NCBI RefSeq assembly: GCF_023078495.1
Contig: NZ_CP095742.1
Location: 3,348,001-3,412,000 of the forward strand
Origin: Luteibacter aegosomatissinici
Lineage (GTDB): Bacteria > Pseudomonadota > Gammaproteobacteria > Xanthomonadales > Rhodanobacteraceae
Direction: 5' to 3'
DNA: 64,000 nucleotides
Shown: positions 1 through 64,000 of the stretch, piece by piece
Layout of the letters: the number at the start of each line of letters is the position of its first letter
Numbering within the stretch: the stretch's first letter is position 1
Translations under genes and position numbers: made by a program
The notes under the pieces: generated by a model
What the model saw: the letters and a program-made list of their open reading frames with translations, nothing else
Database searches by the model: none
What the model was told of the DNA's origin: nothing

Positions 1-790
1 GCGCACGCAACGCGTTGTCACCGCGCTCCAGCGCGCGGGCGGTCGCTGGAAACAGGAACTCAAGCAAACCGCAGGCTTCGAGCATCTTGAAGCTCTTCAG
101 CCCATGGCCCGCGAGAAACAGTTTCAACGACTCGTCGAACAGGCGGGCGGGCGAGGCTTCTGTCAGCAGGTGCCCCAGCTTCTTGAACGGTGCGGACGCC
201 GACGGCGCGATGGTGAAGCCCAGCTTGGCCGCGAGACGCGCTGCACGCAGCATGCGCACGGGATCTTCGCGATAGCGCTGCTCAGGATCACCGATAAGCC
301 GCATGGTGCGGTCTTCCAGGTCCTGCATGCCGCCCACGTAATCGCGAACGCTGAAATCGGCGATGTCGTAATAAAGGGCGTTGACCCGGAAGTCGCGGCG
401 TACCGCATCTTCCTCGATCGTCCCCCAGATGTTGTCGCGGACGATTCGGCCATCGACGATGTGCCGGTCACCCTCACCCTCGGCCCCCTCCTCACCCGTA
501 CCACGGAAGGTGGCAACCTCGATGATCTCGGGGCCGAACACGACGTGGGCGAGCCGGAAGCGACGGCCAATCAACCGGCAGTTGCGGAACAGCCCTTTCA
601 CCTCTTCCGGCGTGGCGTTGGTCGCCACGTCGAAATCCTTGGGGTGGCCGCCCAGCAGTAGGTCGCGCACGGCACCGCCCACCAGGTACGCGGCGAACCC
701 GGCGTCATGCAGTCGGTAAAGCACGCGCAACGCGGCTTTGCTGATGTTCTTGCGGGAAATGGAGTGCTGTTCGCGCGGGATGATTCGCAT
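1..790 (-). CDS. pcnB: Poly(A) polymerase I, C-terminus cut by window edge
   Basis: Adds 3' poly(A) tails to RNA and so promotes RNA decay. Only the first 263 codons lie in the window; the frame is still open at base 1. The N-terminal nucleotidyltransferase fold is clear: the stretch [12 protein letters not shown] is followed by the DFDVAT acidic motif that binds metal in class II nucleotidyltransferases, then [16 protein letters not shown]. Near the edge, [16 protein letters not shown] matches the following helical domain. ATG at 790 is chosen because the conserved [14 protein letters not shown] block starts right after it; the frame stays open upstream and a TTG at 826 is possible. A perfect 8-bp inverted repeat lies at 843-860, upstream of the start. 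Confidence 0.93.
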
Positions 791-952
791 ACCGTGCGGA
801 ACCTCGCCCCTTGATTCGGAATTCAAGCGGTTGGTGTCCTGGCGGGCGCCTTGGCGCCCGGGCAAGTGGCTGCCCCCACCGGCGGCCGGTGTCGGGATGA
901 ACGGGCCAAATGTAACGAATTCGACCCAATCCGACGAGCGGCTGCAAAGACG

Positions 953-980
953 TTGCCAGGCGGCGGAATTCGGATATACT
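953..980 (+). promoter_or_regulatory. Sigma70-type promoter of tRNA-Glu
   Basis: TTGCCA (953-958) and TATACT (975-980) are separated by 16 bp and lie 28 bp before the tRNA. The bases after the -10 box are GC-rich (agcgcgc), as in stringently controlled stable-RNA promoters. fdxA, 28 bp beyond the tRNA, may also be read from it. Confidence 0.7.
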
Positions 981-1008
981 AGCGCGCTTCGTACGTCTCG
1001 TACGACCC

Positions 1009-1084
1009 GCTCCCTTCGTCTAGTGGTCTAGGACACGGCCCTCTCAAGGCTGGAACACGAGTTCGAACCTCGTAGGGAGCGCCA
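1009..1084 (+). tRNA. tRNA-Glu, anticodon CTC
   Basis: A 76-nt cloverleaf. The acceptor stem GCTCCCT pairs with AGGGAGC, followed by discriminator G and an encoded CCA. The anticodon stem CGGCC/GGCTG encloses loop CTCTCAA with anticodon CTC at 1043-1045. The T arm carries GTTCGAACC. CTC reads GAG codons, which dominate in such a GC-rich genome. Confidence 0.95.
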
Positions 1085-1112
1085 CTTTCCTCTTCGGCGC
1101 CGAACCGTTCGC

Positions 1113-1436
1113 ATGACCTTTGTCGTTACCGACAACTGCATCAAGTGCAAGTACACGGACTGCGTCGAGGTTTGCCCCGTGGATGCCTTCCACGAAGGCC
1201 CGAACTTCCTGGTCATCAATCCGGACGAGTGCATCGACTGCACCCTCTGTGAGCCGGAATGCCCCATCAACGCGATCTACCCCGAGGACGATGTCCCCGC
1301 CGGGCAGGAGCCGTTCGTGGCGCTGAATGCCGAGCTGTCGAAGGATTGGCCGGTGATCACCGAGCGCAAGGATGGCATGCCGGACGCGAAGGACTGGGAA
1401 AACAAACCCAACAAGATCGAGCTGCTGCAGAAGTAG
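1113..1436 (+). CDS. fdxA: Seven-iron ferredoxin FdxA
   Basis: A soluble cytoplasmic electron carrier of 107 residues with one [3Fe-4S] and one [4Fe-4S] cluster. Cys9, Cys12, Cys17 and Cys21-Pro form the first motif; Cys40, Cys43, Cys46 and Cys50-Pro the second. The acidic C-terminal extension with a DWP segment is typical of the Azotobacter FdI/FdxA family. It starts 28 bp after the tRNA gene without a strong Shine-Dalgarno, and ends just before a strong terminator. Its redox partner cannot be told from the context. Confidence 0.95.
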
Positions 1437-1444
1437 GCTCCGAC

Positions 1445-1471
1445 AAAAAAAGGCCCCGCGGGGCCTTTTTT
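1445..1471 (+). terminator. Intrinsic terminator after fdxA
   Basis: The perfect palindrome AGGCCCCGCGGGGCCT is flanked by an A-run on the left and a T-run on the right, so it can act in both directions. It lies 8 bp after the fdxA stop. Confidence 0.9.
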
Positions 1472-1517
1472 GTTCTCCACGCCCGGCTTCTCCTGTGCGC
1501 CCCGCTCCTACAGAGGA

Positions 1518-1546
1518 TAAAAAAAGGCGCCCGATTGGGCGCCTTT
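1518..1546 (-). terminator. Intrinsic terminator after bamC
   Basis: A 10-bp perfect stem (AAAGGCGCCC/GGGCGCCTTT) with loop GATT. The A-run at 1518-1525 becomes a U-run on the minus strand, 21 bp beyond the bamC stop. Confidence 0.88.
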
Positions 1547-1567
1547 CGTTTGCAGCGAAACCAGGGC

Positions 1568-2173
1568 TTACTTGACGCCGAGGCGCGCCTTCAGCGAATC
1601 GATGACGCGACGCACGCCGCCTGCATCGCCCTGCGCACGCACCTCGGAGCCAGCGCCGCTGGCGTTGACCGTGAGCACCACCGGGTGCTTGTTGCCACCC
1701 TGCTGCGCGGCCTGCGGGCCGCCTTCGATCGCTGCATCGGGGTTCTTGTCGCTGCCGCCGAACATGCGCTTGAAGAAGCCACGCTTCTGTTCCGGCGCAC
1801 CCGAGGTCGCTGCGATCTGGAACGTGTGGGTATCGTCGTCATGCGCCGTCACGGTACCGACATCGCCAACCGCCAGCACTTCGCCGATGCGCTTGTAGGC
1901 CGCATCGGGGGCATCGGACAGGATGAAGCCATCCGAAACCGGGGCGGCGGCGGGAGCACCCGTGCCGGCGGCGTTACCCGACGCAGAGCCGGCATCCGGA
2001 ATCACCAGCGCCGCGCTCGTCGACGGGGTATCCATGCCCGGCGGAATTTCCAGCGGAGCTTCCTGCTTGGCCTTTTCCCACTGCTTGGTGGAGCGGAACG
2101 CGCCGCAGCCGGAAACGACCAGGACGGACAGGAGCAGTGCCGGGACGACCAGCGCGTACGAGGTTTTCTTCAT
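1568..2173 (-). CDS. bamC: BamC-like outer-membrane lipoprotein
   Basis: A probable lipoprotein subunit of the BAM complex, which inserts beta-barrel proteins into the outer membrane. The 201-residue product starts MKKTSYALVV and has a lipobox ending SGC near residue 26. A Pro/Ala/Gly-rich linker follows, and then a C-terminal helix-grip-like segment ending in a RVIDSLKARLG helix. It is shorter than E. coli BamC (about 344 residues), so one of the two helix-grip domains may be missing. Placement directly downstream of dapA matches the E. coli dapA-bamC order and supports the call. The frame is open further upstream, but ATG 2173 is the only start giving a signal peptide. Confidence 0.78.
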   Translation of the reverse strand: MKKTSYALVVPALLLSVLVVSGCGAFRSTKQWEKAKQEAPLEIPPGMDTPSTSAALVIPDAGSASGNAAGTGAPAAAPVSDGFILSDAPDAAYKRIGEVLAVGDVGTVTAHDDDTHTFQIAATSGAPEQKRGFFKRMFGGSDKNPDAAIEGGPQAAQQGGNKHPVVLTVNASGAGSEVRAQGDAGGVRRVIDSLKARLGVK

Positions 2174-2213
2174 GAACAAGGGTTCCGTTGGAAGCCGTTT
2201 TAATGGGGTTGCG

Positions 2214-3119
2214 TCAGGCGGCAGTCGCCAATGGTGCCAGAGCCGCGAGCGTTTCGCGCACTTTCGCCAGCGCCGGGCCGGGTTCCAGCTCGACCAGGGG
2301 CAGGCGGGGTGCCGCCAAACCCAGCCCCAGCATGGCCAGGCCGGCCTTGACGGGGATGGGGTTCGGCGCACAGTTCAGTGCGTCGATCAGGGGGGCCAGC
2401 CGGGCCGTGGCGCTGGCCGTGCGCCCTGCGTCACCCGAACGGGCGGCGTCGCAGAAGTCACGGAAAGGCTCCGGAACGAGATTGGCCACCACCGAAATGG
2501 TGCCTGCGGCGCCAGCCAGCATGGCCTGGTGGGCCGTACCGTCGTCACCGCTGAGGTAGACGAAATCGGCGCGAATAAGTTCCGCGATGGCCCGAATACG
2601 TTCTGGCTCACCCCGGGCTTCCTTGATACCGACGATGCCGGGGTGATCACGAAGCACCGCCACGGTCTCCGGCGCGATATCGCAGCCCGTGCGCGGCGGC
2701 ACGTTGTACAGGATGACAGGGAGGCCACCTTCGTCGGCCACGGCAAGAAAATGCCGGCGCATGCCTTCCTGGGTGGGCCGCACGTAAAACGGGGCCACGA
2801 CCAGCGCGGCATCCGCACCCAGGGCCCTGGCCCGGCGCGTGGTGGCAATGGTCTTCGCCGTACCGGCTTCGCCGGTGCCCGCGATGACCGGGATACGTTT
2901 GTCGATATGTTTCACCGCGAATGCGAGCAGGCGCTCGAATTCGTCATGCTCGAGGAAGTGCGATTCGCCCGTCGAACCCGCGACCACCACGGCCTGGGTG
3001 CCGCCGGCCAGCTGCTGGTCGAGCAGGCGGCCAAACGCGTCGAGATCGAGCGAACCGTCAGCGGCAAACGGGGTTGCCAATGCGGTGATGCTTCCGGAGA
3101 TATCCAAGGTGAAACCCAT
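2214..3119 (-). CDS. dapA: 4-hydroxy-tetrahydrodipicolinate synthase
   Basis: Condenses pyruvate with aspartate semialdehyde in lysine and diaminopimelate (cell wall) synthesis. About 301 residues form one TIM barrel. Visible are the N-terminal GSITALATPF strand, the VAGSTGE loop that binds the pyruvate carboxylate, the Tyr of VILYNVPPRTG and the Schiff-base Lys of GIVGIKEARG. ATG 3119 fits the family N-terminus; an ATG at 3140 would add MRRAGSS. It is divergent from gcvR and upstream of bamC, an arrangement shared with E. coli. Confidence 0.95.
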   Translation of the reverse strand: MGFTLDISGSITALATPFAADGSLDLDAFGRLLDQQLAGGTQAVVVAGSTGESHFLEHDEFERLLAFAVKHIDKRIPVIAGTGEAGTAKTIATTRRARALGADAALVVAPFYVRPTQEGMRRHFLAVADEGGLPVILYNVPPRTGCDIAPETVAVLRDHPGIVGIKEARGEPERIRAIAELIRADFVYLSGDDGTAHQAMLAGAAGTISVVANLVPEPFRDFCDAARSGDAGRTASATARLAPLIDALNCAPNPIPVKAGLAMLGLGLAAPRLPLVELEPGPALAKVRETLAALAPLATAA

Positions 3120-3215
3120 TGAGGAACCAGCCCTTCGCATGTTACCGGGGCGTTTCCGGGGAGTCCATTCGCCCTGATGCGGCCGCCACCGCCCGCCGTG
3201 TCTTGCTAGTGTCCG

Positions 3216-3848
3216 ATGGCCCCCGTTAAGCTCGGGCCAACAGCGACGCCCCGCGCCCCGCGGGCCGCGCCATGGGTAGTAAAGGCCTTGAACCGTTCTG
3301 TAGCACGCAGCGCCGCCGCCGATAACCAGTTACTTATCTCGACACTGTCGCCGGCGCACCGCGCGCCGATCCTCGCCCTCGCCAAGCGTATCGCCGATTC
3401 CGGGTGCAACCTGGCCGATGCCCGGGTTTCCACCATCGGCAACGACACCTCCGTGATGCTATTGGCGTCAGGCTCCTGGGATGCGGTGGCCAAGCTGGAA
3501 ACGGCGGTGGGCAAGCTGGCCCGGGATGAAGAACTGCAGATCGTCCACTACCGCACGACGCCGCGCGAGCCGACGGCGCACCTGCTGCCGTACCTGGTGG
3601 AAGTGATCGCCGCCGATCGCCCGGGCATCCTGGTCAAGATCATCGAGTTCTTTTCGCGCCGTGACATCAGCGTGGAGCAGCTCTCTTCCATGCGCTACCA
3701 GGCCATGCAGACCGGCGCGGAGATGTTCCAGGCGCAGATCACGATCGGCATTCCGTCCGAAACGCATATCGCCGCGCTGCGCGACGATTTCCTCGAACTG
3801 TGCGATGGCCTCAACCTCGATGCCATCATGGACCCGGTAAAGTTCTGA
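3216..3848 (+). CDS. gcvR: Glycine cleavage regulator-like ACT protein
   Basis: A 210-residue protein with two ACT domains, at about residues 38-115 and 124-205. The second begins YLVEVIAADRPGILVKI, the usual ligand-binding ACT signature. In E. coli GcvR binds glycine and blocks GcvA activation of the glycine cleavage operon; whether a GcvA partner exists here cannot be seen. The dapA-gcvR-bcp order is the E. coli one. The first 35 residues look non-conserved, so the true start may be later, for example TTG around 3292. No strong Shine-Dalgarno supports ATG 3216. Confidence 0.8.
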   Translation: MAPVKLGPTATPRAPRAAPWVVKALNRSVARSAAADNQLLISTLSPAHRAPILALAKRIADSGCNLADARVSTIGNDTSVMLLASGSWDAVAKLETAVGKLARDEELQIVHYRTTPREPTAHLLPYLVEVIAADRPGILVKIIEFFSRRDISVEQLSSMRYQAMQTGAEMFQAQITIGIPSETHIAALRDDFLELCDGLNLDAIMDPVKF

Positions 3849-3871
3849 CCCCAGGGAATAAAACACATCGC

Positions 3872-4333
3872 ATGATCGGCAAGGGTAAGAAGGTTCCGAA
3901 ACTCAAGGGCACGCTCGGCGACGCTTCCACGCTGGCGCTGTCATCCCTCTCCGGCAAGTGGGTCGTCGTGTTCTTCTACCCCAAGGACAACACGCCGGGC
4001 TGCACGAACGAAGCCAAGGATTTCCGCGACCACTACGCCGAATTCCAGGCGCGTGGCGCCGAAGTCATCGGGGTATCGCGCGATTCGGTGCGCTCGCACG
4101 CGAACTACGCAGCAAAGCACGAACTCCCCTTCCCCCTCGTTTCCGACGCCGATGAAGCCTGGTGCCAGGCCTTCGACGTCATCCACGAGAAGGTGCTGTA
4201 CGGCAAAAAGTACATGGGTGTCGTACGCAGCACGTTTCTCATCGACCCGGATGGCAAGGTGTTCGCGGAGTGGCGCGGGGTGAAAATCCCCGGCCATGCG
4301 CAAGCCGTCCTTGAGAGTGTTCCCACCGCGTGA
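3872..4333 (+). CDS. bcp: Thioredoxin-dependent peroxiredoxin, Bcp/PrxQ type
   Basis: Reduces hydrogen peroxide and organic peroxides in the cytoplasm. The 153-residue product has the peroxidatic Cys44 in NTPGCTNEAKDF. Position 49, where E. coli-type Bcp has the resolving Cys, is Lys, and the alternative helix-3 position (near residue 80) is Ala. The only other Cys is Cys98 in EAWCQAF. This suggests a 1-Cys mechanism or an unusual resolving partner. ATG 3872 is chosen over an in-frame ATG inside gcvR because it begins the family's N-terminus, 23 bp after the gcvR stop. Confidence 0.92.
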   Translation: MIGKGKKVPKLKGTLGDASTLALSSLSGKWVVVFFYPKDNTPGCTNEAKDFRDHYAEFQARGAEVIGVSRDSVRSHANYAAKHELPFPLVSDADEAWCQAFDVIHEKVLYGKKYMGVVRSTFLIDPDGKVFAEWRGVKIPGHAQAVLESVPTA

Positions 4334-4415
4334 CGGACACCGCGCCACGCGGCTCCTTCCCCCGGCCACGGCCGCGTAGCCGGGTTTTGCAACCTCCGCA
4401 TGAGGTCACTTCCGC

Positions 4416-5804
4416 ATGACCGGAAGCAAGCGCATCTACGCCCTCGACACCAACGTGCTGCTGCACGATCCGACCTCGCTGTTCCGCTTTGAGGAACACG
4501 ATGTCTTCATACCGATGACGGTGCTGGAGGAACTGGACGACAAGAAGAAAGGTGGCTCGGAAGTTTCACGCAACGGCCGCCAGGTAAGCCGCTTCCTCAA
4601 CGAGCTCATCGAGCGCGGCGGCCACGACGGACTCCGCGAAGGGGTCGAACTGAGCAACCCCCAGGGTATCAAGCTCAAGCGCGGCGCGGTGGGCCGCCTG
4701 TTCTTCCAGCAACGTACCAGCCACGGCAACGGCAAGGCGGATAACCAGATCCTGGCCGCGGTCATCGACTTGCGCGACCAGTACCCCGATCGCCCGGTCA
4801 TCCTGGTCAGCAAGGACATCAACCTCCGGATCAAGGCCTCGATCTACGGCATCACCGCCGAGGATTACGAGAACGATCGCGCGCTCGATGATTTCGCCCT
4901 GCTCTTCACCGGTTCAGACCAGCTGCCGGAGGATTTCTGGAGCCTGCACCCCGAGCTCCGTTCGTGGAACGAGCGTGGTCGCACGTTCTACGAAGTAGAT
5001 GTACGCGACGACGAGCTCTGGTATCCGAACCAATGCCTGTACATGCCGGGCGAGAACGACGTCGAGCTGCGCGTGCTCGAGATCCGCGGCGACGAGGACC
5101 ACCGCAGGGCGAAACTGGTCCTGCTCGATGACCATACCCACGCCGCGCACGGCGTGTGGGGTATTGCGGCACGTAACCGCGAGCAGAACTTCGCGATGAA
5201 CCTGCTGATGGATCCCGACGTGGATTTCGTCACGCTGCTTGGCACGGCAGGTACCGGCAAGACCCTGCTCGCGCTCGCCGCCGGCCTGGCCCAGGTCATG
5301 GACCAGCAGCGGTACCGCGAGATCATCATGACTCGCGCCACCGTGTCGGTCGGCGAAGACATTGGCTTCCTCCCCGGTACGGAAGAGGAAAAGATGACCC
5401 CGTGGATGGGCGCGCTCACCGATAACCTGGAAGTGCTCGCCAACCCCGAGGAAGGTGGATCGTGGGGCCGCCAGGCCACCAACGACCTGCTCGCCTCGCG
5501 GGTGAAGATCCGCTCGCTGAACTTCATGCGCGGCCGAACGTTCCTCAGCCGCTACCTCATCATCGACGAGGCGCAGAACCTTACGCCCAAGCAGATGAAG
5601 ACGCTGATCACGCGCGCGGGCCCGGGCACGAAGATCGTGTGCCTTGGCAATGTGGAGCAGATCGACACGCCGTACCTCACCGAAACCACCTCGGGCCTGA
5701 CCTACGCGGTGGACCGCTTCAAGATGTGGGCCCATTCCGGCCACATCACCCTGAAGCGCGGCGAACGTTCGCGCCTGGCCGATTTCGCTTCCGAAGCCTT
5801 GTGA
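4416..5804 (+). CDS. phoH: PhoH-family ATPase with N-terminal PIN domain
   Basis: A 462-residue two-domain protein (PhoH2/YlaK type). Residues 1 to about 150 are a PIN ribonuclease domain starting YALDTNVLLHDP with acidic catalytic residues (DTN, EELDD). The C-terminal half is a PhoH P-loop ATPase with Walker A GTAGTGKT at 276-283 and Walker B LIIDEAQN. Related proteins act as RNA helicase-ribonucleases. The thiD start overlaps its stop codon, so the two are translationally coupled. Despite the name, no PHO box was seen upstream. Confidence 0.92.
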   Translation: MTGSKRIYALDTNVLLHDPTSLFRFEEHDVFIPMTVLEELDDKKKGGSEVSRNGRQVSRFLNELIERGGHDGLREGVELSNPQGIKLKRGAVGRLFFQQRTSHGNGKADNQILAAVIDLRDQYPDRPVILVSKDINLRIKASIYGITAEDYENDRALDDFALLFTGSDQLPEDFWSLHPELRSWNERGRTFYEVDVRDDELWYPNQCLYMPGENDVELRVLEIRGDEDHRRAKLVLLDDHTHAAHGVWGIAARNREQNFAMNLLMDPDVDFVTLLGTAGTGKTLLALAAGLAQVMDQQRYREIIMTRATVSVGEDIGFLPGTEEEKMTPWMGALTDNLEVLANPEEGGSWGRQATNDLLASRVKIRSLNFMRGRTFLSRYLIIDEAQNLTPKQMKTLITRAGPGTKIVCLGNVEQIDTPYLTETTSGLTYAVDRFKMWAHSGHITLKRGERSRLADFASEAL

Positions 5805-6577
5805 CGGTCGCGAAACCCAACACCCTCACCATCGCCGGATCCGACTCCGGCGGTGGTGCGGGGATCCAGGCTGACCTGAAGACGTTCCACTCGCTGGGCA
5901 CGCACGGGCTGACCGCGATCACGGCGGTCACCTCGCAAAACACCCGAGGCGTTTCCGCGGTGCACACGTTGCCGCTCGCCCATGTGCGTAGCCAGATCGA
6001 GGCCGTGTTCGCCGACTTCCCGATTGCTGGGGTGAAGACGGGCATGCTCGGCTCCGCCGCCATCACACGGCTCGTAGCTAAAGAATTGGCCGCACGACAG
6101 CCACCGTGGCTAGTGGTCGACCCGGTGATGATTGCCACGAGCGGCGCCCGCCTGCTCGATGAGAACGCGCTAGACGCCCTGCTCACACGACTCATTCCGC
6201 TGGCAGATATCCTCACGCCCAACCTGCCCGAGGCAGAGGCCCTCCTGGGCCGGCGGATCGGCAAGGCCTTCGACGAGGCCGGGGCTGATTTACTCGCCCT
6301 GGGCTGCGGCGGCGTGCTGCTGAAGGGGGGCCATGCTAACGGCCGGCAGATCGTGGATCGTTACTACGACGCGACCGGCGCGCTCGCATTTGAACACCCC
6401 CGCCTTCCCTTCGAGGGCCACGGCAGCGGCTGCACCCTTGCTTCGGCCGTCACAGCCCACCTGGCACGGGGCAAAGCGCCGCAGGCGGCTGTCCGCGCTG
6501 CCATTTCCTGGCTGGACAAGGCTTTCCGGGGGGCGTGGCGCCCAGGCGGCGGCGCCGTCCACGTGCTGGCGCACTAA
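5801..6577 (+). CDS. thiD: Hydroxymethylpyrimidine/phosphomethylpyrimidine kinase
   Basis: Phosphorylates HMP and HMP-P for thiamine pyrophosphate synthesis. The 258-residue ribokinase-fold protein opens with TIAGSDSGGGAGIQADLK, which binds HMP, and carries GHGSGCTLASAV near the C-terminus, whose Asp-less GSGC loop is the family anion hole. GTG 5801 overlaps the phoH stop as GTGA. A longer open frame upstream lies wholly inside phoH and is rejected. No other thi gene is nearby. Confidence 0.92.
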   Translation: MTVAKPNTLTIAGSDSGGGAGIQADLKTFHSLGTHGLTAITAVTSQNTRGVSAVHTLPLAHVRSQIEAVFADFPIAGVKTGMLGSAAITRLVAKELAARQPPWLVVDPVMIATSGARLLDENALDALLTRLIPLADILTPNLPEAEALLGRRIGKAFDEAGADLLALGCGGVLLKGGHANGRQIVDRYYDATGALAFEHPRLPFEGHGSGCTLASAVTAHLARGKAPQAAVRAAISWLDKAFRGAWRPGGGAVHVLAH

Positions 6578-6653
6578 GCCCGGAGTAAACTAAGCGCGTT
6601 GATACGGGCCTGAACGGGCCGCATGTATCGCCCGTCCTTTCGAGTGCAACCCC

Positions 6654-7604
6654 ATGAATCTCCTCGGGCCCCGCTTCATCGTCCTGTACCTGTTGATCCT
6701 GTTCACGCTATGCGTGCTACTGGTGCACCTGCGTGGCCGCTCGCGCCTGCGATTCGATCGCCAGCTGGTGGATCACTCGGCGCTGTTCGCCCCGTACAAC
6801 CTGTTGATGTACGCATTTTCAGCGGTGCCCGCACGGCCCATCCTGGATCGCAGCGGGTTCCCGCAACTCGATCTGCTGCAGAACAACTGGCAGAAAATCC
6901 GCGAAGAGGCCATGCACCTGTTTGACGAGGGCTACATTCGCTCGGCGGAAAAGCATAACGATGCCTCGTTCAACTCGTTCTTCAAGCAGGGCTGGAAGCG
7001 CTTTTACCTTAAGTGGTACGGCGAACCGCTCGCATCCGCAGAGGCCCTTTGCCCGGAGACGGTGAAGCTGCTGAACTCGATCCCGAGCGTGAAGGCGGCC
7101 ATGTTCGCCCTGCTGCCGCCGGGCAGCCGCCTGAATCCGCACCGCGATCCGTTCGCCGGTTCGCTGCGCTACCACCTTGGCCTGATCACGCCCAATTCGG
7201 ACGACTGCCGCATCTTCGTCGATGGCGAAATGCACGCCTGGCGCGATGGCAAGGATGTGGTGTTCGACGAAACCTATGTGCATTGGGCGGAGAACCGCAC
7301 CGACCAGACCCGTGTGATCCTGTTCGCCGATGTGGAGCGACCGCTCAAGTTCGGCCTGATGACGGCGATCAACAAGCGGGTCGGTGCCTTCATGGGCTCG
7401 ATCACCGCCTCGCCCAACAGCGATGACGGCAAGGAACAGGTGGGCTTCGTGAACCGCATGTTCGCCCTGAACCAGCGTGGCCGCGAGCGCACCCGCAAAT
7501 TCAAGAAGGCCAACCCGAAGCTGTTTCGCGTCCTCAAGTACATCGGCATCGTGGTGATGGTCTGGCTGGTGTTCCTGGCGCCCTACCCCTTCTTCCGGGG
7601 TTAA
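6654..7604 (+). CDS. lpxO: Aspartyl/asparaginyl beta-hydroxylase, LpxO-like
   Basis: A probable Fe(II)/2-oxoglutarate dioxygenase that 2-hydroxylates a lipid A acyl chain at the inner membrane. The 316-residue protein has TM helices at both ends (residues about 7-26 and 292-312), with the catalytic domain between them. Residues near 162-175 give the HxD motif NPHRDPF and SLRYHLGL. A later His in ETYVHWAENRTDQTRVIL completes the iron site and supplies the Arg for 2-oxoglutarate. The C-terminal TM helix is usual for bacterial LpxO relatives. Exact substrate is inferred from the family. Confidence 0.85.
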   Translation: MNLLGPRFIVLYLLILFTLCVLLVHLRGRSRLRFDRQLVDHSALFAPYNLLMYAFSAVPARPILDRSGFPQLDLLQNNWQKIREEAMHLFDEGYIRSAEKHNDASFNSFFKQGWKRFYLKWYGEPLASAEALCPETVKLLNSIPSVKAAMFALLPPGSRLNPHRDPFAGSLRYHLGLITPNSDDCRIFVDGEMHAWRDGKDVVFDETYVHWAENRTDQTRVILFADVERPLKFGLMTAINKRVGAFMGSITASPNSDDGKEQVGFVNRMFALNQRGRERTRKFKKANPKLFRVLKYIGIVVMVWLVFLAPYPFFRG

Positions 7605-7677
7605 AGAAGATTTCACGCGCCGCAGGATCAAGCGGCGCGATACTCCGGACGGGGTGAGCCTGAACGGAGACAAGGGC

Positions 7678-8238
7678 ATGAAGCAGCTTGGCTGGTTTCT
7701 CGCACTAGTGGTTCCCACGATTGCCGCAGCGGCCCCGCCGCCGGCACATGTCATTCCACCCGGAACCCCGCCCCTCGCCGCCGTCCCGGCCGCGGGTGTT
7801 CAACGCGATCTGGGCCTGCTAGTCGATGGGCTTGTCGCCGACCTCACCAAGGACTCCACCAGCCAGGCCCGCGCGTTCAAGACGCTGATCGGCCTTGGCA
7901 GGCCAGCGGTCCCGTACGTGGTAGCCCACCTGGGCGATAGCCGCCCGCTGCCCGAGCAATCGATCTGGGTGCAGGCGGTAACGGGCCGCTCGGATACGCA
8001 ATACCACCCGTGGTACGTGCATGATGGGCTGCTTGCGGTCCTGAAGGAGCTGACGGGCTATGCGCGTGCACCGATGACGGGGCACTTGTTGCCTTCGCAG
8101 CGTGCGAAGAGCGTGCGTAAGTGGGTGGCGTATTGCGTGGACCGCTACCCGGCGCAGGCGGCGGTTTGCCAGCGGGCGCTGGAGAATACGTCCATCACGG
8201 CGGATAGTCGTGATCCGCAGGTGGCCGACGCCAAATAG
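7678..8238 (+). CDS. Exported protein of unknown function
   Basis: 186 residues. A signal peptide (KQLGWFLALVVPTIAAAAP) is followed by a Pro-rich linker and a helical region with Cys residues near the C-terminus (YCVDRYP, AVCQRAL). The segment AFKTLIGLGRPAVPYVVAHLGD resembles a HEAT-like helical repeat. ATG 7678 is preferred to GTG 7654 because the signal peptide starts there and GGAG lies 7-8 bp upstream. No enzyme motif was recognised. It stands alone before the repeat island. Confidence 0.7.
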   Translation: MKQLGWFLALVVPTIAAAAPPPAHVIPPGTPPLAAVPAAGVQRDLGLLVDGLVADLTKDSTSQARAFKTLIGLGRPAVPYVVAHLGDSRPLPEQSIWVQAVTGRSDTQYHPWYVHDGLLAVLKELTGYARAPMTGHLLPSQRAKSVRKWVAYCVDRYPAQAAVCQRALENTSITADSRDPQVADAK

Positions 8239-8756
8239 GCGCACGGTGTCGAGCTGTTAAGCGGTTCATTCGCATTCGCGAATGCGTGTAGCCAGCGGCT
8301 TGCGCCGCCTAGTGCTTGTGGGCTTGAGGCCGAGAGCCGCCGGTGCCCACCCTCGCGTCGATGCTGCGGCTACGCCGCCATGTCTTTGATTCGCGCACAA
8401 GGTGCGCTCCTACAACCGCCGCCCCGTTAGCGAGCCATGGGCCAGCCCTATGTAAGGCTGGCCTACGGCCGCTCTCTTGTGCGGAACTCGCCTCGAGGGT
8501 GGGCACCGACGGCTCTTTTGACCCATGAGGTTGGGTGGTGGGAGAGCCGGTGCGTTGTCTGCGGGTCGATCGGTGCGTTCGGACACGTGCGGACGGACAG
8601 CGGCTTCGTCCGCGGACAGTAGTGATTGTGTGGCGTGGTTCGGCGCAAACGGCGTCGTGGCGCCGTTTGCGGGCCGTTGATGGGGTTGGCACGGCGGATG
8701 CAACGTCTTGGGTAACGGGGCCTGGCCCCATCTGTCCCACCTCACGGAGCATCGCC

Positions 8757-8888
8757 ATGAACGCTGAAACCTTCCTGCTCAAGTCCTTCTTCGTTGCTGC
8801 CGTGCTGACTTGCGTGTTGGCGATGGGGGCATTTGTCACGGCCAGCCCGTCGCAGCTGCCGGCGAACGTGGTGGCCGTCGCGCGTTGA
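8757..8888 (+). CDS. Possible 43-residue single-TM protein inside repeat island 1
   Basis: A short frame MNAETFLLKSFF followed by a hydrophobic stretch of about 18 residues (FVAAVLTCVLAMGAFVTA) and a short tail. GGAG at 8746-8749 sits 7 bp before the ATG, a good ribosome site for this genome. It lies between the two arms of the repeat island and no homologue is recognised. It could be a genuine small membrane protein or chance. Confidence 0.45.
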   Translation: MNAETFLLKSFFVAAVLTCVLAMGAFVTASPSQLPANVVAVAR

Positions 8889-8981
8889 TGGGTTGCGGCG
8901 TCATCGCCGCGTCGGCTGATCGCGTGCAAGCACGCTCCCACACGAGCCTGGTCCATCCATTTATCAAATCGCGATATAGCC

Positions 8982-9080
8982 TTGTAGGAGCCCACCCTGT
9001 GGGCGACATCTTTCGCGACGACGTAGCAGGCCCTGTGGCTTTGTCGCGAACGGCGTCGCCCACAGGGTGGGCTCCTACAA
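8982..9080. repeat. GTAGGAG inverted repeat pair (REP-like)
   Basis: A perfect 26-bp inverted repeat: the left arm at 8982-9007 (TTGTAGGAGCCCACCCTGTG...) matches the right arm at 9055-9080, with a 47-bp spacer. It belongs to the GTAGGAG-headed palindromic family also found at 39748, 44829 and 51578. Confidence 0.88.
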
Positions 9081-9390
9081 CGGCATGGCGCACCAGCAGC
9101 GAGCTCGCCGCCATGCCACCTCATGGGTGAAGAGAGTCGTCGGTGCCCACCCTCGAGGCGAGTTCCGCACAAGAGAGCGGCCGTAGGCCATATAGGTAAA
9201 CCATGCGCCGAAGGCGCATTCCGCACCGAACGCGGAGGACCTGCCTGAGCAGCGAGGGTGGGCACCGACAGCTCTTCGCCTCAAGCCCACAACCAACAGG
9301 CGGCGGATGCCGCTCGAGACATGCATTCGCGCCAGCGAATGAACCGCTTCACTAGCGCGAAGCCGAAGGCGAGCCTGCACAGGCGAATAC

Positions 9391-9420
9391 AAAAAAAGCC
9401 CGGCATGTGCCGGGCTTTTT
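9391..9420 (-). terminator. Intrinsic terminator of isocitrate dehydrogenase
   Basis: Stem AGCCCGGCA/TGCCGGGCT with a 2-bp loop. The A-run at 9391-9397 gives U-residues on the minus strand, 22 bp beyond the gene's stop. Confidence 0.88.
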
Positions 9421-9442
9421 GTTCAAGCTCGAGCGATGGCGA

Positions 9443-10465
9443 TTACGCCGTCGCCTTGATCCGCTCGACGATCGCATCGCCGAAGGTATCGGTGTTGCCG
9501 GTGCCGCCCACGTCCGGCGTCGTGCGGTCGCGCGCGTTCATTACATCGCTGATCGCCGCACGCAGGCGCGTACCCTTCGCGACCATGCCCAGGTGATCGA
9601 GCATATCGGCCGCTGCCAGCAGCAGCGCGCACGGGTTGGCCTTCTTCTGGCCCGCGATATCCGGCGCCGAGCCGTGCACTGCCTCGAAGATGGCCGCGTC
9701 CTTACCGATGTTAGCACCCGGGGCCAGGCCCAGGCCGCCGACCAGGCCAGCGCACAGGTCCGACAGGATGTCGCCGAACAGGTTGGTGGTGACGATCACG
9801 TCGAACTGGTACGGATTCATTACCAGCTGCATGCACGCGTTGTCGACGATCATTTCCTGGAACTCGAGGTCCGGGAAATCCTTCGCCACTTCACGCGCCA
9901 CATCCAGGAACAGACCCGACGAGGTCTTCATGATGTTGGCCTTGTGCACGGCCGTGACCTTCTTGCGGCCCTTCGCGCGCGCCATCTCGAAGCCGTAGCG
10001 GCAGATGCGCTCCATGCCCGGACGGGTATTGCGGATGACCGACACGGCCACTTCGTTCGCGCCCTCACCCTCGCGCGTCTGGCCTTCGGCCATGTACGCG
10101 CCCATCGTGTTCTCGCGCACCGTGATGATGTCGATGTTGTCGTAGCGCGCCTTGGTGCCCGGGAAGCTGATGGCCGGACGCACGTTGGCGTACAGGTCGA
10201 ACTTGCGGCGCAGGGTGACGTTGATCGAGGTGAAGCCACCGCCGATCGGCGTGGTGAGCGGGCCCTTCAGCGCCACGGTGTGCTTGGCGATGGCATCGAG
10301 CGTGGCCTGCGGCAGCAGGTCGCCGTGCTTCTCGAGGGCCACCATGCCCGCGTCCACGAAATCGTAGGTCAGGCCGCAGTCGAGGGCATCGAGGACGCGG
10401 ATGGTCGCGTCCATGATCTCGGGGCCGATACCGTCGCCGGGGATCACGGCAATGGTCTTGCTCAT
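9443..10465 (-). CDS. NAD-type isocitrate dehydrogenase (homo-oligomeric)
   Basis: Oxidative decarboxylation of isocitrate to 2-oxoglutarate in the TCA cycle. The 340-residue decarboxylating dehydrogenase begins IAVIPGDGIGPEI. It has the substrate-binding segment with YANVRP and RENTMGAY, the Lys/Tyr catalytic region, the metal-binding NLFGDILSDL aspartates and the cofactor loop EAVHGSAPDIAG. Isopropylmalate dehydrogenases are close relatives, but the LTTPIGGGFTSINVTLRR segment is of NAD-IDH type. Xanthomonads use a short NAD-IDH of this kind. CAGGAG lies about 9 bp before the ATG. Confidence 0.88.
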   Translation of the reverse strand: MSKTIAVIPGDGIGPEIMDATIRVLDALDCGLTYDFVDAGMVALEKHGDLLPQATLDAIAKHTVALKGPLTTPIGGGFTSINVTLRRKFDLYANVRPAISFPGTKARYDNIDIITVRENTMGAYMAEGQTREGEGANEVAVSVIRNTRPGMERICRYGFEMARAKGRKKVTAVHKANIMKTSSGLFLDVAREVAKDFPDLEFQEMIVDNACMQLVMNPYQFDVIVTTNLFGDILSDLCAGLVGGLGLAPGANIGKDAAIFEAVHGSAPDIAGQKKANPCALLLAAADMLDHLGMVAKGTRLRAAISDVMNARDRTTPDVGGTGNTDTFGDAIVERIKATA

Positions 10466-10592
10466 GGGGGTAACTCCTGGAAGGAAGCGGGTCTAGGGAC
10501 ACACGCGACGCATGTGCCGGGGAAAGAAAATCGTCCGATTATCGGCGATTTTGCCCGCTTCCTTCAAGGATGCCGCCCGTGGCGGCCTGTAT

Positions 10593-10988
10593 TCAGCCAG
10601 CCACGTGGTCCGCGCAGGCGGCGGCATCCCCCGCCGTCTCACCTTCCAGCGAGTCCAGGAAATCGACGGCGCGGCGCAGGTGCGGGATGACGATGGAACC
10701 GCCCACCACCAGGCCCACGCTGAACACCTCGAAGAACTCGTCGCGGTTCACGCCCGCTTCCTTGCACTGGGCCACGTGGTAGCTGATGCAGTCATCGCAA
10801 CGCAGGACCATGGAAGCGACCAGGCCCAGCATCTCCTTGGTCTTCACATCGAGCGCACCCGCCCGGTAGGTCTGCGTATCCAGGGCGAAGAAACGACGCA
10901 CCACCTGGTTGTCTTCACCCAGGATGCGCTCGTTCATGCGCTTGCGGAAGGCGGTGAACTCCTCGACGCGGTCCTTGTCCGTGGCCAT
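10593..10988 (-). CDS. AhpD-like/carboxymuconolactone decarboxylase-family protein
   Basis: 131 residues of the all-helical AhpD/CMD fold. The motif LRCDDCISYHV (CxxC with a His three residues on) is the disulfide-peroxidase signature of the family. VGGSIVIPHLRRAVDFL is the matching C-terminal helix. Its ATG overlaps the TGA of the glutaredoxin gene by one base, so the pair is co-translated. Together they suggest a thiol-based peroxide or disulfide function; the reductant and substrate are unknown. Confidence 0.82.
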   Translation of the reverse strand: MATDKDRVEEFTAFRKRMNERILGEDNQVVRRFFALDTQTYRAGALDVKTKEMLGLVASMVLRCDDCISYHVAQCKEAGVNRDEFFEVFSVGLVVGGSIVIPHLRRAVDFLDSLEGETAGDAAACADHVAG

Positions 10989-11257
10989 CAGTGCGTGGCC
11001 TCGAGGATCTCGGCCAGGCGGCCGCTGCGATCGGCGGCGGCAAGGTCGTCAAACCCGCCGACATGCGTGCCGTTGATGAAGATCTGCGGCACCGTGCGGC
11101 GGCCGCCACTCTTCTCCAGCATGATGTCGCGCTGGGTCGGATCCATGTCGATGCGCACCTCGTTCCAGGCCAGGCCCTTGGCCTTCAGCAGGTTCTTGGC
11201 GGCGACGCAGTAAGGGCATACCGCGGTCGAATAGATGGTGATATCGGGGGTGCTCAT
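10988..11257 (-). CDS. grxC: Glutaredoxin, GrxC type
   Basis: An 89-residue thioredoxin-fold protein that reduces disulfides with glutathione. The active site is AVCPYCVAAK at about residues 13-22. The cis-Pro motif RRTVPQIFING and the C-terminal GGFDDLAA complete the glutathione site. It is the first gene of a two-gene unit with the AhpD-like protein (TGATG overlap). Confidence 0.93.
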   Translation of the reverse strand: MSTPDITIYSTAVCPYCVAAKNLLKAKGLAWNEVRIDMDPTQRDIMLEKSGGRRTVPQIFINGTHVGGFDDLAAADRSGRLAEILEATH

Positions 11258-11392
11258 GGAACGGGTGTCTCCGAACGCTCTGATGACCGTGATATGGCGG
11301 CCTTGCGCCCATTCTACAACCCGCGGCGAACCGGCGCCGTCGCGCGCGGTCCAAGCGGGTTACGACCCCGTAGTGGTATCGTTTTAACACTT

Positions 11393-13006
11393 ATGCGCCT
11401 GCCCGTTCCCCGCCTGCTGCTCCTCGCCGCCAGCACCGCCGCCACCTTCGTGGCCGGCGCCCAGGAGGCCGTGCGCCTGCCCGACCTGGGCAGCTCCGCC
11501 AACGCCCTTATCAGCCCGCGGGAAGCCGAGGATTACGGCGCCCAGATGCTGCGCCAGATGCATGCGCTGGACCTGACGCTGGATGACGCCCTGCTCGACC
11601 AGTACATCAACGACCTGGGTTTCCGGCTGGTCGCCGCGAGCGACCGGCCGAAGGACCACTTCCAGTTCTTCATCGTCCGCGATACGCAGATCAACGCCTT
11701 CGCCGCCCCCGGCGGCTATATCGGCGTAAATGCGGGCCTGATCAACATCACCCAGAATGAGAGCGAACTGGCGGGCGTCATCGCCCACGAAATCGGCCAC
11801 ATCACCCAGAACCACCTTTATCGCGCCTTCGAGGCGTCGAAGAAGGATGCCCCGCTCCTGGCACTGGTACTGCTCGGTGCCATCGCGGCCGGTAGTGCGG
11901 GCGGCGACGCGGCCGCGGGCGTGCTCATGGGTGGCCAGGGCCTGTTGCTGCAGCGTCAGATCAACTTCACCCGCAAGGACGAAATCGAGGCTGACCGGGT
12001 GGGCATCCAGACGCTTGCCAACTCGGGGTTCGATCCGGAAGCCATGGCCGATTTCTTCGGGCGCATGCAGGACACCCTGCGCGTCGGCGAGGGCGAAGAC
12101 GCCCTCCCCGCCCTGCTGCAGACCCACCCGGTGACCCTCGACCGCATCAGCGACGCGCGGGCGCGCGCACGCGTCCTCGAGGAACGGCTGAAAAACCAAC
12201 CGAAGCTGCCCACGCTGGACAAGGCGAGCTGGGAGAAGAGCACGGCCCCCGTGCTCTTCGTCAAGGATCCCACCACGTTGATCAGTACCGGCAACGCAGC
12301 GCCCAAGGACAGCGCCGGTGATACCTACGCACTCATGCGCGAGCGGGTCCGCGTGCTCTCGGGCGACGCCGGCAAGCTCGCGTCGTATTACGCCACGAAC
12401 CTCAAGCGCAAGGACTTCGATACGGCGGCCAACCGCTATGGCTATGCCGTGGCGCTCATCCGTACGAACCATGGCAGCCAGGCCGTGGAGCAGTTGCAGC
12501 CGCTGCTGGCCAGCCGGCCCGATAGCGTCGTGTTGCGGCTGGCGATGGCGGATGCCTATATGGACGCGGGCCGTTACGGCGATGCCATGGCCATCTACAA
12601 GGCGCTGCACGCCAACTCGCCGCGCAATGTCGCGGTGGCGCTCGGGTATGCCAAGGCCCTTGCCGTCCAGGGTAGCCGGGACAGCGCCCAGCAGGCGGCC
12701 GCCCTGCTCCGGCCCATGCTGGATAACAGCGACGACCCGGAAATCTTCCGTACGTACGCCCAGGCCACCGAGCGCGCTGGCGATAGCATCCGCTCGGCCG
12801 AGGCCTACGCGAACAGCGCCTACCTGTCAGGCCGGCCGTTCGATGCCATGGAGCAGCTGCGCCGGCTGCTCAAGCGCGATGACCTCGATTTCTACCAGCG
12901 GTCGCGCATCCAGGCCCAGATTGCCGACCTGACCCCGCTGCTCCTGGAGCTTCGCAAGCGCCGGGTGGCCACCGATGACAACCCCGACGGCCGCTCGCAG
13001 CAATAG
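11393..13006 (+). CDS. BepA-like periplasmic M48 metalloprotease with TPR domain
   Basis: An outer-membrane quality-control protease/chaperone of the BepA (YfgC) family. The 537-residue product has a signal peptide (residues 1 to about 23). The M48 domain has the zinc motif HEIGH at 132-136 and a downstream EIEADRVGIQTLANSGFDP segment supplying the third ligand. From about residue 300 a TPR-like helical region begins (AVEQLQPLLASRPDSVVLRLAMADAYMDAG). The length is slightly above E. coli BepA (487). ATG 11393 is chosen for the signal peptide; the frame is open upstream through antisense glutaredoxin sequence, which is a shadow. Confidence 0.88.
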   Translation: MRLPVPRLLLLAASTAATFVAGAQEAVRLPDLGSSANALISPREAEDYGAQMLRQMHALDLTLDDALLDQYINDLGFRLVAASDRPKDHFQFFIVRDTQINAFAAPGGYIGVNAGLINITQNESELAGVIAHEIGHITQNHLYRAFEASKKDAPLLALVLLGAIAAGSAGGDAAAGVLMGGQGLLLQRQINFTRKDEIEADRVGIQTLANSGFDPEAMADFFGRMQDTLRVGEGEDALPALLQTHPVTLDRISDARARARVLEERLKNQPKLPTLDKASWEKSTAPVLFVKDPTTLISTGNAAPKDSAGDTYALMRERVRVLSGDAGKLASYYATNLKRKDFDTAANRYGYAVALIRTNHGSQAVEQLQPLLASRPDSVVLRLAMADAYMDAGRYGDAMAIYKALHANSPRNVAVALGYAKALAVQGSRDSAQQAAALLRPMLDNSDDPEIFRTYAQATERAGDSIRSAEAYANSAYLSGRPFDAMEQLRRLLKRDDLDFYQRSRIQAQIADLTPLLLELRKRRVATDDNPDGRSQQ

Positions 13007-13039
13007 ATGTGCCTTATCGGCAACAGGTGAATGTGACCG

Positions 13040-13057
13040 TTGTCATTGCCCTGTAAC
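13040..13057 (+). promoter_or_regulatory. PHO box upstream of phoB
   Basis: TTGTCATTGCCCTGTAAC follows the 7-4-7 PhoB-box layout (two CTGTCAT-like halves 11 bp apart), with the halves TTGTCAT and CTGTAAC. A TATGAC -10-like hexamer lies at 13073-13078. It implies PhoB autoregulation of the phoB-phoR(-ppk) unit. Confidence 0.75.
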
Positions 13058-13105
13058 ACGGCACGGCTGCAATATGACGGTCACAGCCACCAAGCGGTTC
13101 ATAGC

Positions 13106-13795
13106 GTGCATAAACGCATTCTCATCGTGGAAGACGAAGCATCGATTCGCGACATGGTCGCCTTCGCGCTTCGCAAGGCGGGCATGGATGCGGCGCACGC
13201 CGCCGACGCCCGCGCCGCCCAGATGGCTATCTCCGAGCGCGTGCCGGACCTGATCCTGCTCGACTGGATGCTCCCGGGCACCAGCGGCCTGGAACTGGCC
13301 CGCCGCCTGCGCCGCGAGGAACTGTCGCGCGAAATCCCCATCATCATGCTCACCGCCCGCGGCGAGGAGATGGACCGGGTGAACGGCCTGGAGGCCGGCG
13401 TGGACGACTACGTGATCAAGCCGTTCTCCACCCGCGAGCTCATCGCTCGCATCAAGGCCGTGCTCCGCCGCAGCCAGGGCGACGATGGCTCAGGCGTGGT
13501 GGAGCTGGGTGGCCTGCGCATCGACGGCCCGGCGCACCGCGTCTTCGCCGGTGAGGATGCCGTGCCGATCGGCCCCACCGAATACCGCCTGCTGTTCTTC
13601 TTCATGACCCACCCGGAGCGCGTCTACTCCCGGGCCCAGCTGCTCGACCACGTCTGGGGCGGCAGCGTGTACGTCGAAGAGCGCACCGTGGATGTCCACA
13701 TCCGCCGCCTGCGCAAGACCCTGGAACCATGGAAGCTGGACGATATGGTCCAGACCGTCCGTGGCGCCGGCTACCGCTTCTCCGCCAATACCTAG
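13106..13795 (+). CDS. phoB: Phosphate regulon response regulator PhoB
   Basis: An OmpR-family transcription factor of 229 residues. The receiver domain begins [12 protein letters not shown], with the phosphoacceptor Asp in [13 protein letters not shown] and Lys in DDYVIKPFS. The winged-helix domain begins near residue 130 and includes [19 protein letters not shown] as the recognition helix. GTG 13106 is preferred over an ATG at 13040, which falls inside the PHO box. The phoR gene follows after 57 bp. Confidence 0.95.
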
Positions 13796-13852
13796 GCTTA
13801 GGCGCGGTAGCCGCGTTATGGTGCGAACCACCTGCCCGCCGGTTACCCCGTT

Positions 13853-15130
13853 ATGCCACCCAGCTTCCTGACCTCCTGGCGATTGCCCGCCACCTGCGCC
13901 GCCCTGCTTCTTGCGGGCGGTGCGGTGGGCGCGCTCATGGGCGCGGCGCTGGCCGGCGTGACCACGGTCGCGCTGGTCCAAATCGTCGTGCTGCTGTCGC
14001 TGTTCCGTCATAAGCCGGGCCCAATGTTGCAATCGCCCGCAACGCACCACCCTGAGCATGACCGTCTCATGACCCGCACACGCCGTATCGCCTCCCGCCT
14101 CCGTGATCTGCGCAGCGCGGCCGGCTCGCTCCCCGATGGCGTGGTCCTGCTGGACCACGCGCAACACGTCCGCTGGTTCAACCATGCGGCGGAGGAGTTG
14201 CTCGGCCTGAAGGGACCGCGTGACCGCGGCCGTTTCATTACCGATATCCTCAAGAACAGCGACCTCGCCGACTGGCTGGACGAGGGTGCGCGCGAGCCGT
14301 TGACCGACGTCACGGCCCCGGGGCATCCGAACCGGCACATCACGGCCACGCTGCTGCCCTTCGGCAGCCGCCAGCGGGTGCTACTGGCGCGCGATACCAG
14401 CCACCTCACCCGGCTGGAACAGATCCGCCGCGATTTCGTGGCCAACGTCTCCCACGAGCTGCGCACGCCACTGACCGTTATCCACGGTTACCTCGAACTG
14501 CTGGATCCGGAGGATGTGCCTGAGCTCGCGCCGGTGCTGGACGAAATGCGCGCGCAGTCCAAGCGCATGGGCCAGATCGTGGAAGACCTGCTGACCCTGT
14601 CGCGCCTGGAAACCCAGGACCACCTGGCCGAAGAACACGTGCAGATGGCACCCTTGCTCGCGTCGCTGCGGAAAGAGGCCGAGGCGCTCAGCCAGGGTCG
14701 GCATACCATTTCGCTGGACGTGGCCACCGGTTACGACCTGCTCGGTTCGACCAAGGATCTGCACAGCGCCTTCGGCAACCTGGTCGGCAATGCGGTCCGC
14801 TACACCCCCACGGGCGGCAAGATCGCCATCCGCTGGGCCGCCACCGCTGATGGCGCGCGCTTCTCGGTGCAGGATTCGGGCTTTGGCATTCCGGCCGCGC
14901 ATATCGCGCGCCTGACCGAGCGCTTCTATCGCGTATCGTCCAGCCGCTCGCGCGATTCCGGCGGCACCGGCCTGGGTCTGTCGATCGTGAAGCACGTGCT
15001 AAACCTGCACCAGGCGCGGCTCTCCATTGAGAGCGAGCCCGGCAAGGGCTCCACGTTCGCCTGCGTTTTCGGCAGCGATCGCCTCCTGGATGGTTCACGC
15101 ATCCACGATGTGGCGGGCGCACCGGCCTGA
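13853..15130 (+). CDS. phoR: Phosphate regulon sensor kinase PhoR
   Basis: A membrane histidine kinase of 425 residues that phosphorylates PhoB under phosphate limitation. The order is two short TM helices (about 12-32 and 36-52), a linker, a PAS domain (SLPDGVVLLDHAQHVRWFN), the H-box FVANVSHELRTPLTV, and the ATPase domain with N-box LVGNAVRYTP, G1 DSGFGIP and G2 GGTGLGLSIVKH. There is no large periplasmic domain, as in other PhoR proteins, which sense through the Pst/PhoU system. Those partner genes are not in the window. Confidence 0.94.
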   Translation: MPPSFLTSWRLPATCAALLLAGGAVGALMGAALAGVTTVALVQIVVLLSLFRHKPGPMLQSPATHHPEHDRLMTRTRRIASRLRDLRSAAGSLPDGVVLLDHAQHVRWFNHAAEELLGLKGPRDRGRFITDILKNSDLADWLDEGAREPLTDVTAPGHPNRHITATLLPFGSRQRVLLARDTSHLTRLEQIRRDFVANVSHELRTPLTVIHGYLELLDPEDVPELAPVLDEMRAQSKRMGQIVEDLLTLSRLETQDHLAEEHVQMAPLLASLRKEAEALSQGRHTISLDVATGYDLLGSTKDLHSAFGNLVGNAVRYTPTGGKIAIRWAATADGARFSVQDSGFGIPAAHIARLTERFYRVSSSRSRDSGGTGLGLSIVKHVLNLHQARLSIESEPGKGSTFACVFGSDRLLDGSRIHDVAGAPA

Positions 15131-15209
15131 ACGCATGGCAGCCCGGCGCCCGCAGGTTGCTGCGATGCCCCTTTCCGTGACCGCGGCCCATGGTTCACCA
15201 TCGGGGGCT

Positions 15210-17306
15210 ATGAAACGAACCGCGGAACGCATGAACGCCAAGGTCGACCTCGGGGCCACCGAGCTGTACATCAACCGTGAGCTGGCGGCGCTGGAATTCA
15301 ATTTCCGCGTTCTGGCGCAGGCCAGCGATCCCGATGTTCCCGTACTGGAACGCTTGCGCTACCTCACCATCGTCAGCAACAACCTCGACGAGTTCTTCGA
15401 GGTGCGCGTCGCCGTGCTGAAGCACAAGCATGCGCTCGGTGCCGCCCTGCCTGGTGCGGATGGCATGTCGTCGGGCGAAATCCTGGGCCGTATCCGCGAG
15501 CGCGCGCTCGAACTGGTTGGCGAGCTCTACCGGATCTGGCGCGATGAACTCGGGCCCGCCCTGAACGATGCCAATATCCGTTTCCTGACCCGGGATAACT
15601 GGTCGGACAAGCAGCGACGCTGGCTGCAGGGCTATTTCCAGAACGAAATCATGCCGGTGCTTTCACCACTTGGCCTGGATCCCGCCCACCCGTTCCCCCG
15701 CATCCTCAACAAGACGCTGAACCTGGCGGTCGTTTTGAAGGGACGCGATGCGTTTGGCCGCGAGGGCCACATGGCGCTGGTGCGTGCGCCGCGCTCACTC
15801 CCGCGCATCATCCGCATCCCCGCCGAGGTATCGGGAAGCGATGGCGATTTCGTCTTCCTCGCCGAAGTACTGCAAAGCTTCGCCGATGAAATCTTCCCCG
15901 GCTTCCAGGTCTGTGCGGCGTACCAGTTTCGCGTGACCCGCAACAGCGAGCTGGTGGTTGAAGAAGCTGAAGTGGAAAACCTGGCCCGCGCCCTCAGCGA
16001 AGAGCTCGCGGGCCGCGGCTATGCCCGCCCGGTACGTCTCGAGGTCGGCGCGGATTGCCCGCGTGCGATCACCGACATGCTGATGGCGAACTTCCAGCTG
16101 GAAGATGCCGACATCTATCGCTGTGATGGGCCGGTCAACATCATTCGTGCCGGCGTCATCTACGATCAGCTCGACCGGCCTGAGCTCAAGTTCCCGCACT
16201 TCACCCCACGCCTGACACCGGCGTTCGCCAAGGGCGTGAACGAATTCGATGTACTGGGCGAGCGCGATGTGCTCATGCACCACCCTTACGAGTCCTTCGC
16301 CTCGGTGGTGGAACTGCTGCGCCGCGCTTCGCAGGACCCGGGCGTGCTCGCCATCAAGCAGACGCTCTACCGTGCCGGCAAGGATTCCCCGCTGGTGGAC
16401 CTGCTGGTCGATGCGGCGCGCAACGGCAAGGACGTCACCGTGGTGATCGAGCTGCGGGCGCGCTTCGACGAGGAGGCCAACATCGGCCTGGCCAACCGCC
16501 TGCAGGAGGCCGGCGTGCAGGTGGTGTATGGCGTGGTCGGCTACAAGACCCACGCGAAGATGCTGCTCATCGTGCGCCGCGAAGGCAATGGCCTGCGCCG
16601 TTACGTGCACCTGTCCACCGGTAATTACCACCAGGGCAACAGCCGCGGCTATACCGATATCGGCCTGATGACAGCCAACCCGGAGATCGGCGAAGACATC
16701 CACAAGGTGTTCCAGCAGCTTTCCGGCCTGGGCCCGATGATCCAGCTCAAGCGCCTGCTGCACTCGCCGTTCACCCTGTACAGCAGCGTGATGGGCAAGA
16801 TCGAACGCGAGATCGAGCATGCGAAGAACGGTCGCGGCGGCCGTATTGTCGCCAAGCTCAATGCGCTGAACGAGGCCCACGTGGTCGAGGCGCTCTACCG
16901 CGCGTCGCAGGCCGGTGTGCAGATCGACCTGATCATCCGCGGTGCGTGCACGCTGCGCCCCGGGATCAAGGGTGTCTCGGAGAATATCCGGGTGCGCTCG
17001 ATCATCGGCCGCTTTCTCGAGCACAGCCGCGTCTACTGGTTCGGCAACGACGGCGACCCCGAACTCTATTGCGCCAGCGCCGACTGGATGGAGCGCAACC
17101 TCATGCGCCGCATCGAGATAGGCGTGCCCATCCTGGAGCCCGAGCTGTTCAAGCGCGTATACGACGAAACGCTGGATAACTACCTGCGTGACAACACCCA
17201 GGCATGGATGCTCGGCGCCGATGGCCGCTATACGCGGCGTCACCCGGCGGCCGGCGAGCTCCCGCATTCGGCGCAACAGGCGCTGCTGGCAAAGTACTGC
17301 GGGTGA
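15210..17306 (+). CDS. ppk: Polyphosphate kinase 1
   Basis: Makes polyphosphate from ATP. The 698-residue length is usual for PPK1. The N domain begins YINRELAALEFNFRVL. The conserved core has HHPYESF, IKQTLYR, and the two PLD-like catalytic domains with YKTHAKMLLIVRRE (phosphohistidine His) and HLSTGNYH. ATG 15210 is used; ATG 15231 is also possible. It lies 79 bp after phoR and shares its last bases with the next gene's GTG start, so a glycosyltransferase is coupled to it. Confidence 0.96.
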   Translation: MKRTAERMNAKVDLGATELYINRELAALEFNFRVLAQASDPDVPVLERLRYLTIVSNNLDEFFEVRVAVLKHKHALGAALPGADGMSSGEILGRIRERALELVGELYRIWRDELGPALNDANIRFLTRDNWSDKQRRWLQGYFQNEIMPVLSPLGLDPAHPFPRILNKTLNLAVVLKGRDAFGREGHMALVRAPRSLPRIIRIPAEVSGSDGDFVFLAEVLQSFADEIFPGFQVCAAYQFRVTRNSELVVEEAEVENLARALSEELAGRGYARPVRLEVGADCPRAITDMLMANFQLEDADIYRCDGPVNIIRAGVIYDQLDRPELKFPHFTPRLTPAFAKGVNEFDVLGERDVLMHHPYESFASVVELLRRASQDPGVLAIKQTLYRAGKDSPLVDLLVDAARNGKDVTVVIELRARFDEEANIGLANRLQEAGVQVVYGVVGYKTHAKMLLIVRREGNGLRRYVHLSTGNYHQGNSRGYTDIGLMTANPEIGEDIHKVFQQLSGLGPMIQLKRLLHSPFTLYSSVMGKIEREIEHAKNGRGGRIVAKLNALNEAHVVEALYRASQAGVQIDLIIRGACTLRPGIKGVSENIRVRSIIGRFLEHSRVYWFGNDGDPELYCASADWMERNLMRRIEIGVPILEPELFKRVYDETLDNYLRDNTQAWMLGADGRYTRRHPAAGELPHSAQQALLAKYCG

Positions 17307-18448
17307 CGCGGCGTATCCTGCTCCTTTCGGTGTCGGCGGGTGCGGGCCACGTGCGCGCCGCCGATGCGCTGGAAGCCACCATCTCGGCGCTGGCCGCGCA
17401 GGGTGGCCAGGTGGAGGCGCTCCACCTCGATGTGATGGATTTCGTCCCGTCCAGCTTCCGCCGCATCTATGCGGATTTCTACCTCGGCCTCATCACCCGC
17501 TATCCGCGCTTGTGGGGCATGCTCTACCGCATCACCGATGACGCTCGCCCCGATGCCGTTGTACAGCGCATGCGCCGGACCATCGAGCGGCTGAACACCC
17601 GGCGCCTGCGTGCCGCCATCGCGGACTTCGCTCCGGACGCGATCGTGTGCACGCATTTCCTGCCCGCCGAAATGCTCGCCCGGCAGATCCGCAAGGGCCG
17701 TGTCTCCGCGCCGGTGTACCTGCAGGTGACGGATTTCGACCTTCACCGCATGTGGCTCGTGCCGGGCATGAGCGGTTACTTCGCCGGCAGCCCGGAAATC
17801 GCCCACCGCATGCATGCCGTGGGCCTGCCCGCCGAGCGAGTCCATACCACCGGTATTCCCGTGATGCCGGCATTTGCTGAACGCCATGATCGCTCGGTGC
17901 TGGCGCACCGTTTCGGCATGGATCCAACACGTCCTGCGTACCTCGTGATGGGCGGTGGCGCGGGCGTTGGCGCGCTGGATGAGCTGGCGGATACGCTGCT
18001 CTCGGCTGGCGGGGATTTCCAGCTCGTCGTGCTGGCCGGGCGCAATGAAGACATGCTCGGACGGCTGCGCCGCCTGGCAGCGGGCAAACACGCTGGACGC
18101 CTGTTTCCACAGGGTTACACACGGCACGTCGAACAGCTCATGGCCTGTTGCGACCTGGCCATCACCAAGCCAGGTGGGCTCACCACCTCGGAGTGCCTGG
18201 CCATGGGCTTGCCGATGATCGTGAACGCGCCGATCCCAGGGCAGGAAGAACGCAATGCGGATTACCTGCTGGAACAGGGGGCCGCCTGGAAGGCGATCGA
18301 TGCGGTTGCGCTGGCGTGGCGCATCCAGGCCTTGCGTGCCGACCCCGCCCACCTGGCCGCCATGGCGGCACGCGCCCGTGCGATCGGCCGGCCGCACGCT
18401 GCCCGCGATGTCGTTGACATCGTGCTTGCGCAACTGGGCCACCGATGA
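17303..18448 (+). CDS. MGDG-synthase-like glycolipid glycosyltransferase
   Basis: A GT-B glycosyltransferase of 381 residues, related to plant and bacterial mono-/diacylglycerol glycosyltransferases and to MurG. The N-terminal half is of the MGDG-synthase type: LLSVSAGAGHVRAADAL, then MDFVP and DAIVCTHFLPAE. The C-terminal half carries the sugar-nucleotide site KPGGLTTSECLAMGLPMIV and PGQEERNADYL. GTG 17303 overlaps the ppk stop (GTGA). Placement between ppk and ppx, behind phoBR, suggests a role when phosphate is short, perhaps making phosphorus-free glycolipids. That role is inference. Confidence 0.85.
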   Translation: MTRRILLLSVSAGAGHVRAADALEATISALAAQGGQVEALHLDVMDFVPSSFRRIYADFYLGLITRYPRLWGMLYRITDDARPDAVVQRMRRTIERLNTRRLRAAIADFAPDAIVCTHFLPAEMLARQIRKGRVSAPVYLQVTDFDLHRMWLVPGMSGYFAGSPEIAHRMHAVGLPAERVHTTGIPVMPAFAERHDRSVLAHRFGMDPTRPAYLVMGGGAGVGALDELADTLLSAGGDFQLVVLAGRNEDMLGRLRRLAAGKHAGRLFPQGYTRHVEQLMACCDLAITKPGGLTTSECLAMGLPMIVNAPIPGQEERNADYLLEQGAAWKAIDAVALAWRIQALRADPAHLAAMAARARAIGRPHAARDVVDIVLAQLGHR

Positions 18449-18954
18449 GCCATTCCCCGCGCAGGCGAATGGTTTCGGTCCTCGCGACCGCGGCCTTCAC
18501 CTTCCTTCTGGCCTTCCTCTTTGCTCACGTCGAGGTGGAAATCGAGGGTCCCCATGGCTGGGCTACGAGCCTGCCGACATGGCGCATCGAGAACCACTGG
18601 CTACTCGACCTGCTTTGGGGTGGCCGGCCCATGACGGGCTACCACGCGTGGGTGTTCCCTTTCATCGCGTTGTCTTTCCATTTCCCCATGGTGTTCCGTG
18701 GATTCTGGAGCTGGCGCGCGCAGGTCCGCATCATCGCCTGCGTCATGTTGTTCTGGGTGGCCGAGGATGGGCTCTGGTTCATCCTGAACCCAGCCTTCGG
18801 GCTTGCGCGCTTCACCCCGGAAAACGTGCCCTGGCACCGCCATTGGTGGGGCCCCGCACCCACGGACTACTGGGTATTCGGTTTCCTCTGCATCCTGTTG
18901 TATGCGCTATCCGCCATGCCGAAATCGCGCGCTGCGGTTTCCCCAAAGCGGTAA
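18445..18954 (+). CDS. Integral membrane protein of unknown function
   Basis: 169 residues with about four TM helices (near 13-27, 66-84, 92-112 and 141-160) and many Trp residues (WHRHWWGPAPTDYW). Its ATG overlaps the stop of the glycosyltransferase (ATGA), so it is probably made together with it and may work in the same membrane-lipid process. No recognised family. Confidence 0.72.
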   Translation: MSHSPRRRMVSVLATAAFTFLLAFLFAHVEVEIEGPHGWATSLPTWRIENHWLLDLLWGGRPMTGYHAWVFPFIALSFHFPMVFRGFWSWRAQVRIIACVMLFWVAEDGLWFILNPAFGLARFTPENVPWHRHWWGPAPTDYWVFGFLCILLYALSAMPKSRAAVSPKR

Positions 18955-18998
18955 AGGCGTGACAAAATTCCCCGATACGCCGCTGCGGACATTTCCTC

Positions 18999-20519
18999 TT
19001 GGCCTCATCTGGTAAATCGCAGATCAACGATGGCGAATTCATCGCCGCTGTCGACCTGGGCTCCAACAGCTTCCACATGGTGGTCGCCCGCTATGAGCAC
19101 GGCGAACCGCGTGTCGTCGATCGCCTGCGCGATTCGGTTCGCATGGCCGTGGGCTTGCGCCCCGATGGCACCCTGGATGCCGCGCACCGCGCGGCTGCCC
19201 TGGGTAGCCTTGCGCGGTTCGGCCAGCGCCTGGCCGGCATCCCGGCATTGCACATTCGCGCGGTGGCGACCAATACCGTACGCCGCCTCGCGTCGCCGCA
19301 TGCATTCCTTTCCGCTGCCGAGGCCGCACTGGGCCATCCGGTCGAAATCGTTTCGGGTCGTGAGGAAGGCCGCCTGATCTTCCTGGGCGCCGCCCACGAC
19401 CTGCCTGCGTCGCGCGATCACCGCCTCGTGATCGACATCGGGGGAGGCAGCACGGAGTTCATCATTGGCCGTGGTACCTCGCCGCTGTTGACGGAAAGCG
19501 TGCAGGTGGGCTGCATCGCTTCCACCCTGCGCTTCTTTCCCGGCGGCAAGATCACACGCAAGCGCTGGCAGAAAGCGCGCCGCGAGATCGGCGTCCTACT
19601 GCAGCAGTTTTCCGAGGATTACCGGGAAGCCGGCTGGGCGGATGCGTACGGCTCGTCGGGTACGGCCAAGGCCATTGGGTCCGTCGTACGCGCCATGAAG
19701 CTCTCCGACAATGGCATCACTCCGGATGCCCTTGCGGCCGTCCGCGAAGCGCTCATTGAACAAGGTGCCAACGGTGCTCCGTTGAAGCTGCCCGGGCTTG
19801 CCGAGGACCGCGCTGAAGTCTTTGCCGGCGGCGTGGCGATCTTCGAAGCCGCCTTCGAAGCCCTGGGCATCGAGCGCCTTGGCGTGTCGGAAAGCTCCAT
19901 GCGCGAGGGCGTGCTGTGGGACCTGATCGGCCGATCCGCCGGTACGGATCCGCGCATGGCCAGCATTGATTCGTTGGCCGCGCGCTACGGGGTCGACCGG
20001 GCCCAGGCACGGCGCGTGGAGACGACCGCCCTGTCGCTGTTCGACCAGTTGGCCAAGGTGTGGAAACTGGACGATGACGGCCGGGAATGGCTCTCGTGGG
20101 CCGCCCGCGTGCATGAGCTGGGCCTGGCCATCGCCCACAGCCAGCACCAGCGCCACGGCGCTTACATCCTGCGCCACGCCGACATGGCCGGCTTCTCCCG
20201 CCAGGAGCAGCAGCTACTGGCGGCCATCGTCGAGTCGCACCGGCGCAAGCCCGAGAAATCGGTGATGAGCGCGCTGCCTGCGCGTTACCGGGCCCTGGCC
20301 CGGCACATCACCGCCATCCTGCGCCTGGCCGTGCTGTTCCGCCGTGCGCGGCGCGCCGAGTCGCTGCCGCGCATCCGCGTCAATGCCACGCGCCAGCGCC
20401 TGCGCATTACCCTGCCAGCCGATTGGCTCGACCAGCACCCCTTGACCGAAGCGGATCTGGAACAGGAGCGGGAACCGCTCGCTGAACTGGGGCTGGAACT
20501 CGAGATCGTCACGGAATAA
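18999..20519 (+). CDS. ppx: Exopolyphosphatase (Ppx/GppA family)
   Basis: Hydrolyses terminal phosphates of polyphosphate, or pppGpp. The 506-residue ASKHA-fold protein starts with the phosphate-1 motif AAVDLGSNSFHMVVA. It has the glutamate loop GREEGRLIFLGA, the phosphate-2 motif VIDIGGGSTEFIIG, and a C-terminal HD-like helical domain (VHELGLAIAHSQHQRHGAYIL). The best start in frame is TTG 18999 (LASSGKSQIND), which lacks a clear Shine-Dalgarno. It closes the phoB-phoR-ppk-GT-ppx block. Confidence 0.94.
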   Translation: MASSGKSQINDGEFIAAVDLGSNSFHMVVARYEHGEPRVVDRLRDSVRMAVGLRPDGTLDAAHRAAALGSLARFGQRLAGIPALHIRAVATNTVRRLASPHAFLSAAEAALGHPVEIVSGREEGRLIFLGAAHDLPASRDHRLVIDIGGGSTEFIIGRGTSPLLTESVQVGCIASTLRFFPGGKITRKRWQKARREIGVLLQQFSEDYREAGWADAYGSSGTAKAIGSVVRAMKLSDNGITPDALAAVREALIEQGANGAPLKLPGLAEDRAEVFAGGVAIFEAAFEALGIERLGVSESSMREGVLWDLIGRSAGTDPRMASIDSLAARYGVDRAQARRVETTALSLFDQLAKVWKLDDDGREWLSWAARVHELGLAIAHSQHQRHGAYILRHADMAGFSRQEQQLLAAIVESHRRKPEKSVMSALPARYRALARHITAILRLAVLFRRARRAESLPRIRVNATRQRLRITLPADWLDQHPLTEADLEQEREPLAELGLELEIVTE

Positions 20520-20583
20520 CCGTGCCCCCGCCCGCCATGGGGGTATCATGGTGGGGTTGTCACTTTGCACGAACCGGTTGCCC

Positions 20584-21309
20584 ATGCTGAAAGCCGCCCT
20601 CGCCAGCCTCCTCCTCGCCCTGCCCGTTGCCGCCCTGGCGCAACAGCAGGCCAAGCCGGCGGCCCCTGCGCCCGGTCCCGTCGATCACCCACGGGTGGTC
20701 ATGCACACCAGCTCGGGCGATTTCACGCTGGAGCTCTTCCCTGAAAAGGCACCCAAGAGCGTTGCCAATTTCCTCCAGTACGTGCGCGATGGCTTCTACG
20801 ACGGCACCGTGTTCCACCGCGTGGTGGATGGCTACATGGTGCAAGGTGGCCTGTACAGCCGCGACCTGACCCAGCGCCGTACCCGCGCCCCCATCGCGAG
20901 CGAGGCCGATAACGGCCTGTCCAACCTGCGCGGCACCGTGTCGGTGGCCCGCGGCGCGGATGCCAACTCCGGCACCTCGCAGTTCTTCGTGAACCTTGTC
21001 GATAACCGCCGGCTGGATTACGTGAGCAACCAGAGCGGGCTGACCTGGGGCTTTGCCGTATTCGGCAAGGTGGTCCAGGGCATGGATACGATCGACAAGA
21101 TCGCCAAGGTACCGACCAAGGCGCAGGGCCCGTTCGTGGGTGACGTGCCTAACCCACTGGTGATCATCAACTCCGCCCAGGTCGTGGGTGAGGAGAAGGC
21201 GGCGCCTGCCGCCGCCTCCACGGTGGCAAAACCGGCGGCGCCCGCCCCTGCGGCAGCACCTCCCGCGAAGAAGGCCGAGAAGAAGCCGGCGGCCAAGACC
21301 TCGCCATGA
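20584..21309 (+). CDS. Periplasmic cyclophilin-type peptidyl-prolyl isomerase
   Basis: Catalyses proline isomerisation during folding of exported proteins. The 241-residue product has a signal peptide (LKAALASLLLALPVAALAQ) and a cyclophilin domain with VANFLQYVRDGFYDGTVFHRVV and GTSQFFVNL. The tail of about 50 residues is rich in Ala, Pro and Lys and probably disordered. ATG 20584 is chosen over 20548 because the signal peptide begins there. The stop overlaps the lpxH start. Confidence 0.92.
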   Translation: MLKAALASLLLALPVAALAQQQAKPAAPAPGPVDHPRVVMHTSSGDFTLELFPEKAPKSVANFLQYVRDGFYDGTVFHRVVDGYMVQGGLYSRDLTQRRTRAPIASEADNGLSNLRGTVSVARGADANSGTSQFFVNLVDNRRLDYVSNQSGLTWGFAVFGKVVQGMDTIDKIAKVPTKAQGPFVGDVPNPLVIINSAQVVGEEKAAPAAASTVAKPAAPAPAAAPPAKKAEKKPAAKTSP

Positions 21310-22034
21310 CCACGCTGTTCATCGCCGACCTGCACCTGGACGACGCCCGCCCCCATATCACCGAGCTGTTCGAACACTACCTCGCCTCCGATAAGGCGCG
21401 TGGTGCGAAGGCCTTCTATATCCTGGGCGACCTGGTCGAGGCCTGGATCGGCGACGATGACGACGCCGAACTGCCTTCCCGTATCGCCGCCGCCACAAAG
21501 GGCCTGAGCGATGCAGGCGTCCCCGTGTACTTCATGGTCGGGAACCGCGATTTCCTGCTCGGCGAAGCATTCGCGAAACGTGCAGGCATGACGTTGCTCG
21601 AGGACGGCACGGTCCACGACATTGAAGGCGTGCCTACGCTGCTGATGCACGGCGATGTGCTGTGCACGGATGACGTGGAGTACCAGGCGGTCCGCAAGCA
21701 GGTGCGCACGCCAGAGTGGAAACAGCAGATCCTGTCGATGCCGCTCGCTGCGCGCCGCGCGTTCGCCGCGCAGGCACGTAGCGACAGCAAATCTCGGACG
21801 GGTCGAATCGATGAAACGATCATGGATGTGAACCAGGGCGCCGTGGAAGATGCCATGCGCCAGGCACGTGTTACGCGGCTGGTCCACGGGCATACGCACC
21901 GGCCAGCTGTGCATGACTTCACGCTCGATGGCGCCGCTGCGCAGCGCATCGTGCTGGGCGATTGGTACGACCATGGCTCGGTGCTGCGCATAGAGCCTGA
22001 TAGCGTTGAATTACGTGGGTTGAAGCTGCCGTAA
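21306..22034 (+). CDS. lpxH: UDP-2,3-diacylglucosamine diphosphatase
   Basis: Hydrolyses UDP-2,3-diacylglucosamine to lipid X in lipid A synthesis, at the inner face of the inner membrane. 242 residues of the calcineurin-like metallophosphatase fold. The two-metal ligand motifs appear in order: FIADLHLD, LGDLVEAWIGDD, VGNRDF, MHGD and VHGHTHRPAVH. Coupled to the cyclophilin gene by an ATGA overlap. Confidence 0.95.
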   Translation: MTTLFIADLHLDDARPHITELFEHYLASDKARGAKAFYILGDLVEAWIGDDDDAELPSRIAAATKGLSDAGVPVYFMVGNRDFLLGEAFAKRAGMTLLEDGTVHDIEGVPTLLMHGDVLCTDDVEYQAVRKQVRTPEWKQQILSMPLAARRAFAAQARSDSKSRTGRIDETIMDVNQGAVEDAMRQARVTRLVHGHTHRPAVHDFTLDGAAAQRIVLGDWYDHGSVLRIEPDSVELRGLKLP

Positions 22035-22060
22035 GGAGGCCGCGCGTTGCGCGGATCGCG

Positions 22061-22882
22061 TCACAAGGTAACCAACCACGCCAGCTCGCTCTCCGAAAAC
22101 CCCGCCTCACGCCGTGCCTCGAGATTGAATGGCCCCCGCAGCGATCCATTCATGTAGTCGTTGAGCAACGTCGCGAACGTCGCCTCTGGGTCGATGCCGT
22201 CGCGCGCGCAGCACCAGTGAAACCAGCACGTACCGGCGGCGACATGCGCCACTTCTTCGCGAAGAATGACCTCGAGGATGGCCACCGTGCGCTCATCTTT
22301 CTGGTGGCGAAGGCGATCCATCATGCCCGGCGTCACATCCAGGCCGCGAGCCTCGAGCACGCGCGGCACCAGCGCCATACGCGCCGTATCGCTGTGCGCC
22401 GTCTTGTCGGCCATTTCCCACAAACCGTTGTGCGCATCGAAATCGCCATACGCATGGCCGAGCTCGCCAAGGCGCCCTTGCAGCATCATGAAATGGCGAG
22501 CCTCGTCGTTGGCGCACGACGCCCAGTCGGTGTAGTAAGCCAAGGGCTTGCCACGAAACCGGTACACCGCATCCCACGCCAGGTCGATGGCGTTGAACTC
22601 GATATGTGCAATGGCGTGGACGAGCGCGATGCGCCCTTCCGGCGTGCCCAGGCCCCGCTGGGAAAGCTCACGCGGCGATACCAGTCGTGGCCGCTCGGGG
22701 CGGCCCGGCAAGGGAATGGGCTGCGCCGGCGGCGATAGCGGATCCGGCCCAAGCTCCCCCGCATACAGGCGGGCGAACGTCTCGAAGGTGAGCCGCACCT
22801 TTTCGGCGGGATCGGCCGCGTCGAGGCAGCGGCGGGCGGCGGCGTGGAGATCCTGCATCAGATCAGGGGGTGCGGCACGCAT
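22061..22882 (-). CDS. DUF455 ferritin-like protein
   Basis: 273 residues of a mostly helical, ferritin-like fold. Carboxylate/histidine motifs expected of a di-iron site are present: AHIEFNAIDLAWD, NDEARHF and REEVAHVAAG. Family members are poorly studied; some are annotated as MiaE-like tRNA hydroxylases, but that is not shown. ATG 22882 is used; the frame upstream runs into purF antisense sequence. It follows purF on the same strand after 20 bp. Confidence 0.82.
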   Translation of the reverse strand: MRAAPPDLMQDLHAAARRCLDAADPAEKVRLTFETFARLYAGELGPDPLSPPAQPIPLPGRPERPRLVSPRELSQRGLGTPEGRIALVHAIAHIEFNAIDLAWDAVYRFRGKPLAYYTDWASCANDEARHFMMLQGRLGELGHAYGDFDAHNGLWEMADKTAHSDTARMALVPRVLEARGLDVTPGMMDRLRHQKDERTVAILEVILREEVAHVAAGTCWFHWCCARDGIDPEATFATLLNDYMNGSLRGPFNLEARREAGFSESELAWLVTL

Positions 22883-22902
22883 GACGCGTGCCGCACGCTC
22901 GA

Positions 22903-24381
22903 TCAGGCCGTACGGCGTTCGTTCTTCGCGCCATCCGAACGCAGGGCTTCCTGCTGTTCGAGGAACGCGGAATCGACGCCCGTGACGTACTCGCCGGAGA
23001 AGCACGAGGTATCGAAACGCTTCAGGTCTTCGTTGCCGTCCTGCACGGCCCAGATCAGGTCGTCCAGGTCCTGGTAGACGAGCCAGTCGGCGCCGAGGAT
23101 CTTCTCTACCTCTTCCACCGTACGGCCCGCGGCCACCAGCTCGGACGCGGCCGGCATATCGATGCCGTATACGTTCGGGTAGCGCACCGGAGGTGCCGCG
23201 GAGGCGAAGTACACGTTCTTCGCACCGGCATCGCGTGCCATCTGGATGATCTGCTTGGAGGTGGTGCCGCGGACGATGGAGTCATCGACCAGCAACACGT
23301 TCTTCTTGCGAAATTCCAGATCGATGGCGTTGAGCTTGCGGCGTACGGATTTCACACGCTCACCCTGCCCCGGCATGATGAAGGTACGGCCGATGTAGCG
23401 GTTCTTGACCAGGCCTTCGCGCATGGGCACGCCCAGCGCCTGGGCCAGCGAGCTGGCCGCGGTGCGCGACGTATCCGGAATGGGAATGACCGCATCGATG
23501 CCGTGATCAGGGCCGCGCTCACGCAGGATTTTCTCGGCGAGCTTTTCGCCCATGCGCAGGCGCGCCTTGTACACCGACACATCCTCGATCATGGAATCGG
23601 GACGCGCGAGGTAGACGTATTCAAAGATGCACGGCGCATGCACTGCACCTTCGGCGCAACGCTTGGAGAACAGCTGGCCACCCTCGGTGATGATCACCGC
23701 CTCGCCCGGCTCGATATCACGCAGGCGCTTGAAACCCAGCACGTCGAGCGCAACCGATTCGGACGTCACGGCGTACTCGCGGCCCTCCGCCGTTTCGCGC
23801 TCACCGAGCACCAGCGGACGGATGCCGTTCGGGTCGCGGAACGCGATAAGGCCGTAACCCAGCACAAGCGCGATGCAGGCGTAACCGCCACGCGCACGCT
23901 CGTGGACACGCGCCACCGATTCAAAAACATGTTCAGGGGTGAGGTCACCCCGATCTTCCAGCTGCAGTTCGTGCGCAAGCACGTTGAGCAGCACTTCGGA
24001 ATCGGAATCGGTGTCAATGTGGCGCCGGTCGTCTTCGAACATTTCCTTGCGGAGCTGCTCGGTGTTGACCAGGTTGCCGTTGTGCGCGAACGCAATGCCG
24101 TAAGGCGAGTTCACGTAGAACGGCTGGGCCTCTTCGGTGCCCTCGGAGCCTGCCGTGGGGTAGCGGCAGTGGCCGATACCGATGCGGCCGCGCAGCTTGC
24201 CGACGCCCGCCGAATTGAAGACATCGCGCACCAGGCCGTTGCCCTTGTGAAGGCGCAGGCGTGCGCCATCCACGGTGGCGATACCGGCGGCATCCTGACC
24301 GCGATGTTGCAGGACGGTCAGGCCGTCATACAGGGCCGATGCCACTTCCGTGGTACCGACGATGCCGATGATTCCGCACAT
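22903..24381 (-). CDS. purF: Amidophosphoribosyltransferase
   Basis: First committed step of purine synthesis: PRPP plus glutamine gives phosphoribosylamine. 492 residues. Cys2 after the start Met is the N-terminal nucleophile (CGIIGIVG). The glutaminase domain runs to about residue 240, and the PRTase domain has the PRPP loop [19 protein letters not shown]. The neighbours cvpA, dedD and folC follow the E. coli order. Confidence 0.97.
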
Positions 24382-24392
24382 GGTGTTGCCTT

Positions 24393-25043
24393 CTACGAAG
24401 AGGCCGCCGTGGAAGCGGCAGCGGGGTGAGCCTGGCTATTGTCGCGCTTTTGCCCGGGGATAGGCAGGTCGCGCAGTTTCATGAGATCGTCCTTGCTGGG
24501 GAGCTGGACGTCCGGCATTTTCATATTCTTCAGCGCTTCTGGCGGGTGCATGTAATCACGCACGTTCGCCGGTATCTGCTCGCCGATCCATGCGGCGGGG
24601 GCCCGGAACTGCTGGAGCATGGTCGATTCACGCCACCACGGGTCGTTCGGCAACGGCGTAAAGCCGAGGATGAACACCACCAGGCTGACGATAAGCACAC
24701 CACGCGCCAGGCCAAACAACATGCCGAAAAGGCGGTCGGTGCCACCCAGGCCCGTACTCGCCACCAGGCGCGACACAAGGAACCGGATGATACCGCCGAC
24801 CACCAGGACGACGACGAACGCCAGAGCGTAGCCAATGCCCACACGGGCGGTGGCGTTCGACACTGAGCCTTCCATGTAATGGGCCAGCTGTGGCCCGATG
24901 GCCCAGGCGACCCAGAAGGCGGCCACCCAGATCACCAGCGACAACACCTCGGAAATGAGGCCACGCGCCAGGCCGATCAAGACCGAAATGAACAGCACCG
25001 CCAGGATGACGTAATCGGCCCAATTCACACTGCTGCTCTCCAT
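24393..25043 (-). CDS. cvpA: CvpA family inner-membrane protein
   Basis: 216 residues with four TM helices (near 9-27, 32-50, 66-88 and 105-125) and a polar C-terminal tail. In E. coli CvpA is needed for colicin V production and for envelope/bile stress tolerance; its molecular role is unsettled. It ends 11 bp before purF and follows dedD by 27 bp. Confidence 0.92.
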
Positions 25044-25070
25044 GTGGCGACAGGCGTGCGGCGCGGCCCG

Positions 25071-26132
25071 TTACGGGGCCGACACCACGACGCCATCGAG
25101 GCCGACCTTGGCCTTGATTTGTTCTTTCAGGCGCACGGCATCGTCACGCTGGGTCTGCGGGCCGGCGCGGACGCGCCACAGCTTCGCGCCACTGCTGGAG
25201 GCGATGCTGTCCACGTACCCGGCAATACCCGCGCCGCGGAGCTTGTCACGCAGGCGGGTAGCCTCGGCTTCGCTGCTGACCGCCGCGACCTGCACGGCGA
25301 ACCCGCCCGCGCGCGGCGCGGCGACCGGAACAGCGGCGGCCTGGGCCTGCTGGGCGGCTGGCGCGGCGGCCGGCTTGGGTGGCGCCGGCACATCGGCGGT
25401 CTGCGCCTCGGGCTTCGAGGTGAGCGACGCCGGGGCGCCCGGGACCGCGGCGGTGATCTTGAGGCGCGCGGCCTCGGCGGCGGCACGGGTTTCAAACGGG
25501 CCGGCCGTCACGCGGGTCAGCGCCTTCCCGGCCTGATTAGCGCTGGAGGTGCTCACCGGATAACCGAGCGCACGAACCTTCTGGACAACGGCGTCGGCCT
25601 TGCTGCGGTCGGCGTAGGCGCTCAGGTTGATGCTGTAGCTGCCACGGGCGGCGGCACCAGCCGGAGCGGCTACGGGCGAATCCGCAGGCGCTGGCGTGGC
25701 CAGGGTCGGGGTCGCAGCCGGCTTGGGCGGTTTGGCCGGCGCGGGTGCCGGCTTGGCAAAATCTTCGGGCAGTGCGTCTACCGGCTTGCGCGAGGCGATA
25801 TCCACGGACGCGAGGCGGCTCCCGCTACCGGGGGTGACTGCGGCCTGCGGCGCGGCCGGCGCCGGCTGAACCGGTGCGGGTGCCTGGGCTGTGGCCGCAG
25901 GCTGCTGCGGCGCCTGCGCGGGTGCGGTAGCGGGCGTGGCCGTGCCGTTGGGGGAAACATCCAGCGTACGCGACTGCAGTTCGCGGTCCGGCGCCGGCGG
26001 GATCTCGAGGCTGACCGTCTGGTCGGTGTCGCTCTTCGGCGGCGTGCTGGAGAACAGCATGGGCACGATCAGGACGAGCAAGGCGATGAGGACGGCGGCA
26101 CCCAGCAGGCGTGTTTTCAAGGAAGGCTCCAT
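25071..26132 (-). CDS. dedD: DedD-like SPOR-domain cell division protein
   Basis: A bitopic septal protein that binds denuded peptidoglycan. The 353-residue product has a TM helix (about 8-28), a long Pro/Ala-rich periplasmic linker and two SPOR-like repeats: one near 188-255 (SINLSAYADRSKADAVVQKV) and one near 275-350 (FAVQVAAVSSEAEATRLRDKL). E. coli DedD has one SPOR domain, so the doubled SPOR region is a difference. Confidence 0.87.
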   Translation of the reverse strand: MEPSLKTRLLGAAVLIALLVLIVPMLFSSTPPKSDTDQTVSLEIPPAPDRELQSRTLDVSPNGTATPATAPAQAPQQPAATAQAPAPVQPAPAAPQAAVTPGSGSRLASVDIASRKPVDALPEDFAKPAPAPAKPPKPAATPTLATPAPADSPVAAPAGAAARGSYSINLSAYADRSKADAVVQKVRALGYPVSTSSANQAGKALTRVTAGPFETRAAAEAARLKITAAVPGAPASLTSKPEAQTADVPAPPKPAAAPAAQQAQAAAVPVAAPRAGGFAVQVAAVSSEAEATRLRDKLRGAGIAGYVDSIASSSGAKLWRVRAGPQTQRDDAVRLKEQIKAKVGLDGVVVSAP

Positions 26133-26208
26133 TCAGCCGGCGCAATGCGGATCGCCGCGATTATAACCGGCAATGGGCAGGGCCCGATGCCCTCCCCCGT
26201 GTCGGCGT

Positions 26209-27489
26209 TCACGGCCGCGTCGTCAACACCGCGCTCGCCACGAAAAACGAACCAAAGAGAAGAACGGTGTCGTCGGCTGTCGAGGCCTGCCGCGCGGCGC
26301 GCCAGGCCGAGTCGACATCCGGATAGCCTTCCCGCGCGGCCCCGGGTAGGGCGACCAGGAAGGCCTCTTCCAGCGCTGCCGCTGGCAGGCCCCGCGGCGT
26401 ATCCCGATCCAGGCCGGCGAGGAACCAGTGATCGATCCGGTCACCCAACGCTGCAATCACCCCGGCCACGTCCTTGTCCGCGAGGGCGCCGTACACGGCC
26501 ATGACCCTTCCCATATCCGGCTGCGCATCGAGCCAGTCCGCCAGCGCGCGGGCGGCCTGCGGGTTATGGCCAACATCCACGAGGGTGAGGGGGCGCTCCC
26601 CGACTCGCTGGAGCCGCCCTTCCACATGGACGTTCGCCAACGCCGAGGCAACCGCCGCGGCGGGCACGGCGAGTCGCTCGCGCAGCGCGTGCAGGCATGC
26701 GATGGCGGCCGATGCATTGGCGTACTGGACAGGCGCCGCGAGCGCCGGCCGCGGAAGGTCGAGGGTGGTGCCATCGGTGTGGAACCACTGCCAATGGCCC
26801 GCGCCACGCTCTCCTACCGACACATCCCACCAGAACGACGAGCCTGCACGCTCGATGACGGCCCCCGCGCCGCGGAGTGCATCGAGCAAGCCTTCGGGAG
26901 GATCAAGCTCACCCACGACAGCGGGCCGGCCTGCGCGGGCGATACCCGCCTTTTCCCTGCCAATACTGTCGCGATCGTTGCCAAGCCATGCCTGGTGATC
27001 GAGATCGATCGTGGTGATGACCACGGCATCGGCATCGATGATGTTCACCGCATCGAGCCGTCCGCCCAACCCCACTTCGAGGATCGCCACGTCGATATGG
27101 GCCCGGGACATCACGTCGATGGCCGCGAGCGTGCCGAACTCGAAATAGGTCTGGGGAAGGGTGCCGCGTGCGGCTTCGATACGCTCGAACGAGGCGATGA
27201 GCTGCGCATCGCCGGCATCAACGCCTTCAATGCGCACGCGCTCGTTGTAGTGCACCAGGTGAGGCGATGTGTAGCAGCCCGTGCGATAACCCGCGGCGCG
27301 CAGCATGCCCTCAAGCAGCGCCACCGTGGAGCCCTTGCCGTTGGTACCGCCAACGGTAATGACCACCGGCGCAGGACGGGGCGCACCCATCGCCTGCCAA
27401 ACCGCACGTACGCGATCAAGGCCGAGCTCGATCTCGTGCACGTTCGTGGTTTCCTGGTACGCGAGCCATTGGTCCAGCGTGCGGGTCAT
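26209..27489 (-). CDS. folC: Folylpolyglutamate/dihydrofolate synthase
   Basis: Adds glutamate to dihydropteroate and to folates. 426 residues of the Mur ligase fold. ATP-binding loop TVGGTNGKGSTVALLE; folate segment TSPHLVHYNERVRI; EVGLGGRLDAVN; the carbamylated-Lys region REKAGIARAGRP; and DVGHNPQAARAL in the C-terminal domain. Its ATG overlaps the stop of the upstream acetyltransferase gene (ATGA). Confidence 0.95.
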   Translation of the reverse strand: MTRTLDQWLAYQETTNVHEIELGLDRVRAVWQAMGAPRPAPVVITVGGTNGKGSTVALLEGMLRAAGYRTGCYTSPHLVHYNERVRIEGVDAGDAQLIASFERIEAARGTLPQTYFEFGTLAAIDVMSRAHIDVAILEVGLGGRLDAVNIIDADAVVITTIDLDHQAWLGNDRDSIGREKAGIARAGRPAVVGELDPPEGLLDALRGAGAVIERAGSSFWWDVSVGERGAGHWQWFHTDGTTLDLPRPALAAPVQYANASAAIACLHALRERLAVPAAAVASALANVHVEGRLQRVGERPLTLVDVGHNPQAARALADWLDAQPDMGRVMAVYGALADKDVAGVIAALGDRIDHWFLAGLDRDTPRGLPAAALEEAFLVALPGAAREGYPDVDSAWRAARQASTADDTVLLFGSFFVASAVLTTRP

Positions 27490-28112
27490 GCGGCAGTCTC
27501 CGCGCGGTCCAGTTCGCGCATCCAGAAATCAAGTACGTGCGGTGTCGCCGCTGTATCCCCGTGTTCTTTCCACGATAGCGTGCAGCTCATGCCAGGTACC
27601 GGTTCATAGCCGCGCCCGCGCCAGAACGCGTTGTTAGGCCGGTAGCCCTCAGGAGCGCGCCCATCGGCGGGATCACGCCGCACGGAGCAGAACGCGGTGT
27701 AGCGGAAATCACCGCACCTGCGTGCGTGTGCCTCACGCGCATCGAAAAACGCATGGCCGGCGCCGCGCCCGCGCCACGGCGCCAGCAGTACCGATTCACC
27801 GAAATAGAACACGCTGTCCAGCGGCATGCCATGCGCGAGAAAGGGGGCATGGAAGGCTTCGCCATCATCGGCAAGCGGAATACCCGTGGAGGCACCGATC
27901 GCCTCACCGGCCGGACTCCTTGCGACCACGCACACGCTGCGCGGCGAAGCGGCATAGGCGGCCAGGTAATCGCGCTCATAGTCTCGATCGCCGTCATAGA
28001 GATACGGCCAGTCACGGAAGACCGCGATACGCAGCCCGGCAAGTTCATCGACCACGGACAGGATCGCCTGCCCCACGTAAGTCGTGACGGTGATACCGGG
28101 TGTGTGGCGCAT
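27486..28112 (-). CDS. GNAT-family N-acetyltransferase
   Basis: 208 residues. The acetyl-CoA pyrophosphate loop is visible as LLAPWRGRGAGHAFFDARE, followed by the strand-helix segment FRYTAFCSVRR. Substrate unknown. It is coupled to folC by a 4-bp overlap, a position usually occupied by accD in related genomes. Confidence 0.82.
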   Translation of the reverse strand: MRHTPGITVTTYVGQAILSVVDELAGLRIAVFRDWPYLYDGDRDYERDYLAAYAASPRSVCVVARSPAGEAIGASTGIPLADDGEAFHAPFLAHGMPLDSVFYFGESVLLAPWRGRGAGHAFFDAREAHARRCGDFRYTAFCSVRRDPADGRAPEGYRPNNAFWRGRGYEPVPGMSCTLSWKEHGDTAATPHVLDFWMRELDRAETAA

Positions 28113-28162
28113 GGCGGGGAGCCCAACGAAAGTACGGTAAAGCTTAATGGCAGCGGCGAGCC

Positions 28163-28196
28163 AAAAACAAAAAGGCCAGCCCGGAGGCTGGCCTTT
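28163..28196 (-). terminator. Intrinsic terminator of purA
   Basis: A 10-bp perfect stem (AAAGGCCAGC/GCTGGCCTTT) with a 6-bp loop. The A-rich stretch at 28163-28173 gives the U-run on the minus strand, 22 bp past the purA stop. Confidence 0.87.
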
Positions 28197-28217
28197 CCGG
28201 CTATCGCTTGGACGCGA

Positions 28218-30441
<2,224 letters not shown>

Positions 30442-30445
<4 letters not shown>

Positions 30446-31569
30446 GGGTTGCCTCCCTGCTGTGCCGGTGCCGCATCGGTGCTGGCGGACTGCACCACGG
30501 TGCCCACGCCAGGCACATTGCGTACGCTTGTGTTGCCCGCTTCCACGGGCAGCTGGATCAGATTCTTACCGTTCGTGCCGTCCACGACCTTCGGGTTATG
30601 GCTCATCACGTCCTCGACGGTTTCCAGCCAGAGACGGCGCCGGGTGACATCCGGGGCGGCACGGTATTCCTTCAACAGGAGATTGAACCGGTCGGCATCG
30701 CCCGTGGCGGCGGCAATGCGCTCCACCTTGTCCGCTTCGGCCGCGCCGGCGATGCGCGCGGCTTCGCCGCGCGCTTCGGGCAGCACCTTGCTCTGGTAGG
30801 CCAGCGCTTCGTTTTCCGCCCGCTGGCGGTCTTCGCGGGCCGCGTTCACGTCATCGAACGCGTCCTTGACCTGCTGCGGCGGCGACACGCTCTGGAAGCT
30901 CACGCCAGTGACCGCGATGCCCGAATCGTACATATCGAGGGTGGATTGCAGGATGGAGCGGGTCTGCTGCTGCAGGGTTTCCTTGGCCTCGGGCGAGGCA
31001 TCCGCACCCGGCGCCTGCGCCGGGGACGCATCGGCGCCCGGTGTGGTCAGGATGTTATCCATGGCGTTGGCGCCCACGACCGAACGGACCGCCGCCTCGG
31101 CGGCGTTCTTCAGCATGTTCTCCGCGTTATCGGCGTTTGAGAACAGGAACTTGCGCGCGTCAGAGACCTGGTACTGGATGTTGAAATCGATGGCGATGAT
31201 GTTCTCATCGCGGGTGAGCATCGATACCGTGTCGGACACGGTGCGGACCTGGGTGGTTTCCACCTTGGTCACCGTCTCGATCGGGTTCGGGGCCTTCAGG
31301 TGCATGCCAGGGGGCAGCACGCGGGCGAACTGGCCAAAGCGCAGCACGACGCCCACCTGGCGGGCATCGATGACCGTGAAGCTCGATACGAGCAGCCACG
31401 CCACGGCAAAGACGAGCAGGATGGCAAGCACGCCGCCACTACCGGCGCCGAAACGGCCGAAGCGCGAGGTGACCTGCTTCAGCAGGCTATCCAGGTCGAA
31501 CTTGCGCTGACCCTGCCGGTTGCGGTTCCAGGGGTCCTTCTGGCCGTTGCCGGGTTCATTCCAGGGCAT
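30442..31569 (-). CDS. hflK: HflK, modulator of FtsH protease
   Basis: Partner of HflC. 375 residues: a Gly/Asn-rich N-terminus (WNEPGNGQKDPWN), a TM helix at about 46-64, the SPFH domain beginning ARQVGVVLRFGQF, and a coiled coil. Residues 175-195 hold a low-complexity insert with two copies of PGADASP, inside the SPFH domain after AMDNIL. It is unusual for an otherwise well conserved protein. ATG 31569 begins the conserved MPWNEP; the open frame beyond it is rejected. Confidence 0.95.
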
Positions 31570-31722
31570 GGTCGACAGTCTCCTTCGGGGACCGGAGGGT
31601 GGGCGGCTGGAAAGCCATCGGGGCGGGCCCGGATCGGCAGGGGAAGGCAAGGAGCACGAAAGTGCCCATCGCCGCGCCGAACGGGCACGCAAACACCGTT
31701 AATTCTACCAGAGGACGGCCGG

Positions 31723-33033
31723 TCAGTGCTCGGCGTGAGGCGGATCGATCAACTCGCGCAGGGGTGAACCGTGGGCGTCGTCGCCGGCCAGGGGGGCCAG
31801 GACCGAGCGGGGGGCGTCGATATCCAGCTGCCATCCGTGCTCGTCCACGGCCTCGCCCGCGATCGCCCCGGCGGCCTTCAGCCGTGCGTGCAGGCGCCCG
31901 GCCGTGAGCGGGAGCCGCAGCTCGGCCCGCACCCGGTCACCGCCAAGCAGCTCACCCAAGGCATCGCGCAGGCCATCGAGACCCGCCCCGGAGTGCGCCG
32001 AAAGCCACACCGTGCGCGGCTTGCCATCGTCGCCCCGGTCGACGCGCGGCTCGGCACCCTCGATGAGATCAATCTTATTCATGACCGAAAGCTGGGGAAC
32101 ATCCCCCGCCCCGATTTCCTCAAGCACCGCGTTGACCACCCGGCGGAGGAGCTCGCGCTCTTCATCCGCCGCATCGCTGACGTGGATCAGCAGATCCGCA
32201 TCGCGCGCCTCGGCCAGGGTGGCGCGGAAGGCCGCAACCAGGTCGTGGGGCAATTCACGGATAAAGCCGACGGTATCGGCCACCACCGCCGGGCCACAGC
32301 TGAGGCCATCGATCTTGCGTACGGTGGGATCCAGCGTGGCGAACAGCTGATCCGCCGCATAGACCCCGCCCGTGGTGAGCGCATTGAACAACGTGGACTT
32401 GCCGGCATTGGTGTAACCGACCAGGGCCACGCGCGGCACCGTGTTGCGCAGGCGCGACCGGCGCTGCTGGTCACGCTGGACCTGCACCTTCTCGAGGCGC
32501 TTGGTAAGCATTTTCACCCGCTCGGCCAGGAGGCGGCGATCGGTTTCCAGCTGGGTTTCACCCGGTCCGCGGTTGCCGATGGCACCGCCGCGCTGGGCGT
32601 CAAGGTGGGTCCAGCCGCGCACAAGGCGTGTGGCCAGGTGCTTGAGCTGGGCCAGTTCCACTTCCAGCTTGCCTTCATGGGAGCGGGCGCGCTGGGCGAA
32701 AATATCGAGGATCAGCCCTGCCCGGTCGACCACGCGGGTTTTCAGGTGCTTTTCGAGGTTGCGCTCCTGCACCGGGGTAAGGACATGGTCGACCAGCACC
32801 AGGTCCGCCTCGAGGGCACGCACGGCTTCGGCCACCTCGTCGGCCTTGCCGGTACCAATGTAATAGCGGGGATTGGGCTCGCTCACGCGCGCCGGGATGC
32901 TGGCGAGGATCTCGGCACCGGCCGAGGACACCAGCTCGGCGAATTCTTCGCCACGACGTGCCGCATCGCCTTCGCCCCGGGAATGCGGGAGCACCAGGAT
33001 CGCGCGGTCGCCTTTCTTTTGCCTATCGAACAC
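31723..33033 (-). CDS. hflX: Ribosome-associated GTPase HflX
   Basis: A GTPase that splits stalled 70S ribosomes. 436 residues: an N-terminal nucleotide-binding domain (PRYYIGTGKADEV, LDIFAQRA), a helical linker with GGAIGNRGPGETQLETDRR, the G domain with G1 ALVGYTNAGKSTL, G3 DTVGFIRELP and G4 NKIDL, and a C-terminal domain. It follows hfq by 96 bp; a hairpin lies between them. Confidence 0.96.
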   Translation of the reverse strand: MFDRQKKGDRAILVLPHSRGEGDAARRGEEFAELVSSAGAEILASIPARVSEPNPRYYIGTGKADEVAEAVRALEADLVLVDHVLTPVQERNLEKHLKTRVVDRAGLILDIFAQRARSHEGKLEVELAQLKHLATRLVRGWTHLDAQRGGAIGNRGPGETQLETDRRLLAERVKMLTKRLEKVQVQRDQQRRSRLRNTVPRVALVGYTNAGKSTLFNALTTGGVYAADQLFATLDPTVRKIDGLSCGPAVVADTVGFIRELPHDLVAAFRATLAEARDADLLIHVSDAADEERELLRRVVNAVLEEIGAGDVPQLSVMNKIDLIEGAEPRVDRGDDGKPRTVWLSAHSGAGLDGLRDALGELLGGDRVRAELRLPLTAGRLHARLKAAGAIAGEAVDEHGWQLDIDAPRSVLAPLAGDDAHGSPLRELIDPPHAEH

Positions 33034-33065
33034 TTAGGGGATTGACCTCAAGGATGGAGAAGGAG

Positions 33066-33092
33066 ACGGGCAGGCCAGCGTGGCCTGCCCGT
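33066..33092 (-). terminator. Strong hairpin between hfq and hflX
   Basis: ACGGGCAGGCCA and TGGCCTGCCCGT form a perfect 12-bp stem with a GCG loop. No U-run follows on the minus strand, so it may stabilise the hfq mRNA end or partly terminate rather than stop transcription fully. Confidence 0.55.
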
Positions 33093-33129
33093 ACTCGTCC
33101 TTACCAATATGGGTTCAGCCTTGGGCCCC

Positions 33130-33390
33130 TCAACCCTCGGCGTCGCCACCTGCCGCGTCTACGTGGCTTTCATGGCCGCCAACGCGGACATTACGGCTCG
33201 GCACCACGGTGGAAATGGCGTGCTTGTACACCATCTGGCTCACCTGGTTACGCAGCAGCACCACGAATTGATCGAATGACTCGATCGTGCCCTGCAGCTT
33301 GATGCCGTTCACCAGGTAGATGGCGACCGGCACACGCTCACGGCGAAGCGCATTCAGAAACGGATCTTGCAATGATTGCCCTTTGGACAT
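33130..33390 (-). CDS. hfq: RNA chaperone Hfq
   Basis: A hexameric Sm-like protein that pairs small RNAs with mRNAs. 86 residues. Sm1 is in [41 protein letters not shown] and Sm2 is [12 protein letters not shown]. The C-terminal tail is short (about 20 residues, ending DAAGGDAEG) compared with E. coli (102 residues total). GGGGAGAAGA lies just upstream of ATG 33390, which decides the start over one 17 codons earlier. Confidence 0.98.
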
Positions 33391-33524
33391 TTTTTCTTCT
33401 CCCCTACGCCTCTCGTACGGGTCCGGGTAAAAAAACGCCAAACACGGCGCCCCGGCCCAAGTGCTTTGAATCTTAACTGCTTTTAAACGCTCGCTGGAAG
33501 CCGCCAGCGTGATGATGTCGGCAA

Positions 33525-34460
33525 TTAAAGGAACTGCCGCACCGCCCTGCCCACTTCCGGCAACGGATCCCCCCGATCCGGGTCGAACGCGCGTGCGTCA
33601 AGCTCACTCCGCAGCCAGGTGATCTGGCGCTTCGCGAGTTGCCGCGTTGCATAGATACCACGGTCACGGAAGTTCTGGGCATCCCCTTGGCCATCAAGGA
33701 ATTCCCAGGCCTGTCGGTAGCCCACCGCGCGGATGGCCGGGAGATCCGGATGGAGGTCGCCGCGTGCCCTGAGCCCGCGCACTTCATCAAGGAATCCGTC
33801 GGCAAGCATCCCATCGAATCGCCTTGCGATGCGTTCGTGGAGCGCCGTGCGGCTCTCAGGAAGCAGGGCAAGTTTGAGCACGCGCCACGGGAACGGCTTG
33901 CGCGGGGCGTTCTGGAGCTCGGTGATCGGCCGACCGGTCAGCTCCATGACCTCCAGGGCACGCTGGATCCGCTGGGCATCGGCCGGGCGGATACGTGCGC
34001 CGGCGGCCGGATCGGCGGCCGCCATGCGGGCATGCATCGCTGCCCAGCCAATCTCTGCCGCCTCGGCGGCGAGCCGCTCGCGTACCGCCGGATCGGCCTC
34101 GGGCAGCTCAGATAACCCACGCTGGAGCGCCCGAAAGTAGAGGCCGGTGCCACCCACGAGCAGCGGCACCTTGCCCTGCCCGGCCATACGCAACATCGAA
34201 GACGCAGCGTCCTCCGCGAAATCCGCCGCCGAGTAAGGTTGTGCGGCGTCGCGGATATCGATCAGTTCGTGCGGATAACGCACGAGCGTCGCCTGGTCCG
34301 GTTTCGCCGAGCCGATATCGAGGCCGCGGTAGACGAGCGCCGAATCGACGCTGATCAGCCCAACGGGAAAGCGATCAGACAATTCGCAAGCGAGCGCGGT
34401 CTTCCCTGAGGCAGTGGGACCCATGAGAAAGATGGCAAGGGGGCGGGTGTCGCGGGTCAT
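33525..34460 (-). CDS. miaA: tRNA dimethylallyltransferase
   Basis: Adds an isopentenyl group to A37 of tRNAs that read UNN codons. 311 residues. P-loop [14 protein letters not shown], substrate segment [25 protein letters not shown], and [13 protein letters not shown]. The ATG at 34460 gives the family N-terminus; a long open frame beyond it overlaps the divergent gene and is rejected. It heads the hfq-hflX-hflKC row. Confidence 0.96.
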
Positions 34461-34565
34461 CGGTAGGGCAAAGGCTGGATCTGCGCAAGAGTAACTCAGC
34501 ATGGAGACGTGAATCGCCATCGGTGCAACGATCAGGGCACCCAAACGAACTCCAGGAAGGATTCG

Positions 34566-35549
34566 ATGAGCGTGAAGGCGTTGGCTTGTGGAATCGCGCT
34601 GGGGGGATGCCCATTCCTGTCCGCTACCGCGGCGACTGTCCTGCCCACTGTCTACGAAGCCGGTCACTTCTATGTCACCCCGACCCTGGCTCAAGGGGGA
34701 ATGCTCAAGCTCATTCTGGATACCGGCGGCCCAGGACTCACATGGGGTCTTTTTCCGGCTACGGCGGCGCGCCTGCGGTTGGCCCCGGCCACCTGTGGTG
34801 GATATGACTTCTTCCTCCAGCCACCTGCATTCGCCCAGGGCAAAGGGTTGCCTGCGTCGGAGCGCTCGTGCGGCAAGGCATTCAAAGCCTCTGCAAAAAC
34901 GGTGACCGACAAGAGCATTGACGGTGTCGTTGGCAGCTTCTACCTGTTCGATCACGCATGGACGTTCGACTATCCCGGGCACCAGCTGATCGTTGAAGAT
35001 GCTTCCTGGCGCCCGACCGGAGGCGCCCGGGAAGGGCAGATAGCTTTCATGCTCGACGCGCGCGGTGATGCTGGCTCGCCATTACCCACCATCACAATCA
35101 AGGTAGATGGAAAGCCCCTGGACATGCTGCTCGATACAGGAGCAACAGCTCACCCGTCTCCCGCCGGGCAAAAGGCCATGGGCACAGAGGTGGCGAATGG
35201 AGGTTTTGCCGCGGGAAGCTACATCGTCACGTCCGTGATGGATGCATGGCACGCTGCTCATCCTGATTGGCCCGTGGTCGAAGGCGCGGACGATCTTGCA
35301 GGCACCGCCAAGGCAACTCGCACGATCCGCGTGCCTGCCGTGGAGATTGCGGGCTGGACCGTCGGCCCCGCCTGGTTTACTGAGCGGAGGGACGCGGCGT
35401 TCAGCGACAAAGGCATCGGCCAGTACATGGCGGGCGACATCAAGGGTGCCGTAGGCGGAAATGTGTACGCGCATTTTCGTATGACGATCGACTACCCGCA
35501 CAAGAAGGCGTGGTTCACGTGCATCAAGGAATGCATGCCAGCGCCCTGA
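34566..35549 (+). CDS. Secreted aspartic-protease-like protein with two DTG motifs
   Basis: 327 residues with a signal peptide (about 1-23, ending in ATA). Two copies of the aspartic protease active-site motif are present, LKLILDTGGPG near residue 57 and LDMLLDTGATA near residue 188, spaced as in bilobal, pepsin-like enzymes rather than dimeric retropepsins. Cys pairs (TCGGYDF and SCGKAF; TCIKEC at the end) could form disulfides. GGAAGG lies upstream of ATG 34566. Activity and substrate are unknown. It is divergent from miaA with a 105-bp gap. Confidence 0.7.
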   Translation: MSVKALACGIALGGCPFLSATAATVLPTVYEAGHFYVTPTLAQGGMLKLILDTGGPGLTWGLFPATAARLRLAPATCGGYDFFLQPPAFAQGKGLPASERSCGKAFKASAKTVTDKSIDGVVGSFYLFDHAWTFDYPGHQLIVEDASWRPTGGAREGQIAFMLDARGDAGSPLPTITIKVDGKPLDMLLDTGATAHPSPAGQKAMGTEVANGGFAAGSYIVTSVMDAWHAAHPDWPVVEGADDLAGTAKATRTIRVPAVEIAGWTVGPAWFTERRDAAFSDKGIGQYMAGDIKGAVGGNVYAHFRMTIDYPHKKAWFTCIKECMPAP

Positions 35550-35677
35550 CCATGACCCGGCTCAAAGCGCCTGCACGCAACCGGGCCTACGTATCGGCGC
35601 GCGCTCCGCCTACATCAGCGTGCACGCACCCATGGCAGGATTTGCATGGGTACCCGCAGTGATAGGATCGAAGCACC

Positions 35678-35875
35678 ATGGACACAGTATTCGAGAAAGG
35701 CGTGACGCGCGAAGATCAGGAAATGCGAAAGCTCCAGGCCGAGACCTACAAGCTTCTCATCGAGTCCCTGAAGGTGAATCAGGAACGGCGATGGCACCCT
35801 TTCATCGTCACGACGGCTTTCTTCGCCGCCGGCGCCGCGTTTATCAAAGTCCTGGATATGTTCTTCAAGGGATGA
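35678..35875 (+). CDS. Small single-TM protein A (paralogue of 36104-36313)
   Basis: 65 residues: a charged, helical N-terminus (residues 1-40, probable coiled coil with repeating EMRKLQAETYKLLIESLK pattern), an RWHPF junction, and one TM helix (about 43-62) ending Lys-Gly. It shares layout and residues (M-TVFE, T-E, KL-AE, RWxP) with the gene 229 bp downstream. Function unknown. A terminator follows. Confidence 0.68.
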   Translation: MDTVFEKGVTREDQEMRKLQAETYKLLIESLKVNQERRWHPFIVTTAFFAAGAAFIKVLDMFFKG

Positions 35876-35908
35876 GCTCGCTGGCATCGCGACGCCGGGA
35901 ACGCATCG

Positions 35909-35934
35909 AAGGCCGCCACCGGGCGGCCTTTTTT
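35909..35934 (+). terminator. Intrinsic terminator after small protein A
   Basis: AAGGCCGCC/GGCGGCCTT stem with a 4-bp loop, followed by TTTT. Confidence 0.88.
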
Positions 35935-36103
35935 GAGCCAGTTCGCACGGTTGGGCTGCGCGCGGATGTGTCCCTGTCGTCTCGGCGATGCGGCGCGGAT
36001 TTTCAGCTGCCTACATGTTCGCGAGCGATTCGCCTACATCATGAAGTTTCACGCTCGTGGCAGGATTCGACTGCGCTGTTGGAGTGCTAGCATCGGAGAA
36101 CAC

Positions 36104-36313
36104 ATGGCAACGGTATTCGAGACACGGGACGTGACGAGCGAAGAAGAAATCCGGGAGAAGCTCCGGGCGGAGATCCTGAAGATCATCGCGGAAACATCGA
36201 AGATCAATGCGGAGTCACGCTGGTATCCGCTCGTAGCGGGCGCTGGCTTCTTCGCCGCCTCCATGGGCGCATGCATGGCCCTGGCGAAACTGATGCAACT
36301 GATGTTTTTCTGA
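36104..36313 (+). CDS. Small single-TM protein B (paralogue of 35678-35875)
   Basis: 69 residues with the same plan as its neighbour: an N-terminal amphipathic helix (EEIREKLRAEILKIIAETSK), an RWYPL junction and a C-terminal TM helix (about 47-68). GGAG sits 5 bp before ATG 36104. The separate terminators suggest each copy has its own transcript. Function unknown. Confidence 0.7.
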   Translation: MATVFETRDVTSEEEIREKLRAEILKIIAETSKINAESRWYPLVAGAGFFAASMGACMALAKLMQLMFF

Positions 36314-36336
36314 AGGCCATGAGTGAACATGAAACA

Positions 36337-36364
36337 CGAAAGGCCACCCGAGGGTGGCCTTTCG
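36337..36364. terminator. Bidirectional hairpin between small protein B and the S46 peptidase
   Basis: A perfect 13-bp stem (CGAAAGGCCACCC/GGGTGGCCTTTCG) with loop GA, between convergent genes. U-runs are short on both sides. Confidence 0.75.
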
Positions 36365-36387
36365 GTTAAGTCGCGGTACGCGCAGGT

Positions 36388-38541
36388 TCAGTGCGCCGGC
36401 GTGCCGAGTTCCTTGAGCAACGCTGGTGAAGGATACACCTTGTCCATCAGCCAACGCATGTAACGCATATCCACGTGAATGGCGCGTTTGTAGCGCGGGT
36501 CGTACATCCAGCTCGCACTCACGGCCTCCCAGTTGCTGTCAAAGTTAAGGCCAACGAGCTCGCCCTTCGCATTCAGCACCGGGGAGCCCGAATTACCGCC
36601 CGTCGTATCGAGGTTGGACAGAAAGTCGACCGGCATGGCGCCGGTCTTCGGATCGGCGTACCCCGCGAAATCGCCCTTCCTGATCGCATCGAGCAGGGGC
36701 TGCGGGGCATCGAACGGAACCTTGCCCGTGTTCTTCTCGACGATGCCCTGGGCCGTGGTCAACGGGGCGTATGTCACCGCATCGCGAGCCATCAGCGGGG
36801 TGACCTTGCCGTAGCTCACCCGCAGCGTGGAATTCGCATCCGGATACACCGCTTTGCCCTGCTTCTCGCGGTAACCGATCAGCGCCTGCATGTACGCCGG
36901 TCGCAGGCGCAACAGGTCACCATCACGGCTCTTCTTTTCGTCTTCGATGCGCAGCAAGGCCGGGCGAAGCGTACGGGCGGCCAACATCAGTGCATCCGTG
37001 CTCTTCACCACGTCCGCCGGGCTGGCGGTGAACAGCTTGTTGCGTTCGGCCTCATCGCCAAGCATCGTCGAACCGTAGATCCGATCCAGCGCGCTTACTA
37101 CTTCAGCGGGCGTGGTGCCGAACACCTTGTCCACCTCAGCCAGATGCTGCGCCGCCGGGAGCTTCTGGTAACGCGTGAGCAACGAGGTGATCAGCGCCTT
37201 TTCGATCTTCGGGTCATAGCGGCGCTGGATCTGCTTCAGCTGGCTCTGGATCAGCTCCTCGTCGCGTTTCTGGTAGCCGCTTTCACGCTCGGCATCCGCC
37301 TTCGGGCGTTCGACCGCCAGACGATCCATGTTGAGCGCGCCGCGCATCAACTGGGTCTGGCTCGAGAGCAGGCCCACCAACAGGTCACGCTCACGCACGT
37401 CCTTGCCCTGGGCGATGAGCGCCATGGCCTGGTCAATCTGCGGCTTGAGCGTGTTCGCCTCAGGCTGCCTGGCAAGCCAGGCCAACATCGCCGCCTCGTC
37501 CTCGCGGCGCACCGTGACCGCGTCACTACGCTCCAGGCCCTCGAGTTCGCCACTGAAACGCTTGATGCCGTTCTTCAGCGATTGCAGCTGGGACGCGTAG
37601 CGGATGGCCGCATCCTTGTTTGATTTGCCCTGCTCTTCGATCACATCCTGGAGTGCCTTCAGCACGGCCACTGACGTCGGCAGGCGCCATTCCACCTGAT
37701 CGGCAAACTCGGCCGCGGTGCGGTGGCGGTAAGTGATGCCCGGGTAACCTGCCAGCATGACGAAATCGCCCTCAGCCACGCCATCGGTCGCAATCTGCAG
37801 ATGCGACGGCGGGTGGTACGGTTTGTTGTCCGGCGAATAGTCGGCCGGCTTGCCGTCCGGGCCCACGTAGGCCCGCAGGATGGTGAAATCGCCGGCGTGG
37901 CGCGGCCACATGAAGTTATCGGTCTCGTCGCCATAGTTGCCGATAGCGCGCGGTGGCGCGTAGACCAGGCGAATGTCGCGAAGCTCCAGCTGCTTCACCA
38001 GGTAGAAGTCGCGGCCGTAGAACATGGTCGCCACGCTGCACTTGATGCCAGCCTCTTTCTCGCACTCTGCCACGAGCGCCTTGCTGGCGGCATCCACCGC
38101 GTCGTAGTACGCCCGGCCGGTCTTCCCCCTGGCGCTGGCGAGAATCCGCTCGGTAACCTTGTCGAACCCCACGGTGACGCGGGCCCGGTAATCCGGGTTG
38201 GCTGGAAGTTCGCCCGCACGATCCGGCGCCACGTAGCCGTTGGTGATCAGGTCACGATCCGGCTTTGAGTTGTACTGGATGACACCAAAGGCCACGTGAT
38301 GGTTGGTGACCAGCAGGCCATCGGCCGAAACGAAGGAGCCCGTACCACCGCCCACCCGGACCACCGCGTTAAGCGGTGCCTTGGTCAGGTCGGCGAGGTC
38401 GGCCGCGTCGCCACGGAACCCCGCAGCCTTGAGGTTTTTCGCAATCGAAGGCAGTTGGGAGGGCATCCACATGCCCTCGTCGGCCTTCGCTTCCAGCGCC
38501 AATGCCATGGCGGCTCCCAGCATCATGGTGCGGATTCGCAT
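36388..38541 (-). CDS. S46-family dipeptidyl peptidase (DPP7/DPP11 type)
   Basis: A periplasmic exopeptidase that removes N-terminal dipeptides, used in peptide feeding by non-sugar-fermenting bacteria. 717 residues with a signal peptide (RIRTMMLGAAMALALEAKA). The N-terminus DEGMW is typical of the family. Catalytic His is in LVTNHHVAFG, Asp in DNFMWPRHAGDF, and Ser in TTGGNSGSPVL. The position that sets P1 preference follows in GLNFDSNWE: it is Ser, not the Gly of DPP7 or Arg of DPP11. ATG 38541 is chosen for the signal peptide. Confidence 0.92.
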   Translation of the reverse strand: MRIRTMMLGAAMALALEAKADEGMWMPSQLPSIAKNLKAAGFRGDAADLADLTKAPLNAVVRVGGGTGSFVSADGLLVTNHHVAFGVIQYNSKPDRDLITNGYVAPDRAGELPANPDYRARVTVGFDKVTERILASARGKTGRAYYDAVDAASKALVAECEKEAGIKCSVATMFYGRDFYLVKQLELRDIRLVYAPPRAIGNYGDETDNFMWPRHAGDFTILRAYVGPDGKPADYSPDNKPYHPPSHLQIATDGVAEGDFVMLAGYPGITYRHRTAAEFADQVEWRLPTSVAVLKALQDVIEEQGKSNKDAAIRYASQLQSLKNGIKRFSGELEGLERSDAVTVRREDEAAMLAWLARQPEANTLKPQIDQAMALIAQGKDVRERDLLVGLLSSQTQLMRGALNMDRLAVERPKADAERESGYQKRDEELIQSQLKQIQRRYDPKIEKALITSLLTRYQKLPAAQHLAEVDKVFGTTPAEVVSALDRIYGSTMLGDEAERNKLFTASPADVVKSTDALMLAARTLRPALLRIEDEKKSRDGDLLRLRPAYMQALIGYREKQGKAVYPDANSTLRVSYGKVTPLMARDAVTYAPLTTAQGIVEKNTGKVPFDAPQPLLDAIRKGDFAGYADPKTGAMPVDFLSNLDTTGGNSGSPVLNAKGELVGLNFDSNWEAVSASWMYDPRYKRAIHVDMRYMRWLMDKVYPSPALLKELGTPAH

Positions 38542-38699
38542 CGTCTCACTTGCCCCTGTGGGTTCCAAAGCTGTCCCACCCTAGAGGCCCCGGGCGGCCG
38601 CTGGCAATGCCGCGGCGCACAAGCCAACGTACTTGCCACGGCCTATAATGGGGGTTTGGACCGCCCCCGCGGCCCCTCCCCACGAGAACCCGAAAGCCC

Positions 38700-39734
38700 A
38701 TGCAGCAGACGATGAAAGCGCTGGTGAAGCGCCACGCCGAACAAGGCATCTGGATGGAAGAAGTGCCGGTCCCGACCCCGGGCCCGAACGAGGTGCTGAT
38801 CAAGATCGAGAAGACCGCCATCTGCGGCACCGATCTGCACATCTATAAGTGGGACGAGTGGTCCCAGCGCACGATCAAGCCGGGCCTCACGATCGGCCAC
38901 GAGTTCGTCGGCCGCATCGCCGAGATCGGCCCAGGCGTCACCGGCTACAAGATCGGCGACCGTGTCTCGGCCGAAGGCCATATCGTGTGCGGCCACTGCC
39001 GCAACTGCCGCGCTGGCCGCCAGCATCTGTGCCCGAACACCGTGGGCATTGGCGTGAACCGCAACGGCGCGTTCGCTGAATACATGACCATGCCGGCCTC
39101 GAACCTGTGGCCGATCCCGGACCAGATCCCCTCCGAGCTGGCCGCCTTCTTCGACCCGTACGGCAACGCCGCGCACTGTGCACTGGAGTTCGACCTGATC
39201 GGCGAAGACGTGCTGATCACCGGCGCCGGCCCGATCGGCATCATCGCCGCGGGTATCGCCAAGCACGTGGGTGCTCGCAACGTGGTCGTGACCGACGTCA
39301 ACGATTACCGGCTGAAGCTGGCCGCCGACATGGGCGCCACCCGCGTGGTGAACGTGGCCAACCAGTCGCTGAAGGACGTGGTGAAAGACCTGCACATCGA
39401 AGGCTTCGACGTGGGCCTGGAGATGAGCGGCAACCCCCGCGCCTTCAACGACATGCTCGAGTGCATGTACCACGGCGGCAAGGTGGCCATGCTCGGCATC
39501 ATGCCGCGCGGCGCGGGCATCGACTGGGACAAGGTCATCTTCAAGGGCCTGACCCTGCAGGGCATCTACGGCCGCAAGATGTACGAGACCTGGTACAAGA
39601 TGACCCAGATGGTGCTCACCGGCTTCCCACTGCAGAAGGTGCTCACCCACCAGATCGCGATCGACGACTTCCAGAAGGGCTTCGACCTGATGGATGCCGG
39701 TGTTTGCGGCAAGGTCGTCTGCAGCTGGACCTGA
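38700..39734 (+). CDS. tdh: L-threonine 3-dehydrogenase
   Basis: Oxidises threonine to 2-amino-3-ketobutyrate with NAD. 344 residues, zinc alcohol dehydrogenase family. Catalytic zinc: Cys in [15 protein letters not shown], and GHEFVG. Structural zinc: [15 protein letters not shown]. Rossmann motif: [13 protein letters not shown]. The start could be ATG 38700 or 38712. The partner kbl lies 3.9 kb downstream rather than adjacent. Confidence 0.96.
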
Positions 39735-39747
39735 ACTAGCCGTTTGC

Positions 39748-39809
39748 AGGAGCGCGCTTGCGCGCGATGGGACTTGCCGCGAGCACCCATCGCGCGCAAG
39801 CGCGCTCCT
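39748..39809. repeat. REP-like palindrome after tdh
   Basis: A perfect 24-bp inverted repeat (39748-39771 and 39786-39809) with a 14-bp loop, headed AGGAGCGCGCTTGCGCGCGA. Same family as 44829-44878. It may fold in the transcript downstream of tdh. Confidence 0.9.
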
Positions 39810-39907
39810 CCACGATGGCCGTCCTGTTTAGGACTTTGCCACCTTCCGCGTAGCCGCCCGGCGAGTACACTTTCCGCCGGGGGCAACGCGTAGAGAGGGC
39901 GGCACGA

Positions 39908-42900
39908 ATGGACACCCGTAGAAGCTGGCGGAGCCTGCCCTGGGGGCGTGCCCGTGACCGGGCGATGGCAACCTACCAGTCGCACCGGGCCCGGCGCATC
40001 GCCCTCGGCCTGGCGATCGCCCTGGTGCTGTTCGCCCTGCTCGGTTTCCTTGCCGCGCCCTCCCTCATCCGCTCGCAGATCGCCAGCCGAGCCTCGGCCG
40101 CGCTGGGCCGCCAGGTCACGGTAGGCGATGCCAGCCTCAACCCGTTTACCCTCAGGCTTACGCTGAGCCGGCTGCACATCGCCGAGGCGGACGGAAAGAC
40201 GGCTTTCGTCGACATCGGCCAGGTCACGGGCAACGCGTCGTGGGCCTCCCTCTTCCGCCTGGCGCCCATCCTGGACGAGCTGCGCATCGACAGCCCGCGC
40301 GTGCATCTGCAGCGCAACGCGCCCCAGCGCTTCAATTTCACCGACATCGTCGAGCGCTTCGCGAAGCAACCCGCCTCGCCCGACACCGGGCCCGCTCGAT
40401 TCGCCGTGTCGAACATCGCCATCCACGACGGGCAAATCGACTTCGACGACCGCGTCCTCGACGCAAAGCACCAGGTGGACCACCTTGAACTGGGCATTCC
40501 GTTCATCGCCAGCCTGCCCAGCGATGCCGACATCTTTGTGCAGCCGTTGCTGGCCATGAACATCGATGGCAGCCCGCTGAAGGTGCAAGGCCAGACAAAG
40601 CCGTTTGCGAGCAGTCGGGAATCGGCCATCACGTTCCGTTTCGATCAGCTCGAACTGCCCCGATATATCGGGTTCGTTCCAGCGCCGCTCCCGGTCGCGG
40701 TTCCCGGTGGCAAGCTCTCCGGCGTCATGACGGTTGACTTCTCGCAGGGCGAGAAGCAGTCGACCGTGCGTATCAAGGGCCGCCTTACACTCGACGGGCT
40801 CAAGGTCACGGGCAAGGATGGTGGCGCCCTGCTCGACATGGGCCACGCCGATGCCGACCTGGGCGTGCTCGATCCCCTCACCTCCCGATACCGGCTTGGC
40901 GCCATCTCGATCAAGGACGCCAACCTGCGTTACGCCCGCCTTCCCGGCGGCAAGAGCAACTTCGATGCGCTGACGGCGGGCGATGCGAAGCCCGACCCCA
41001 AGGCCCCACCGACCGACGTTCGCATCGAGTTGCTGACCTTGGCCAACGCCAGGATCGACTATGCCGACCTGGCGGCACCCGCTCCCGCCCATCTCACCCT
41101 CGAGGGCCTTGCCGGGACACTCCGGGGCCTGAGCACCGTCAAGGCGCCGCCAGCCGCACTCGATGTGTCGGCGCGCATGGCTGGTGGCACGCTGGCCACC
41201 CAAGGCACGTTCGACCTGGCGGGCAGCCGCTACGAGGGCAAGGCGGACATTCGCCATGTCTCGCTCGCGCCACTCATGCCGCTGACGCCGCCCATGCTCG
41301 CGGCCGACATCACGGGCGGCACGTTCACGGCCGACGGCACCCTGAAAGCCGACTGGCATGACGCCGCCACGATCCGCCTTGAACGGGCGAATGCACGGCT
41401 CGACGGATTCAACCTGGTGCCCCGCAACGGGCGCGCATCACCCATCACCTGGACGTCGCTCGACGCGACCATCACCTCGGTCGATATGGCGACGAGCGAA
41501 GCCCGGATCGACTCGCTCCTGCTGGACGGCCTCGCCCTCGATATCCGGAAGCTCGCCAATGGCAACCTCGATATCGTCAATGTCCTGCCCGCGAATGCGA
41601 GCGCTGCGCACCCCGGCGGCCACGACTGGCATTGGAGCGTCGGCCATGTCGGCCTCACCGATGGCAAGGTCACCCTGCGGGATGCAAAGGCAACGGGCAA
41701 GCGCAACGCCGTGAGCCTGACGGCAAGCGCCTTCAGCGTGGATGGCCTGTCCGATGACCTGCGCAAGCCGATCAGCGTCGACCTCAAGGGCGGATTGGGC
41801 GAAGGCACGTTCGCCGTGGCGGGCAAGGTCAAGCCACAGCCGATGGAAGCGGACCTGAAAGTCCAGACCACGCGCCTTAACGTCGCGCCCCTGCAAAACC
41901 TTGTAACGGTGCCGCTCAATGTCACGGTGGCCAGCGGCTTGCTCAGCATCGATGGTGACGTCCGATATGCCGACCGCGGCAAGGATGCCCCGCGCATCGC
42001 CTACCGCGGCCGTGCCACGCTCGGCCGCGTACGCGTGCAGGACAAGCTCACCAACGACGATTTCCTGCGCTGGAATTCACTTAGCGCCACCAACCTGTCC
42101 GTGGCCATGGGCGACGGCGTGCCGCGCGTGGCGATAGGTGGCCTCGCCCTCGATGATTTCTATGCACGCGTGATCATCAACGCGACCGGCCGGCTGAACC
42201 TTCAGGATGTCGTCGCCAGCCCGGAATCCCCAGGCGCGGTCTCCGTCACGCAAGCGCAGGCCAACCCCGCGCCGAAGAAAGCCGATGAGCCCGCGCCTGT
42301 GCCTGCCGCCGCCGCACCGGAGGCAGATATCCGCATCGGCCAGATCACGCTGACCAAGGGCCGGTTGAACTACACCGACAATTTCATCAAGCCGAATTAC
42401 ACCGCCGATGTCACCGACCTCACCGGCAAGATTGGGGGCTTCGGGACGGTTGCCGGTGCGCCCCCCGCGCCCCTGACGCTGCAGGGCCAGCTCGATGGCA
42501 ACGCGCCGGTCAATATCGATGGCACGATCAACCCGTTGGCACCGGTGGCGTTCCTCGACATCACCGCCAAGGCCGAAGGCATCCAGCTCACCAACCTCTC
42601 GCCCTATTCGGGCAAGTACGCGGGCTACCCGATCACCCGCGGCCGCCTGAACGTCGATGTGCACTACACGCTGGACCAGCGCAAGCTCAACGCGGACAAC
42701 CACATCTTCATTGACCAGCTGACGTTCGGCGACAAGATCGAAGGGCCCGGCGTCAGCCACCTCCCCGTGAAGCTGGCTGTCGCGCTGCTGCGCGATAGCG
42801 AGGGGCGTATCGATGTGCACGTGCCGGTCACCGGCTCGCTCGACGATCCGCATTTCAGCGTCGGCGGGTTGATCTGGCGGGCCATCGGCAACCTGATCGT

Positions 42901-43489
42901 CAAGGCGGTCACATCGCCGTTCCGCCTGCTGGCGTCGGCTGGTGGTGGCCGCGAGGATCTTGGCTACGTCGAGTTTGCGCCGGGTTCGGCCGTGCTTGAT
43001 CCGGCGGCGGACTCGAAGCTGGCTGAGCTGGTCAAGGTGCTCAACAACAAGCCGTCCATCAGCCTGGACATCATCGGGCGGATCGACACGAGCAAGGACG
43101 AGGCCGGGCTGCGCAAGGTCATGGTTGATGACCTCGTCCACCAGGAACAGGTGAACGACAAAGGCGACGATACGACGCCACCGACGCAGGAGCAGGCTGA
43201 CAAGTACCTGGAACGGGCCTACAAGCACGCCTCGTTCCCGAAACCCAAGAACATGATTGGCCTCACCAAGTCGCAGCCGCCTGAGGAAATGCGCACGCTG
43301 ATGGAAACCAATATGCCGGTAGACGCCGACGCGCTGCGCCATCTGGCCGAACGGCGAGCGAATGCCGTCAGGCTGTGGCTGCAGGGCAAGGTGGATGACA
43401 AGCGGGTGTTTGTCCTGGCGCCCAAGCTCGATCCAAAGGGCATTGATGATGGTGGCAAGACGACGCGGGTGGATTTCGGGCTCCATTGA
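39908..43489 (+). CDS. Large AsmA-like/DUF748 protein
   Basis: 1193 residues. One N-terminal TM helix (about 31-51) is followed by a long periplasmic beta-rich region with AsmA/DUF748 repeats (VTVGDASLNPFTLRLTLSRLHI at the start). The C-terminal part resembles an OmpA-like domain (VEFAPGSAVLDPAADSKLAELVKVL) with an insert. Family members are long groove-shaped proteins linked to lipid transfer between membranes; that role is inferred. ATG 39908 is used; ATG 39965 is possible. It lies between tdh and kbl. Confidence 0.88.
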   Translation: MDTRRSWRSLPWGRARDRAMATYQSHRARRIALGLAIALVLFALLGFLAAPSLIRSQIASRASAALGRQVTVGDASLNPFTLRLTLSRLHIAEADGKTAFVDIGQVTGNASWASLFRLAPILDELRIDSPRVHLQRNAPQRFNFTDIVERFAKQPASPDTGPARFAVSNIAIHDGQIDFDDRVLDAKHQVDHLELGIPFIASLPSDADIFVQPLLAMNIDGSPLKVQGQTKPFASSRESAITFRFDQLELPRYIGFVPAPLPVAVPGGKLSGVMTVDFSQGEKQSTVRIKGRLTLDGLKVTGKDGGALLDMGHADADLGVLDPLTSRYRLGAISIKDANLRYARLPGGKSNFDALTAGDAKPDPKAPPTDVRIELLTLANARIDYADLAAPAPAHLTLEGLAGTLRGLSTVKAPPAALDVSARMAGGTLATQGTFDLAGSRYEGKADIRHVSLAPLMPLTPPMLAADITGGTFTADGTLKADWHDAATIRLERANARLDGFNLVPRNGRASPITWTSLDATITSVDMATSEARIDSLLLDGLALDIRKLANGNLDIVNVLPANASAAHPGGHDWHWSVGHVGLTDGKVTLRDAKATGKRNAVSLTASAFSVDGLSDDLRKPISVDLKGGLGEGTFAVAGKVKPQPMEADLKVQTTRLNVAPLQNLVTVPLNVTVASGLLSIDGDVRYADRGKDAPRIAYRGRATLGRVRVQDKLTNDDFLRWNSLSATNLSVAMGDGVPRVAIGGLALDDFYARVIINATGRLNLQDVVASPESPGAVSVTQAQANPAPKKADEPAPVPAAAAPEADIRIGQITLTKGRLNYTDNFIKPNYTADVTDLTGKIGGFGTVAGAPPAPLTLQGQLDGNAPVNIDGTINPLAPVAFLDITAKAEGIQLTNLSPYSGKYAGYPITRGRLNVDVHYTLDQRKLNADNHIFIDQLTFGDKIEGPGVSHLPVKLAVALLRDSEGRIDVHVPVTGSLDDPHFSVGGLIWRAIGNLIVKAVTSPFRLLASAGGGREDLGYVEFAPGSAVLDPAADSKLAELVKVLNNKPSISLDIIGRIDTSKDEAGLRKVMVDDLVHQEQVNDKGDDTTPPTQEQADKYLERAYKHASFPKPKNMIGLTKSQPPEEMRTLMETNMPVDADALRHLAERRANAVRLWLQGKVDDKRVFVLAPKLDPKGIDDGGKTTRVDFGLH

Positions 43490-43612
43490 GCGACGCCTGG
43501 GCGTGATCGCGTCGTGGTTTCGCGGACGGGATGGCGCCTAGGCGCGCGCCTACAGGGCGTCGCGGGCGCACCCGCGCTAGAATCGGGATTTCCCCGTCCC
43601 GGAACCCGTCCC

Positions 43613-44812
<1,200 letters not shown>

Positions 44813-44828
44813 CGACCGCAGGGAACTT

Positions 44829-44878
44829 CCTGTAGGAGCGCGCTTGCGCGCGATCGCGCGCAAGCGCGCTCCTACAGG
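44829..44878. repeat. Perfect 50-bp REP-like palindrome between kbl and the pseudouridine synthase gene
   Basis: Each 25-bp half begins CCTGTAGGAGCGCGCTTGCG and there is no loop. It sits between convergent genes, 16 bp after kbl and 8 bp before the stop of the next gene, so it can also serve as a transcript end in both directions. Confidence 0.93.
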
Positions 44879-44886
44879 TTTATGGC

Positions 44887-45618
44887 TTACCGGCGGCGCA
44901 ACGCTTCGATTTCGGCAGGCAGCAAGTGCCGCCATTTGCCCTTCGGCAACTCGCCCAATGGAAGGTCGCCAATCGCAACGCGGACCAGTCGTTGTACCTC
45001 GAACCCCAGCGCCGACATTAGCCGGCGGATATGCCGGTTGCGTCCCTCATCCAGGGTGACTTCGAGCCAGGCGTTCTTCTCGCCTTGCCGCAGCAGCATG
45101 GCGGCGCCTGCACGCAACGGCTCCCCCTCGTCGACGACGCCTTCCAGCATCGCCGTGATCGTGCCCTCATCCGGATGCCCCGCCACCTGCACATGGTAGG
45201 TCTTCGGTACGTGTGTCGCGGGATCGGTGATGCCGGCCGCCCATACCGTATCGTTGCTGAGCAGCAACAGGCCCTCGCTCGCCTTGTCCAGGCGCCCCAC
45301 GGGCCCCAGCCACGGGAGCGCCGCGCCCTCCAGCAGCGAGTACACCGTATCGCGCCCGCGTTCGTCCGATGCGGAGACCACGATGCCGCGTGGCTTGTTC
45401 ATCACAAGATGCACCGGCGTCACCCTATCCGTAGCAGCGCCGTCGATATCGATGCGCTCAGGCCCACGGATACGGAACTCAGGATCTCGCACCACCTTGC
45501 CGTCCACGCGCACCTTGCCCTCGCGCGCAAGCTTTTCGGCCTGGCTCCGCGAACAGATGCCGCGCTTGGATAGCGTCCGGGCGAGGCCGAACGTGGGTGT
45601 CTGGGAGGGCTTGGGCAT
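44887..45618 (-). CDS. RsuA/RluB-family rRNA pseudouridine synthase
   Basis: Isomerises a uridine in rRNA. 243 residues: an N-terminal S4 RNA-binding domain (LSKRGICSRSQAEKLAREGKVRVDG) and a catalytic domain with the nucleophilic Asp in GRLDKASEGLLLLSND. The segment EGRNRHIRRLMSALG is also typical. Which of RsuA, RluB, RluE or RluF it corresponds to cannot be fixed by eye. Confidence 0.9.
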   Translation of the reverse strand: MPKPSQTPTFGLARTLSKRGICSRSQAEKLAREGKVRVDGKVVRDPEFRIRGPERIDIDGAATDRVTPVHLVMNKPRGIVVSASDERGRDTVYSLLEGAALPWLGPVGRLDKASEGLLLLSNDTVWAAGITDPATHVPKTYHVQVAGHPDEGTITAMLEGVVDEGEPLRAGAAMLLRQGEKNAWLEVTLDEGRNRHIRRLMSALGFEVQRLVRVAIGDLPLGELPKGKWRHLLPAEIEALRRR

Positions 45619-45708
45619 GAGGGCACGGTAAACGGCAGGGCACCGCCTCGTTATTTTACAGGCGATTGGCTAAGGTCGGTTCCTTCTTCGCCGCGTGGAT
45701 GATCGATA

Positions 45709-46620
45709 GTGAAAGCCCGTCTCATCGCCGCCTGTGCACTCATCGCCACCAGCGCTGCCAGCGGCCAGGCCACGTCGGCCCTCGGCGACCCCATGCTGCA
45801 CCTGAGCACCGTGCACTTGTACGACATCCCGCCTGGCGCCAAAGGCGATGGTGTCGATGACGTGCCGTCACTGACCGTGTTTCCACCGTTCGGTGAGCCC
45901 GACGGCACGGCCGTCATCATTGCCCCCGGCGGCGCGTACCAGGGCCTTGCCGGGGACCTTGAAGGACGCGAAGTGGCGGATTGGTTCGCCAGCAGGGGCG
46001 TCACTGCATTCGTCCTGCGTTATCGCCTTGGCAGTAAATACCCGTTCCCGGTTCCGTTGATGGATGCCCAGCGCGCTGTCCAGTACGTCCGCGCAAACGC
46101 GGCCCACTACAAGCTCCAGCCACGGAAGATAGGGTTCATCGGATTCTCCGCGGGTGGACACCTCGCTGCCGTGCTCGAGACGCAGGCTGGCACGGTCCCC
46201 GGTGGCCCCATCGATACGGTCTCGCAGCAGAGCGCGAGGCCCGATTTCGTCATCCTTGGTTACCCGGCATTCTCCATGTTCAACAAGGACCAAAAAGGCA
46301 ATCTGGCGTATTGCGTCACGCTTAAGGTCCCCGCATCCACTTGCACGCCCGGTTATCTGGAGCAGTACACGCCCGCCCTGCACATCACCTCGTCCACACC
46401 ACCTACTTTCATCTACCACACAGCGGACGACGCAACGATTCCCGTCGAGGACAGCGTCAACTACTTCCTCGCGCTGAAGCGCGCCGGCGTGCCCAGCGAG
46501 TTGCACGTCTTCGAGAAAGGTGTGCACGGCACCGGCCTTGCTGGCGACAAGCCTGCCCTGCGGGCATGGCCGGGGTTACTCGAGCAATGGTTGATCGGCG
46601 GCGGGTTTCTTCCACGCTAA
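45709..46620 (+). CDS. Secreted alpha/beta hydrolase (esterase-like)
   Basis: 303 residues with a signal peptide (KARLIAACALIATSAASGQA). Alpha/beta hydrolase features: the oxyanion-type IAPGGAYQGLA, the nucleophile elbow GFSAGGHLAA, an acid near TADDATIPVEDS and a His in KGVHGTGL. The pattern resembles BD-FAE/acetylxylan-esterase-like enzymes. GTG start at 45709. It could act on acetylated polysaccharide, but this is inference. Confidence 0.83.
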   Translation: MKARLIAACALIATSAASGQATSALGDPMLHLSTVHLYDIPPGAKGDGVDDVPSLTVFPPFGEPDGTAVIIAPGGAYQGLAGDLEGREVADWFASRGVTAFVLRYRLGSKYPFPVPLMDAQRAVQYVRANAAHYKLQPRKIGFIGFSAGGHLAAVLETQAGTVPGGPIDTVSQQSARPDFVILGYPAFSMFNKDQKGNLAYCVTLKVPASTCTPGYLEQYTPALHITSSTPPTFIYHTADDATIPVEDSVNYFLALKRAGVPSELHVFEKGVHGTGLAGDKPALRAWPGLLEQWLIGGGFLPR

Positions 46621-46649
46621 AAAAAACGGCATGCCGGGGCATGCCGTTT
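46621..46649 (-). terminator. Hairpin between convergent esterase and NlpC/P60 genes
   Basis: AAACGGCATGCC/GGCATGCCGTTT, a 12-bp stem with loop GG. The six A residues at 46621-46626 give a U-run on the minus strand, so it best ends the NlpC/P60 transcript. Confidence 0.82.
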
Positions 46650-46673
46650 CGGAAAAGTCGTTGAAGGGATCCG

Positions 46674-47378
46674 TCAGATCTTGGCGATACCTTCGGGACG
46701 CTTGGCGCCCGCGAAGTGCTTGGACCAGTACGCCTCGTTGAGGCTATCCACGCGCACCGTCTTGCCTGCCGACGGGGAGTGGATGAACTGGCCGTTGTCG
46801 ATGTAGATGCCGACGTGCGAGATGGCCTTGCCGCGGGTGCGGAAGAAAACCAGGTCGCCCGTCTTCATTTCGGTGCGCTTGACCGACAGCCCTGCGAGGA
46901 ACTGGCTGGCGGAATTGGTCGGCAGGTCGAGGCCGATGCTCTTGGCGAACACGTAGCGGACGAAGCCGCTGCAATCAAAGCCGGCGGTCGGTGTACGGCC
47001 ACCGCGGTGGTAACGGATATCACGGAGCTTCATGGCGAAGGCCAGGAGGGCTTCGCGGGCGTGGCCATCGACGTGGCCGGCAAGGCGGGCGGTGGCGGCA
47101 GCGACCAGGCTATCGTCTTCGTCGTCGCCATCCACGGCGTCGGCTTCCTGCGCATCCTGGGCCTGGGCGACGGTGGCCTTGGGGGCGAAGGTCGCGGCAT
47201 CCGGGATGATGGACTGCGCCAGGCCGGAGGCCGGGGCGAAGACCGGGAGATCGGTAAGGAGCAGCGTCGCGGATTGGTCAAGGCCTTGTGGAGCCTGGAC
47301 GGTGTCGGCGATGGCGGGTGTTACAGCGGCGATACAGCAGCTAGCAAACGCGAGAGCGGTCAGTCGCTTGAATTGCAT
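46674..47378 (-). CDS. NlpC/P60 peptidoglycan endopeptidase
   Basis: A periplasmic cysteine peptidase that cuts peptidoglycan stem peptides. 234 residues: signal peptide (about 1-24), an acidic Ala-rich linker (residues 60-95, with AVDGDDEDD) and a C-terminal NlpC/P60 domain. Catalytic Cys is in TAGFDCSGFVRYVF, His in AISHVGIYIDNG, and a third polar residue in QFIHSPSAGK. Upstream is an unusually AT-rich region of about 270 bp. Confidence 0.92.
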   Translation of the reverse strand: MQFKRLTALAFASCCIAAVTPAIADTVQAPQGLDQSATLLLTDLPVFAPASGLAQSIIPDAATFAPKATVAQAQDAQEADAVDGDDEDDSLVAAATARLAGHVDGHAREALLAFAMKLRDIRYHRGGRTPTAGFDCSGFVRYVFAKSIGLDLPTNSASQFLAGLSVKRTEMKTGDLVFFRTRGKAISHVGIYIDNGQFIHSPSAGKTVRVDSLNEAYWSKHFAGAKRPEGIAKI

Positions 47379-47565
47379 GAGCGAGAAGGCCTGTTCCGTG
47401 TTGGGTTAAGCCGCCGTTTAGGTGAGACGACCGTGAACGAGGGGTGAAGTTAGCAAACCCCATTAGCCCTGTTGTTGGCATAAAGTTAAAAAGTGCCATT
47501 CCTAGGAAAGATTCCGACAATTCCCTAAAAACTTACGGCCCCGTTACGACATTCCTGAACAGATA

Positions 47566-47596
47566 TAAGCACTTGCTTCACGTATGTGAGTGCTTA
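47566..47596. promoter_or_regulatory. Hairpin/inverted repeat in an AT-rich region upstream of the NlpC/P60 gene
   Basis: TAAGCACT (47566-47573) and AGTGCTTA (47589-47596) form an 8-bp inverted repeat 15 bp apart. The surrounding 47450-47645 stretch is visibly AT-rich compared with the rest of the window. It could be an operator or a transcript structure downstream of yggS. No clear promoter hexamers were fixed. Confidence 0.4.
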
Positions 47597-47645
47597 CGGG
47601 TCGCCTCACGGCGTGCCGGCCACGTAATTCGATTAATTAAACTGG

Positions 47646-48346
47646 TCAGTGTTTGTAATTCCGTGCACCGAAAATCGAGCTGCCGACGCGTACTTCGGTA
47701 CTGCCTTCCGCGATCGCCAGGCCGTAGTCCCCGCTCATCCCCATGGACAGCCGCTCCAGCTCGAAGCCGGCATCGCGGGCCCTGTTTCGGCACTGATACA
47801 GGTCCCGGAAATTGGCCCGGACCAGGCCCGCGTCCTCGCTGTGTTCGGCGATGGTCATCAGGCCGCGCACGCGTAGCGAGCTGAAGGCGCGCAGTTCCCG
47901 GAGGAACGCCAGCAGGTCGCCAGGCGCCAGGCCACTCTTGCTGTCCTCGCTCGAGGTCTTCACCTGGACCAGTACGTCGATCGCCCTGCCTTGCGCCTGA
48001 AGGGCCTTGTCGAGGGCCACGGCCAGATCCAGCCGATCCAGCGACTGCACCTCGCTGGCCAGTGCCACCACGGCCTTGGCCTTATTGGTCTGCAGATGGC
48101 CGATCACCACCCACTCAAGGTGGTCCGCCGCCAGTGCGGCGGCCTTGAGCTGGATCTCCTGCACTTTGTTCTCACCAAAACGGCGCAGGCCCAGCTGGGT
48201 GGCCTCGGCCACCACATCCGCGCCAAACGTCTTGCTTACCGGCAGCAGGGCTACCTCGGCCGGATCGCGACCCGCCTCACGGCAGGCCGCATCAATCCCC
48301 GCCCGCACGGCGGCCAGCCGGCCGGCGAGCGTGGCCAGGTCGCCGG

Positions 48347-48350
<4 letters not shown>
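47646..48350 (-). CDS. yggS: PLP homeostasis protein (YggS/PROSC family)
   Basis: A PLP-binding alanine-racemase-N fold protein, without known catalysis, that buffers pyridoxal phosphate. 234 residues. PLP Lys in LLPVSKTFGADVV, then RFGENKVQEIQLK, EWVVIGHLQTNKAK, LMTIAEHSED and SMGMSGDYGLAIAEGSTEVRVGS. Its ATG overlaps the stop of the upstream peptidase gene (ATGA). Confidence 0.94.
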
Positions 48351-49789
<1,439 letters not shown>

Positions 49790-49984
49790 GGCGCGCCTTG
49801 CGTGTTGGGGCAAAGGGGAAGTGTAACAGCGCGGCCAGCGAAGGCCCGCGGCGTGTCGGCCCGGACCTTCACCGCCGGGCTCCGGAGCCCTACGCAACGT
49901 CGCAGGATACGCCGCTTAGCGCGCACACCGTGTCAGCGCAAAGTGCCCCAGCGCCATCCGGGCGCGCTTTTCCAGGAGCCATCC

Positions 49985-50317
49985 ATGTCCGTTCGCCACC
50001 TGTTCCTTACCGCCGCATTGCTGGCGGCCCCCGCCTTTGCCTCCACGCCCGTCAACATCAACACGGCCGACGCCGGCACGCTTGCCCAATCGCTGGATGG
50101 CGTGGGCCTGGCCAAGGCGCAGGCCATCGTCGCCTGGCGCGAGGCCAACGGCCCCTTCAGCTCGGCCGATCAGCTCACCGAGGTAAAGGGCATCGGTCCA
50201 TCCCTGGTGGATCGCAACCGCGATGCCATCCAGTTCGATGAAGGGAAAGCCACCAAGCCGCGCGCTGCCAGGGCCGGCAAGGGGAAAAAGGCACCCGCGA
50301 CGGAGGACGATGGCTAA
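49985..50317 (+). CDS. ComEA-like helix-hairpin-helix protein
   Basis: 110 residues: a signal peptide (SVRHLFLTAALLAAPAFAS), two HhH motifs (VNINTADAGTLAQSLDGVGLAKAQAIV and LTEVKGIGPSLVDRN) and a basic, disordered tail. Such periplasmic ComEA proteins bind incoming DNA during natural transformation. No other competence gene is near. CAGGAG precedes ATG 49985. Confidence 0.9.
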   Translation: MSVRHLFLTAALLAAPAFASTPVNINTADAGTLAQSLDGVGLAKAQAIVAWREANGPFSSADQLTEVKGIGPSLVDRNRDAIQFDEGKATKPRAARAGKGKKAPATEDDG

Positions 50318-50322
50318 AGCAA

Positions 50323-50350
50323 GAAGGGCCGCTCATACGGGCGGCCCTTC
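50323..50350 (+). terminator. Hairpin after the ComEA-like gene
   Basis: A 10-bp stem (GAAGGGCCGC/GCGGCCCTTC) with an 8-bp loop, 6 bp past the stop codon. There is no U-run, so termination is uncertain. Confidence 0.5.
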
Positions 50351-50431
50351 CACTTATCGCCCAACGCGCTACACTCGCGCCCCATGCCGGGCCGGGGGGC
50401 CGCAGGCACGGACTGGGGCGAAGAAGATCCA

Positions 50432-50881
50432 ATGATCCTTCCGCGTTACCGCATTGCCGAGTCGACCATCCAAGGGGCCGGCAAGGGGCTTTTTGTCGAT
50501 GAGTTCGTGGCCGCGGGGGCTATTGTCACCGCGCCCGACGAGATCGACCGCACCTACCGCTGGGCCGATATCCAGGCGTCACCAGACCTGTACTCCGCCG
50601 CGCGCTGGTTCGAGGACCGCTACACCATGTCCCCGGACTGGCCGGATGAGTGCTACGTCAATCACAGCTTCCAGCCCACCGGGCTTTGGCACCTCGGATT
50701 TATATTTGCTGCCAAAGACTTGCCGCAAGGCACTGAAATTACAGTGGATTACCGACACCTTCTGGCGCCAGGCCAGGTAGAGGCCTTTGCCGATGCCCAA
50801 ACTGGTGAGAAAATAACCGGCTTGTCCTGGCAGGAAAGCCTCCGCGTGAGCACTCACGCTTTGGCTGCCCTGCTCGGTTGA
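50432..50881 (+). CDS. Small SET-domain protein
   Basis: 149 residues covering one SET fold: IAESTIQGAGKGLFVDEFVAAGAIV at the N-terminus, CYVNHSFQPTG (the NHS motif) and GTEITVDYRHLL (the ExxxDY motif). These are the SAM-binding and catalytic features of lysine methyltransferases. Post-SET cysteines are absent. Substrate unknown. GAAGAAG lies 6-7 bp before ATG 50432. Base content around 50690-50750 is somewhat more AT-rich than in its neighbours. Confidence 0.83.
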   Translation: MILPRYRIAESTIQGAGKGLFVDEFVAAGAIVTAPDEIDRTYRWADIQASPDLYSAARWFEDRYTMSPDWPDECYVNHSFQPTGLWHLGFIFAAKDLPQGTEITVDYRHLLAPGQVEAFADAQTGEKITGLSWQESLRVSTHALAALLG

Positions 50882-50898
50882 AACTTCTGGTCACCTCG

Positions 50899-51441
50899 AT
50901 GGCAACTGCAGATATCCCTGTCCTGGAAACACCGCGCCTGCGGCTCACGGCTCTCACCGAACGCCACTTCGACGATTACGCCAGCATGCTGGCCGATGCC
51001 GAAAGCACGCGCTGGATCGGCGACGGCCAGCCGCTGGATCGCATGAATGCGTGGCGCTCCATGGCCATGCTGCTCGGCCATTGGGCCCTGCGCGGCTGCG
51101 GCATGTGGGCGATCGAACTGAAGGACACCGGCGAGTTCATCGGCCGTGCGGGCCTGATGAAGCCTGAGGGCTGGCCGGACCTGGAGCTGGGCTGGATGCT
51201 GAAGCCGGAGCACCGCCACCATGGCTATGCGACGGAGGCCGGCTCGGCCATCCTGGATTTCGCATGGAACCAGATGCACGCGCAGCGTGTGATCAGCCTG
51301 GTGCGCATCGGCAACGAAGCCTCCGACCACGTGGCGGAACGCCTGGGTGGCGAGCACATCGATAACATCGATTTCCTGGGCGGCGCGACGCACCTGTTCG
51401 CGTACTACCCGCCGCACCGGGAAGTTCGTCGCGCTGGGTGA
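50899..51441 (+). CDS. GNAT acetyltransferase, RimJ/RimL-like
   Basis: 180 residues. It begins LETPRLRLTALTERHFDDYASML, the usual start of the RimJ/RimL branch. The segment LELGWMLKPEHRHHGYATEAGSAILDFAW holds the acetyl-CoA loop, and RVISLVRIGNEASDHVAERLG the C-terminal strand. The substrate may be a ribosomal protein N-terminus or a small amine. ATG 50899 is used; a TTG at 50878 would overlap the SET gene. Confidence 0.87.
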   Translation: MATADIPVLETPRLRLTALTERHFDDYASMLADAESTRWIGDGQPLDRMNAWRSMAMLLGHWALRGCGMWAIELKDTGEFIGRAGLMKPEGWPDLELGWMLKPEHRHHGYATEAGSAILDFAWNQMHAQRVISLVRIGNEASDHVAERLGGEHIDNIDFLGGATHLFAYYPPHREVRRAG

Positions 51442-51465
51442 TGCCCCTTGCTGTGAGGATATGAG

Positions 51466-51494
51466 AAGGCCGCGAGCAATCGCGGCCTTTTTTT
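51466..51494 (+). terminator. Intrinsic terminator after the GNAT gene
   Basis: AAGGCCGCG/CGCGGCCTT stem with a 6-bp loop, followed by a T-run to 51494. Confidence 0.92.
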
Positions 51495-51496
51495 AT

Positions 51497-52190
51497 GCGG
51501 TTCATTCGCTTTCGCAAATGCATGTAACTAGCGGCTTGCGCCGCCTGGCGCTGGTCGTTTTGAGGCGCAGAGCCGTCGTAGGAGGCCACCCTGTGGCCGA
51601 CAGCTTTCGCGATACCGCCGCAGGACGTGCGCGCCTGGCGAAAAGATGTCGCCCACAGGGTGGGCTCCTACACGGGGTGCCGCGATCTGAGGAATGGATG
51701 CGCCAAGTTCGTGTAGGAGCGTGCTTGCGCGCGATCAGCCCACGCAGCGATGACGTCCTATCGCATCAACGCGCGACGAGCGGCAAACGCCGTCAAGACG
51801 CCGCGTTTGCCGATGCGCGCCGCACGCTGTCCGCTGTCCGCAGACGAAGCCGCTGTCCGCCCGCACGTGTCCGAACGCACCAATCGACCCGCAGACAACG
51901 CACCGGCTCTCCCACCACCCAACCTCATGGGTCAAAAGAGTCGTCGGTGCCCACCCTCGATGCGAGTTCCGCACAAGAGAGCGGCCGTAGGCCAATTAAG
52001 TACATATGCGCCGCAGGCGCACTCCGGTACGAACGCGGAGGACCTGTCTGAGCAGCGAGGGTGGGCACCGACGGCTCTCGGCCTCAAGCCCACAAGCACG
52101 CGGCGGCGCAAGCCGCTGGTCCCATACATTCGCGAAAGCGAATGAACCGCATAACCAGCGCGAGGCCGAAGGCGAGCCGTCGCGCTGGTC
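51497..52190. repeat. Repeat island 2, related to island 1
   Basis: A gene-free stretch filling most of 51442-52203. It starts GCGGTTCATTCGC (51497-51509) and carries the exact inverse at 52138-52150. The CGGTGCCCACCCTCG box and its inverse lie at 51945-51959 and 52056-52070. About 160 bp at 51834-51993 is an inverted copy of 8457-8619, and 51936-52150 is a direct copy of about 9133-9347. A hairpin-prone end (ACCAGCGCGA...TCGCGCTGGT) lies at 52153-52190. Confidence 0.8.
51578..51672. repeat. GTAGGAG inverted repeat pair inside island 2
   Basis: Left arm 51578-51602 (GTAGGAGGCCACCCTGTGGC...) and right arm 51647-51672, nearly perfect inverses with about 45 bp between. An unpaired GTAGGAGCGTGCTTGCGCGC half-copy follows at about 51713. 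Confidence 0.8.
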
Positions 52191-52203
52191 AATCAACACA
52201 CCA

Positions 52204-53112
52204 TCAAAGTGCCGGTGCGAAATCCGTGCGGCGGCGGCGGTGCGGGTTCACGTTGGCCAGCCGCGACAGCGCCAGCAAGCGTGCCGTCCGCATCCACGCC
52301 ACCACGATCACACCCACCTGCACGATCAGAAACGCCACCAACGCGCCACTACCCGCCGCCGTCGTATGCCCACGCCACGACGCCACCAGCACCGCCAGGA
52401 TCGCCCCCACCAGCGTAATCACCAGGTACACCAGCAAGGTCGCGAACGGGCGGCGCAGGAACTGCATGAAGCCGCGGCCCAGGGCACGAAACGCCGAGCG
52501 CAACGTCACGTCCGCAATGTACGCCGCACGCGCCGACTCCACGATGCACTGCACGATCACGAACACCAGCAACGTCACGCCAAGCGCCACGTGTGCCCAC
52601 ATGTCCGCATCCGATTCCAGGAACGCAGCATCACCCTTATCGGAAGCGAACGACGACAAACCGTTCGCCGCCAACCCAAACAGAATGTAAGGCACCAGCG
52701 ACAGGATGAGCAGGCGCAGCATGCGGCCATACTCCGTGGCGCCGCCTTGCAGCAACGAGCCAAAGCTAAGCGCCCTGCCCGCCCGGCCACCCGCCACCAC
52801 CATGCCGGTAAGGAACGGGGAAATCGCCAGCGTCACCAGCACGCCGGCGAAGAAGGCCATGCCCGTCCACCGATTGTCGCGGAGACCTGCCATCACGTCG
52901 GCGAACATCAGCCCGTCGAAATGGCTGGCGAAACGGTCGGCATGCACGCTGTGACCAAGCATGCCATCCAGCAGGGCCCAGAACGGCAATGCGACAACCA
53001 GCGTCGGCAGCAACGTGACCAGGATCCACAGCAACAGCACGCGCCACTGCAAGCCACCAAGGGCCCCGGCGCCCAGTGCAGCGATGGCGGAGCGTTTCAC
53101 TTGGCCGTTCAT
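52204..53112 (-). CDS. Polytopic membrane protein of unknown function
   Basis: 302 residues with about six TM helices (near 23-45, 88-108, 133-152, 174-194, 222-244 and 252-275) and a basic C-terminus (NPHRRRRTDF). No motif of a known transporter was recognised. Its ATG overlaps the stop of the M1 peptidase gene, so the two are co-translated and may cooperate. Confidence 0.75.
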   Translation of the reverse strand: MNGQVKRSAIAALGAGALGGLQWRVLLLWILVTLLPTLVVALPFWALLDGMLGHSVHADRFASHFDGLMFADVMAGLRDNRWTGMAFFAGVLVTLAISPFLTGMVVAGGRAGRALSFGSLLQGGATEYGRMLRLLILSLVPYILFGLAANGLSSFASDKGDAAFLESDADMWAHVALGVTLLVFVIVQCIVESARAAYIADVTLRSAFRALGRGFMQFLRRPFATLLVYLVITLVGAILAVLVASWRGHTTAAGSGALVAFLIVQVGVIVVAWMRTARLLALSRLANVNPHRRRRTDFAPAL

Positions 53113-55349
53113 AGGGTCACCAGCAGGCTGTAGATGCCCTGGAACAGGGCGGCGAAGTCCGAAGTCCAGCGGCGCGTCGCGGCGTGGTTCGCCTCCACCG
53201 TGCGGCTGTCGTTGAGCTTGTTGCTGTCGAGGTAGATCTTCTGCTCCGGATCAAGCTCGGCGGATTTGGCCTTCACCGGTTTGGTGAACTCAAAACGCGC
53301 CCAGCGCCGCTGGTCATCCCAGCGTACGGTCTCCACCGAATCATCCGCGAAGGTCACCTTCAACACCTGCGGCACGGGTGCGCCATCGCGCCACACGGTC
53401 ACGATCGTGCGGTACGGAAACGGCCCCGTGCCCGGCTTTGCATCGGGGTGCGCCTTTTTCCATGCATCGCGCTTCTTGTCGATCGCTTCATCGTTATCGT
53501 CGCTCGACAGCTCCACGCGCTTGCCATCCTTCACCGAGGTGCCGGCCAGCGGCAGTACTTCCTCGCTCGTGATGTCCTTCACCTGGTCATCGATGCGGTC
53601 CGTACCGTAGACATACTGGTCGAACACCTGCGCGACCACATCGGGCTTCCCCGATACCTCGGCCAGCGTGGCCTGCAGGTCGCCGATGCCCGGATGACGG
53701 AAGTGCCAGGTCGCGTAGTACTGGCGGAATGCTTTCTCCGTCACATCCTTTCCAAGGCGCTCTTCGAGGTCGTGCATGGCCGTCGCCGTGCGCGAATACA
53801 CGGTGGCGTACTGCGAACTCGACAGGCGATCCCACGCGTTCTGGCCCAGCGGATCGCCGGGATGCGCCAGCGTGGCCATCATGCGTTCCAGCGCGAACAC
53901 GTTGATGGGCGGTTCCACGCCGAAGAACTGCCAGATCGGCTTCGTCAGGTAAACGTCCTGCTTGCGCTCGCGCAGCATGCGTTCATCCCAGTATTCGTTC
54001 AGCCCTTCGTCCAGCATGGGCTCTTCGAATTCGTTGGAGGCCAGCAAGCCGTAGAAGTAGCCATGGCCGAACTCATGGATGGTGACGAAATCGATGAACC
54101 ATTCCGAGAGTGTCTTCGGCTTCAGGTCCTTCGCGTTATCCGACGTGAAGAACGTCGGGTATTCCATGCCACCCGCTTCGCTGGCGTTGAACGGGGGGAT
54201 CACGCCCGTGATCGTCTTGTACGGGTAGGCGCCCAGCGTATTCGAGAAGTAGGTCAGCGAATCCGTGGTGGCCTTCAGTACCGGCTTCGCATCGACCTCG
54301 TATTCGGCCGGGTACAGCACCTTGACCTTGACCGTGGGGCTGCCCGGGCCGTTCCAGGTGGTTTCAATGGTCTTGAAGTCTGGCGCGGCCATCCATGCGA
54401 AGTCGTGCACATCGGCCTGGATGAAATGCCAGGTAAGGTCGTTGCCCTCCGGCACGGGATCGCCCTGTTGCTCGCCCACCGCAGCGACGGTGTACGCCTT
54501 GGGTACCGTCATGCGTACATCGAACTCGCCGAAGTCGGCGTAGAACTCGCTGTTGAAGTGGAACTCGTGGACATTCCAGCGCGGCTCGGTCGCGCCACGT
54601 TCACCGGGCAGTTCCAGGACGCCGATCTTGGGGAACCATTGGCCTACCAGGTGGAACTTGCCGACGTAGCCCGTGCGCTCGATGACCCGCGGCAACTGGC
54701 TGTGGAACGCCATGTCGAGCGTGACACTGCCACCGGCGGGTACCGGCTGGGCCAGGTCCACGCGTACCACGGTGTGATCCGTCGCCGGGCCGTTATCCGG
54801 GTGGACGTAGCGCCACTTCAGCGCGGCCCCATCCTGCTCCACATGCTGCAGGTCGATGTAGCCCCATTCGCCCTTCTTTACCTTGCCCACGCCGCGCGAG
54901 CCGCCGTCGGGTGCGAGCACCTGGCGCTCACTGAAGAACGTACTGCCCTCACCTTCGAAGGCGTTGAGGTAAAGGTGCAGGAAAACCGCCGAGACCGGCC
55001 GGTCGCTGCGGTTACGCCACGTCAGCTGCTGCTGCCCGTCGACGGTGTGCTTCTCAGGATCGAGCCTGGCCTGGATGCGGTACGAAACCACCCGGTCGGA
55101 TAGCGTCGCTTCGCTACCGGTACGCGGACCGCCCCATGCCGTAGGCGCACTCGGCGTGCGCACGTACGCGGCGTGCGGCGACGCGAAAGGGATCTCGACA
55201 GGGACGGCGGGCGCGGCGACCGTACTGGCCGCGGCAGGCGCCGGCGGTGGCGCCGTGGGTGCCGGCGGGCTCTGGGCCCAGGCGGCGGTGGCGCAAGAAA
55301 ACGCGCCCGCGATGACAAGACGTACGACCCTGGCTGCCTCGCGGCGCAT
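53109..55349 (-). CDS. Secreted M1-family zinc aminopeptidase-like protein
   Basis: 746 residues with a signal peptide (about 1-25), a Pro/Ala-rich spacer (26-50), an M1-like N-terminal beta domain and a gluzincin domain. The zinc site is HEFGH at 425-429 with Glu448 eighteen residues later (HExxHx18E). Ahead of it SEAGGMEYPTF holds the GxMEN-like substrate motif, with Tyr in place of Asn. GGGAGGGTGGAAG precedes the ATG. Confidence 0.9.
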   Translation of the reverse strand: MRREAARVVRLVIAGAFSCATAAWAQSPPAPTAPPPAPAAASTVAAPAVPVEIPFASPHAAYVRTPSAPTAWGGPRTGSEATLSDRVVSYRIQARLDPEKHTVDGQQQLTWRNRSDRPVSAVFLHLYLNAFEGEGSTFFSERQVLAPDGGSRGVGKVKKGEWGYIDLQHVEQDGAALKWRYVHPDNGPATDHTVVRVDLAQPVPAGGSVTLDMAFHSQLPRVIERTGYVGKFHLVGQWFPKIGVLELPGERGATEPRWNVHEFHFNSEFYADFGEFDVRMTVPKAYTVAAVGEQQGDPVPEGNDLTWHFIQADVHDFAWMAAPDFKTIETTWNGPGSPTVKVKVLYPAEYEVDAKPVLKATTDSLTYFSNTLGAYPYKTITGVIPPFNASEAGGMEYPTFFTSDNAKDLKPKTLSEWFIDFVTIHEFGHGYFYGLLASNEFEEPMLDEGLNEYWDERMLRERKQDVYLTKPIWQFFGVEPPINVFALERMMATLAHPGDPLGQNAWDRLSSSQYATVYSRTATAMHDLEERLGKDVTEKAFRQYYATWHFRHPGIGDLQATLAEVSGKPDVVAQVFDQYVYGTDRIDDQVKDITSEEVLPLAGTSVKDGKRVELSSDDNDEAIDKKRDAWKKAHPDAKPGTGPFPYRTIVTVWRDGAPVPQVLKVTFADDSVETVRWDDQRRWARFEFTKPVKAKSAELDPEQKIYLDSNKLNDSRTVEANHAATRRWTSDFAALFQGIYSLLVTL

Positions 55350-55437
55350 GCTTCCACCCTCCCCTTGAATCCAGCGAGATTGCTGGACGACTCACAGGCC
55401 CGATATAGGCCAGAGGTCACGGGTGGCCGTCAAGTCG

Positions 55438-56295
55438 TCAGCCGGCGAATTCGCGCTCGCGCATCCATTTGGTGACGATCCATTTCTCGCCTTTGATCAC
55501 CGGCGCGCCGCCATGAAGTGACAGCGGATCCAGCGAGCCATCGGCGGCCGCGTATTCGAAATACAGGCCCTGGCCCTTGCGTGGCACATAGCTGAAGTCA
55601 ATGCGCGGGAAAATCGTTTCGCCGCCGGCCTGTACGTCATCCAGGTACATGATGAGCGTGGAGACCCGCTGGCCTCCGGTGGCAATATGGGGGGCGCTAC
55701 CCTTCTGGTCGGGCGCGAAATAATCGAAATGCGGCATGTACTCACCGCCGACGCCATAGCGCATGACCTGCAGCCCTTCGCCGTGTTCCTCCGATAGCTG
55801 CATGATCGCCGCCGTGCGGGCGTCGATGCGCTGGATCAGCTCATTCTCGGCACGGTGGAAATACGCGCCCTCGCTGGTACGGATGTCCATCACAGCGTTA
55901 CTTCCCGAATCGGGCGACACCACGGCGGAGCGCGCCAGGCGGGAACGAGCCATGGCCATGAGGCCATCGCACTCCGCGGCATCGAGCACGTTATCCAGGA
56001 CAGCGATGACCGGGCGGGCCACGCGCACCAGGACACGGATCTCCCGATCGGGCGCATGGATGACATGCCCAGGCGCCAGCCGGCTGGTGAATTCATGGGC
56101 ACCGGCATCGTCCGCCCATGGCGGCGCGGCGCCACCAAAGACCGCATCGGCAATCGCATCGCGCGCCACGCGCTCGTCGAATTGATGCTCCTTCATGGTG
56201 GCGAGCAGCTCGGCGGGGGCATTGCCACCGGCGAGCGCCTCGCCGATCCAGCGATGCCAATCCGGCGTAACCTTGGTATGTCGGCGTGCTTGCAT
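55438..56295 (-). CDS. Prolyl 4-hydroxylase-like 2OG-Fe(II) oxygenase
   Basis: 285 residues. The C-terminal double-stranded beta-helix domain has the HxD iron motif in GEYMPHFDYFAPD, the distal His in LSLHGGAPVIKGEKW and the 2-oxoglutarate Lys just after it. GQRVSTLIMYLDDVQAGGETIFP is typical of the P4H alpha branch. The N-terminal 90 residues contain a helical segment like those in bacterial P4H proteins. The start may be ATG 56295 or 56310. Confidence 0.88.
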   Translation of the reverse strand: MQARRHTKVTPDWHRWIGEALAGGNAPAELLATMKEHQFDERVARDAIADAVFGGAAPPWADDAGAHEFTSRLAPGHVIHAPDREIRVLVRVARPVIAVLDNVLDAAECDGLMAMARSRLARSAVVSPDSGSNAVMDIRTSEGAYFHRAENELIQRIDARTAAIMQLSEEHGEGLQVMRYGVGGEYMPHFDYFAPDQKGSAPHIATGGQRVSTLIMYLDDVQAGGETIFPRIDFSYVPRKGQGLYFEYAAADGSLDPLSLHGGAPVIKGEKWIVTKWMREREFAG

Positions 56296-56325
56296 GGCGC
56301 CATTGTGCATCGACCGGGGGGTTCC

Positions 56326-56802
56326 ATGCAGTCCATCGTCCGCGCCACGTTCGTCGCTGCCGTATTCGCCTTCACCACCATTGCCTGGGGAGCCAGCATG
56401 ACGCACCACGCCAAGGGCCGTTTCGACGTGAAGATCGCCCCGACCGGCCAGCCCGATACCGGGCCCGGATCCGTGCTGGGGCAGATGAGCCTGGAGAAAA
56501 CCTTCCATGGCGGCATGACCGGTACATCCAGGGGCACCATGCTCACGGCATCCAGCGTGGAAAAGGTCGATTCCGGCGTCTACGTGGCGGTGGAGCGCTT
56601 CACCGGCACGGTGGACGGCAAGAAGGGCAGCTTCGCCCTCGCTCATCGTGGCGTGCAGGCTAACGGCGGTCGCGAACTGCTGATCACGATCGTGCCGGAT
56701 ACGGGCTCGGAGGAGCTGCAAGGCATCTCGGGCACCTTCGCCATCGAGATCGGGCCGGATGGCGCGCACAGCTACGACCTGGCTTACTCACTGCCTGATT
56801 GA
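56326..56802 (+). CDS. DUF3224-family exported protein
   Basis: 158 residues: a signal peptide (about 1-22) and a beta-barrel-like domain with [31 protein letters not shown] and a late [21 protein letters not shown]. This fits the DUF3224 family (allene-oxide-cyclase-like fold), whose function is not known. It is divergent from the oxygenase gene by 30 bp and overlaps the convergent GIY-YIG gene by 19 bp. Confidence 0.82.
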
Positions 56803-57044
56803 GCGCCCAGCCACGCCAGCTTTTTTGCCTTGGGCAGGCGTTTAATCTCGTACTCTGCGCGCGAGGCGGCGGAGCGATCGGGGAACGCCCGGGCGCCAAG
56901 CAGTTTCACGGGCGGGTTAGCCCGCGTATAGCGGGCGCCCTTGCCCGCCGCGTGCGCGGCATAACGCGCATCGAGGTCATTGGTGATGCCGGCGTACCAG
57001 CTGCCATTCCGGCATTCGATGAGATAGACGTACCACATACCCAA
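56784..57044 (-). CDS. GIY-YIG nuclease-family small protein
   Basis: 86 residues, a single GIY-YIG fold: [31 protein letters not shown] with the Arg and the later [16 protein letters not shown] helix. It matches the UPF0213/YhbQ group, thought to act on DNA but poorly characterised. Its 3' end overlaps that of the DUF3224 gene. Confidence 0.92.
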
Positions 57045-57058
57045 AGCATAATGCCCCG

Positions 57059-58117
57059 ATGAGCTACGACCTCGCCGTAAACCTCCCGCTGCGTGCCGCC
57101 CCCGTCGCCCGCCTGCGCGAAGCGCTGGCCAGCTTCCCGCTGGATGATGGCCTGCTTGCTTACCCGGCGCCCGAAGGCGGCCTGGCGGTCCGCGAGGCCA
57201 TCGCCGGGTGGATGCGGCGCCACAGCGGGTTCGCTGCGGTCGACCCGCGGCGCCTGCTGCTGACCATCGGGGCGCGGCACGGGCTCGTGCTCGCTCTGGA
57301 AGAAACCTGTGCGCCAGGCGATACCTTGCTGATGGAAGAACTCACCTTCCATGGCTTTCGCCTGGGTGTCCTGGCCCATGGTGTCCGGCCCGCGGCGGTC
57401 GCCATGGACGATGAAGGCATGCGCCCCGATGCGCTGGAAGAGGCGGTGCACCGAACCGGCGCCCGTACCGCCTATGTGCAGCCAACACTGCACAACCCCA
57501 CGACAGCGACCATGTCGTTGCAGCGGCGCGAGGCCATCGTCGAGGTGGCGCGACGGCTGGACCTTACCCTGATCGAGGGTGATGTGTACGCCGCGCTTGG
57601 CTGGCAAGGCGGCGATCCACTCCCTGCCCTGGCCGAACTGGCACCGGAGCGGGTCCTGCACGCCGGCGGCATGGGCAAGGTGCTGGGTCCCGGCTTGCGG
57701 ATCGGCTGGCTGCTGGCACCCGATGACGGCACGCACCACCGCCTGACCGAGTCCCTGCAACTGGCCACCGACGGTCTCGCCCCCTTCCTGCCCGCCATCG
57801 TGGCGGGCTGGATGGCTGACGGCACGGCGGATAGCCTGCTCGACACGCTTGCGGCCTCGATGCGCGACCGCAACCTGCTGGCCCGCGAGATCCTCGGTGA
57901 GCGCCTGCGCACCAGCGGCGGCATGCACGCCTGGCTGCCCCGTGACGACGCGGATGCCGTCTACGACCGGGCACGGTCCGCCGGCGTGCTGGTGACACCA
58001 CCGGTGCCGTTCAACGCCGAGGGTGGCACCGGCCGCGGGCTCCGGGTATGCCTGGGCGCCGAGGAGGGCCCCGGCCGGTTGGAACAGGCGCTCGCAACGC
58101 TGGCCAGCGTGCTTTAG
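57059..58117 (+). CDS. MocR-like fold-I PLP aminotransferase without a DNA-binding domain
   Basis: 352 residues resembling the C-terminal part of MocR/PdxR regulators: [20 protein letters not shown] near the start, [28 protein letters not shown], and the PLP Lys in [15 protein letters not shown]. No winged helix precedes it. It may be a free aminotransferase or a regulator remnant. Its stop overlaps that of tcdA by 4 bp. Confidence 0.82.
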
Positions 58118-58932
58118 GCCTTCTTCGCGGCCGTAAGTTTCTCGAGCGCCTTGCCAACAGCGGCAAACGCGAACGCACCCGTCACGTGGGTCGCGGCACC
58201 CAGGCCGCCGCCACAATCGAGCTTCAGCGCATCGCTGCCGGGCGGCCTGATGCCACACACGCTGCCATCGGCCTGGGGATACTGCACGTTCTGGAGCGAA
58301 TACACCGCGGAGACGCCGAAGAACCGATCGGGGTTACGCGGGAAGTTGTATTCCTGGCGGAGGCGCTTGCGAATCATGCTGAGCATGGCGTCGTGCTCGG
58401 TGCGTGACAGGTCGCGGACGCGCACCTGGGTCGGATCCGTGCGACCGCCCGCCGATCCCACGGTCACCAGGGGCACCTTGCGGCGACGGCACCACACGAT
58501 CGTCTCCAGCTTCACCTTCATGGCATCGCACGCGTCGATCACCACGTCGTAATTGCGGTTCAGTAACTCATCCAGCGTGGACGGGGTGAGGAACCGCTCC
58601 ATCCCTTCCAGCCGAATGGTGGGGTTGATGGCATGGGCGCGCTCGGCGATCACACCCACTTTCGGCTTGCCGTACTGCCCGTCCAGGGCATGCAGCTGGC
58701 GGTTCGTGTTCGACAGGCAGACATCGTCGCCATCGATGAGCGTGAGCCGCCCGATCCCGCTCCGGGCCAGCGCCTCGGCCGCCCACGACCCTACCCCGCC
58801 GATGCCGATGACGCACACGTGCGCTTGGGCGAGGCGGTCCAGGGTGCCGCGGCCGTAGAGCCGCTCGATGCCAGCGAAACGCTCGGCCTGGGCCGTGCTC
58901 ACATGAATCTCTGGGTGGGAATGTGTGTGCAT
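58114..58932 (-). CDS. tcdA: tRNA threonylcarbamoyladenosine dehydratase
   Basis: Cyclises t6A37 of ANN-decoding tRNAs to ct6A. 272 residues, E1-like fold. Nucleotide site VCVIGIGGVGSWAAEALARSG, then LIDGDDVCLSNTNRQ, VIDACDAMKVKLE and DLSRTEHDAMLSMIRKRL. The start is ATG 58932 or 58950. It is divergent from the quorum-sensing operon. Confidence 0.93.
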   Translation of the reverse strand: MHTHSHPEIHVSTAQAERFAGIERLYGRGTLDRLAQAHVCVIGIGGVGSWAAEALARSGIGRLTLIDGDDVCLSNTNRQLHALDGQYGKPKVGVIAERAHAINPTIRLEGMERFLTPSTLDELLNRNYDVVIDACDAMKVKLETIVWCRRRKVPLVTVGSAGGRTDPTQVRVRDLSRTEHDAMLSMIRKRLRQEYNFPRNPDRFFGVSAVYSLQNVQYPQADGSVCGIRPPGSDALKLDCGGGLGAATHVTGAFAFAAVGKALEKLTAAKKA

Positions 58933-58941
58933 TATCTCATA

Positions 58942-58969
58942 TTGAAACAACAGGCCCGTCGGCTATGCT
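58942..58969 (+). promoter_or_regulatory. Sigma70-type promoter of the cytochrome-lqsS-lqsR unit
   Basis: TTGAAA (58942-58947) and TATGCT (58964-58969) are separated by 16 bp. The ATG of the first gene is 28 bp after the -10 box. No regulator-binding inverted repeat was seen. Confidence 0.62.
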
Positions 58970-58997
58970 GACGGCCACGCTAAGCCATGGAAAACCA

Positions 58998-59387
58998 ATG
59001 CGCGCGCTGCTCCTTGTCGTGCTGGGCCTCGCCATAGGCGCGCTGGGCGCCACGTTCGCGATCTCCGCCCTGCGCCAGGGCACGCCGTTCCACGACGGGG
59101 TCATGGCGGTCATGCAGCACCACATGGGTGCGCTACGGGCGAACGTGCGGGCAAAGCAGTGCGATGCCAAGGCCTCCGCGCTGCGTCTGGGCCGCCTTCG
59201 CCAGGAGGCCGGCGACATCACCGAGGCGTTCCCGGGCACGGACCCGGCATTCAGCCATGCCGCAGGCGCGCTCAGCACCGCCCTGGATTCGGCTATCGCT
59301 GCCCAGCCGGCCACGTGTGAGGCACTCACCGCCGCCCTCAAGCCGGTCGGCGATGCCTGTTCGGCATGCCACCAGCAGTACCGCTGA
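58998..59387 (+). CDS. Membrane-anchored cytochrome c-like protein
   Basis: 129 residues. An N-terminal signal anchor (RALLLVVLGLAIGALGATFAI) is followed by a helical domain with HDGVMAVMQHHMGALRANVRAKQC, and near the C-terminus the haem c motif CSACHQQYR. The layout resembles cytochrome c' (class II), with the CxxCH last. It is preceded by a promoter and GGAAA. Only 13 bp separate it from the sensor kinase gene, so they are probably co-transcribed. Confidence 0.8.
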   Translation: MRALLLVVLGLAIGALGATFAISALRQGTPFHDGVMAVMQHHMGALRANVRAKQCDAKASALRLGRLRQEAGDITEAFPGTDPAFSHAAGALSTALDSAIAAQPATCEALTAALKPVGDACSACHQQYR

Positions 59388-59400
59388 CCGGCGCCCACCC

Positions 59401-60783
59401 ATGCCCATGCCCTCGCCGGACGACCAGCCGCCACCGCGCCAACCCTTCCTGAAGCTGCAGCTATGGCTGCTGTTGCGGGCGCTGGCACGCTTCGAAACCA
59501 CCATGTGGCTGCGCACCCGTTACTCGCAGCCCAAGATGGTGGCCATCGGCGTGGTTGGCAGCTTTTCGCTGGCCGTTTACTACCCGATCTGGGCCTATCT
59601 GTTTCCGCAGCCGTACGAAAACCTGCCCATGCGGCTGGCATGCAGCGCCACGTTCATACCCCTGGCGCTGCTGCCGTGGTGGCCACGGCGCTTGCGTGCC
59701 TACCTCCCCACGTACTGGTACTTCGCCATGACCGTGGCAATGCCGTTTTTCGTCGGCTACATGACCCTGCGCAATGCCACGCCGCCATGGCTGATGACCC
59801 ACATGGCGTGCGTCATGCTGCTCATGATGCTGTTCGATATCGTGAGTTTCCTGCTCGTTTTCACGACCGGGAGCCTGCTCGCGGGGCTGGCGTTCGCGCT
59901 GTCGCCGGGGGCCGAGCTGCACGGGCAGACCATGCTGGAATACATCCCGCTGCTGCTCTTCGGCATCGTGGGGGGGGCGACCTGCACGGTTTCGTCCAAC
60001 ATGGCCGAGCAAAGCCGGATCGATGCCCTGACAGCCACCTCCAACAATATCGCCCACGAGCTGCGCACGCCGCTGGGCTCCCTGCGTATCGCGGCACGGG
60101 CGGTCGCCCGCTACATGCCCGACCTCATCCGCAGCCACCGGCTGGCCGAAAGCGAGGGCCTGGCCGTGCCTGAAATGCGAACCCAGAACCTGCACGCGCT
60201 GGAACGCAGCATCGGCGTCATGGAGCGCGAGGTCACCTACGCCAACACCATCATCGACATGCTGCTGCTCTCGGCACGCCCCATCGGCGAGGTGCCCCTG
60301 AGCCTGCTGGGCGCGCGTGATTGCGTGGAGCAGGCCCTGCGCCGGTTCCCCTACGGCTCCCGGGCCGAGCGCGAACGGATCACCCTCTCCCCCACGGGCG
60401 ATTTTCCCCTCCTGGGCGAAGAGACCCTGGTGGTCCACATCCTGTTCAACCTGCTACGTAACGCCCTGTTTCATACCGACCGTGCTGGTAAAGGCGAGAT
60501 CAAGGTGTATATAGAAGCAGGCGAAAACGGCAATCACGTCAGGGTTCACGATACCGGCCCAGGCATCCCGCCCGACGTACTTCCCCGTATTTTCAATCGT
60601 TTTTATTCGTATTCGAGCGATAGCGCGGGTACGGGCAACATAACCGGCCTCGGGATAGGTCTCGCTTTTTGTCGCGCGGCGATGGAGCATATGGGCGGAG
60701 GCATCGTTTGCCGTACCAATCTGGGTGAATTCACGGAATTCACTCTCACGTTCCCGATTACGGAGGCCGGGGTCCGGCAGTGA
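59401..60783 (+). CDS. lqsS: Alpha-hydroxyketone sensor histidine kinase, LqsS/CqsS-like
   Basis: 460 residues. The N-terminal half has about six TM helices (residues 46-66, 76-93, 100-120, 130-150, 155-172 and 180-200) with short loops, as in CqsS and LqsS, which sense membrane-permeant alpha-hydroxyketones. The kinase half has the H-box NNIAHELRTPLGSL with His219, N-box LFNLLRNALFH, G1 HDTGPGIPPDV and G2 GLGIGLAFC. No C-terminal receiver is fused, unlike Vibrio CqsS. Its stop overlaps the lqsR start (TGATG). Confidence 0.88.
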   Translation: MPMPSPDDQPPPRQPFLKLQLWLLLRALARFETTMWLRTRYSQPKMVAIGVVGSFSLAVYYPIWAYLFPQPYENLPMRLACSATFIPLALLPWWPRRLRAYLPTYWYFAMTVAMPFFVGYMTLRNATPPWLMTHMACVMLLMMLFDIVSFLLVFTTGSLLAGLAFALSPGAELHGQTMLEYIPLLLFGIVGGATCTVSSNMAEQSRIDALTATSNNIAHELRTPLGSLRIAARAVARYMPDLIRSHRLAESEGLAVPEMRTQNLHALERSIGVMEREVTYANTIIDMLLLSARPIGEVPLSLLGARDCVEQALRRFPYGSRAERERITLSPTGDFPLLGEETLVVHILFNLLRNALFHTDRAGKGEIKVYIEAGENGNHVRVHDTGPGIPPDVLPRIFNRFYSYSSDSAGTGNITGLGIGLAFCRAAMEHMGGGIVCRTNLGEFTEFTLTFPITEAGVRQ

Positions 60784-61820
60784 TGACGCTGAACTCGCAG
60801 GGCGATATCCAGCCCTTCCATTTCCCGACGACCACGGTACTTGTGGATGACCACGAGGAATACCTCGATGTCGTCCCGTTGCTGCTCGACCCCATGGTCC
60901 GGGTACGTACGTTCAGCTCGCCGCGCAGCGCGCTGGCCACGCTGGGCAATAACGGGAGCCGCCCGGTTCCCGGCGGTGGCTGGCTTTACCGCTGGAAAGA
61001 CCGCCCGTCCGAAACGCAGGAACTTGTGGCGCTGGATATCGACTCCATCCATCGCGTGGTCTACGACCCTGAACGCTTCGCCGAGATCTCGGTGGTCGTG
61101 GTGGATCAGGCCATGCCCGAGATGGATGGCATCACCTTCTGCAAACGGTTGCCGAATCCGCACATCGGCAAGATCCTGCTGACCGGTCGCGCCGATGACG
61201 CCACGGCGATCGATGCGTTCAATTCGGGGGTCATCGACCGTTTCATCCGCAAGAACGATCCCCTGGCGATCGAAAAGCTGCAGACCGCCATCGTGGAGCT
61301 GCAACGGCGCTATTTCGAACGCGCCAGCGCATTCGTCGCGGAAACCCTTGCCCTCGGCAACTTCCGTTTCCTGCGCGATCCCGCTTTCCGCGATGTGTTG
61401 CAAAGCGTTACCGCCACGTTCCAGCCGGTGGAATGTTATGTGCACTGCAACCCCACGGGCCTGTTGCTCGTCGACGCGTGGGGCATAGGCCGCTTCCTGC
61501 TGGTGCAAACCGACGAAGACCTCCGCACGCACTACGAAATCGCATCGGACCTGGGGGCACCCTCGGCCGTACTCGAAGCACTGCGAAGCGGCGAGGCCCT
61601 GCCCTGGTTCAACTCGCGCGACGGGTTCTATCACAAGGGCGTGGAAAACCCCGAAGCGCACATGTACCCCGCCACGGCCGTATCCGGGGAGCAGTGGTAC
61701 TACTACGCGCTCATCGATGACGTGGAGCGTTTCCGCCTCCAGCACGTCAAGTCGTACCGCAGCTGGCTGCGCGAGCAAGACCTGAGCCTGTCGGCCGACA
61801 GCCGCCCGCGCTTTATCTGA
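60783..61820 (+). CDS. lqsR: LqsR-like response regulator
   Basis: 345 residues. The receiver domain has the acidic pair Asp22-Asp23 (VLVDDHEEYLD), the phosphoacceptor Asp108 in VVVVDQAMPEMDG, the Thr in ILLTGRADD and the Lys in DRFIRKND. The gap between the acidic pair and the acceptor is about 85 residues rather than about 45, so some 40 residues are inserted. The C-terminal 150 residues contain no helix-turn-helix. Length and layout match Legionella LqsR, whose acceptor, from memory, is also Asp108. ATG 60783 or GTG 60780 is the start. Confidence 0.85.
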   Translation: MTLNSQGDIQPFHFPTTTVLVDDHEEYLDVVPLLLDPMVRVRTFSSPRSALATLGNNGSRPVPGGGWLYRWKDRPSETQELVALDIDSIHRVVYDPERFAEISVVVVDQAMPEMDGITFCKRLPNPHIGKILLTGRADDATAIDAFNSGVIDRFIRKNDPLAIEKLQTAIVELQRRYFERASAFVAETLALGNFRFLRDPAFRDVLQSVTATFQPVECYVHCNPTGLLLVDAWGIGRFLLVQTDEDLRTHYEIASDLGAPSAVLEALRSGEALPWFNSRDGFYHKGVENPEAHMYPATAVSGEQWYYYALIDDVERFRLQHVKSYRSWLREQDLSLSADSRPRFI

Positions 61821-62038
61821 CCCAATCCCTAACAGCGTCCTGCTGACACCCCAGGTGCCGGATCCACCGGCGCCAAGGGGTGCGCATGCCTATATGCTCG
61901 TGGCGTGGTCGCCGCGGCAGCATCGTTTGCCGGCGCGGCCCTCTCACCAATTTGGCAGGGCTCGCGCCCAGGCCGTTCAGGCCGGCGCGGATTGCCTCTC
62001 TCGTTTTCGCGCCTGCCCCAGGCGAGGCCGGCGTGCGC

Positions 62039-62058
62039 GTGTCGTTGCGAAACGACGC
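62039..62058 (+). promoter_or_regulatory. Hairpin with GCGA tetraloop in the lqsA leader
   Basis: GTCGTT-GCGA-AACGAC with two further outer pairs, about 43 bp before the lqsA ATG. The loop is of the GNRA kind. The whole 281-bp gap between lqsR and lqsA holds no gene; no convincing promoter hexamer pair was found in it. Confidence 0.35.
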
Positions 62059-62101
62059 CGTGGATATCGCCTGCCCTTAAAGCCAACGAGAGAGAGCCCC
62101 C

Positions 62102-63361
62102 ATGGAAAACGTTTCCGTCCTCCACCCCATCGTCAAGGCGCCGCAGCTACCCGAGTTCGTCCAGCGCCGGGTAGAACGATTTCACCGCGAACGCGTCGCC
62201 ATCGACTGGGGTGGTCGTCACATTTTACGTGGCCGCAAGCCCGCCGCGCGCGACCTGATGCTACAGAGCAACGACTACCTTGCCATCGCTGGCCATCCGG
62301 CCATCGTGGAAGCGCAACGCGCTGCGCTCGCCGCGGGTGGGCTGGGCATGATGATGTCCGCACTGTTCCAACAGGATGCCGACCAGCCCCTGCACCAGGC
62401 GGAGGCCGAACTCGCGCGTGCCGTCGGCAGCGAGGACGGCATACTGGCCCAGTCCGGATTCGCCGCCAACGTGGGCCTCATCCAGTCCATCGCCGGGGAA
62501 CGCGTCCCCGTGTACGTGGATATGCTGGCCCACGCGTCATTGTGGGAAGGCATCCGCAGCGCAGGCGCAAAGGCCGTGTCCATCCTGCATAACGATGTGC
62601 AGCACCTGGAGCGGCAATTGCTGCGAAACGGGCCAGGCGTCATCGTGGTCGATAGCGTGTACAGCACCAACGGCAGCCTCGCTCCGCTGCGAGAAATCTC
62701 AGAACTTTCGCAAGCGCATGGATGCGTCTTCGTCGTCGATGAATCGCATTCACTCGGCACGCACGGCATGCGTGGCGAAGGGCTCGTCGCCAGCCTTGGG
62801 CTCAACGACCGCGTCCACTTCATCACCGCCAGCCTTGCCAAAGCCTATTGCTCGCGCGCCGGCTTCATCGCATGCACGACCCGGTTCAAGGACTACTTTG
62901 GTTGCGAAGCATTGCCAGCCATCTTCAGTTCGTCGCTTCTTCCCCATGAACTCGCCGGGCTATCCGCTTCGCACAAGGTGATCCAGACCGAGACCTGGCG
63001 GCGCCAGCGCTTGCGCGACGTAACACGGTATGTACGCCGCGAACTCACTGCCATGGGCTACCCCATCGGCGACGGCACCGAGCAGATCATCGCCTTCGAA
63101 GCGGGCCAGGAAATCCTGACCGGCCACGTGCGCGATGTCATGGAGAAACATGGGGTGTTCGGCTCGGTGTTCAGCGCACCGGCAACGACAGTGAACCGCT
63201 CGCTGCTACGGCTGACCCTGAATGCCGGCATGGATGACCACGCCGTGCAGCACCTGCTGGATGCCTGCCGCAATGCGCGGGGCGAGATGAACCTGCCCGA
63301 GTGGAGCGCGAGCCGCCGGCTGCGCAAGGAGGAAGCCCGCGCCGCTGCCGAGGTGGCCTGA
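62102..63361 (+). CDS. lqsA: Alpha-hydroxyketone autoinducer synthase, LqsA/CqsA-like
   Basis: A PLP-dependent alpha-oxoamine synthase of 419 residues. CqsA joins an acyl-CoA to an amino-acid-derived substrate to make CAI-1-type signals; LqsA makes LAI-1. Visible are LQSNDYLAIAGHP, GLGMMMSALFQQDADQPLHQAEAELA, the PLP-contacting VDESHSLGTHG, and the PLP Lys247 in ITASLAKAYCSRAGF. The MMSALFQQDAD and SHSLG context is CqsA-like rather than Kbl/BioF-like. GAGAGAGAG precedes ATG 62102. The acyl chain used cannot be told from sequence. Confidence 0.9.
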   Translation: MENVSVLHPIVKAPQLPEFVQRRVERFHRERVAIDWGGRHILRGRKPAARDLMLQSNDYLAIAGHPAIVEAQRAALAAGGLGMMMSALFQQDADQPLHQAEAELARAVGSEDGILAQSGFAANVGLIQSIAGERVPVYVDMLAHASLWEGIRSAGAKAVSILHNDVQHLERQLLRNGPGVIVVDSVYSTNGSLAPLREISELSQAHGCVFVVDESHSLGTHGMRGEGLVASLGLNDRVHFITASLAKAYCSRAGFIACTTRFKDYFGCEALPAIFSSSLLPHELAGLSASHKVIQTETWRRQRLRDVTRYVRRELTAMGYPIGDGTEQIIAFEAGQEILTGHVRDVMEKHGVFGSVFSAPATTVNRSLLRLTLNAGMDDHAVQHLLDACRNARGEMNLPEWSASRRLRKEEARAAAEVA

Positions 63362-63387
63362 GGCTGCGCGGCGCGCGTCCGCCAGGT

Positions 63388-63693
63388 TCAGCGCAGCGTG
63401 ACGCGCCCGCGCAGGATGTCGCAAAACATGACCCAGTCACCCATCAGGCTGTAAAGCGGGTGCTTGAAGGTGGCTGGGCGGTTCTTCTCGAACACGAAGT
63501 GGCCGATCCATGCGAACCCATAGCCGCCCACCGGTGCAAGCCAGAGCCACGCCATGTGGCCGGTGGCGAAGGCAAGCAGGACGGCCACGATGACCAGCAA
63601 ACTGCCGGCGAAATGCAGCCGGCGGCAGCGCACGTCAGCGTGCTCGCCAAGGTAAAACGGATAGAACTCGCGAAACGTGGCGAAGGTACCCAT
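63388..63693 (-). CDS. DUF962/Mpo1-like membrane protein
   Basis: 101 residues with two TM segments (about 30-45 and 47-65). Conserved His residues lie in GEHADVRCRRLHFAGS, IGHFVFEKNRP and FKHPLYSLMGDW, matching the Mpo1/YGL010w (DUF962) family. Yeast Mpo1 is an Fe(II) dioxygenase of 2-hydroxy fatty acid alpha-oxidation; activity in bacteria is unproven. It is convergent with lqsA (26-bp gap). Confidence 0.88.
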   Translation of the reverse strand: MGTFATFREFYPFYLGEHADVRCRRLHFAGSLLVIVAVLLAFATGHMAWLWLAPVGGYGFAWIGHFVFEKNRPATFKHPLYSLMGDWVMFCDILRGRVTLR

Positions 63694-63706
63694 GGAAGGC
63701 TCCGCG

Positions 63707-64000
63707 TCAGTACGTAGGAAGTGGGATCCGCTCGTGCTCGTCGCCGGGTACGACCGGGAAGCGCCCGGCCCGGTTGTTCCAGTCGGCCTTGGCCTGCTCG
63801 ATCAGGTCCTTTGAGCTGGCAACGAAATTCCACCACAGGTGGCGCTCGCCATCGAGTGGCGCACCACCGAAAAGCATCACGAGGGAATCCTGCGTTGCTT
63901 CAAGCACCGGCGGTTCGCCATCGTGCGCGACGGCCATGTCGAGTGCATTGAGTTCGAGGCCTCCAAAGCTTGCAGCCCCTTCCACCACATACGCACCCCA
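63707..64000 (-). CDS. Pirin-family protein, N-terminus cut by window edge
   Basis: Only the C-terminal 97 codons are present; the frame is open at 64000. DSLVMLFGGAPLDGERHLWWNFVASSKDLIEQAKADW is the conserved C-terminal cupin segment of pirins, ending ERIPLPTY. Some pirins have quercetin dioxygenase activity; the metal-binding N-terminal cupin is outside the window. It may be co-transcribed with the DUF962 gene 13 bp on. Confidence 0.9.
   Translation of the reverse strand, partial: WGAYVVEGAASFGGLELNALDMAVAHDGEPPVLEATQDSLVMLFGGAPLDGERHLWWNFVASSKDLIEQAKADWNNRAGRFPVVPGDEHERIPLPTY

What the first reader, a model, noticed from the sequence alone, without database searches (positions are those of the whole stretch)
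58942..63361. Lqs/Cqs-type alpha-hydroxyketone quorum-sensing locus
A six-TM histidine kinase without a fused receiver, an LqsR-like regulator and a CqsA/LqsA-like synthase lie in order on one strand. The parts match Legionella lqsS, lqsR and lqsA, but the order (S-R-A) and the leading cytochrome gene differ from the Legionella layout (lqsA-lqsR-hdeD-lqsS) as I remember it. In a Xanthomonadales-like genome, better known for DSF fatty-acid signals, a second ketone-based signal would be notable.
Basis: partly seen in the sequence, partly recalled or inferred. Interest (0 to 1): 0.85.

Follow-up and report, generated by a model that had tools for sequence, protein, structure and literature searches.

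The report
Ketone quorum-sensing locus with RNA-gated synthase
This Luteibacter-type bacterium carries a complete Legionella/Vibrio-style gene set for making and sensing a ketone signal, and the signal-making gene is preceded by a conserved RNA structure that can hide its ribosome-binding site, hinting that signal production is gated at the RNA level.

Summary
The locus is real. The synthase (62102-63361) passes the curated cut-off for alpha-hydroxyketone autoinducer synthases (533.7 vs 428 bits) and groups with CqsA-type enzymes, apart from eight other superfamily rows (100/100). The kinase (59401-60783) has the CqsS signature and ligand-site residues W,T,F,C. The regulator (60783-61820) is LqsR-like end to end. 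All 23 searched genomes of the genus have the synthase.

Two corrections. The cytochrome gene is a neighbour, present in 207 of 233 family genomes and left in place at lqs-free sites. DSF is not a first signal here: none of the 34 synthase genomes has RpfF at E 1e-20.

Two new points. A covarying RNA leader (61996-62096) can pair an anti-SD with the Shine-Dalgarno region (12 of 23 pairs change on both sides, 0/500 shuffles); found once per Luteibacter genome, recurring in two other genera, no Rfam match. Two related genera keep kinase and regulator without synthase; where examined (8 of 10 genomes) they sit at the same site with altered ligand-site residues. Signal, targets and RNA trigger are unknown.

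The parts
59401..60783 (+). LqsS/CqsS-type sensor histidine kinase, 460 aa, no receiver domain
   Evidence: HATPase_c 2.5e-23; HisKA 6.2e-05, 23.4 bits, under its cut-off of 26.9; CqsS signature FPQPYENL and residues W/T/F/C at the positions of V. cholerae CqsS W104/S107/F162/C170; the only such sensor domain in the genome at E 0.01
60783..61820 (+). LqsR-type response regulator, 345 aa, receiver Asp D108
   Evidence: PDB 6sy9 'Response regulator' 2.5e-49 over residues 10-335 of the 346-residue reading from GTG 60780 (that 6sy9 is LqsR is recalled); 14-row alignment with invariant D22, D23, D108, T134, K157; the only copy in the genome at E 1e-30
61977..62104 (+). Structured RNA leader of the synthase gene (R1 model hit)
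   Evidence: R1 104.4 bits (this sequence is one of the 23 the model was built from); pair counts; alifold against controls; cross-genus hits of a separate model
61996..62005 (+). Leader stem P1, 5' strand (anti-Shine-Dalgarno CTCTCTCGTT)
   Evidence: pairs with 62085-62094
62008..62035 (+). Leader hairpin P2, with invariant GGCGAGG
62020..62025 (+). Possible pseudoknot, 5' strand AGGCGA, pairing with TCGCCT 62067-62072
   Evidence: complementary segment in 22 of 23 leaders; mostly invariant, one of six pairs with a two-sided change
62040..62057 (+). Leader hairpin P3
   Evidence: 4 of 5 pairs with two-sided changes
62085..62096 (+). Leader stem P1, 3' strand, and Shine-Dalgarno region GAGAGAGAG
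62102..63361 (+). Alpha-hydroxyketone-type autoinducer synthase (CqsA/LqsA family), 419 aa, PLP lysine K247
   Evidence: NF005526 533.7 bits, cut-off 428; V. cholerae CqsA 3hqt 1.5e-100, 44.7% identity (169 of 378); tree
58998..59387 (+). Flanking gene, not specific to the system: cytochrome c'-like protein with CXXCH and a hydrophobic N-terminus
   Evidence: Cytochrom_C_2 6e-09; in 207 of 233 family genomes; stays at lqs-free sites
63388..63693 (-). Flanking gene: Mpo1-like
   Evidence: PF06127 1.7e-40; directly beside cyt at 15 of 17 lqs-free sites examined
58114..58950 (-). Flanking gene: tcdA
   Evidence: NF011696 306.8 bits, cut-off 304; beside cyt at 17 of 17 lqs-free sites examined

Best explanation
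A complete Lqs/Cqs-type alpha-hydroxyketone quorum-sensing locus, held at a fixed chromosomal site in part of the Rhodanobacteraceae. The synthase condenses an acyl-CoA with an SAM-derived amino donor to an aminoketone/hydroxyketone (inferred from CqsA). The signal is read by the six-TM kinase in a CqsS-type pocket (inferred from signature and ligand-site residues), which exchanges phosphate with D108 of the LqsR-type regulator (inferred); its output and targets are unknown. Translation of the synthase is gated by a structured leader that can pair an anti-SD with the Shine-Dalgarno region (structure supported by covariation; gating and trigger inferred). The cytochrome gene is a syntenic neighbour.
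For: Synthase: curated equivalog cut-off passed; full-length CqsA match; PLP lysine and 6 of 9 published acyl-pocket residues kept (residues from passages of PMC3285556); 33-row CqsA/LqsA-type clade 100/100 on a branch of 2.16. Kinase: W, S/T, F at three ligand positions in 57 of 57 kinase rows whose stretch holds a synthase (70 rows, 64 distinct). Regulator: full-length 6sy9 match, D108. Genus-wide: 23 of 23. Leader: 94.8% of cells paired, 12 of 23 pairs changed on both sides, 0 of 500 shuffles reaching, slid controls 3-5 pairs; alifold z -3.11 (23 Luteibacter) and -6.65 (7 of genus g39), both 0/60; control before cyt (20 rows) z 0.38, control before the leader no structure; a model from g39 alone finds both g2 leaders and 4 of 23 Luteibacter leaders (E 6e-4 to 0.46) at the homologous place.
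Against: No chemical or genetic evidence. CqsA pocket residues V32, F257, C346 are L42, C268, S358 here. SD pairing is weak (under 4 expected pairs) in 7 of 32 leaders; a CUCUC-type or outer P1 helix is the best upstream-SD helix in 24 of 34. The Luteibacter model misses the g39 and g2 leaders and finds that of Oleiagrimonas only weakly (18.7 bits, E 0.022); the g39 model misses 19 of 23 Luteibacter leaders. A second pairing of the anti-SD, with GAGGC of P2, shows no covariation (230/500), so an on/off rearrangement is not supported by pair counts. The structure was chosen on the alignment it was counted on, and related rows can exceed shuffles without structure (the tool's own caution). No transcription start is known.
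Confidence: 0.82

Rival explanations
1. The synthase is a BioF/Kbl/SPT-type metabolic enzyme next to an unrelated two-component pair.
For: Same superfamily: bioF model 230.7 bits.
Against: Below the bioF cut-off (426) and above that of the autoinducer synthase; tree 100/100 away from eight other superfamily rows; a kinase with the CqsS-type residues lies nearby in 57 of 61 synthase stretches examined, the four others being L119 (split contig), L125 and L126 (second copies) and L204 (Tistrella).
Confidence: 0.03
2. The cytochrome c'-like protein is a working part, for example a gas or redox sensor acting on the kinase.
For: Gap of 13 bases to the kinase gene; kept beside it in 36 of 40 in-family loci; NO and Lqs signalling meet in Legionella (passages of PMC11237717).
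Against: 207 of 233 family genomes have it, all 26 genera; it stays beside tcdA at 17 of 17 and beside mpo1 at 15 of 17 lqs-free sites.
Confidence: 0.07
3. The leader is a passive structure (transcript stability, insulation) or a DNA-level palindrome, not a regulator.
For: P2 is palindromic; no trigger known; SD pairing weak in 7 of 32.
Against: Covariation in three separate helices, one of which joins sites 80-100 nt apart and includes the Shine-Dalgarno region; no U-tract follows the hairpins (sequence).
Confidence: 0.3
4. The pair serves another ligand, or the system is decaying; the synthase is dispensable.
For: g23 and g27 keep HK-RR without synthase.
Against: In Luteibacter the synthase frame is open in 22 of 23 genomes (G016 has one TGA) and ligand residues are kept.
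Confidence: 0.1

Closest known systems
Lqs system of Legionella pneumophila (LqsA/LqsR/LqsS)
   Same: Same three parts; separate LqsR with receiver Asp D108 (passages)
   Different: Order S-R-A on one strand with kinase and regulator genes touching, so no hdeD between; only one sensor kinase of the type in the genome, where Legionella has LqsS and LqsT; structured synthase leader, whereas a published RNA-level control in Legionella is CsrA on lqsR mRNA (PMC5338858, passages)
Cqs system of Vibrio (CqsA/CqsS)
   Same: Synthase 41-45% identical; kinase sensor motif and ligand residues
   Different: CqsS is a hybrid kinase (recalled; long kinase ORFs); no LqsR-type gene beside it and synthase and kinase convergent in the six unnamed f22 loci (taken as Vibrio kin from the tree)
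Jqs system of Janthinobacterium HH01
   Same: Synthase, kinase and LqsR-type regulator in a non-pathogen (PMC3566124, passages)
   Different: Order synthase-kinase-regulator by gene numbers in that paper; no structured leader mentioned in the passages seen
PhcX of Ralstonia
   Same: LqsR-family regulator that outlived the synthase (PMC10653808, passages), as in g23/g27
   Different: There it moved next to the phc genes; here kinase and regulator stay at the family's lqs site

Membership tests
Lqs/Cqs-type alpha-hydroxyketone quorum sensing | CqsA/LqsA-family synthase | tested here: met
   NF005526 533.7 over 428 bits; tree
Lqs/Cqs-type alpha-hydroxyketone quorum sensing | PLP lysine and acyl pocket of CqsA | tested here: met
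   K247; 6 of 9 pocket residues identical, 3 differ
Lqs/Cqs-type alpha-hydroxyketone quorum sensing | Linked six-TM kinase with CqsS-type sensor | tested here: met
   PQPYENL; W/T/F/C
Lqs/Cqs-type alpha-hydroxyketone quorum sensing | Makes and responds to an alpha-hydroxyketone | not testable with these tools
   needs mass spectrometry and mutants
Lqs sub-type (as against Cqs) | Separate LqsR-type regulator, kinase without receiver | tested here: met
   S-R-A co-directional; kinase and regulator genes overlap by a base
DSF (Rpf) signalling in the same genome | RpfF synthase | tested here: not met
   RpfF query (3m6m 2.2e-93) finds 37 of 233 family genomes but none of the 23 Luteibacter at E 1e-20
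Known riboswitch or RNA family (leader) | Rfam match | tested here: not met
   none at gathering in 54000-64000; in 61821-62130 four rows up to E 10, all far under their gathering scores
Riboswitch | Binds a metabolite and switches expression | not testable with these tools
   needs in-line probing and reporter fusions

The most novel reading that the evidence does not exclude
The leader is a new class of cis-regulatory RNA (riboswitch, or attenuator opened by a small RNA or protein) that gates translation of an autoinducer synthase, so that a quorum signal is made only when a second intracellular input allows it; and two related genera are synthase-free listeners whose receptor pocket has been retuned to others' signals.
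Probability: 0.45. Interest if true: 0.8.

Novelty: new variant of a known kind. Interest (0 to 1): 0.6.

Why it matters
Functional work on ketone signalling, in the papers seen here, rests on a few hosts (Vibrio, Legionella, Janthinobacterium, Cupriavidus). Here it is carried by every searched genome of a genus in which the DSF synthase of its order was not found, beside family members with DSF, with empty sites, and with receptor only. That is a natural experiment on how a quorum-sensing channel is gained, lost and exchanged. A covarying leader that can hide the synthase's ribosome-binding site makes a direct question testable: what input, besides density, licenses signal production?

Tried and rejected
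Cytochrome as a component: given up after the family-wide count and the lqs-free sites. DSF beside AHK: rejected for this genome. RpfF was first sought through ECH_1 (eight matches): six were scanned with NCBIfam, all nearest to enoyl-CoA hydratase/crotonase models though under their cut-offs, and of these the three divergent ones (L168-L170) matched 3h0u best and RpfF not at E 1e-10; L167 and L171 were not scanned; hence the positive control from a same-order genome. Mutual exclusion of AHK and DSF synthases: 0 shared of 34 and 37 among 233 genomes (hypergeometric 0.0017), but at genus level 0 shared of 5 and 5 among 26 is not notable (0.31), so no claim is made. AHL synthase by PF00765: no match, but no control genome rang either, so uninformative. 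A switch helix between the anti-SD and P2: no covariation. The leader as a known RNA family: no. The leader before synthases of other families: not seen by eye in single folds of 18 such loci nor of the two second synthases (start codons guessed; Tistrella without a start), nor by R1. First numbering of the CqsS positions was wrong by nine residues; corrected, where W, S and F fall on the published letters. Rows dropped before the HK+RR tree: L045, L144, L145 (long branches), L193 (truncated), L172 (frame running upstream of the start); rows without a regulator could not enter. The support labels printed after re-rooting are shifted; the values in the report are read from its Newick string.
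Full report
Observation. Three + strand genes follow one another: kinase 59401-60783, regulator 60783-61820, synthase 62102-63361, with 281 bases between the last two. The window lies in a 4.99 Mb one-contig genome. Its genus is called Luteibacter here because genomes with the same genus label have kinase sequences identical to those of named Luteibacter records (L030/L129, L031/L153, L038/L131, L042/L130).

Synthase. NCBIfam NF005526 (alpha-hydroxyketone-type autoinducer synthase) scores 533.7 bits against a cut-off of 428; bioF scores 230.7 against 426, glycine C-acetyltransferase 197.1 against 460, serine palmitoyltransferase 196.5 against 640. V. cholerae CqsA (3hqt) matches at 1.5e-100, 169 of 378 identical; the PLP lysine is K247 (K236 in CqsA, recalled), and 6 of the 9 acyl-pocket residues listed in PMC3285556 (passages) are kept. 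In a 41-row tree the 33 CqsA/LqsA-type rows form one clade (100/100); three paralogues of this genome and five other rows lie outside, some on long branches. Rhodanobacteraceae rows are together (98/98 with the second copies of G020 and G021; 85/89 without).

Kinase. It aligns to CqsS through the sensor domain. Published ligand positions (PMC3376566, passages; PMC3285556, passages) were mapped through V. campbellii CqsS with its start nine residues upstream of the first Met, which puts W, S, F and F on the expected letters. The window has W, T, F, C. Of 74 loci given, 70 gave a kinase row, 64 distinct. In 57 of 57 rows with a synthase in the stretch the first three positions are W, S/T, F; the tail-length position varies (C, F, S, A, I, L).

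Regulator. 6sy9 matches over residues 10-335 at 2.5e-49; that 6sy9 is LqsR is recalled, a paper search for the code found nothing. D108 is the receiver Asp here as in Legionella. The regulator evolves slowest: 93-99% identity to four other Luteibacter against 77-94% (kinase) and 79-88% (synthase). Its output is unknown; the literature reports a degenerate GGDEF-like fold without detected activity in vitro (PMC10653808, passages).

Distribution and site. The synthase model passes its cut-off in 34 of 233 family genomes, 5 of 26 genera, including all 23 Luteibacter, and in 16 of 398 genomes drawn over the phylum. Kinase, regulator and synthase are co-directional in 39 of 40 in-family main-site loci; none of the 15 loci outside the family has that order. 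The cytochrome gene precedes in 36 of the 40 but occurs in 207 of 233 family genomes. At 17 lqs-free sites from 13 genera, cyt lies beside tcdA in 17 and mpo1 follows cyt directly in 15: the cassette stands in a conserved junction. In genus g39 no mpo1 was seen in the stretches, and in g2 it lies about 4 kb away. Single gain with repeated loss is the simplest reading, not proved.

Receptor-only relatives. LqsR-type regulators occur in 49 of 233 genomes at E 1e-30. g27 (6 genomes) and g23 (4) have one but no synthase. In the eight of these ten examined, kinase and regulator sit at the same site and tblastn finds no synthase remnant (best E 1.1); in G107 an M28 peptidase gene lies in the gap. 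In a 24-row kinase+regulator tree (five rows dropped first) g23+g27 join Luteibacter, Pinirhizobacter and Oleiagrimonas at 99.9/100, with the synthase-bearing g2 and g39 outside (from the Newick, rooted on other families), so loss is likelier than never having had it. All eight keep W but have A/I, L/M and A at the next three positions. This is one clade, so one event; three other synthase-free pairs (L183, L197, L198) keep F and C. Four family genomes (G099, G100, G127, G171) hold more distant LqsR-type genes.

DSF. An RpfF protein from a same-order genome (3m6m, 2.2e-93) finds homologues in 37 of 233 family genomes at E 1e-20, none in the 23 Luteibacter and none in any of the 34 synthase genomes.

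The leader. Folds of the 128 nt ending at the synthase ATG first showed it. In 23 Luteibacter leaders, stems P1 (upstream CUCUC with the GAGAG of the Shine-Dalgarno region), P2 (with invariant GGCGAGG), P3 and a possible pseudoknot give 94.8% paired cells; 12 of 23 pairs change on both sides (shuffles 4.0, 0 of 500; slides 3-5). P1 has two-sided changes in 3 of 3 counted pairs, P2 in 4 of 9, P3 in 4 of 5, the pseudoknot in 1 of 6 (mostly invariant; a complementary segment in 22 of 23). The structure was chosen on this same alignment, which favours it over slid versions. RNAalifold against column shuffles: z -3.11, 0/60; controls z 0.38 (128 nt before cyt, 20 rows) and no structure (128 nt before the leader); the leaders of seven g39 genomes give z -6.65, 0/60, with P1 again holding the Shine-Dalgarno region; on a P1-P2-P3 structure they pair in 92.7% of cells, 3 of 24 pairs with two-sided changes (19 of 500 shuffles reach that). 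Expected pairs between the SD zone and the upstream 50 nt average 7.5, against 4.0 (shuffled) and 3.4 (SD kept), 40 shuffles each; 25 of 32 leaders have 4 or more, 7 do not. The Luteibacter model hits once in each of 23 Luteibacter genomes, always before the synthase (it was built from these); elsewhere in 233 genomes, under the tool's stricter filters, only three matches at E 0.003-0.006, as chance allows. It does not find g39 or g2 leaders (one g39 leader, L118, at E 0.36-1.8); the model built from g39 alone finds both g2 leaders (1.8e-7, 1.9e-4) and 4 of 23 Luteibacter leaders, L007 (6e-4), L005 (0.017), L006 (0.13) and L013 (0.46), at the homologous place. No Rfam family fits.

Literature. 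Among the papers listed by searches for Luteibacter with lqsA, quorum sensing or autoinducer, and for family genera with cqsA (lists of 20 of 26, 20 of 88, 4 of 4 and 20 of 38), none is on this system in these bacteria, by titles and term counts. The one paper holding lqsA and riboswitch concerns Legionella CsrA (passages). PMC10653808 reports LqsR orthologues in 87 gammaproteobacterial genomes (passages); its figures and tables are not held, so Luteibacter may be among them. The library lacks most subscription papers.

Verdict. The gene set is a new member of a known kind; the co-directional layout, the structured synthase leader and the receptor-only relatives make it a new variant.

Noticed in passing
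L126 6022-7185 (G021) and L125 5950-7107 (G020): Two Luteibacter genomes carry a second, divergent synthase above the NF005526 cut-off (462.6 and 462.9 bits) with no kinase or regulator of this kind in the 13 kb stretch; that of G021 lies between a prolyl oligopeptidase gene and a corA gene next to type VI secretion genes.
   Followed up: partly
L144, L145, L045, upstream of the synthase: A palindrome of the form CCCTGTCA...TGACAGGG precedes the synthase in two unnamed f16 genomes and a Ramlibacter MAG, possibly an operator.
   Followed up: no
L183, L197, L198: A second, distant kinase + LqsR-type pair without synthase or cyt in the stretch, in four family genomes (G099, G100, G127, G171; three fetched).
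   Followed up: partly
G016:C1:27010-28242: The synthase match in one Luteibacter genome holds one in-frame TGA, perhaps a pseudogene or a sequencing error.
   Followed up: no
L114-L123, synthase leaders of g39: Two overlapping foldings (hairpin P2 against a longer pairing of its 3' strand with GGCTTGGTCC) compete in single-sequence and consensus folds.
   Followed up: no
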